A stretch of 33,332 nt of DNA. It comes from [Chlorobium] sp. 445 (lineage in GTDB: Bacteria; Bacteroidota; Chlorobiia; Chlorobiales; Thermochlorobacteraceae). This document shows positions 1 to 33,332 of the stretch, in pieces (the first letter of the stretch is position 1; each line of letters opens with the position of its first letter). The position numbers and the translations under genes are program-made. Where the stretch lies: contig NSLH01000026.1 of NCBI GenBank assembly GCA_002763895.1, positions 1-33,332 of the forward strand, given 5' to 3'. Below the pieces are notes generated by a model. It saw only the letters and a program-made list of their open reading frames with translations. It was not told the DNA's origin and ran no database searches.

Positions 1-1738
1 GGACTTGGTGTGTTGGGATTGCCTTCATAGAGTTCGCTTGGTACAGCAGCTACTTGGCTAAATAGACCATTGAGCAAGTTGTAGTAGCCGTTCAGTGTAA
101 TGCTCAAGTCGCTGGTAATACCAAGACGTGCACTGCCTTCAAACGTTTGAATCCGCTGCGGTCCCAAGTTCGGATTTGCAAGACGGAAGAACGCAGAAAT
201 GGTCGCTCCACCCGCATTGAAGAAGGTGCCAAACTCATCGTAGGCTGAAAGGGGCGACGGCGCAAGAAAGGCTTGTCCATACAGGGCTTTGAAGGTCAAG
301 CGTTCCGTGGGGCGGAAGACGATACCTAAACGCGGACTTATAATCAAATCAAAGCGAGAGTCTCTATCGAGCCGTGTACCGAGTGTAAAAATGAGTGATG
401 AAATTGGTGCATACTGAATATTGACAAAACCGCCGAAGTTTTGATAACTAACACGAAAGATTCGTGCTGGTACACCATTTGGAGCACCCGGTAGCCCAAT
501 GCTGTTCACGATAACAGGCTGCTCATCGAGCTTACCGCTGTAAGGTGCTTGTAAATCGTGTCCGCGTGGAATCGCAAAAAAGTCTTCGTAGGTGATGCCG
601 CCTGAAAGTGTCAGTTCATTGCTGGCTGTCCATGAGAGGAGATCTTCTACTTTGAACATGCGCCCATGTGAAAAAGATACGCGGTGTTCATGCCCGTGTA
701 GGCATTGCGAAAGTTCGTGCGGTTATCCAAATCATACTGGCTATAAATCAAAAATCCTGTATTTACCAAGTTGTTGGTCAGATATTCAGTTGCTGTTACA
801 TTTGCCATCGTGATGTTATGTCCGAAGAAAGAATCGCGGTTGTAGACCGCGTTGTTTGGGCGATTTGCGGTCGTAGATGGGTTAAATGAACTGTTTCGGA
901 AAAAATTAAGGCGCACATTATTACTTGGCTCACCAATCTCCAGTGTCGCATGCAGCGCATAAGCCGAGAGTGGAAACTCAATGTTTGTAGAAAGGGGCTG
1001 CGTCGAACTCTGTGGAAATCCTAAGTCAGTTGGGAAGCGGTTGTTGCGCAAAAAATCTTCAATGCCCTCATTACCGACGCGAAAATTTTTAACTGCATCA
1101 AGCAGAGGTTGCTGGTCATAGAAATACTGCGCCGAAATAGAAAAGTTAGCAATTTCACCGAGCTTTGTGCCTGCAGACAGGTTGCCGATGTAGGTGTTAA
1201 ACATTCCACCTTGTGCTGAACCGGTCAAAAAGCTACCTTCTGCTTTGCGTGTTACGATGTTAATGACACCTGAGAGCGCGTCTGCACCATAGACCGCCGA
1301 TGCCGGACCATAGACGATTTCAATTTGCTTAGCCAGATGCACTGGGTAATTTTCCATCACGGGAATGATGTCGTTCGTTGGCGAGGAGATGCGCACACCG
1401 TCGAGCAGAATGATGAATTTATCCATTCCAAAAACGCCGCGCACTTGCACATCGTGTTGCCAGCGTGGGTCGTTGTTGGTCTCGATTTTGTAGTCTGGCT
1501 GATCCATCAAAACATCTAAGAGCGATTGATAGGCACGCAAACGAATCTGCTCTGCTGTAATGATGCGCACCGTAGCAGGCGCATCGCTGGACTTTTGCGC
1601 TGAGCGTGTTACCGAGACAACCTGCAGGTTTTGTAAATCTTCTAAGCTCAGACCTTGAAAGAGAGAAGAATCGACTTGAGCAAATGTAGCTTGCGAGCAC
1701 AAGCACAGTGTAAGTACAATGAGCAGATATTTCGTCAT
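1..1738 (-). CDS. TonB-dependent outer-membrane receptor, frame-broken, 3' end off the window
   Basis: Outer-membrane active transporter of the TonB-dependent receptor family; the substrate cannot be read from sequence. The N-terminal piece (647-1738) begins MTKYLLIVLTLCLCSQATFA, a signal peptide with probable cleavage after residue 20. A plug domain follows (about residues 45-165) with VRGVFGMDKFIILLDGVRI and YGADALSGVINIVTRKAEG. Barrel strands come next. This frame stops at 647-649 just after YLFHMGACSK. The next frame, entered at the ATG at 659, carries on barrel-type sequence (MFKVEDLLSWTASNELTLSG, later FTLGTRLDRDSRFDL and SITLNGYYNLLNGLFSQ) to base 1. Lengthening the GGG run near 661-664 by one base joins the pieces as HMGRMFKVED. 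It is divergent from the serine hydrolase gene. The family call is firm. The break is more likely a sequencing error than decay. Confidence 0.85.
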
Positions 1739-1836
1739 GGATAAAGATATGTGTAGTTTTGTAGGGCCGCGTTTTGCCAGCGAATCTACAAACCAATTGT
1801 AAAGTCATTATTAAATCTCATAGTGTTTGCTCAAAT

Positions 1837-3021
1837 ATGCCTGCCTTCATCTCCGCTAGCGTTCTTATCTTACTTGTTGCACTGTTCAGTATGGCTGCAG
1901 CGCCGCTAAGTGCTCCGCCAAAATCCTTTGAAAAAGTGCGCCGCGTGATTAGTGATGCTATCAAAGACAGTGCCTTCCCTTCTGCAGTTGTAGCCGTGAT
2001 GCAAAACGACCGCCTTGTCTTCCATGAAGCCTTTGGGCATCTCACTTACGATACACTTTCCGCACGTACTGATACCAATACGATTTATGACCTTGCCTCT
2101 GTGACAAAAGTATTAGCCACGACCTTATGTGTGATGCGCCTTTACGATGACGGTCAACTCTCACTTACTGATCCTGTTGCAAAGTTTATTCCTGAATTTG
2201 CAAACCATGGTAAAGAGCATATTCTGCTGCGTAATCTCTTGATTCACGATTCAGGCTTAATTGCCTTCCGCCGATACAGCCAATTCTGCCCTAACGCCGA
2301 CTCAGCACTCAAACACATCTTTAACGATACACTCATCAGACGCACTGGCGATAGCACAATCTACAGCGACCTCAACTTCATTTTGTTAGGTGAAATCGTT
2401 CGGCGTATCACGCACAAGCGATTAGATGAGTATTTCCATGAAACATTTGTGCGTCCACTTGGCTTGCAAAACACATTCTTCAACCCACCTGACAGCGTGC
2501 TCTACCGTATTGCCCCCACTGAAATTGATTGTACATGGAAACTCTCTTTCAAGCGTCCACTTGTGCATGATCCAACTTCTGCACTTTTTGGTGGTGTTGC
2601 TGGACACGCTGGACTTTTCTCAACGGCTTCAGACATTTTGACCATCATGAAGATGCTTATGCACGGCGGCTCACTTTATGGCAAAACTTTTATTAAGCCT
2701 GAGACAGTGCAGCTTTTCACGACGCGCGACAGTGTGCACCGCGTGCGCGCCTTAGGCTGGGATGTGCGTGATGCTGGCGAGAAAGCCTCAACTGGCAAAT
2801 ACTTTTCAATGCAAAGCTATGGGCATCTTGGCTTTACTGGCACAAGTGTCTGGGTCGATCCTACACGCAATCTCTGCGTGGTCTTCCTGACAAATCGTGT
2901 CTATCCAACTTCTGCAAACAACAAAATCCGCGCAGTGCGTCGCCAGCTGCACGATGCTGTCATTGAGAGTCTTGAGGAACTCACAGAGAAAAAAACTGGA
3001 AAGTTCAAACAAAAAAAGTAA
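1837..3021 (+). CDS. Serine hydrolase, beta-lactamase (class C / penicillin-binding) family
   Basis: Probable exported serine hydrolase of the beta-lactamase/DD-peptidase/esterase superfamily, about 394 aa. The Met at 1837 is preferred over the one at 1774 because it directly precedes a hydrophobic export segment (residues 3-22). The active-site motifs are visible: SVTK (Ser88, Lys91), the tyrosine motif YSD (Tyr176), and HLG (His330) in YGHLGFTGT. The stretch GGVAGHAGLFSTASD is typical of Bacteroidota serine hydrolases sometimes fused to or paired with glycoside hydrolases. The true substrate (peptidoglycan peptide, ester or beta-lactam) cannot be told, so calling it a resistance gene would be unjustified. 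It is divergent from the TonB receptor, and an HMA lipoprotein gene follows 40 bases later. Confidence 0.87.
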   Translation: MPAFISASVLILLVALFSMAAAPLSAPPKSFEKVRRVISDAIKDSAFPSAVVAVMQNDRLVFHEAFGHLTYDTLSARTDTNTIYDLASVTKVLATTLCVMRLYDDGQLSLTDPVAKFIPEFANHGKEHILLRNLLIHDSGLIAFRRYSQFCPNADSALKHIFNDTLIRRTGDSTIYSDLNFILLGEIVRRITHKRLDEYFHETFVRPLGLQNTFFNPPDSVLYRIAPTEIDCTWKLSFKRPLVHDPTSALFGGVAGHAGLFSTASDILTIMKMLMHGGSLYGKTFIKPETVQLFTTRDSVHRVRALGWDVRDAGEKASTGKYFSMQSYGHLGFTGTSVWVDPTRNLCVVFLTNRVYPTSANNKIRAVRRQLHDAVIESLEELTEKKTGKFKQKK

Positions 3022-3051
3022 ATTTGTGCTTATACTTTCAACGCTAAACCT

Positions 3052-3056
3052 AGGAG
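3052..3056 (+). promoter_or_regulatory. Ribosome binding site AGGAG for the HMA lipoprotein
   Basis: AGGAG lies 5 bases before the ATG at 3062. It fixes the start at that codon, although the frame stays open upstream into the serine hydrolase gene. Clear Shine-Dalgarno sites are not obvious before many other genes here. Confidence 0.6.
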
Positions 3057-3061
3057 TTCAT

Positions 3062-3376
3062 ATGCGTACACTTCTCTTTTCTTTCCTGCTTTCACTTGTT
3101 GTGATGGGTTGCGGTGCACAAAAAGCCGAGCCTCCTCAAGCCAAAATTCAAAAAGTGAACTTTGCTATCGACGGTATGGTCTGCTCAAGTTGTGAAGAGT
3201 CTATTCAGACTAAACTTGTAAAACTAGAAGGGGTCAAGTCGGTTGAAGCCAGCACTGCCAACAAGTGCGCTATCATTGAATTCGATGCCTCAAAAGTTAG
3301 TGAAAAAGATTTGATTGCAACAATTGAATCCATGGGCTACAAAGCTGTGTCGCAGTCACAATCTGCAACCAATTAG
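3062..3376 (+). CDS. Heavy-metal-associated (HMA) domain lipoprotein
   Basis: Small predicted lipoprotein of 104 aa carrying one HMA metal-binding domain. Residues 1-16 form a signal sequence ending in a lipobox-like VVMGC, so Cys17 would be lipidated. A short linker leads to the HMA fold (about residues 31-98) with the metal motif GMVCSSCEES (Cys41, Cys44) and the usual C-terminal ATIESMGYKA. Family knowledge: cytosolic CopZ-like chaperones and periplasmic MerP bind Cu(I) or Hg(II) through this CxxC. Here the signal sequence places it in the periplasm, tethered to a membrane. No P-type ATPase, efflux gene or metal regulator is next to it, so the metal is unknown. The start follows from the AGGAG just upstream. 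Confidence 0.82.
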   Translation: MRTLLFSFLLSLVVMGCGAQKAEPPQAKIQKVNFAIDGMVCSSCEESIQTKLVKLEGVKSVEASTANKCAIIEFDASKVSEKDLIATIESMGYKAVSQSQSATN

Positions 3377-3401
3377 TTACTTCAATTAACTCTACTTTTT
3401 T

Positions 3402-3776
3402 ATGGCTATGCAAAAGGATAACTATTACAAAGGTCTCTTTATTGGTACGCTGCTGGGTGCCGCAATTGGCACGGCGTTAGGCATGCTCTTTGCGCCGCGT
3501 CGTGGTGAAGATATGCGTCGCGCACTCTTTCGTCGCTTAGATGAAAGCCTGCAAGAGAGCCCAATCGCTGAAATGATGCCAGTGCGTGAGATACCTGTTC
3601 CCAACACGATTCCACCGAAAGAAGGTGTAGAGCCGCCCGCTGATATTGAAAACGAAGCCAAACAACGTGCTGAAGACATCGTGCGCGCTGCCAAAACTGA
3701 AGCCGAACGCCTTTTGCGTGAAGCAAACTCGATTTTGCGCGATGCCAAAACGCACCGAAGCAATCACCCTAACTGA
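3402..3776 (+). CDS. YtxH domain protein
   Basis: Protein of 124 aa with an N-terminal YtxH-type segment: a glycine-rich hydrophobic helix (LFIGTLLGAAIGTALGMLFA, residues 12-31) followed at once by the typical PRRGEDMRRALFRRLDE. The C-terminal half is charged, with a predicted amphipathic helix rich in Ala, Glu and Arg (about residues 83-118). YtxH proteins are small membrane-anchored proteins, some stress-induced; their biochemical role is not settled. The start could be Met1 or Met3. It lies 25 bases after the HMA gene and 39 bases before the alpha/beta hydrolase gene, on the same strand, so joint transcription is plausible. Confidence 0.75.
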   Translation: MAMQKDNYYKGLFIGTLLGAAIGTALGMLFAPRRGEDMRRALFRRLDESLQESPIAEMMPVREIPVPNTIPPKEGVEPPADIENEAKQRAEDIVRAAKTEAERLLREANSILRDAKTHRSNHPN

Positions 3777-3815
3777 ATCGTTGAAAAGCCATCACTCAAA
3801 ACTTTTATTAATCTT

Positions 3816-4616
3816 ATGTTGTCGTTTCTTGGTCATCATCTTGAAAAACCTCATCGCCAAAGTGACCATGTGGTTGTCTTGCTTCATGCTTTTCCACTCT
3901 CAAGTGAAATGTGGCGCCCGCAGCTTGGCGTGCTCCAAGAGGCTGGGTATAGCGTGATTGCGCCAAATGTTTATGGCATTGAAGGCTCAGAACCACGCAC
4001 AGATTGGACCATGCGTCAGTATGCAGAATCGGTGCATGAGCTTGTCACAAAACTCGGATTCACGTCCGTCACTCTCATTGGTGTCTCTATGGGTGGCTAT
4101 CACGCTTTTGCTTTTGAGCGTCGCTATCCTCACATGGTTTCTTCCATGATGCTTTGCGACACACGCGCTGAGGCGGATACAGATGAAGCACGAGAAAAAC
4201 GCTTTGAGTTTATCGAGGCGCTGAAAGCGCGCGGCATTTCCGAAGCCAAAGCTCGTATGATTCCTAAAATGCTTGGAGATACCACACATGCGAACGAACC
4301 TGAACTTGCAGGCTTTCTCTCGGTTATCATTGAGCGTCATCGTGTCGCATCAGTTATTGAGCAGCTCAAAGCTATGGCTCACCGTCCTGATTCGAGCGTG
4401 CATCTTTCTGCAATACGTTGTCCTACACTAGTTGTTGTCGGCGAAGAAGATGTACTGACACCGCCTGAAGTGGTTCGCACAATTGCTGAGCGCATTCCTA
4501 ACGCGCAACTGGAAATTATTCCCCAAGCTGGGCATTTACCTAACCTTGAACAGCCTGAGCGATTCAATGCATTGATGCTTCAACATCTGCAAAAAGTCGC
4601 ACTGGCAAATGCTTGA
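3816..4616 (+). CDS. Alpha/beta hydrolase
   Basis: Cytoplasmic alpha/beta-fold hydrolase of 266 aa with no signal peptide. The HAFPLSSEMW segment (residues 24-33) forms the oxyanion-hole region. The nucleophile elbow is GVSMGG with Ser91, the acid is Asp212 in VVGEEDVLTPP, and the catalytic histidine is His240 in QAGHLPNLEQPE. The spacing is normal for esterases, 3-oxoadipate enol-lactonase-like and haloperoxidase-like members, and the sequence does not decide between them. Its last bases overlap the ATG of the MarC gene by 8 bases, which suggests translational coupling. There is no pathway neighbour that names a substrate. Confidence 0.83.
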   Translation: MLSFLGHHLEKPHRQSDHVVVLLHAFPLSSEMWRPQLGVLQEAGYSVIAPNVYGIEGSEPRTDWTMRQYAESVHELVTKLGFTSVTLIGVSMGGYHAFAFERRYPHMVSSMMLCDTRAEADTDEAREKRFEFIEALKARGISEAKARMIPKMLGDTTHANEPELAGFLSVIIERHRVASVIEQLKAMAHRPDSSVHLSAIRCPTLVVVGEEDVLTPPEVVRTIAERIPNAQLEIIPQAGHLPNLEQPERFNALMLQHLQKVALANA

Positions 4617-5319
4617 CTTTTTTCTTCTTGAAGGCTCATCCTATCCCTTCACTTTCGAGGCGTTTTTACTTACCTTCATCCCGCTTTTCGTTGCTATTGA
4701 CGCCCCCGGCACGTTGCCACTTTTTATCGGCCTTACACAAACTCTACCCGAAAAAGTCAAACGCCGCCTGACGATTCAAGCCGTTTTGACCGCGCTGATT
4801 ATCGCCCTCATCGTAATGGTTGCCGGCAAAAACATCTTTGCATTTTTAGGCATCACGCTCTCGGATTTTCGCATCGCTGGCGGCATCATCTTACTTTTGC
4901 TTGCAGTCAAAGACCTGACTTCGTCCGACGTCGATGAATCCAAAAAGCCTGCTGACCCTACCAGCATTGGCGTTGTACCTCTTGGTATTCCGCTTATCAT
5001 TGGACCCGGCTCACTGACGACGATTCTCATCTCTGGCGAAGCACATGGCTGGCTTATGACATCGCTGGCCATCATACTTAATCTTCTTATTGCTTTTTTG
5101 CTGTTTTATTTCTCAAGCACGGTTGAACGCCTGATTGGTCCAAATGGGGCAAAAGCTATTGCTAAAATTGCGTCTCTGCTGCTTGCGGCAATCGCTGTGA
5201 TGATGATTCGTGTCGGCATCTTCGATGCCCTCTCAGCATCTGGGCTGTTATCTTATAATGGAGACAAGTCTCTCAACGCTCAAACTTGCAAGAACGCCGA
5301 CATGAGCGTAATTTTGTAG
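4609..5319 (+). CDS. MarC family integral membrane protein
   Basis: Inner-membrane protein of 236 aa, slightly longer than the usual 200-220 aa, with about six hydrophobic segments. Family signatures include FVAIDAPGTLPLFIGLT near the N-terminus and GIVPLGIPLIIGPG-like text (here GVVPLGIPLIIGPGSLTTIL) in the middle. MarC/UPF0056 proteins were once linked to multiple antibiotic resistance, but that role was not upheld and the transported solute is unknown. The ATG lies inside the end of the hydrolase gene. The C-terminal 25 residues after the last helix are polar and look lineage-specific. tRNA-Glu begins only 8 bases after the stop codon. Confidence 0.87.
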   Translation: MLDFFLLEGSSYPFTFEAFLLTFIPLFVAIDAPGTLPLFIGLTQTLPEKVKRRLTIQAVLTALIIALIVMVAGKNIFAFLGITLSDFRIAGGIILLLLAVKDLTSSDVDESKKPADPTSIGVVPLGIPLIIGPGSLTTILISGEAHGWLMTSLAIILNLLIAFLLFYFSSTVERLIGPNGAKAIAKIASLLLAAIAVMMIRVGIFDALSASGLLSYNGDKSLNAQTCKNADMSVIL

Positions 5320-5327
5320 TATAAATT

Positions 5328-5400
5328 GGCGTGTTCGTCTAGAGGCCTAGGACGCGCCCTCTCAAGGCGGAAATCATGGGTTCGAATCCCATACACGCTA
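5328..5400 (+). tRNA. tRNA-Glu (anticodon CTC)
   Basis: Cloverleaf of 73 nt. Acceptor strands GGCGTGT and ACACGCT pair with a G-T at the first position. The D-arm region GTCTAGAGGCCTAGGAC is typical of tRNA-Glu. The anticodon loop CTCTCAA gives CTC (5361-5363), and the T-arm is ATGGG / TTCGAAT / CCCAT. The anticodon stem has a G-G mismatch at its outer pair. The discriminator base is A at 5400 and the following bases are CCG, so CCA is not encoded. Confidence 0.92.
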
Positions 5401-5457
5401 CCGCACATCTATAGTGCACAGGTTCGAACCGACTTTTTCAATCGCTGCAGCGCGCCG

Positions 5458-6822
5458 ATGGCAATGCAAGTTCCTGAGAAATACGTGCGCCACATCTGGA
5501 AAAACCTTTATTTGCAATTAGATTCTCTGCAGCTTAGCGACGGTCGCCCTCTTCAGATTCTTTCCACAGGCAGGCTTAACTCAAACGAAGGCGCCGATTT
5601 TCTTGATGCTCGAATTTTGATCGATGGCATGGAGTACTCTGGCGCTGTGGAAATTCACTCGCGTGCATCTGATTGGCTCAAACATCAACATCACTTGAAT
5701 CCGCGCTACAACCATGTCATTTTGCACGCGGTTTTTGAAGACGATTTGTGCTTGCCCAACATGCCTCCCCTTTTAGAGCTAAGCCGTTTTTTGAATGACG
5801 CCATTCACCACGTGCTTGCAAAGTGCATTCAAGATGAATCTGCCTTTCATCGTCAGCACACGATTCCATGTTTCCCCACAGCACTCAAGATTGATGATCG
5901 TCTCAAAATTGAGTGGCTACAGACACTTTCAGAACAGCGCTTTAAGAAAAAAGTTGAGCGCTTTGCTCAAGCCCTTGTTACACACACACTGGCAGGCTAT
6001 GATGAGCTTATCTATCAAGGCTTAATGCGAGCCCTCGGCTACAGTGAGAACACAACCGCCTTTGAAGCCCTCTCTCGCCTCGTCTCTTTCTCTGAACTCG
6101 ACTACCTCAAAACCTTGAGCTTTGCTGAGCGACGGCGCATGCTGGAAGCTATTTACTTTTCGCTGTCTTCACTTTTGCCACAGCAGTCAGATGACGCAGA
6201 GACCACTACCTACATCCAAGACCTCTCTCAACGCTTTGCTACCACTCCCTTTGCCACACGCGCACCGCTGGACAGACCTGTATGGATCTTCTTTCGGCTT
6301 CGCCCACAGAATTTCCCGACATTGCGTATAGCTGGACTTGCAGAAATTCTCTCTAAAAATTTAGCGCATGGTTTTTTACATCAAGCCCTGCAAGTGCTTT
6401 CATCATCGGTTTCAACTTCCAGAAGTATTGCGCAGTTGCAAGAGCTTTTTATTGCAGATGCATCAGATTACTGGCAACATCGCTATCGCTTTGGGACACG
6501 CACTCTGAAGCCTATCAAAACACTTGTTGGGAAAACACGCGCAACTGAACTTGTTATCAATACGCTTTTGCCTGTGCTTGCACTCTATGCTGAACATGAG
6601 GGCAATTCACATCTCTTGTCTCGGGTTCGCACGCTTTATGCCGAGTATCCCAAAGCCCTAACCAGCGAAGTTGCAAAGCAAACTTTGCACGAAAGCTTAG
6701 GCGAAGCGTATCGCATTAAATCTGCGGCGCTCGAACAAGGCTTGCTTGAATTGAAAACTGCATATTGTGATGCCTTACGCTGCTTGGATTGCCGAATCGG
6801 ACGCGCCATTTTTGGCACTTAG
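5458..6822 (+). CDS. DUF2851 family protein
   Basis: Protein of about 454 aa matching the DUF2851 family found widely in Bacteroidota and Chlorobiota; function unknown. Recognisable parts are the N-terminal PEKYVRHIWKNLYLQ, the conserved VEIHSRASDWLKHQH with NPRYNHVILHAVFE (about residues 60-95), and a C-terminal two-cysteine motif CDALRCLDCRIGRAIF. The histidine and acidic residues of the first block give it a nuclease-like look, but that is only inference. The frame is open back into tRNA-Glu; the ATG at 5458 (or the one at 5464) is chosen because it lies outside the tRNA and directly before the family's N-terminus. No signal peptide or membrane segment is seen. Confidence 0.82.
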   Translation: MAMQVPEKYVRHIWKNLYLQLDSLQLSDGRPLQILSTGRLNSNEGADFLDARILIDGMEYSGAVEIHSRASDWLKHQHHLNPRYNHVILHAVFEDDLCLPNMPPLLELSRFLNDAIHHVLAKCIQDESAFHRQHTIPCFPTALKIDDRLKIEWLQTLSEQRFKKKVERFAQALVTHTLAGYDELIYQGLMRALGYSENTTAFEALSRLVSFSELDYLKTLSFAERRRMLEAIYFSLSSLLPQQSDDAETTTYIQDLSQRFATTPFATRAPLDRPVWIFFRLRPQNFPTLRIAGLAEILSKNLAHGFLHQALQVLSSSVSTSRSIAQLQELFIADASDYWQHRYRFGTRTLKPIKTLVGKTRATELVINTLLPVLALYAEHEGNSHLLSRVRTLYAEYPKALTSEVAKQTLHESLGEAYRIKSAALEQGLLELKTAYCDALRCLDCRIGRAIFGT

Positions 6823-6941
6823 CGTGCCGCATTTAGCATCTTGAAAATTGCATAACTTTACCTTGTTCAAAAAAAGAGTGTAACTCTGATTTCTTGGAAT
6901 CGCACAATGGCATAATCTTGTTTTTTCAGTATCATCAACAC

Positions 6942-6974
6942 GATAACGCCACTGCACTTTTGCTCAGCGTTATC
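6942..6974 (+). repeat. Inverted repeat in the ribBA leader
   Basis: GATAACGC (6942-6949) and GCGTTATC (6967-6974) form a perfect 8-bp inverted repeat with a 17-base loop, ending 18 bases before the ribBA start. It could be an mRNA hairpin or an operator. The leader (6823-6992) shows no recognisable FMN riboswitch core, and otherwise I see nothing in that gap. Confidence 0.45.
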
Positions 6975-6992
6975 ATTTAACAGCAAAATGCT

Positions 6993-8251
6993 ATGTCTGC
7001 ACCTCAGTTTGACACGATTGAATCTGCACTGGCAGATATTCGCAACGGCAAGCTCGTCATCGTTGTCGATGATGAAGACCGTGAAAATGAGGGTGATTTC
7101 ATCACCGCTGCCGAGAATGTTACGCCCGAGATGGTAAACTTCATCACCAAAGAAGCGCGTGGGCTATTGTGTGTTGCAATTACATCCAGCCGTGCGCAAG
7201 AACTTCAGCTCGATCCAATGACGCGCGTCAATACTTCTATGCATGAGACCAACTTTACCGTCTCAGTTGATGCTCAGATTGCTGGCGTTACCACGGGCAT
7301 TTCTGCTTACGACCGCGCCATCACGATTCGCCACTTAGCTGATCCGCTTGCACGTCCAAGTGATTTTGCGCGTCCAGGACATATTTTTCCGCTGCGTGCG
7401 ATGGATGGCGGTGTGCTGCGCCGCGTTGGACATACTGAAGCGGCAGTGGATTTAGCGCGTCTGGCTGGATTTCGCCCTATTGGTATTCTGTGCGAAATCC
7501 TTAAAGATGATGGCACCATGGCGCGCGTTCCTGACCTTTTGCAACTGCGTGATAAACTCGGTCTGAAACTCATCACTATTAAAGACCTTGTCGCCTATCG
7601 CATGCAAAAGGAAAATTGGTGCGTCGTGCTGTTGAAGTGCGTTTGCCCACACACTTCGGCGAGTTTAAGCTCATCGCTTATGAAACGCTGATTGATGACA
7701 AAAATCATCTTGCGCTTGTCAAAGGCGATGTTGCAAACGGCGAACCTGTGCTCTTGCGCATGCACTCTTCTTGCGCCACCGGCGACCTTTTCGGCTCCTT
7801 GCGCTGCGACTGCGGCGAACAACTTGCTACCGCCATGCTCAAAATCCAACAAGAAGGACGCGGCGCTGTAGTGTATTTGATGCAAGAAGGTCGTGGCATA
7901 GGACTTATCAACAAACTTAAAGCCTACAACCTACAAGATGAAGGCTTGGATACGGTTGAAGCCAATGAGCGCTTAGGCTTTAAGCCCGACCTACGCGACT
8001 ACGGTATTGGCGCACAAATCCTGCTTGACTTGGGCATCAAAAAAATGCGCCTGATGACCAACAATCCAAAAAAAATTGTTGGCTTGGAAGGCTATGGCTT
8101 GGAAGTTGTCGAACGCGTCCCTCTTGTTATAGACCCCAATGACATCAACAAGGGCTATCTTGCTACAAAAGAACAAAAATTAGGGCATTTGATGAACACA
8201 GGCATGAGCAATACGCAACTTCTTGTTAGAAAAATTTTTGGGCATCCTTAA
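6993..8251 (+). CDS. ribBA: Bifunctional DHBP synthase / GTP cyclohydrolase II, one frame break
   Basis: Riboflavin biosynthesis enzyme making 3,4-dihydroxy-2-butanone 4-phosphate from ribulose 5-phosphate (RibB part) and opening GTP (RibA part). The RibB domain shows [10 protein letters not shown] (residues 26-35), the arginine-rich [10 protein letters not shown] and [14 protein letters not shown]. The RibA domain has the zinc cysteines in [15 protein letters not shown] and the loop QEGRGIGL. The first frame runs off into a false end at 7691; the second is open to 8251. Adding one A to the AAAA run at 7612-7615 gives the normal linker [15 protein letters not shown] and a protein of about 419 aa, the usual length. 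No other rib gene is adjacent. The break is probably a sequencing error, though two separate proteins cannot be formally excluded. Confidence 0.9.
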
Positions 8252-8280
8252 TTTTGCCTAATTTTGCGCTTACCTCAAAA

Positions 8281-8353
8281 CGGGGTGTGGCTCAGCTGGT
8301 AGAGCGCTGCGTTCGGGACGCAGAGGTCGCAGGTTCAAGTCCTGTCACCCCGA
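8281..8353 (+). tRNA. tRNA-Pro (anticodon CGG)
   Basis: Cloverleaf of 73 nt with a fully paired acceptor stem (CGGGGTG with CACCCCG), D-arm GCTC...GAGC, anticodon loop TTCGGGA giving CGG between CTGCG and CGCAG, and T-arm GCAGG / TTCAAGT / CCTGT. The discriminator is A and CCA is not encoded. The leading C1-G72 pair is the bacterial tRNA-Pro hallmark. Confidence 0.95.
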
Positions 8354-8391
8354 CTGCTACTTCACCCCTCTATTGGCATGTGGCACGCCAA

Positions 8392-9188
8392 TCATACCAC
8401 TTGAGTATCTGCGCGCCACTGCACGGCTTTAGAGAGTTCAATAAATTCTTGCACAGATAATTCTTCGGCTCGTCGTTTTAAGTCCATAGATACACCATGG
8501 AGTTCAAACACCTCTTTGAGATTATTCTCTAAGGTTTTGCGGCGCATTCGAAATGCTGTACGTACCAGCGTTCTGAATAGGGTTTCGTGCGCAATGTCTG
8601 TCTGATGACGCATCGTCAGCCGCACCACGGCACTATCCACCTCTGGCTTAGGCTTGAAGACACTGCGCTTTACCTTGAAGCCATACTCTACTTCTGCAAA
8701 CGCCTGCAGTTGAACCGCTAAAATGCCGTACTCCTTTGTGCGTGGTTTTGCCGACAGTCGTTTTGCCACTTCGTCTTGCAGCATCAAGATGGCTGAATGA
8801 ATTGCTGCACGTTCTTCAATGAGTTTGAACAGAATTGGCGAGGTAATGGCGTAAGGGATATTGCCCAAGATTTTTAATTTCTTTCCTGCAGCCAGTTCCG
8901 AGAGCGATGTCTTCAAGATATCTTGCTCGATGAGCGTTACTTGCGGAAATTCTGCGCGAATAAATGCCGCCAGGGTTTTATCTACCTCAATTGCTGTAAA
9001 GGTGGGAAGATGGCTTGCAAGTTCTTTTGTGAGTGCGCCAAATCCAGGACCAATTTCTACGACATTATCTTGCGCTTCAAGTTCAGCCAGTGCAATGATT
9101 TTGCGCACAATGTTTTCATCAACCAAAAAATTCTGACCTAACCTTTTTTTGCAACGACGTCTCTGCCTTTGTAGTGAATTTTTGGCAT
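8392..9188 (-). CDS. rsmA: 16S rRNA adenine dimethyltransferase, one frame break near its start
   Basis: RsmA/KsgA dimethylates two adjacent adenines in helix 45 near the 3' end of 16S rRNA during small-subunit maturation. The SAM-binding motif is VEIGPGFG and the target-base motif is [13 protein letters not shown]. The family N-terminus [14 protein letters not shown] is present but broken: the ATG at 9188 reads [15 protein letters not shown] and then stops, and the remaining frame lacks a proper start. Adding one A (coding strand) to the A7 run at 9144-9150 restores [19 protein letters not shown] and a protein of about 265 aa, the normal length. The gene begins 17 bases after the carB fragment and is likely co-transcribed with it. 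The product call is firm; the break looks like a run-length error. Confidence 0.9.
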
Positions 9189-9205
9189 GCGCGCATTTAC
9201 TTTGC

Positions 9206-11065
9206 CTAAGATTTTTTCTTGCGCTTGTTTTTATAGCTTAAATACTCTTGCAAGCTTTTGACGCTGAACTTTTCTTTGCGCAGTTGCTCTATACCTGCAA
9301 TAGCTGCTTCAGCAGTTTCAATCGTTGTCGCATAAGGCACGCCAGAGAGAATCGATGCTGTTCCAATGGCTTCTTCGTCATAGCGCGCTTTTTCACCAAG
9401 CGGCGTATTGATGACAAACTGCACTCTGCCCAAGCGAATAATGTCAAAGATGTTTGGTCTGCCTTCACCGACTTTGAAGACCGTTTTACACTCCAAACCG
9501 TGATTGCGCAAAAACTCTGCGGTGCCGCTCGTAGCCACGAGGTCAAACCCCAGATTGTAGTAGCGTCGCACAATCTCGGCGGTATGTGTGGTTTTGTGTG
9601 CATCATTGACACTGACAAAGACCGTGCCGCTGGTCGGCAATTTACTGCCTGCAGCTAAAGCCGATTTAGTGAAGGCTTCGCCAAAGGTTTTTGCAAAACT
9701 CATCACTTCACCTGTAGAGCGCATCTCTGGACCGAGATAAACGCCTGACTTAATAAATTTTGAGAAAGGAAACACTGGCTCTTTGATACAGATGTAAGGC
9801 AAATTCAGCGCATCGCAATCTTTGAGGTCAAATTTCTTCTTGAGCTTAGAGAGCTTTTCGCCAATCATCAGCAGGCAAGCTACTTTGACAATCGGCATTC
9901 CCGTTGCTTTTGCCACAAACGGCACGGTTCGACTTGCTCGCGGATTGACTTCCAGCACAAAGACTTTTGCATCTTTGCCTTCGCCTTGCACAGCAAACTG
10001 CACATTCATTAGCCCCACGACTTTCAAGGCTTTTGCAAGTTTGCGCGTGTAATCTTTCATCGTTTTGATAATGTGCTTCGGTGTGCTAATGGGCGGCAAA
10101 ATCGATGTTGAATCGCCACTGTGCACACCTGCTGCTTCCACATGCTGCAAGAGCCCTGCGACAATACACTCTTTCCCATCGGCGATAGCATCCACATCAT
10201 ATTCCACGGCATGCTCCAAAAATTTATCGATGAGCAATGGATATTTATCAGAGACATGCAAGGCTTGATCAATGTAGCGCTTGAGCGTCTCATCGTTGTA
10301 AATAATTTGCATGGCTCTGCCACCCAAGACATAACTCGGACGCACTAAGACAGGATAGCCGATGAGTTCAGTAATCAGTTTGGCTTCTTCGTAGGTTGTT
10401 GCTACGCCGTAGGCGGGATGTGGAATTTTAAGTTCATCTAAGAGCTTGCCGAATTTTTCTCGATCTTCTGCGATGTCAATGCCTTTTGAGGATGTGCCTA
10501 AAATTTTCACACCAGCTTCTTCAAGTTGCGTCGACAGCCGCAGTGGCGTTTGACCACCGAAACTGACGATAATCCCTTCAGGCTTTTCATGCTCAATGAT
10601 GTTCATGGTATCCTCAAAGGTCAGCGGCTCAAAGTAGAGTTTATCGGCGACATCATAATCCGTTGACACCGTCTCTGGGTTGCAGTTAATCATAATAGTT
10701 TCATAGCCTGCTTCTTTGAGCGCAAAGACGGCTTGCACGCAGCAGTAATCAAACTCAATGCCTTGCCCGATGCGGTTTGGTCCACCGCCCAAGATGATGA
10801 TTTTCTTTTTCCTACTTGGCTTGGATTCATTTTCTTCTTCGTAGCAGGAGTAATAGTAGGGCGTTTGCGCATCAAACTCGGCAGCGCAGGTATCAATGGT
10901 TTTGAAGACGGCTTTTATGCCGTAATACTCTCGCACTCGACGGATGTCGGCTTGTGAGACACCAAAGAGATGAGCAAATTGCAAGTCGGAAAATCCAAAC
11001 TCTTTGGCTTTACGCAGTTTTTCTTTCGGAAGTTTTTTGAGGAGCGTTTGAAAGGTGTCTTGCAT
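9206..11065 (-). CDS. carB: Carbamoyl-phosphate synthase large subunit, C-terminal half (split gene)
   Basis: Second half of the CPSase large subunit, 619 aa against about 1,070 for the fused protein. It opens in what is normally the oligomerisation domain ([20 protein letters not shown], then [12 protein letters not shown]). The second ATP-grasp unit follows, with [31 protein letters not shown] and [19 protein letters not shown]. It ends with the allosteric MGS-like domain (about residues 490-600; [27 protein letters not shown]). This half makes carbamoyl phosphate from carbamate. The start at 11065 is chosen over an upstream in-frame codon because [12 protein letters not shown] precedes the family sequence. 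The N-terminal half and carA are not in the window. Split carB genes are known in several lineages, and I recall them in green sulfur bacteria. The ends are clean, so this is not a break. Confidence 0.9.
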
Positions 11066-11140
11066 TGCTGTATGGTTTAGTCGGCAGACTTGCGGGCAAA
11101 AATACAAAATGGCGCTTAACCTTAAAACATTCAAACCCTA

Positions 11141-11569
11141 ATGTATTCACTACTTTTACTTCTGCATATTGTTTGCTTTGCACTCTGGTTTGGTGCAGTT
11201 GCCGCCTCAGCTTTGGTAATTCGTACGCTGCAACCGCGCCTTACTGATGCGGCTTCTGGCGCACATGATGCCGAACTGTTGCGCACCTACATTCGTCTGG
11301 AAGTCAAACTCGTCGATGTCGCTTTCTTCGGCGTCTTGATTTCAGGTGTCTTGCTGGCACAGTTTTTCGTTGGCTGGTCGACTTGGACTATTGTTAAACT
11401 CTCGCTTTACCTTGCGCAGTTTGCCGCTACGATGCTCTACATTGCCAAGTATATTCGTCCGCTTGCTTATCCATGTTCCTTTGCTGAGTATCGCCGGTGG
11501 TACGGTGTGTTTGGCGTCGCGTTGGTTTTCTTTTCACTGACGCTGGCATGGACTTACTTCGGGCGTTAG
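11141..11569 (+). CDS. Small integral membrane protein, four predicted helices
   Basis: Protein of 142 aa with four hydrophobic segments (about residues 3-27, 57-76, 83-103 and 121-140). The first helix carries a histidine and a WFG motif (LLLLHIVCFALWFGAVAAS). This arrangement resembles CopD-like or DUF2269-like membrane proteins, in which such histidines may bind heme or metal; that assignment is tentative and I do not name the gene. It stands alone on the plus strand, divergent from carB by 75 bases and convergent with the sigma-factor gene, so context does not inform its role. Confidence 0.6.
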   Translation: MYSLLLLLHIVCFALWFGAVAASALVIRTLQPRLTDAASGAHDAELLRTYIRLEVKLVDVAFFGVLISGVLLAQFFVGWSTWTIVKLSLYLAQFAATMLYIAKYIRPLAYPCSFAEYRRWYGVFGVALVFFSLTLAWTYFGR

Positions 11570-11626
11570 CTCTCCGTCGTTTTGCGCATTGCCTCGTGCA
11601 TGCTTTTGTCATACAGACCTTGAGAT

Positions 11627-12667
11627 TCAATAACTGCGCAGTTTATCGCGTAGTATTTTATAGAGCATTTCACGAGCGCGGAAAATATGTGCTTTAACAG
11701 TGCCTAAAGGAATCTTCAGTTCCTTTGCAATTTCTTCATAGCTTAATTCTTGCAAGTGCCGCATTTCAATTACGGTACGATACTTTTCCGGCAACTGCTT
11801 AATCGCATCTTGCACCAGCCTATCACGTTGGCTTTGAATGATATTTTTTTCTGGCTCTTCGCTGCTGTCAGGAATCTCGACCGTGTATTCATCATCTTTG
11901 GTTTTGATAGGATTGTCAATTGAGAAGGTTTTCAACCGGCGTTTGCGCAAAAAATCAATGCTGCTGTTGGTCGCAATGCGATAAAGCCACGTCGAAAAGG
12001 CATATTCCTTATTAAAGTTTGCAATGGAGTTAAACGCCTTGGAGAAGGATTCTTGCACTAAATCTTCTACTTCATTTGGATTATGCACAATCTTGAGAAT
12101 AAGATTATAAATCTGACCACGGTATTTGCTTAGCAATTTTTTGAATGCTTGCTCTTGCTGGTAGCGATCCCCTTCACGAATCACATCAATCAGCGCATAA
12201 TCTTCTTCTCGAGATGAGTGTTTTTCATTTTTTGGCTCAAGTTCCTTGGGGAGCTCCAGTGCAATCTCTTCAGCAAGCTCATCTTGCGCACTTTCTTCAA
12301 CTTGCTCTGAGAGTTCAGTACCGACTTGGTCTTCTGCGAGCGCAATATCGTCCACAAAGTCTATTTGCTGCTCTTGTTCATGTTCTAAAATATCAACGTC
12401 AGATTCGGTTGTTTCATATTTAGGACGTACCGCTCTGACTTTTTGGCTTTGTCTGCCAATCCTCTTTTTGCCTTCTGCAGCAGATTTCTTCTTTTTCTTT
12501 TTTGCGCTTGACTGCGGCAAAGGACTTTTTGCAACTTTAACAGACTGTTTTGTCTCATTCTTAGACACGCTGGACACCAGCTTTGTCTCTGGCGTCTCTT
12601 TTTTGCGACTGGCGGGGGCTTTTACGCGTGCTTGAGATGGACTTTTTTTCGCAGATTTCTTTGGCAT
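11627..12667 (-). CDS. ECF-type RNA polymerase sigma factor with a long charged N-terminal tail
   Basis: Sigma-70 family factor of 346 aa, of which only about residues 155-346 are the ECF core. Region 2 includes YRGQIYNLILKIVHNPNEVE and DLVQESFSKAFNSI, then FSTWLYRIATNSSIDFLRKR. Region 4 includes LPEKYRTVIEMRHLQELSYE and the helix-turn-helix EIAKELKIPLGTVKAHIFRA. The tail is bipartite: residues 1-83 are Lys/Ala/Ser-rich and very basic (including AKKKKKKS), like a histone-H1-type tail, while residues 84-156 are acidic (Glu/Asp-rich). No anti-sigma gene is adjacent. I infer an essential or stress RpoE/SigW-like role; the tail may bind DNA or regulate the core. The Met at 12667 is the natural start. 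Confidence 0.87.
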   Translation of the reverse strand: MPKKSAKKSPSQARVKAPASRKKETPETKLVSSVSKNETKQSVKVAKSPLPQSSAKKKKKKSAAEGKKRIGRQSQKVRAVRPKYETTESDVDILEHEQEQQIDFVDDIALAEDQVGTELSEQVEESAQDELAEEIALELPKELEPKNEKHSSREEDYALIDVIREGDRYQQEQAFKKLLSKYRGQIYNLILKIVHNPNEVEDLVQESFSKAFNSIANFNKEYAFSTWLYRIATNSSIDFLRKRRLKTFSIDNPIKTKDDEYTVEIPDSSEEPEKNIIQSQRDRLVQDAIKQLPEKYRTVIEMRHLQELSYEEIAKELKIPLGTVKAHIFRAREMLYKILRDKLRSY

Positions 12668-12736
12668 ACCTCACTTTGTTTCGGGGCAATGCAACCTGAT
12701 GTATGTCGTTGATCCCCGCTGCGGCATCATTATCTG

Positions 12737-12827
12737 CGGAGAAGGGGGGATTCGAACCCCCGGTAGTACCTTACGATACTACATCGGTTTAGCAAACCGA
12801 CGCCTTAAGCCACTCGGCCACCTCTCC
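12737..12827 (-). tRNA. tRNA-Ser (anticodon GCT)
   Basis: Class II tRNA of 91 nt. Read on the minus strand, the acceptor GGAGAGG pairs with CTTCTCC, and the D-arm is TGGCCGAGTGGCTTAAGGC. The anticodon stem-loop TCGGT / TTGCTAA / ACCGA gives GCT. A long variable arm (GTAGTATCGTAAGGTACTAC) precedes the T-arm with GGTTCGAATCC. The discriminator is G, as expected for tRNA-Ser, and the next bases are CAG, so CCA is not encoded. It lies between sigma factor and typA on the same strand. Confidence 0.95.
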
Positions 12828-13027
12828 TTGTTGTATTTTGCAATGCGTTCTTGTAATGCGTGCGCCTTTGCTGCTCTAGAATATACATTTTTACATTGGT
12901 GGCTAATATATCACTTTCTACTCAAACCGCAACTTTCTAGCCTACACAAAATTGCAACAGAAAAGCATGCAGGCAGTGCTGTAGCACTTTGAAGTAAAGT
13001 AAAAGAAATGCGCTTGGCAGTGGACAG

Positions 13028-14877
13028 TTACACAGTTGCTTCACTGGCTTGCTTCTTGCGCTTGGCTTCACGTGCACGCACGTTTTCATCTAGAATTTTT
13101 TGCGCAAGCGAATTGATTTTGGTGTTACTTCTACCAGTTCATCATCGTTAATAAATTCCATCGCCTGCTCCAGTGTGAGTTTGCGCGGCGGTGTAATTTT
13201 CAAGGCTTCATCGGAGCCTGAGGCGCGCATGTTAGTCAGTTTCTTTGTCTTACACACATTGACCACCATATCAAAATCGCGTGCAGATTCACCTACAATC
13301 ATGCCTGCATAGACTGGTGTGCCGGCTTCAATGAAGAACGTGCCTCGATCATCTAACTGTGCTAACGCATACGGAACTGCTTCGCCTTGCTCGGCTGCAA
13401 TTAGCGCACCTGACGCACGAGAATTAATTTCACCCTTGTATGGCTCATAACTCTTGAAGACATGCGTCAGGATGCCCTCTCCTTTCGTATCCATCATAAA
13501 TTCTGTCGTAAAGCCCAAGAGCCCGCGTGTTGGAATCTCAAATTCCAAGCGTGTCATTCCGCCTTCGAGCGTGGTCATATTTTTCATATCGCCCTTGCGT
13601 CGTCCCATTTTTTCAATTACGACACCAACATATTCCTGCGGCACATCAATTGTTACACTCTCATAAGGCTCGAGGAGTTTTCCATTCTCATCTTTTTTCA
13701 AAATCACTTCGGGACGCGAGACTTGTAGTTCATATCCTTCACGGCGCATGGTTTCAATCAGAACAGAAAGATGCAACTCACCTCTACCTGACACCTTGAA
13801 AGTATCTGCACTTTCTGTGTCTTCGACGCGCATTGCTACATTCGTAATGACTTCTTTGTAGAGCCGCTCACGCAAATTGCGGCTGGTAACAAACTTACCT
13901 TCTCTGCCTGCAAACGGTGAATCATTGACTGAGAAAAACATAGAGACGGTCGGCTCCGTAATTGAAAACGATTCCATTGGCACAAGGTGATCTGGGTCAG
14001 TGAGTGTCTCACCAATCGTGGCCTCTTCAAAGCCAGTGATAGCGGCAATATCTCCTGCAATTGCCTCTGGCACTTCAGTTTTACCAAGTTTTTCAAAGAG
14101 GAAAATCTTTGCCACCTTGCCTTTCACAAGTTTGCCTTTACCATCTAGCGCCACCAGCTGATCGCCCACTTTGACCTTACCTGATGCAATTTTACCTATC
14201 ACAATTTTGCCCAAGTAGTCGCTGTAATCCAGCGAATTAATGAGCATTTGGAACGGTGCATCGGGGTCAACTTCGGGTGCAGGGATTTTTTCTAAAATCA
14301 TCTCCAAGAGCGGTGTGATGTCCTTGTTTTCATCTTCAAGGCGATACTTTGCATAGCCGTCTCTACCCGATGCAAAAATATAGGGGAAATCAATTTGCTC
14401 GTCATTTGCACCTAAGTGAATGAAGAGCTCAAGGACTTCATCAATCACTTGGAGCGGTCGTGCATTTGGACGGTCAATTTTGTTAATTACGACAAGAATT
14501 TTCAAGCCTGCTTCAAGCGCACGACGCAACACAAACTTGGTTTGTGGCATCGGACCTTCAAGTGCATCGACCAAAAGCAGCGCGCCATCGACCATTTTCA
14601 AAATGCGCTCTACTTCGCCACCGAAATCTGCGTGTCCAGGCGTATCGACAATGTTGACTTTGTGATTTTTGTAGAAGTAACCTGCATTTTTAGCAAAAAT
14701 CGTAATGCCACGCTCACGCTCTTGCGGATCACTATCCATAATGCGTTCTTCAACGCGTTGATTGTCTCGAAATGTGCCCGTCTGTTTCAAAATCGCATCG
14801 ACCAGCGTTGTCTTGCCATGGTCAACGTGAGCAATGATAGCGATGTTGCGAATATCATCTCGGCGTATTTTTGACAT
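13028..14877 (-). CDS. typA: Translational GTPase TypA/BipA, frame break near the C-terminus
   Basis: Ribosome-binding GTPase of the EF-G-like family, linked to ribosome assembly and stress responses. The G-domain motifs are [10 protein letters not shown] (G1), [12 protein letters not shown] (G2), [12 protein letters not shown] (G3) and NKIDR (G4). Domain II, EF-G-like domains III and V, and the TypA-specific C-terminal domain (about residue 480 on) follow. The unrepaired frame stops at 13090 right after IRLRKKF. Adding one A (coding strand) to the A6 run at 13096-13101 continues as [20 protein letters not shown] and ends at 13028, giving about 616 aa, a usual TypA length. The missing 22 residues are basic, as in homologues. 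A near-palindrome lies about 30 bases upstream of the start. The product is certain; the break is probably artefactual. Confidence 0.95.
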
Positions 14878-14905
14878 ATCTTTTTATCGGCGATTTGTTT
14901 GTAAC

Positions 14906-14926
14906 TTTTAGGAGTTCCTTCTAAAA
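14906..14926. repeat. Near-palindrome between typA and the divergent lipoprotein gene
   Basis: TTTTAG (14906-14911) and CTAAAA (14921-14926) flank GAGTTCCTT, making a 21-base near-palindrome some 30 bases upstream of typA in a divergent promoter region. It could be an operator or chance AT-rich symmetry. The rest of the gap 14878-15075 holds only a weak GGCTCA/TGAGCC pair (15027-15049). Confidence 0.35.
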
Positions 14927-15075
14927 TTTGGGCGCAAAGATAGCGTTTTAAGCCTAGATATTCTAATGCTTTTCATGAGAGATTTTGCTACTGACTCTAA
15001 ACGCAGCAGAGAATTTTTAGCCTACAGGCTCAGGTTAGTTTTTTGAGCCCTAAGAAAGAAGATAAACCTATAACT

Positions 15076-15567
15076 ATGCTTGCTATGCGCATCGTTCTAT
15101 TCATTTGCTTTCTTTGCTTGATAGGCTGCCAACGACCCAGCGAACCGCCCTCTACACTTGCTGAGCCAGAAGCGACTGTCTCTTCAAACGGTCTTGTTTT
15201 TGCGCTGCGTATTGCACGCGATAAAGTCGGTATCGGTGATACTATCTCTGGTGTTTTTGAGATTCGAAACAATTCTGGAATTGAGCGTACATTTTTCTTT
15301 CTCTATCAGCAGCATTTTGCTTTGGAAGTTCAGCAGGAAAACGGCGAAGTGATATCTGTGCGCACTGTCCCAAATCAGATTTCTGCAAATATTCTTCGCA
15401 TACCAATTAATGAGCGCCGTTCATATCCTTTTGCTTTTGTGCCACGTCATCTTAAAACTGATGCAGCACTTCCAGCCGGCACGTATTGGCTCTGTGGCTA
15501 TCTCTTAGAAAATCACTCGCCCAAAGTGCGCTTAAAGCTGACCATTACATCTTCATCTGCACCTTAA
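15076..15567 (+). CDS. Predicted lipoprotein with an Ig-like / BsuPI-like domain
   Basis: Protein of 163 aa from the ATG at 15076 (the ATG at 15085 is also possible). A TTG further upstream is less likely because the signal sequence starts here: MLAMRIVLFICFLCLIGCQR, with lipobox LIGC placing the lipidated Cys at residue 18. The remainder reads as a single beta-sandwich-like domain: alternating hydrophobic strands such as GVFEIRNNSGIERTFFF and ALEVQQENGEVISV, ending PAGTYWLCGYLL and VRLKLTITSS. This pattern resembles the BsuPI (intracellular proteinase inhibitor) or other Ig-like folds, but I would not assign a function. It is followed after 75 bases by the HemX-like gene. Confidence 0.65.
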   Translation: MLAMRIVLFICFLCLIGCQRPSEPPSTLAEPEATVSSNGLVFALRIARDKVGIGDTISGVFEIRNNSGIERTFFFLYQQHFALEVQQENGEVISVRTVPNQISANILRIPINERRSYPFAFVPRHLKTDAALPAGTYWLCGYLLENHSPKVRLKLTITSSSAP

Positions 15568-15642
15568 GATGATTTAATTGTATGACCATACACTTTATGT
15601 TCACATCAACTTTGTAATGCCCGATGCCCATCCGCTTGTAAA

Positions 15643-16467
15643 ATGATAGAGAGCATTTTTATCATCAACTTTGTTTTGCCACTGCTCTATCTGATTGCGG
15701 CAATGCTTTACATCGCAGATTTTTTCAAAAGCGATTTCGCCTTGGCGCGCCTCAAGCGATATATGCTCCTTTTCGCGGCTGGCACACACTTCACCTATCT
15801 TTGCTTGCTGACACTTTTTTATCATGCGCTGCCAATTGCAAACGTCTATCAATTGATGACCACGGTCGCCCTGACTCTGATTGTCGTCTATCTCTTCATT
15901 GAAATCACGACAAGCGAAAGCAGCACAGGCGGATTTATAGCACTTACAGCCCTTGTTTTTCAGACGATTTCATCACTTTTTATGCTTTCGCATATTCCTT
16001 CTGACATGAGCGTTACAAGTCCGCTGCTGTCTTTTCACATCCTTGCCGCCATTTTAGGCTACAGCGCTATTGTGATTGCTGGTGTCTACAGCTCGCTTTA
16101 CATGTTGCTCTTTCGCCAAATTCAGGTCAATCGGTTTGGTGCATTTTTCGAACGCCTACCTAACCTTGAAACGCTTGAAACCATGAGCCTGCGCGCAGTG
16201 TTGTTTGGATTTATCTTTCTCACTTTTGCCTTCATTGCAGGTGTGCTCTGGATTCCAGAGTCGCAAGGGCGCTTCAGCTTCAGAGATGCAAAACTTATCG
16301 GTCTGATTATGGTTTGGTTGATTTACGGAATAAGCCTACTTTTGAGAGAGCGTTTAGGCTGGCAGGGCAAACGCATGGCACTCTTGCTTACGCTGGGCTT
16401 TTTGTTTTCGTTTCTTTCTATCACGGCGTTGAATTTGTTCTCGCCGCGTTTTCACAGTCTTAACTAA
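15643..16467 (+). CDS. HemX/CcsA-like integral membrane protein upstream of hemA
   Basis: Inner-membrane protein of 274 aa with about eight hydrophobic helices, belonging to the cytochrome c assembly (CcsA/CcmC/HemX) superfamily. Matching features are LLSFHILAAILGYSAIVIAG, the ETLETMSLRAVLFGFIFL segment, and the C-terminal helix pair with WLIYGISLLLRERLGWQGKR. The tryptophan-rich heme-handling motif (WGxxWxWD) of true CcsA/CcmC is not present; the corresponding place reads LWIPESQGRFSFRDAKLIG. Lack of that motif and its position 11 bases before hemA fit HemX, which in Bacillus is thought to control the level of glutamyl-tRNA reductase. A cytochrome c assembly role is the alternative. The gene is intact. 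Confidence 0.75.
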   Translation: MIESIFIINFVLPLLYLIAAMLYIADFFKSDFALARLKRYMLLFAAGTHFTYLCLLTLFYHALPIANVYQLMTTVALTLIVVYLFIEITTSESSTGGFIALTALVFQTISSLFMLSHIPSDMSVTSPLLSFHILAAILGYSAIVIAGVYSSLYMLLFRQIQVNRFGAFFERLPNLETLETMSLRAVLFGFIFLTFAFIAGVLWIPESQGRFSFRDAKLIGLIMVWLIYGISLLLRERLGWQGKRMALLLTLGFLFSFLSITALNLFSPRFHSLN

Positions 16468-16478
16468 CGTCAAGAAGT

Positions 16479-17778
16479 ATGATGACGTCGCACCTACCTC
16501 CGTCCATGAATCTTATCGCTGTTGGCATCAATCATCACACCGCTCCGATTGAACTGCGCGAGCGCCTCGCTTTCACGGATGAGGAGACACGCAAATTTCT
16601 GCGTGCAATCTGCGACGGCAAATTGCTCTCTGAAGCCCTCTTGCTTTCCACGTGCAACCGCACTGAACTCTACGCTGTGACCTGCGCTTGACGAGGTTAA
16701 TGCCGACTATCTCAAAGACTTTCTCATTGAGTATAAGGGGGCACGCAAGACGCTGCGTCGAGAGCATTTCTTTTCACTTTGGGCATGTGGTGCGGTCAAG
16801 CATTTTTTTGAAGTAGCAAGCAGTGCCGATTCAATGATTCTGGGTGAGGCACAAATTTTAGGGCAAGTTAAAGATGCCTACCGTTTGGCGGCTGAAGAAA
16901 AAGCCACTGGTGCGATCTTGAACAAACTCTGCCATGCTGCGTTCAGTGTTGCTAAGCGGGTCAAAACGGAAACAAAATTAACTGACGGTGCCATTTCTGT
17001 AAGCTATGCTGCCGTTGAACTGGCGCGCAAAATTTTCTCTGACCTTTCTTCAAAACACATTCTGCTTATCGGCGCTGGTGAAACCGCTGAACTTGCTGCC
17101 CTACATTTACGCGAGAAAAAAGTTAGCCGCATTACCATCACTAACCGCACCACAGAAAATGCTGAAGCCTTAGCACGCGAAATCGGCACCAGCAATATCA
17201 TCACCTTCGACTACTTCCGTGAGCGTCTGCATGAGTTTGACATTGTGATTTCTGCTGTCTCCAGTACTGGTGAAATTGTCTGTACCAAAGATATTGAAAG
17301 CGCTATGCACAAGCGCCGTCATGCTCCGATGTTGATTTTGGACCTCGGTGTGCCGCGCAATATCGATGCGCGTGCTGGTGCACTCTATAATGTCTTTCTT
17401 AAAGATATTGACGACCTTAAACTTATCGTTGAAAAAAATATCGATGCGCGCCGTCAAGAACTGCCCAAAGTTGCACGCATTGTGGAAGCTGAACTCATTG
17501 AGTTTGAAAAATGGCATAACTCGCTGCAAGTTGCCCCAACGATACGCGATTTGCAAGCCAAGTTCGAGGCGGTCAAGCAGCAAGAATTGGAACGGGTTCG
17601 AAACAAAGTTTCCCCAGAGCAATACGCCATGATGGAGCAACTTGCCGACCGCATCGTGAAGAAACTTTTGCATTTTCCTATCAACACACTCAAATCGCCC
17701 GTCGATACAGCACAAAGCATTGAAAGCAAGCTCAATTTGGTGCGCCATCTTTTCGAGTTAGATGAACGCAAGAGCTAA
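16479..17778 (+). CDS. hemA: Glutamyl-tRNA reductase, one frame break
   Basis: First committed enzyme of C5-pathway tetrapyrrole synthesis; it reduces glutamyl-tRNA to glutamate-1-semialdehyde with NADPH. The catalytic domain holds LIAVGINHHTAPIELRERL and the nucleophile Cys59 in LLSTCNRTELYAV. The frame then breaks near 16680-16690 (stop at 16689-16691). The other frame continues ALDEVNADYLKDFLIEYKG, SSADSMILGEAQILGQVKDA, the NADPH-binding LLIGAGETAELAALHL and the C-terminal dimerisation helix. Removing one base (for example one C of ACC or one T of CTTG at 16679-16689) joins the parts into about 432 aa, a normal length. The start may be 16479 or 16506; the family N-terminus MNLIAVG fits 16506. 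No other hem gene follows. Confidence 0.9.
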
Positions 17779-17791
17779 TACCTGTGCCATT

Positions 17792-18286
17792 TCATTTTGT
17801 ATTTGCAACCTGAAACTTGTGCTGCAATGCGCGCAGGACTGGCGGCGGGACAAAGTCAGCAACATCACCGCCTAAACTGGCTACCTCGCGAATGATTGAA
17901 GAGGTTAGATAGGTATATTTTTCGTTTGGCATCAGAAATACGGTTGTTACTCCGGGATACAAATGTCGATTCATCAACGCAAGCTGAAACTCATACTCAA
18001 AATCTGCTACTTGTCTTAGCCCACGAATGATGGCACAAGCGCCACGCTGCTTGGCATACTCAATGAGCAATCCACCCTCAAACCTCTCGACACGCACGCG
18101 CTCATAACTTGAAAGGGATTCTTGGATCATCGCCACACGCTCTTCAATCGTAAAAAGTGTTTTCTTTTGACTATTGACAGCTACCACAATGCTCACTTCG
18201 TCAAAGATATTAAGTGCACGTTCCAGTACATCGATATGTCCAAACGTAAATGGGTCAAATGTCCCCGGATAAATAGCTTGTTTCAT
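17792..18286 (-). CDS. coaD: Phosphopantetheine adenylyltransferase
   Basis: Cytoplasmic enzyme adding AMP from ATP to 4'-phosphopantetheine, the penultimate step of CoA synthesis. It is 164 aa, the typical size. The nucleotidyltransferase motif is [19 protein letters not shown] with T14-F-G-H17. [20 protein letters not shown] is the conserved phosphopantetheine-binding region. The C-terminal [14 protein letters not shown] corresponds to the ISSSxxRE ATP-binding motif. It is convergent with hemA (13 bases between stops) and lies 97 bases downstream of rsmD on the same strand; the rsmD-coaD order is common in bacteria. Confidence 0.95.
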
Positions 18287-18383
18287 GATGATAACAGTTT
18301 AGAGGCACCTTCTTTGCGCGTCGCCTGTTGTAGACACTATGCTATAGTTCAGGTTCAACCACTGCTTTTGGTACAAGTTTGCG

Positions 18384-18926
18384 TCAACTTGTCTGCTTTG
18401 CTGAGAAAAAACTCACGACGGTTGTTCCAAATTCTTTGCAAAAGAGAAACTCTGCACGTGCCGAAAAATCCTTGCGCTTATGATGCTCCATAGCCAGATA
18501 GCCTGCCAGTAAATTGCGAGAAAAAATTTTGTCCAGCAATTCGTGATAGTGTTCAAATTTGTAAGGAGGGTCGGCAAAGATGAGGTCATAGTGTGCCGTA
18601 GTTTGTTCTAAGAATCGCAAGGCGTCGGTTTGCACGAGTTGAGTTTGCTCTTCGAGTTGAAGTAATTTTATGCTCTGCGCAAGTCCCTGCATCGTCTTTC
18701 GGTTTTGCTCCACGAATGTGCAACGCAAAGCCCCACGGCTAAGTGCTTCAATGCCCAAAATACCACTGCCTGCAAAAAGATCGAGCACGTCTATGTCCTC
18801 AAAATTCATGCGTGCTGCCAACGTGTCGAAGAGCGCTTGACGCACGCGGTCGGTTGTTGGTCTTACCGCTTCACCTCGGATGGTGTGAATAACTTGCCGC
18901 TTAAATTTGCCTGCAATAATGCGCAC
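18384..18926 (-). CDS. rsmD: 16S rRNA (guanine-N2)-methyltransferase RsmD
   Basis: SAM-dependent methyltransferase that modifies a guanine (G966 in E. coli numbering) of 16S rRNA. It is 180 aa. The conserved N-terminus MRIIAGKFKRQVIH leads to VRPTTDRVRQALFDTL, then the SAM-binding LDLFAGSGILGIEALSRGA (residues 48-66). The catalytic N6/N2-methyltransferase motif is FADPPY (Asp119 to Tyr122). It is upstream of coaD on the same strand, the usual pairing. The 82-base gap to the transketolase half-gene contains no remnant of the missing transketolase domains. Confidence 0.93.
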   Translation of the reverse strand: MRIIAGKFKRQVIHTIRGEAVRPTTDRVRQALFDTLAARMNFEDIDVLDLFAGSGILGIEALSRGALRCTFVEQNRKTMQGLAQSIKLLQLEEQTQLVQTDALRFLEQTTAHYDLIFADPPYKFEHYHELLDKIFSRNLLAGYLAMEHHKRKDFSARAEFLFCKEFGTTVVSFFSAKQTS

Positions 18927-19008
18927 TGTAAGCGTGTGATGATATGTTCAGCTTTTGCGATATTCTTTTGATGTAATTTTGCTTTGATCGCAAACTTATA
19001 GCCATCAA

Positions 19009-19927
19009 TCAAAAATCAGCAAAGCGTGTTGGCGGCAATTCAAGCAAGGCTTTTTCGCCCAGTTCTTTTGAGGGTGGCTTGCCGTGCCAGTTTGTGCCAT
19101 CGGGCATTGTGCCTTCAAAGAATGAGACACCTTTGCCCATGACTGTTTTTGCTAAAATCACGACAGGTTTGCCTTGCCCCAAGCAAGCCTGTGCCGCTTT
19201 GACGGTTTTAATCACTTCAGCCATCTGGTTGCCATCGCATTGCAGTGTGTGCCAGCCGAAGGCTTTCCATTTGTCTTCAAAGGGCTCGATTTGCATGACC
19301 TTGCTTACTTCTCCATCGATTTGTTGATTGTTGCAATCCACAATGCCAATAAGATTGTCGACTTTGTGATGCGCTGCAAACATTGCCGCCTCCCAGATTT
19401 GCCCCTCTTGACATTCGCCATCACCCATCAAACAATAAACGAAATAAGGATTTTTGTCCAAACGAAATGCTAAGGCTGCACCAATTGCCACCGAGAGCCC
19501 CTGTCCTAACGAGCCTGAAGCGATACGAATGCCGGGCAAGTGCGTGTCCGTAGCAGGATGCCCTTGCAAGCGCGAGTTGATTTTGCGAAACGTAGCAAGC
19601 TCTGCAAGCGGGAAATAGCCTGCACGAGCAAGCGTTGCATACCAGACAGGCGAAATATGACCATTAGAGAGAAAGACAAAATCTTGATCCTTGCCCGACC
19701 AAAAATGTCTCAGGGCTATGGCGCAAGAGATGAAAATACAGTGCAGTAAACACGTCAGCCATACCCAGTGAGCCGCCCGTGTGCCCCGACTGTGCCATGA
19801 CTAACATACGCACCACATCGCGCCGAATTTGGCGCGCAAGCTCTTCAAGTTCTGTAATGCTTTCAAGGTGTGAGGTGGTTTTGCCCTGCGAGGGGATAAG
19901 TACAGGTGGTTCAGTTACCGCAGACAT
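19009..19927 (-). CDS. Transketolase, N-terminal (TPP-binding) subunit only, one frame break
   Basis: N-terminal half of transketolase, the pyrophosphate-binding domain acting in the pentose phosphate / Calvin-type sugar rearrangements. Visible motifs are SGHTGGSLGMADV (around residues 47-59), QGHPATDTHLPG, SGSLGQGLSVAIG, and the TPP/Mg motif LMGDGECQEGQIWEA with VDCNNQQIDG. The frame breaks at the T5 run (coding strand) at 19701-19705. With four Ts it reads ETFWSGKDQDFVFLSNGHIS and continues to YATLARAGYFPLAELATFRK, giving about 305 aa. The protein ends naturally at PPTRFADF, as in two-subunit transketolases. The C-terminal subunit usually follows directly, but here the next gene is rsmD, so the partner must be encoded elsewhere. 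Confidence 0.88.
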
Positions 19928-20027
19928 TTATGATTGAGATTTGTAATGCTTTGATGATGTATGCTTCAAAATTTAGAACGTACATACGTATTTTTTAGTG
20001 TAGTTCTCGATTTTGGTTTCGCTGTTT

Positions 20028-20477
20028 TCAATTACGCAAATACCACTGCCCTTTATATTGAACAAAAATGAGATCTTTGCTCTCTCGCTCGAAGTAGGCT
20101 TTATCGAGAGTGTCGTTCCATTGCGGTTTAATTACTTTTGCTTCTCTGAGAGCCGCTTCCAATCGTTCTATGCCTTTTTCTTTGAGTCGTTGCACTAGCA
20201 TTTCGAAAGTTACTTGTTCAGATAGGGCTTGCTCAACATCAGGTGGATAAACATAGCGCGAAAGCAGCGCCTCCACATCACCTGCTTCAATCAACACGAG
20301 CATGGAATCAATTGTAGCAAGCACTTGTGCTGTTGCTTCTGCTTCTTTTTCGTCTCTTACTTTTTTCAGTGCTTCGTTGCTGGGTTGTCTTTTTTGTCTT
20401 ACAACTCCTTGCGCGCATGTCTCAACACTTTGTAAGCATAGCACAGAGAGCAAAAGCAAGCCGAACATTGTTTTCAT
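20028..20477 (-). CDS. Hypothetical secreted protein
   Basis: Protein of 149 aa with an N-terminal signal peptide (MKTMFGLLLLSVLCLQSVET, probable cleavage near CAQG, residue 23). A charged segment (RQKRQPSNEALKKVRDEKEA) comes next, then a mixed helical/beta region: IDSMLVLIEAGDVEALLSRY and at the end DLIFVQYKGQWYLRN. The pattern of a helix containing IEAGD followed by a terminal strand with WYL resembles NTF2-like or DUF4878-like small periplasmic proteins, but this is only a shape argument. A strong Shine-Dalgarno site inside the end of plsY sets the start and suggests translation from the plsY message. Confidence 0.65.
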   Translation of the reverse strand: MKTMFGLLLLSVLCLQSVETCAQGVVRQKRQPSNEALKKVRDEKEAEATAQVLATIDSMLVLIEAGDVEALLSRYVYPPDVEQALSEQVTFEMLVQRLKEKGIERLEAALREAKVIKPQWNDTLDKAYFERESKDLIFVQYKGQWYLRN

Positions 20478-20478
20478 G

Positions 20479-21069
20479 CTATCCTCCTTTGAAGGCTTCT
20501 TTCATCACGTCGCGGTGGCGCAGCAAAATGAGTCCTGCAAGCGCAGCAATGAACACAATTGCTTCCACAGGCTCGAAGAGTGGCACAATCAAGATGACGC
20601 ACGCCGTTGCTGAAATGTTGCAGAAATGGATTTTACGCGAATAAAACCATGCCGCGATCCACACCAGTAGCCACGCAATCACAAGAGAAGGCATAAACAG
20701 CAGCGATGCACCCGCGGCGGTTGCTAATCCGCGTCCACCTTTGAAACCGAGCCATAGGTTGTAGCAATGTCCGAGCGTAACGAAGAATGTTGCCCACATT
20801 TTTGGTCCTAATGCTGCCTTGCCTGATAACCCTTCACTGAAATACGTCTGTGCAATGAGTACTGCCGCAACACCTTTCAGTGCATCTAAGACGCCAACCA
20901 CAATGCCAATCGTCTTTGAGCCTGTAACATCATAACTGTTCATGGCACCCACATTGCCTGTGCCGAGCGCGCGAATGTCTTTGCCGGTCAGCGCTTTGAG
21001 CAGCAGAAAGGCAACAGGAATTGAGCCAATCAGATACGACAGTCCTGCAAGAGAAAGCAAATCGAGCAT
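20479..21069 (-). CDS. plsY: Acyl-phosphate:glycerol-3-phosphate acyltransferase PlsY
   Basis: Inner-membrane enzyme that transfers an acyl group from acyl phosphate to glycerol 3-phosphate, the first step of phospholipid synthesis. It is 196 aa with about five helices. The three conserved motifs are visible: SYLIGSIPVAFLL then GKDIRALGTGNVGAMN, LGHCYNLWLGFKGGRGLATA, and the loop with LLRHRDVMK at the C-terminus. It lies 57 bases after the DedA gene on the same strand and directly before the secreted hypothetical protein, with which it shares a message. PlsX is not in the window. Confidence 0.94.
   Translation of the reverse strand: MLDLLSLAGLSYLIGSIPVAFLLLKALTGKDIRALGTGNVGAMNSYDVTGSKTIGIVVGVLDALKGVAAVLIAQTYFSEGLSGKAALGPKMWATFFVTLGHCYNLWLGFKGGRGLATAAGASLLFMPSLVIAWLLVWIAAWFYSRKIHFCNISATACVILIVPLFEPVEAIVFIAALAGLILLRHRDVMKEAFKGG
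20482..20489 (-). promoter_or_regulatory. Strong ribosome binding site AAGGAGGA inside the plsY 3' end
   Basis: On the minus strand AAGGAGGA codes for the last residues of PlsY (ends GG then TAG) and sits 4 bases before the ATG of the secreted hypothetical protein at 20477. It implies coupled expression of the two genes and confirms the start. Confidence 0.7.
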
Positions 21070-21126
21070 GGTTTCAAGTTGCGCATTAGGAGTTCATTGA
21101 GTGTTAAGCCTCATCAGCGCTGTCAC

Positions 21127-21789
21127 TTACAACGATTTTCCGGTCGAAGTTCTCAGTTTGCGAAGATAGCGATAAACCAAAATGCCTACCAAGACGAGCA
21201 CAATTACCGTGAGCGCCGTACCGTAGGTTGTAATGTAGTCGCCTAAAATTTCCCAGTTATCGCCCAGCATGTAGCCACCGAAGACAAGCAAGATATTCCA
21301 ACCGATAGCGCTTAGCAAGGCACACACATGCGTTATGGTGAAATTGAGCCGTGAGATACCCGCAGAAATTGAGATAATAGAGCGTGAGCCTGTCAAAAAG
21401 CGATTAGCTAAGATGAGCCCATAGCCATATTTTGCAAATTGCGCTCGAATTTCAGGTAAGTGTTCTGCCGGGAAAAACTTGTCAATTACGCGTGCAATGC
21501 GCGAATTGAGCGCTGCATTTGGCTCACCGTGAAAGCGCGTTGAAATCCAATAGCCTATCGCATACATAGACGCAAACCCTAATACCGACCCTACGCTTGC
21601 CCATAGCACACAAGCGACAAACGACAAATCGCTTAGGGCGACCAGTGTACCGACAAACACCACAGGCATATCACCAGGAATTGGTGGTATGATATTTTCC
21701 AAATAAGCAATCGCAAACAGGAAAAGGTATATCGTTGTGCTATCCAGCGTTTTGACATAAGCAATAAGTTCTTCGAGCATCTGCTTCAA
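21127..21789 (-). CDS. DedA family membrane protein
   Basis: Inner-membrane protein of 220 aa of the DedA/VTT (SNARE-associated) family. Members are now seen as undecaprenyl phosphate or phospholipid flippases and affect envelope stress, but the exact substrate of this one is not known. The N-terminal re-entrant region has AYLENIIPPIPGDMPVVFVG. The conserved YGLILANRFLTGSRSIISIS with SAGISRLN is the family arginine/glycine motif. The last segment TALTVIVLVLVGILVYRYLR is a membrane helix followed by basic residues. It sits in a same-strand run purC, dedA, plsY with short gaps; the plsY link suits a lipid role. Confidence 0.88.
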   Translation of the reverse strand: MKQMLEELIAYVKTLDSTTIYLFLFAIAYLENIIPPIPGDMPVVFVGTLVALSDLSFVACVLWASVGSVLGFASMYAIGYWISTRFHGEPNAALNSRIARVIDKFFPAEHLPEIRAQFAKYGYGLILANRFLTGSRSIISISAGISRLNFTITHVCALLSAIGWNILLVFGGYMLGDNWEILGDYITTYGTALTVIVLVLVGILVYRYLRKLRTSTGKSL

Positions 21790-21810
21790 AATCTTATTTC
21801 GGAAAGTGCC

Positions 21811-22548
21811 TTAGCCTAAGATGCGCCGTCTTACTTCCTGGTAGGCTTCTTCGACGCCACCTAGATCAAACCGAAAGCGGTCTTTATCGAGTTTTTGGTT
21901 CGTCTCGGCATCCCAAAGCCGACAGGTATCGGGACTAATTTCATCGCCCAGCAAGATATCGACTTTACCCTCAGGTGTGAAATACCTACCAAACTCTAAC
22001 TTAAAGTCTACGAGTTTCAAGCGCTTTTGCAGCAAGAAATCTTGTAGGAGTGCATTGATTTTCGAGGCAAGTTGGCGCAGTTTTTCTAGTTCCTCGTAGG
22101 TTGCTAATCCCAGCACCGTTGCATGATCATCGTTGAGCATGGGATCGCCGAGCGCATCATTCTTAAAATAAAATTCGGTAATTGGATAGCACAGCTCTTC
22201 ACCTTCTCTCAAGCCATAGCGTTTGACCAGCGAGCCTGCCGCAATGTTGCGCGTTACAACTTCGATTTTGATAATGTCTAACTTTTTGCAGAGCATTTCA
22301 CGCTCCGAGACTTTGCTGACAAAGTGCGTTGGAATACCATAGTCCGTTAGATATGCAAAGAAAAAGCATGACAGTTCGTTGTTGACAATTCCCTTGCCTG
22401 CAATGACACCACGCTTTTCTGCATTGAACGCAGTCGCATCATCTTTGAACTCTTGAATGACGAGGGCGGGATTTGTGGTCGAAAAGACTTTTTTTGCTTT
22501 GCCTTCATAGAGCAAATTGCCTTTTGCAATCTCAGTGAGAACAGACAT
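21811..22548 (-). CDS. purC: Phosphoribosylaminoimidazole-succinocarboxamide synthase (SAICAR synthetase)
   Basis: Purine biosynthesis enzyme joining CAIR and aspartate with ATP to give SAICAR. It is 245 aa, the usual short bacterial form. Visible signatures include LLYEGKAKKVFSTTNP near the N-terminus, FKDDATAFNAEKRGVIAGKG, VVTRNIAAGSLVKRYG, and LVDFKLEFGR followed by LLGDEISPDTCRLWD. No other pur gene is adjacent. The 169-base gap upstream (22549-22717) to lspA contains nothing I can identify except a possible extension of lspA. Confidence 0.95.
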   Translation of the reverse strand: MSVLTEIAKGNLLYEGKAKKVFSTTNPALVIQEFKDDATAFNAEKRGVIAGKGIVNNELSCFFFAYLTDYGIPTHFVSKVSEREMLCKKLDIIKIEVVTRNIAAGSLVKRYGLREGEELCYPITEFYFKNDALGDPMLNDDHATVLGLATYEELEKLRQLASKINALLQDFLLQKRLKLVDFKLEFGRYFTPEGKVDILLGDEISPDTCRLWDAETNQKLDKDRFRFDLGGVEEAYQEVRRRILG

Positions 22549-22717
22549 TGATAGCGCAAGTTGATTTAATGAAGTTATTTCTTTTGAGCCTCAAACTTAG
22601 GGATTCAAGGTAGATCCTGCAAGCCAGTGCTGGAACTTTGCGCGCTGTGTAGAGCAATTATGGTTTGCCTCTTATTGAGATTGCTGTACGATTTGCTCTT
22701 GCAGGCTTGGCGTGATT

Positions 22718-23290
22718 TTAGGTCTGTGGATTTGCTGGCTCACTTGGAGCGTTAGCATTCGGTGTTGCTTCAACTGACGGAGGATTTTCTACGGCGCTTG
22801 TCTGCGCTGCTGACTCATCTTCAAAGACGTGACGATACCAAATAAACATCACCGCAACGCCTATCGTAATAGCGGCATCAGCAACATTGAAAATGGGCCA
22901 GAGCGACACATACTTACCAAACAAAACCCCATTGTAAATGTCAAAGTGAATGAAGTCGACGACCTGCCCATAAAGTGCTCGATCAATCAAATTGCCGATT
23001 GCGCCACCCACGATAAGCCCAAATGCCAAACGATAGTAGATATTCTTTCGCTGTGTGCGGTAAAGGTAGTAGCAAATACCAAGTGTGGCAATGATAGACA
23101 GTGTAGTTACAACCACGCGTCCGCCCAAATCAATGCCGAAAGCGATACCTGAATTTTCGGTGTAGGTCAGTTTTAGCCAATCGGCAATGAGTGGCACAGG
23201 TGCAGAGCCTTCGCCAAGTTGTGTTTTAGCAATATATTTCGTTAGTTGATCGAGTGCAATCACAACTAAGGCAATGAGAAATATCTGCAT
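22718..23290 (-). CDS. lspA: Lipoprotein signal peptidase (signal peptidase II)
   Basis: Inner-membrane aspartyl protease that cleaves the signal peptide from prolipoproteins, such as the predicted lipoproteins in this window. Four helices are seen. The catalytic aspartates are in GGAIGNLIDRALYGQVVDFI and FNVADAAITIGV, and the N-terminal LDQLTKYI motif is present. It is 190 aa, longer than the usual 150-165, because of a Pro/Ala/Asn/Ser-rich tail (from about residue 158). Deleting one base at the ACC before the TAA would extend the tail in a plausible frame to 22672; given the other frame errors nearby this is possible but unproven. Confidence 0.93.
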   Translation of the reverse strand: MQIFLIALVVIALDQLTKYIAKTQLGEGSAPVPLIADWLKLTYTENSGIAFGIDLGGRVVVTTLSIIATLGICYYLYRTQRKNIYYRLAFGLIVGGAIGNLIDRALYGQVVDFIHFDIYNGVLFGKYVSLWPIFNVADAAITIGVAVMFIWYRHVFEDESAAQTSAVENPPSVEATPNANAPSEPANPQT

Positions 23291-23317
23291 CTAAACAGTT
23301 AGTTGAAGTTAAAAGAG

Positions 23318-24529
23318 CTAATCTACAAATTTTATCTCATCAATTTTAATGATGCTTTGAGGCGAGGCGGCGATGAAAGGTTCAATGATATCGCCTACAG
23401 TGCCGCCTAAGTACGATGGATCGCAAACCGTGTAAGTTTTGCCTTCAAAGATAATTTTTTTGCCTGTCTCTATTTTCTCTGGTAAGCGGACGGCTACCAC
23501 CACATGGTTTGGAAATTGTAAGCCAATCACCTCATAGCCCAGTACGCTGCGAACTAATGCTGCTAACAAATACGAGCGGTCTTCACAATCTGTATAAGCA
23601 TCGAAGAGCGACTCTTCGACGAAACTGCAATGCTCACCGCGTGCTTGCTTACCATCTTCAAGATATGGACGCGCCAGACAAAATTGTAGCAAAAAATCCA
23701 CAGCGGCGGTACCTATTAAATTTTGCTGCCGTATGAGTTTTTGCAGCGGTTCAATGACCTGAGCTTTGAATGCACTTGTCAGCGGCTGATTGAAATACCA
23801 GCCGACTTCCATTTGCGGATAGCCTGCAAGATATTCAATGAGATTTTGGTTGTATGTTACCGATATCGCAAACTCTTTTTCTTGGAATTTCCATGCCAGC
23901 GTCTTTGAGATAGGCTTGTTTGGGAAAATTGGCAAGAGCGGCTCTTCGAGTGAGAGTGCTCGCAAGTTTTGTGCGTCTGCAGGACTTGACAGAAGTTGCA
24001 TTTCACCTTTGGGCATCGTTCTGAGCACGGTGTTTTTTTCTATATCGAGCAGCGCAAAAATTTGTTCGCCTCTCTGAGCTAAACGAAATATTGCGCCAAA
24101 GTAGATAGGTCTGCTGATTTGAGTAGCAAGATACAAGCGATTTTGCGCCAGTGTGAGTGTGGCATTGTAGCCCATTGCACGCAGCAAGGCACAAGCTCCC
24201 ACAGTGCGTTCGGCATCTGCATGCCAGGCTGATTTTGCAAACATCAGAGCGAGCTTTGCGCAGAGCCAATCGTTCCAGCGCAGCGTGGTGCAAGTCTCTT
24301 TGAGTTGTTTTGCCAGCGGTGCGAGACTCAGTTGCAACGCCTGAATGTGACGCTCGAGCGCTGCATCATCACCTGCGGTTTGGATTGAGAGTGCTGCTAC
24401 GGCATTTGGCAAGACCGCTGAAAAACGTTGTCCATACAGCGAGATTGTCACGACGCGAGGGACTGTCGCTGTAGTGTGCTCAAAGCCGCAAAAGAGACAT
24501 ACAAGAGTGAATGCCAAAGTAGCCTTCAT
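23318..24529 (-). CDS. Secreted transglutaminase-like cysteine protein
   Basis: Exported protein of 403 aa, signal peptide residues 1-21 (MKATLAFTLVCLFCGFEHTT). The C-terminal third carries a transglutaminase/papain-like triad: Cys315 in YTDCEDRSYLLAALVRSVLG, His342 in FPNHVVVAVRLP and Asp370 in YTVCDPSYLGG. This matches the Cys-His-Asp order of the superfamily, so it could be a peptidase or amide-bond enzyme. The N-terminal half (about residues 75-165) has a fainter similar pattern (GACALLRAMGYNATLTLAQ, then RLYLATQ) and may be a decayed second copy. It begins 11 bases after the DUF4175 gene and is surely co-transcribed, suggesting shared work at the cell envelope. No substrate can be inferred. 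Confidence 0.75.
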   Translation of the reverse strand: MKATLAFTLVCLFCGFEHTTATVPRVVTISLYGQRFSAVLPNAVAALSIQTAGDDAALERHIQALQLSLAPLAKQLKETCTTLRWNDWLCAKLALMFAKSAWHADAERTVGACALLRAMGYNATLTLAQNRLYLATQISRPIYFGAIFRLAQRGEQIFALLDIEKNTVLRTMPKGEMQLLSSPADAQNLRALSLEEPLLPIFPNKPISKTLAWKFQEKEFAISVTYNQNLIEYLAGYPQMEVGWYFNQPLTSAFKAQVIEPLQKLIRQQNLIGTAAVDFLLQFCLARPYLEDGKQARGEHCSFVEESLFDAYTDCEDRSYLLAALVRSVLGYEVIGLQFPNHVVVAVRLPEKIETGKKIIFEGKTYTVCDPSYLGGTVGDIIEPFIAASPQSIIKIDEIKFVD

Positions 24530-24540
24530 CAGCAGCGATT

Positions 24541-27500
24541 TCAGTTGCTTTGCAATTTTTCCAGCGCGCCGTAGTAGCGACGAATCAGCTTTTGATAGTC
24601 GTCAGAATAGCCTTTTTCACGCAAGCGGTTGAGTGCGTCTTGGAATTTATTTCGCCTCACTTCCGTGTCAAGTTCTGCGGGCGACTTACGCATGAAGTTT
24701 TTGGCAGACTTTGCTTCACGCTGTTCTTCAAACTCTCGTTTTTGCAGCGATTTCGTTGATTGCAGCATACGAGAAAGAATTTGCTGTTGTCGCTTGACAA
24801 GTTCGCGTGAAAGCTCTTGTTGCTCCAGACTTCTTGCGATGTCTTCCATTTCTTCAGCAAGTTTTTCGAGATTTCCCATCAATTCATTGCCTTTTCCCTC
24901 ACGCTGTTGCTGCGCTTGTCGCTGTGCAAGTTGTTTGAGTTGCTCTTGAATCAAGCGTTGTTGAGCCGCAAGTTGTGCTAATCGCTGTGCTCTGTCGACG
25001 GGATTTTTTCCTTCTGCCATACCTTGTGTTTCACCATTGAGCGCACTTTGTTGGTCAGCCAAACCTTGCATCAATTCAGAAAGTGCGCCATCACCTTCGC
25101 CCTGACCATCGCCATTTTTCTGTCCCATCATTTGCGCCATCATCTGGCTGGTTTGTTCTGCAAAGTCATTAAGTGAGCGCATGGCTTCGCGCATCTGTTG
25201 CGCTGCATTTTGTGTGTTTCGTCCCTCGATTGCAGAAATTGATTGCTGCATTTGCTCTTCGGCTTCAGCTAACTTGCGCGCCATATCTGAACGAATTTTT
25301 GACGACTTTTTGCCAATCTTGGAAATGCTTTCTTGCAACTGTCGGAGCGATTCCAAAACCTGCTGCTGATTTTGGGCAAGTTCTTGCGCCTGCGCTTGTG
25401 AGGCTGGCTGTCGAATTTGCTCTGTTTCGTTCTTCAAGGCTTCTTGTTCTTTGGAGAGCTCGAGGGCAGATTGTGCGGCGTTTTGCATCGCTTCCAGAAG
25501 TTCTTGTCGGCGCTGGCGTGAGAGTTCTTGCTTCATCTCCGCAATTTGTTTCTGACGCTGCTTCATTTTTTGGAGCGCAGACTTTTGTCTTTCAGATGCC
25601 GCTTCAGGATTGCGCCCTTTGAGTTTCTCTTCTGCTTCGCTAAGGTCTTTTTCTAACTCATCTTGTTCTGCTTGAGCACGCAGTTTTTCTAATTCTTCCA
25701 TCGGCAATTGTTCTTGCTTTGGAAAATCTTTCATTTTGCGTTCCAATTCCTCGCGCACACGCTCAAACTCTTGGAGCTCTTTTTTGAGTCGTTCTTGCTC
25801 TTTTTGCAATTGACTGAGTTTGTCAGGATTTTTTGGTGGCTGCATGGTCTGCTCATGCAGCTCTTCTTGTTTTTGTAGCATCTCGTTTATGCGCTTTGCA
25901 AGTTCATCAATCTTGCGCTCGAGTTGAATGCGTTGCAAAAGCTCTTTTGTGCGCTCCAAACTTTTTTGAAGTTGTTCTTCGTTGAAGGTCATCTTCTCTA
26001 AGGCTTGACGCAGCTGTTGCTCGTTGACTTGCGCAAGTGCTTCTTGCAACTGGCGCATCGCCTCTTTGAGTTCTGGCGAGTTAATCTCATCGATTAGTCG
26101 CTGCACTTCTTGATACTTCTGCAAAGTTTCTTCGGAGACAAGATTGCGCTCCTGCATCGATTGCATCATTTTTTCTAGCTCTTCGGAAATTGCTGCTGCG
26201 CTTTTTTGCAACTCCTCTTGTTTTTTGAGCGCCCGCTCAATGGCTTTACGATCTTGCCAATTTGAGCGACTCTTCTGGCGCAATTCGTTTTGCACTTTTT
26301 CCAACTGCTCTTCAATGGCTTTTACTTCTTCGATTTTCTTTTCTAAGGCATCTGTGGTTGCCTGTTCAGCGCGGTCGATTTCAGCGAAGACTTCCTCGAG
26401 CGAAGGCAAACGGAATCGATAAAAATCGGTGCGCGCCGCTTTGTAGCCCGATACAGCGTCGTTATCGCGCACTTCGGCATAAAACTCTAATTCATCACCA
26501 GCGACCACACCTATTTTGTTCAAGTTCCAAGTAAAACTGACGATTTTGTCAATCTGTGAGCCTTCGCCTGCCAGTGGAATTGGCATTTCTCGAAAGTCTT
26601 TTTCAGGCTCACCAACTTCTGATTTTGTAACTCTAAACTTGAGCACAAGACTGCTAAACCCAAAATCATCCTTGAGCTCAAAGACCAGCGGCTGAATGAG
26701 TGCTTCTGGCAGAGTTGTCTCTTTTTCTTCAGGCTGCAGGAGACGAACGACTGGATATTCATCAGTTAGCACTCGGAGAGTGTAAGTTGCACTTTTCTCG
26801 GTTCGCATCTGCGTGTGGTCAAGTGCTTCAAGTCTGTAGGCAAGATCGTCTTTGAGCGTCAAAGCCAGTGAGGCAGAATCACCACTGACTTGCATAGAAA
26901 GCACGGTTGTATCATTTGCAACGAGTGCAGCGGTTTGAATTGGCTTTGAGGCTTTCAGGCGCAGCAAGACTTTTGAGCCTTTGAGTGCTGCGGCATCGCC
27001 AAAGTTAGGTTCGAGTTGCTGTGCCGACAGGCGGCTGTACGCAGGCGGTATGATGGTAAGTTGAAACATCTCAATGCGCGGCTTATCGAGCACACGAATC
27101 CAATGCTTCTGGCTTGATATGACTTTGCCTACGACATTGCTTTCAGCAAAGTACAGCAGCGGTTGTTTTTGATTTTTGAGCTGGTAGGAAAATTCACCTG
27201 CGCTGTCTTGAACCAGTTTTAGGTCTTGCAGCTCAAAGCCGTTTTCATCGAGGAGCTTGAGTGTGAGGCGATTCACATCTAAGTGCGTTTCAGCATCTGG
27301 ATGATCTACGACCTTGAAGCGCACGACTGCATCACTGCCCTTTGCCACTTGCACATCTTTTGAGAGTGAGACAATTTCAAATGGTGGCGGCGGTGTAAAA
27401 TCTTGATTGAACTTGACAATGCGTGTCAGAGCTTTGTTCAACCCAAGTGGCGATATTGCAAAGAGCAGTGCGGTCACCAACAGTCCTGTTGCCGCCACTC

Positions 27501-27987
27501 CACCCGACTTTTTTGCACTCTCAAACGAGATGGCTTCCTCAAACCTCAAGGGCTCCACCTCTTTCTCTACACTTGTAAGTGCCGCGACCGCAAATGGACT
27601 CTCACGCGCCTCACGGTAGACTTGCAGGGCATTGATGAGCCTATCTTTCAAGTTTGGAAAGGCTTCCCCAACAGCTTTGGCTATCGCATCAGGATTAAAT
27701 TGTTTTTGCAATAACGGTAATACAAAAAACCACAAGCACGCCCCCAAACTTACCACACCCAACACGACCAGCAACAAAAATCGCCCTACACTCGAGAACT
27801 TACCGATAGATTCTAACGCCGCTACACTGATTAGGCTTGCCAGCACAACGACCATGAATTTTGAAAATCCGCTAATCGCATCCTGCACTTGCATCTTGCG
27901 ATATGCTGCCCGCAATTTCTCAGTAAGCTGCTGGTAGGTTCGTTCTGCCATTTCGTTTTGCATTTTCATTTCAAAACTTATGTCCAT
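24541..27987 (-). CDS. DUF4175 family membrane-anchored coiled-coil protein
   Basis: Large envelope protein of 1,148 aa. Hydrophobic segments lie at about residues 44-62, 70-94 and 165-187, followed by an extracytoplasmic beta-rich region (about 190-535; FTPPPPFEIVSLSKDVQVAK begins it). From about residue 545 to 1,130 it is almost wholly Gln/Glu/Lys-rich coiled coil (for example ELEKKIEEV-like heptads and QRQAQQQREGKGNE). One Gly-rich break near MMGQKNGDGQGEGDGALSEL interrupts it. This matches the DUF4175 family known from Bacteroidota and Alphaproteobacteria; function unknown. Met1 is used, but Met7 or Met9 could serve. A transglutaminase-like gene follows after 11 bases, so the pair may act together. 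Confidence 0.8.
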   Translation of the reverse strand: MDISFEMKMQNEMAERTYQQLTEKLRAAYRKMQVQDAISGFSKFMVVVLASLISVAALESIGKFSSVGRFLLLVVLGVVSLGACLWFFVLPLLQKQFNPDAIAKAVGEAFPNLKDRLINALQVYREARESPFAVAALTSVEKEVEPLRFEEAISFESAKKSGGVAATGLLVTALLFAISPLGLNKALTRIVKFNQDFTPPPPFEIVSLSKDVQVAKGSDAVVRFKVVDHPDAETHLDVNRLTLKLLDENGFELQDLKLVQDSAGEFSYQLKNQKQPLLYFAESNVVGKVISSQKHWIRVLDKPRIEMFQLTIIPPAYSRLSAQQLEPNFGDAAALKGSKVLLRLKASKPIQTAALVANDTTVLSMQVSGDSASLALTLKDDLAYRLEALDHTQMRTEKSATYTLRVLTDEYPVVRLLQPEEKETTLPEALIQPLVFELKDDFGFSSLVLKFRVTKSEVGEPEKDFREMPIPLAGEGSQIDKIVSFTWNLNKIGVVAGDELEFYAEVRDNDAVSGYKAARTDFYRFRLPSLEEVFAEIDRAEQATTDALEKKIEEVKAIEEQLEKVQNELRQKSRSNWQDRKAIERALKKQEELQKSAAAISEELEKMMQSMQERNLVSEETLQKYQEVQRLIDEINSPELKEAMRQLQEALAQVNEQQLRQALEKMTFNEEQLQKSLERTKELLQRIQLERKIDELAKRINEMLQKQEELHEQTMQPPKNPDKLSQLQKEQERLKKELQEFERVREELERKMKDFPKQEQLPMEELEKLRAQAEQDELEKDLSEAEEKLKGRNPEAASERQKSALQKMKQRQKQIAEMKQELSRQRRQELLEAMQNAAQSALELSKEQEALKNETEQIRQPASQAQAQELAQNQQQVLESLRQLQESISKIGKKSSKIRSDMARKLAEAEEQMQQSISAIEGRNTQNAAQQMREAMRSLNDFAEQTSQMMAQMMGQKNGDGQGEGDGALSELMQGLADQQSALNGETQGMAEGKNPVDRAQRLAQLAAQQRLIQEQLKQLAQRQAQQQREGKGNELMGNLEKLAEEMEDIARSLEQQELSRELVKRQQQILSRMLQSTKSLQKREFEEQREAKSAKNFMRKSPAELDTEVRRNKFQDALNRLREKGYSDDYQKLIRRYYGALEKLQSN

Positions 27988-28039
27988 CTGCCACGCACTA
28001 CGTCTTTGCCTTGCTTGCCAACTCTTTTTAGACTTAAAG

Positions 28040-28070
28040 ATGAAATCTAAAACAATTCAGCAGATTTCAT
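28040..28070. repeat. Perfect 9-bp inverted repeat upstream of the DUF4175 gene
   Basis: ATGAAATCT (28040-28048) and AGATTTCAT (28062-28070) are exact reverse complements with a 13-base spacer. They sit 53 bases upstream of the DUF4175 start, in the 157-base gap after the response regulator. They could be an operator or an mRNA hairpin. Confidence 0.5.
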
Positions 28071-28074
28071 ACGC

Positions 28075-28090
28075 TCGTGCTTCGGCACGG
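28075..28090. repeat. Hairpin with a TTCG tetraloop
   Basis: CGTGC / TTCG / GCACG (28076-28089) forms a stable UUCG-type hairpin on the plus strand, extendable by one T-G pair. On the minus strand, where the flanking genes lie, the loop reads CGAA and no T run follows. A rho-independent terminator for the response regulator is therefore uncertain. Confidence 0.4.
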
Positions 28091-28144
28091 CACATGATTT
28101 GCATGCATGTTTTTTGCTTTGAAGGATTCAAATGTTTGCTCTGC

Positions 28145-29097
28145 TCAACTTTTTTTCAGAAATGACTGTGCTGCTTGAAGTTTGCTTTTGAGATCCGTGC
28201 CTTTTTGTTCCGATGTTACGTTTGTATCGTGAGCAGGTTGCGGACTTTGCTTCTGTGAATGCGCTTCAGGGTATTGAATATACTCGTTATTTTTTGCGGT
28301 GGCTTCGCGCAAAGTGCGTTCCATCTGTTCCTGTGTTACCGGTTTAGGAATGTATCTGAACACATTGACTTCATTTACCGCACGCATGATAAGTTTAATA
28401 TCAACGGTATCGGTCAAAATGACAATGACCGTTTGAGGATGCTCTTGTTTGAGGGTCTGCAGAAAATCCACACCATCGTATTCACCCAAGTCGAGTTCGC
28501 TAATTACCACAGCGACATTTTTCTTTGAGCAGGCCTCAAAAGCCCCATCAACTGTATCTGCTGCAACGATGTCGTACAGATCGCTGAGTTTTTCTACCAG
28601 TTGAGCAATTTCCTCTTTCGTATAGCCTACAAACAGCACGGCTGGTTTCAGCGATGTCTGTGCTACTGGCGTAGTGATGCTGGAATTTACCACTTGAATT
28701 GTGGAGGGTTTGAGCATGGTCATTCTATCATAGATTTGTACACCCAGCTTGACCACATTTTGCAGCATTTCTGGTCGGCAGGGCTTGTTGAGGTAGCGGA
28801 AAATTTCGCCGGCATTGACTGATTTGATCACACTCTCTAAATCCGCATAGCCTGTGAGCAGCACACGAATTGTGTGTGGACTGATCTGTTTTACTTGACG
28901 CAACAGTTCGTGTCCGGGCATCTGTGGCATACGTTCATCGCTAATGATGACCTTGATGGGATACTGGCGCAGGATTTCTAAAGCATCATAGCCATTTTCA
29001 GCTGTGTGCACGTTGTAATCAAATTCTAACAGCCCCCTCAGAGAACTGAGCATCAGCGCTCATCATCGACCAACAGGATATGCGAGAGTTCTTTCAT
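28145..29097 (-). CDS. Dual-receiver response regulator, second receiver degenerate; frame break near start
   Basis: Response regulator of about 317 aa with two receiver domains and no DNA-binding domain. The unrepaired frame lacks the start. The ATG at 29097 reads MKELSHILLVDDER and breaks near 29055-29059; adding one C continues it as LMLSSLRGLLEFDYN. REC1 (residues 5-125) has the acidic pair Asp11/Asp12, phospho-acceptor Asp54 (IISDERMPQMPG), Thr82 and Lys105. REC2 (about residues 150-265) keeps the Thr (VILTDT) and Lys252 (YIPKP). It lacks the acidic pair (VGYT) and has Glu201 at the acceptor site (VVISELDLGEYDG). The 50-residue tail is polar. The regulator lies downstream of a histidine kinase gene on the same strand, likely its partner; output may be by protein contact. 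Confidence 0.85.
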
Positions 29098-29119
29098 TTT
29101 GCCTTGCAATTGTTAGTTG

Positions 29120-29147
29120 TTTTAACCGAGCATATTTTAACCGAGCA
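29120..29147. repeat. Tandem direct repeat TTTTAACCGAGCA, upstream of the response regulator
   Basis: TTTTAACCGAGCA occurs at 29120-29132 and again at 29135-29147, 15 bases apart. On the minus strand both read TGCTCGGTTAAAA, 23-50 bases upstream of the response-regulator start. AGTGCCTCGT (29147-29156) recurs at 29221-29230. They may be protein binding sites. Nothing else is evident in the gap 29098-29311. Confidence 0.5.
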
Positions 29148-29311
29148 GTGCCTCGTAATTTACTCAATCCAGATTTACTTAAGATTACCAATTCGCCGCA
29201 CTCTTTGGGTTATTTCCCAGAGTGCCTCGTGCGTTCTTTCCGTACTTTTGTCTCAGGCAGCGCTAACGACGTGCTTTTGCTCAAAATTTCTGTTTTCTAC
29301 TACCAGGACTA

Positions 29312-30907
29312 TCAGGAAATTTTAATTGCGTTTGTCTCTTCTATTGATTCTTCTTTTGCTGTGGCGCCCTGTTTTTGCTTTGCCTGCTTTATAGGCAGCG
29401 TGATGATAAATTCTGACCCTTCACCGACTTTACTGCTGACCTCGATTGTGCCGTTATGGCGTTCAATGATTTTATAGACAATCGAAAGCCCAAGCCCTGT
29501 GCCTTGTCCCACTGGTTTTGTTGTAAAGAATGGCTCAAAGATTTTCTTCAAATTTTGTTCGGGAATGCCGATGCCTGTATCAGCGATTTTGATGAGCACT
29601 TTGTCACCTTGAGAGCAGGTTGTAATGGTAATTTTGCCAAATTTTTCAATTGCTTGGGCAGCGTTGGTAATGAGGTTAAGAAAGACCTGATTCAGCTGTG
29701 CAGGGTAACACTCCACAGTCAGGTTCGGTTCGTAGTTTTTTACCACTTCGGCTTTATGCTTGACAACATTGGTTGCAATCACCAATGCAGAGTCGATATT
29801 TTCGCTCAGGGTTACAGTTTTCAGTGCGGTTTCATCGAGGCGCGAGAAGTTGCGCAGGTTTGTTACAAGTTCTTGAATGCGCTGCAATCCGATGTTAGAT
29901 TCACTTAGCGTTTTGTGCGTGCGTTCGATGAGTGCCTTTTCTTTTATGCCTAAGACCACTTCGCGTACGGTTTCTAGTTGTGCTTCCAAGTCGTTCAGTT
30001 CTCCTTCACGCAGCATCATTTCCATTTTTTGATATTCTTTGAGCACACGTTCTAAAATGCCGAGGTTGCGCTCGACAATGCTGAGGTTATTTGTTACGAA
30101 TCCAAGTGGCGTATTGACCTCGTGCGCAATCCCCGCCACCATCTGACCCAGCGACGCCATCTTCTCTGATTGAATTAACTGCGCTTGCGCATTTTTCAAA
30201 TCATCGAGCAGTTTTTCTATTCGCTCTTTTTCCAAAGCAATTTCGTTGCGCTGCCGAATGATTTCTTCTGTGTTTTCCACAATGATGCGGTCTTGCCGGC
30301 GTAGCGAAATCGTCAGACGCACAGCCATAGCAAAAAAGATGACCAGGCCAAGTAAAATCGCGCTCACTTGCAAGGTTTGTAGGCGCGAAATACGTTCATT
30401 AGACGCTTCCCCTAGCGCAATAATAAACTTTTGATTGGCATCTAATATCGCTTCACCTTTGTGCACTACAGCCTCTACGCATTGCTCGAGCAATAATGTA
30501 TCTATTGTACTGGCTTGCTGCTGCGAGAGCTTGAGAAAGTCTTCTCTGTGCGCTTCCCACACTTTGCTTGTTGCTTCTATAACTTGCAGAGCCTTTTCTT
30601 CCGCTACAGGTTGAACAGCAATGCTTTCTCCAAAGAGTTTAGCTGTCCCTCCCTTCCTGAGTGCCATTTGAATGTTGTCGAATTCTTGGATTGCAAGCGC
30701 AAATTCTTTGAAGGAGGAATCAACTGCAAAGCCAGTAAAGAGTTTGATGTGTGTATCACGCAAGTTTTTTTCAGCACGTTGCCATTCGCGCGCACTTTGT
30801 GTGGCAAGTGCAACCTGTTTAGCATCTTCTTTGCTGCGTTTTGCCAAGACAAAATTCAAGATGAATACTGAGAAGACAAGCAATAGGAACAGCACAGCGT
30901 AGAGCAC
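29312..30907 (-). CDS. Membrane sensor histidine kinase
   Basis: Two-component histidine kinase of about 531 aa. TM1 (about residues 3-22) and TM2 (about 181-200) enclose a helical extracytoplasmic sensor domain of about 155 residues with no recognised ligand signature. A coiled coil (205-250) leads to the dimerisation helix with phospho-acceptor His262 in VAGIAHEVNTPLGF. The ATPase core has N-box NLITNAAQAI, G1 IADTGIGIP, F-box IFEPFFTTK and G2 QGTGLGLS. All boxes needed for activity are present. The start used is GTG at 30907; the frame stays open upstream (about 15 more codons) without an ATG, so the true start is unsure. It lies 214 bases upstream of the dual-receiver regulator. Confidence 0.9.
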   Translation of the reverse strand: MLYAVLFLLLVFSVFILNFVLAKRSKEDAKQVALATQSAREWQRAEKNLRDTHIKLFTGFAVDSSFKEFALAIQEFDNIQMALRKGGTAKLFGESIAVQPVAEEKALQVIEATSKVWEAHREDFLKLSQQQASTIDTLLLEQCVEAVVHKGEAILDANQKFIIALGEASNERISRLQTLQVSAILLGLVIFFAMAVRLTISLRRQDRIIVENTEEIIRQRNEIALEKERIEKLLDDLKNAQAQLIQSEKMASLGQMVAGIAHEVNTPLGFVTNNLSIVERNLGILERVLKEYQKMEMMLREGELNDLEAQLETVREVVLGIKEKALIERTHKTLSESNIGLQRIQELVTNLRNFSRLDETALKTVTLSENIDSALVIATNVVKHKAEVVKNYEPNLTVECYPAQLNQVFLNLITNAAQAIEKFGKITITTCSQGDKVLIKIADTGIGIPEQNLKKIFEPFFTTKPVGQGTGLGLSIVYKIIERHNGTIEVSSKVGEGSEFIITLPIKQAKQKQGATAKEESIEETNAIKIS

Positions 30908-31021
30908 CAGCTCACCATAGCGACTTCCCTCTGTATGTGTACAGGGCTTTTCGGTAATTTATTTGCTGATGCATTACCCATTTTTTTTGCAGGATAGTTT
31001 CATCATACAATTTTTCTGCAG

Positions 31022-31642
31022 CTAGGTGCCAAATAGTCTATCGCCTGCATCGCCAAGTCCGGGCAAAATGTATTTATTTGCGTTGAGTTCGCGGTCAAGT
31101 ACCGCTGCGTAGATATGCACATCAGGATGCGCCTCGCTAAAGCGTTTAACACCTTCAGGCGCCGCCACCACGGAGACGAGTGACAAATTTTTCGCGCCTT
31201 TTTCTTTGAGTAGTTTTACCGCCATTGTAGCGCTTCCGCCTGTTGCAAGCATGGGATCGAGCACTAAGCCATGCAATTCAGAAATATTTTCGGGAATGTT
31301 AGAGTAGTAGAAATGTGGTTCATGCGTGATGTGGTCACGCGAGACACCGATGTGCGACACTGTTGCTTCTGGCAGAAACTTTAGAAATCCCGACTGCATA
31401 CCCAATCCGGCACGCAGGACAGGCACGAGCAGAAATTTTTCTTTTAAGCGAAAGCCTGTTGTTGTCTCCAGCGGGGTCTCTACTGAAAAGGTCTCTAGTG
31501 GCAACTTTGCACAAATCTCGACTGCCATGACTTCAGCAAGGCGTTCTAGCGATGTACGGAAGAGTTCCTTTGGGGTATGTCTATTGCGCAATACGGTTAG
31601 ATCACACTTCAGTAACGCATGGTCAATGACGGTGAGTTTCAT
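31022..31642 (-). CDS. upp: Uracil phosphoribosyltransferase
   Basis: Pyrimidine salvage enzyme converting uracil and PRPP to UMP. It is 206 aa, the normal size. The PRPP-binding loop is VLDPMLATGGSATMAV. The N-terminal ID...LRNRHTPKELFR and PVLRAGLGMQSGFLKFLP segments are characteristic, as is the uracil-binding C-terminus YILPGLGDAGDRLFGT. It lies between the protease gene and the histidine kinase on the same strand; there is no adjacent uraA permease. Confidence 0.94.
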   Translation of the reverse strand: MKLTVIDHALLKCDLTVLRNRHTPKELFRTSLERLAEVMAVEICAKLPLETFSVETPLETTTGFRLKEKFLLVPVLRAGLGMQSGFLKFLPEATVSHIGVSRDHITHEPHFYYSNIPENISELHGLVLDPMLATGGSATMAVKLLKEKGAKNLSLVSVVAAPEGVKRFSEAHPDVHIYAAVLDRELNANKYILPGLGDAGDRLFGT

Positions 31643-31675
31643 TGGTTAAATTTGAGTTTGCACCTTTTGTGCGAT

Positions 31676-31695
31676 GCGGTGCCATGGGGCACCGC
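31676..31695. terminator. Strong hairpin between ctpA and upp
   Basis: GCGGTGCC (31676-31683) and GGCACCGC (31688-31695) form a perfect 8-bp GC-rich stem with a 4-base loop, 34 bases before upp and 77 bases after the protease stop. On the transcribed minus strand no T run follows, so it may be a hairpin, processing site or weak terminator. A smaller GCAC / GTGC pair lies beside it (31660-31672). Confidence 0.4.
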
Positions 31696-31771
31696 CCTTC
31701 CGCTTTTCAAGAATACACTTTTTGCAGCGCGCTATGTGTCTATACTTGCGAAGTTTACAAGGCAGATTAAG

Positions 31772-33332
31772 TTATTTGACTGTACCCACTTTTGCAAGCG
31801 CCTCTGCTTTCGGGAAAAGTTTTATGGCTTCCTGCACGATGTTATCTTCTTCGGCAAAGATCATGCGCTCATACTTTGAGCCCCAGATTTGGCGTGCGAT
31901 ATTGCCTTTGATGGCATTTTTGAGGTATCGCTCATCGCGCGCATACTCGGCTTCGTTGAACTCGATATTTTTCTTGCTTGCCATTGCTGTAAACTGTTTC
32001 ATCACCTCTGCAGTTACTTCAAACTCTTTTCGGAACTTTTCAAAGTTCTGCTCATACTTTTTGCGTACTGCAGGATTTTGTTCGATGTAGTGCTGCGCAA
32101 ATTCTTCGAAGACACGGGCGGCACGCACTTGGCGGTAGTAGCGCGTTACCGTGTCGGGCAGCACGAAGTAGTCAGGCATAATGCCACCGCCACCCAACAC
32201 GGTTCTGCCCTTGTCTGTCTTGTAGGGCTTGTGAATCGAGTCAGGCTTAATGAATGCACTTGCTTCGATGGGCTCACGGCGATTGCGCATCTCCTGTGCT
32301 TTCTTTCTGACTTCTGGGTCAGTACTGTTGATGCCCAGCTCATTCCAGCCGCGCTCTTGAATTTCGGTATAGTACTCTTCACGGCCGCGTTTACTTCCAT
32401 CATATGGCCGCTGAATCGAGCGTCCTGAAGGCGTGTAGTAGCGTGCAATCGTTACACGGATTTGCGACCCATCAGGTAAATCAAACGGACGCTGCACCAG
32501 TCCTTTTCCAAAGGTTGTCTCACCAATGATTAAGCCACGGTCGTGGTCTTGCACGGCACCGGCGACAATTTCTGAGGCAGAGGCACTGGCACGATTGACG
32601 ATGATAATCAGTGGCTCTTTCTCAAATGAATCTCCGGGCTTAGAGAAGGCATTTTCTTCGGGCACGCTGCGTCCTTTTGTATAGACAATTTTTTGAATGC
32701 CGCCCAAAAGTTCATCGGAGATTTTAATGGCTTGGTCTAAGTAGCCACCCGGATTTTGACGCAAATCTAGAATGAGTTTCTTCATGCCCTTTGCTTTCAG
32801 GTCGCGTAATGCTTCGAGAAATTCGTCATGCGTGGTTTGTACAAACCGATCAATGTAGATGTAGCCAATGTCGTCTTTGAGCATCATTGAGACGCCCACG
32901 CTGTAAGTTGGAATCTTGTCACGTGTGATGACAAAATACAGTGGTTCTTTTTCTCCTGGTCTAATAATTTTGACTTTCACTTTCGTGCCTTTTGGACCGC
33001 GCAAGCGTTTGATAACGCCCTCTCGCGTGATACCGATGGCTGAAGAATCATCAATAGCGACGATTTTATCGCCAGACATAATCCCAAGTTTATCGCTCGG
33101 TCCACCAATGACGGGTGCCACAACCAAGAGCGTATCATTTAGCACATCGAACTCAATGCCAATACCTTCAAAATTGCCCTGAAACTCTTCCTTTGAGCGT
33201 CGGTTTTGCTCTGCAGAAAGGTAGGCAGAGTGAGGATCTAATCTCTCGAGCATGCCTTCAATCGCCCCTTCTGTGAGTTTCTGTGTGTCGACATCATCGA
33301 CATAATACTTCGCTACATAGAGAAATGCCTGC
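31772..33332 (-). CDS. S41 family C-terminal processing peptidase (CtpA/Prc-like), 5' end off the window
   Basis: Secreted serine protease that recognises C-termini of substrate proteins. About 519 residues are visible; the N-terminus, with any signal peptide, lies beyond base 33332. At the edge it reads VAKYYVDDVDTQKLTEGAIE, then LERLDPHSAYLS. A PDZ domain follows (FEGIGIEFDVL, GGPSDKLGIMSGDKIVAIDD), then the catalytic domain with LDLRQNPGGYLDQAI, the serine in ASASASEIVAGAVQD, and the lysine in GETTFGKGLVQ. Counted from the Met at 33253 these are Ser225 and Lys250, the 25-residue spacing seen in Prc. The C-terminal 150 residues are a charged extension. The family is certain; ctpA is a family-level name only. 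Confidence 0.92.
   Translation of the reverse strand, partial: QAFLYVAKYYVDDVDTQKLTEGAIEGMLERLDPHSAYLSAEQNRRSKEEFQGNFEGIGIEFDVLNDTLLVVAPVIGGPSDKLGIMSGDKIVAIDDSSAIGITREGVIKRLRGPKGTKVKVKIIRPGEKEPLYFVITRDKIPTYSVGVSMMLKDDIGYIYIDRFVQTTHDEFLEALRDLKAKGMKKLILDLRQNPGGYLDQAIKISDELLGGIQKIVYTKGRSVPEENAFSKPGDSFEKEPLIIIVNRASASASEIVAGAVQDHDRGLIIGETTFGKGLVQRPFDLPDGSQIRVTIARYYTPSGRSIQRPYDGSKRGREEYYTEIQERGWNELGINSTDPEVRKKAQEMRNRREPIEASAFIKPDSIHKPYKTDKGRTVLGGGGIMPDYFVLPDTVTRYYRQVRAARVFEEFAQHYIEQNPAVRKKYEQNFEKFRKEFEVTAEVMKQFTAMASKKNIEFNEAEYARDERYLKNAIKGNIARQIWGSKYERMIFAEEDNIVQEAIKLFPKAEALAKVGTVK

Follow-up and report, generated by a model that had tools for sequence, protein, structure and literature searches.

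Pseudo-receivers and aspartate-less receivers retain the receiver fold and have lost key catalytic residues (PMC12632262, PMC4395418). A 2025 perspective states that the on/off control of these domains in bacteria is unknown (PMC12632262). In PleD from Caulobacter (REC-pseudo-receiver-GGDEF), a true receiver comes first and a pseudo-receiver second. FrzZ-type proteins from Myxococcus and Azospirillum (PMC4618731) consist of tandem receivers with no recognised output domain, and FrzZ itself is described as a dual CheY-like regulator in a chemosensory pathway. HupR is a transcription regulator whose receivers have been solved as single domains, the wild type with an Asp at the acceptor site.

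The window, a stretch of 33,332 nucleotides from [Chlorobium] sp. 445, encodes a protein that shares the order of its receivers with PleD, and its tandem receivers without recognised output domain with the FrzZ type. Unlike PleD it has no catalytic domain but a short C-terminal helix in place of the GGDEF domain, and the genes of its family mostly adjoin a kinase gene. In contrast to FrzZ, its second receiver is degenerate and it probably works with a membrane kinase. The conserved C-terminal helix further qualifies the resemblance to the FrzZ type. Among the matches listed, PleD chains 2wb4 and 9g85 are the ones that align across both receivers. The closest solved receivers to REC2 by fold are those of HupR, including its D55E mutant (2jk1, 2vui, 2vuh), and HupR receivers are also among the closest to REC1 by sequence. 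The features of the locus are as follows.

28145..29097 (-): tandem receiver gene, REC1-REC2-C-terminal helix; start ATG at 29097 inferred from relatives
28730..29097 (-): REC1, canonical receiver, from profile and family comparison
upstream of the frame break (-): REC1 acidic pair
near 29053-29058 (-): frame break, with TGATG at 29051..29055, where the stop of the upstream frame overlaps the ATG of the 302-residue open reading frame
28937-28939 (-): REC1 acceptor Asp
28853-28855 (-): REC1 Thr
28784-28786 (-): REC1 Lys
28274..28645 (-): REC2, pseudo-receiver, from profile, residue counts and REC2-only model
28622..28627 (-): REC2 Gly-Tyr replacing the acidic pair
28496..28498 (-): REC2 Glu at the acceptor site, codon GAA
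28412..28414 (-): REC2 Thr (Thr or Ser in 88/88 members)
28352..28354 (-): REC2 beta5 Tyr at K-3 (Tyr in 88/88)
28343..28345 (-): REC2 Lys (Lys or Arg in 87/88)
28148..28192 (-): conserved C-terminal helix (LKSKLQAAQSFLKKS), following a variable linker
29312..30907 (-): membrane histidine kinase; the expected H, N, G1, F and G2 boxes were recognised by eye

The open reading frame at 28145-29053 (-) codes for 302 residues and is matched by the PF00072 profile in two stretches. Translation from the ATG at 29097 yields MKELSHILLVDDER before it meets a TGA that overlaps the ATG of this frame. Since close relatives are all unbroken at this site and read ...VDDEPLML..., we assign the acidic pair of REC1 to the broken-off piece; the frameshift cuts off both beta1 and this pair in the window copy. 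Because it also separates the true start from the open reading frame, numbering shifts by 15 residues: the preliminary description placed a glutamate correctly at the acceptor site of REC2, but its Glu201 is Glu186 of the 302-residue frame.

The protein belongs to a large, kinase-linked family of Thermochlorobacter-like bacteria. For comparison we used 88 full-length members (the window protein and 87 homologues) from 17 genomes, with several members per genome in the order. These proteins are related and counts among them are not independent, so REC1 on the same tree serves as an internal control. REC1 is canonical throughout: acceptor Asp, Thr, Lys, Pro at D+4 and Gly at T+1 occur in 88/88 members, with variation at K-3 (Tyr in 66, Phe in 22). 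This conservation agrees with the earlier proposal that REC1 is the likely switch.

REC2 presents a different picture. The window copy reads FVGYT where receivers normally read FVDDE, followed by VVISELD with the acceptor Glu, then ILTD and YIPKP. The replacement of the acidic pair by VGYT and of the acceptor Asp by Glu, with Thr and Lys kept, is thus present as first described. With Gly-Tyr at the pair and Glu at the acceptor site, this domain falls under the definition of a pseudo-receiver (PsR/ALR). A structure model of REC2 by itself (mean pLDDT 76) gives a complete receiver fold with five strands and helices, and matches solved receivers with a TM score of about 0.8. Since the profile recognises the domain and the model recovers the full five-stranded fold, the residue pattern is not a product of chance. 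Across the family the pair is fully acidic in 7/88 members, and the acceptor site holds Glu in 42, Asp in 33, Asn in 12 and Ile in 1. Pseudo-receivers generally keep both residues of the Y-T coupling in 47% of cases and have Ala or Gly at T+1 in 43% (PMC12632262); in the REC2 family Thr/Ser and the beta5 Tyr occur together in 88/88, and T+1 is Gly in 5/88 and acidic in 55/88. A further difference from pseudo-receivers in general is that the acceptor residue varies among Asp, Glu and Asn within one family. The best conserved part of the domain is alpha4-beta5, with 3.02 bits as compared to 2.23 at the old active site. Judged by the chemistry of its residues, REC2 is a clear pseudo-receiver with an unusually complete signalling relay. 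An alignment had been suggested as a check on this assignment: the closest orthologues keep the Glu and likewise lack the acidic pair, and none of them combines Asp with an intact pair.

Two distant tandem homologues, at 1849-3132 of L165 and 2060-3331 of L166, do have a REC2 with Asp and an intact acidic pair. They also carry an extra C-terminal PAS-like part, read from the sequence with no profile match behind it. Given this distance and the additional part we do not consider them orthologues of the window protein; they may be a remnant of the ancestral state.

Among named organisms, the closest relative is Candidatus Thermochlorobacter aerophilum (75% identity), and a degenerate-peptide scan of contigs from named genomes found no other. 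A survey of 41 genomes of the order placed full-length tandem homologues in three families, that of the window organism among them. A profile search at E 1e-45 detected none in 86 genomes of the fourth family of the order. Of 394 genomes sampled across the phylum, the profile search revealed homologues in at least five further ones, a lower bound since scoring was limited to the five best candidates in each genome. No match above curated cut-off in NCBIfam or PHROGs names the family, and none of the papers searched on two-component signalling in Thermochlorobacter or Chloroherpeton describes it. Pseudo-receivers as a kind are known; in the literature searched, this family appears to be undescribed, along with its distribution and its combination of lost and retained residues.

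It had been suggested that the FRYxxKP-type ends of the two receivers reflect an old duplication. Both domains do end in this motif. However, FRYxxKP is the common ending of the whole receiver subfamily that holds REC1 and REC2. On the tree, the REC2 domains form a clade apart, and REC1 falls among other members of the subfamily. Trees that keep REC1 and REC2 together are rejected (p about 1.5e-5, with long branches as a caveat). The same result could arise if REC2 evolves faster, and we conclude only that the duplication is not supported.

We then consider which kinase may act on this regulator. In 57/88 members the gene immediately upstream, on the same strand, encodes a homologue of the window's kinase, and kinase and regulator distances correlate with r 0.73, a value reached in 0/999 permutations. 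These observations argue for the previously named adjacent kinase as the partner, and the product of 29312-30907 is likely the cognate kinase of the regulator. The other 31 members have no such adjoining kinase, including four of the closest relatives of the window protein (L042-L045), and in the cases looked at they adjoin unrelated genes. On the other side of the regulator the window encodes a large DUF4175 protein (24541-27987) with a long Gln/Glu-rich coiled-coil-like part; among the loci read, this gene follows the regulator in the window and in L039 only.

The protein was also described as having no output domain. This is correct for recognised domains: Pfam reports PF00072 only and no GGDEF, and the protein ends about 40 residues past REC2. 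The statement overlooks the conserved C-terminal helix, which in the family takes the form LRLRLRAAQALLxK, WWREKLRAAKKLFG, or one with a terminal Tyr. This helix is a candidate output motif. A separate group of 11 members (L066 and its orthologues L062-L065, L067-L070, L073 and L074) has Glu-Phe at the acidic pair and Asp at the acceptor site of REC2. Most of them end in a very strongly conserved, Trp-containing amphipathic helix (NWWREKLRAAKKLFG), which looks membrane-binding.

What does the acceptor Glu do? By itself it is not remarkable, since among such domains in general no other residue replaces the acceptor as often as Glu does (26%, PMC4395418). One answer is that it stands in for phospho-aspartate and keeps REC2 in an active-like state at all times, leaving REC1 as the only switch. 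The clade of the window protein has eight members drawn from three genera within its family; it is strongly supported and carries Glu throughout, encoded by both GAA and GAG; a ninth, more distant member (L046) has Glu as well. Such conservation across codon changes speaks for a phosphomimic, and Thr, Tyr and Lys are all present to receive the Glu. Replacement of Asp by Glu can partly activate receivers (PMC12632262, PMC4395418), and the D55E mutant 2vuh is the second-best solved match of the REC2 model. This reading is nevertheless unlikely in our estimate. Paralogues of the same architecture carry Asp (33) or Asn (12), close pairs differ at the site (for example L055/L058 and L087/L086), the acidic pair is absent from the REC2 of the window, and changing the Glu of ChxR does not abolish its activity (PMC4395418). 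On trees built without the acceptor column, the residue changes among Asp, Glu and Asn at least 10 times with 61 members and at least 11 times with 88, and Thr/Ser, Tyr and Lys/Arg stay across these changes. The sequences thus describe a Glu that is kept locally and on a longer scale is exchanged freely with Asp or Asn, almost never with other residues. Neither Asn nor unphosphorylated Asp should be able to replace a fixed phosphomimic, and the pattern fits a structural or electrostatic role beside the Lys better. The earlier idea that Glu locks REC2 in one state is weakened by these paralogues, in which all else is kept; within the clade of the window protein, Glu may still tilt the domain towards an active-like state. 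A different role for REC2 would be that of a ligand sensor, binding for example c-di-GMP on its alpha4-beta5-alpha5 face as in ShkA, whose pseudo-receiver provides a precedent (PMC7010744). The strong conservation of alpha4-beta5 and the several GGDEF proteins encoded in the genome are consistent with this idea. But the family's canonical REC1 shares the conserved D, N, FRY and KP, which makes them subfamily features rather than a ligand site as such, and we regard sensing by REC2 as quite improbable.

The frame break raises yet another reading, namely that the gene is broken in [Chlorobium] sp. 445 and that a working regulator is no longer made, REC1 having lost its first strand (beta1) and its acidic pair. 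The TGATG in the window copy is consistent with such a loss, and the same genome contains two further frame breaks, one in a second tandem regulator of the family (L102, 1447-2423 of contig C36) and one in an RsmB-like gene (L092, near 5201). The latter suggests assembly indel errors. Several breaks within one draft genome of 81 contigs, two of them in other genes, are best explained by errors in sequencing or assembly, and outside the break the window gene is undamaged and shows the same conservation as elsewhere. The frameshift is probably such an error, and we give real gene loss only a small chance.

The reading we favour, and hold to be rather probable, combines a phosphorylation switch in REC1 with a REC2 that serves as a non-phosphorylatable interaction surface, in a PleD-like manner and within a kinase-regulator cassette. 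The upstream kinase would phosphorylate REC1. REC2 would not be phosphorylated, having lost the metal-binding pair, with a bulky polar residue beside the Thr and a Glu at the acceptor site. Through the alpha4-beta5 surface and the Thr-Tyr relay, both of which it has kept, REC2 could dock or dimerise with phospho-REC1 or with another protein. The C-terminal helix may bind a target, and output would proceed via contacts of REC2 and this helix. Asp, Glu and Asn would be near-equivalent fillers of the old acceptor pocket beside the Lys, and Glu would not be the switch itself. The domain identities, the residue losses, the family pattern and the kinase linkage are read from sequence comparison; from them we infer phosphotransfer to REC1, a contact between REC1 and REC2, and the role of the helix. 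A full-length model built from two sequences is poor (mean pLDDT 48) and for this reason was not used for interfaces between the two domains. As a more tentative and rather doubtful extension, the relay of REC2 may work without phosphorylation, driven by phospho-REC1 or a partner, with the choice among Asp, Glu and Asn only tuning the resting bias between paralogous pathways of one cell.

The family consists of many paralogues with one architecture, several per genome, in which the acceptor residue toggles among Asp, Glu and Asn and the relay stays intact. Residue swaps between these natural paralogues would put the phosphomimic idea to a direct test.
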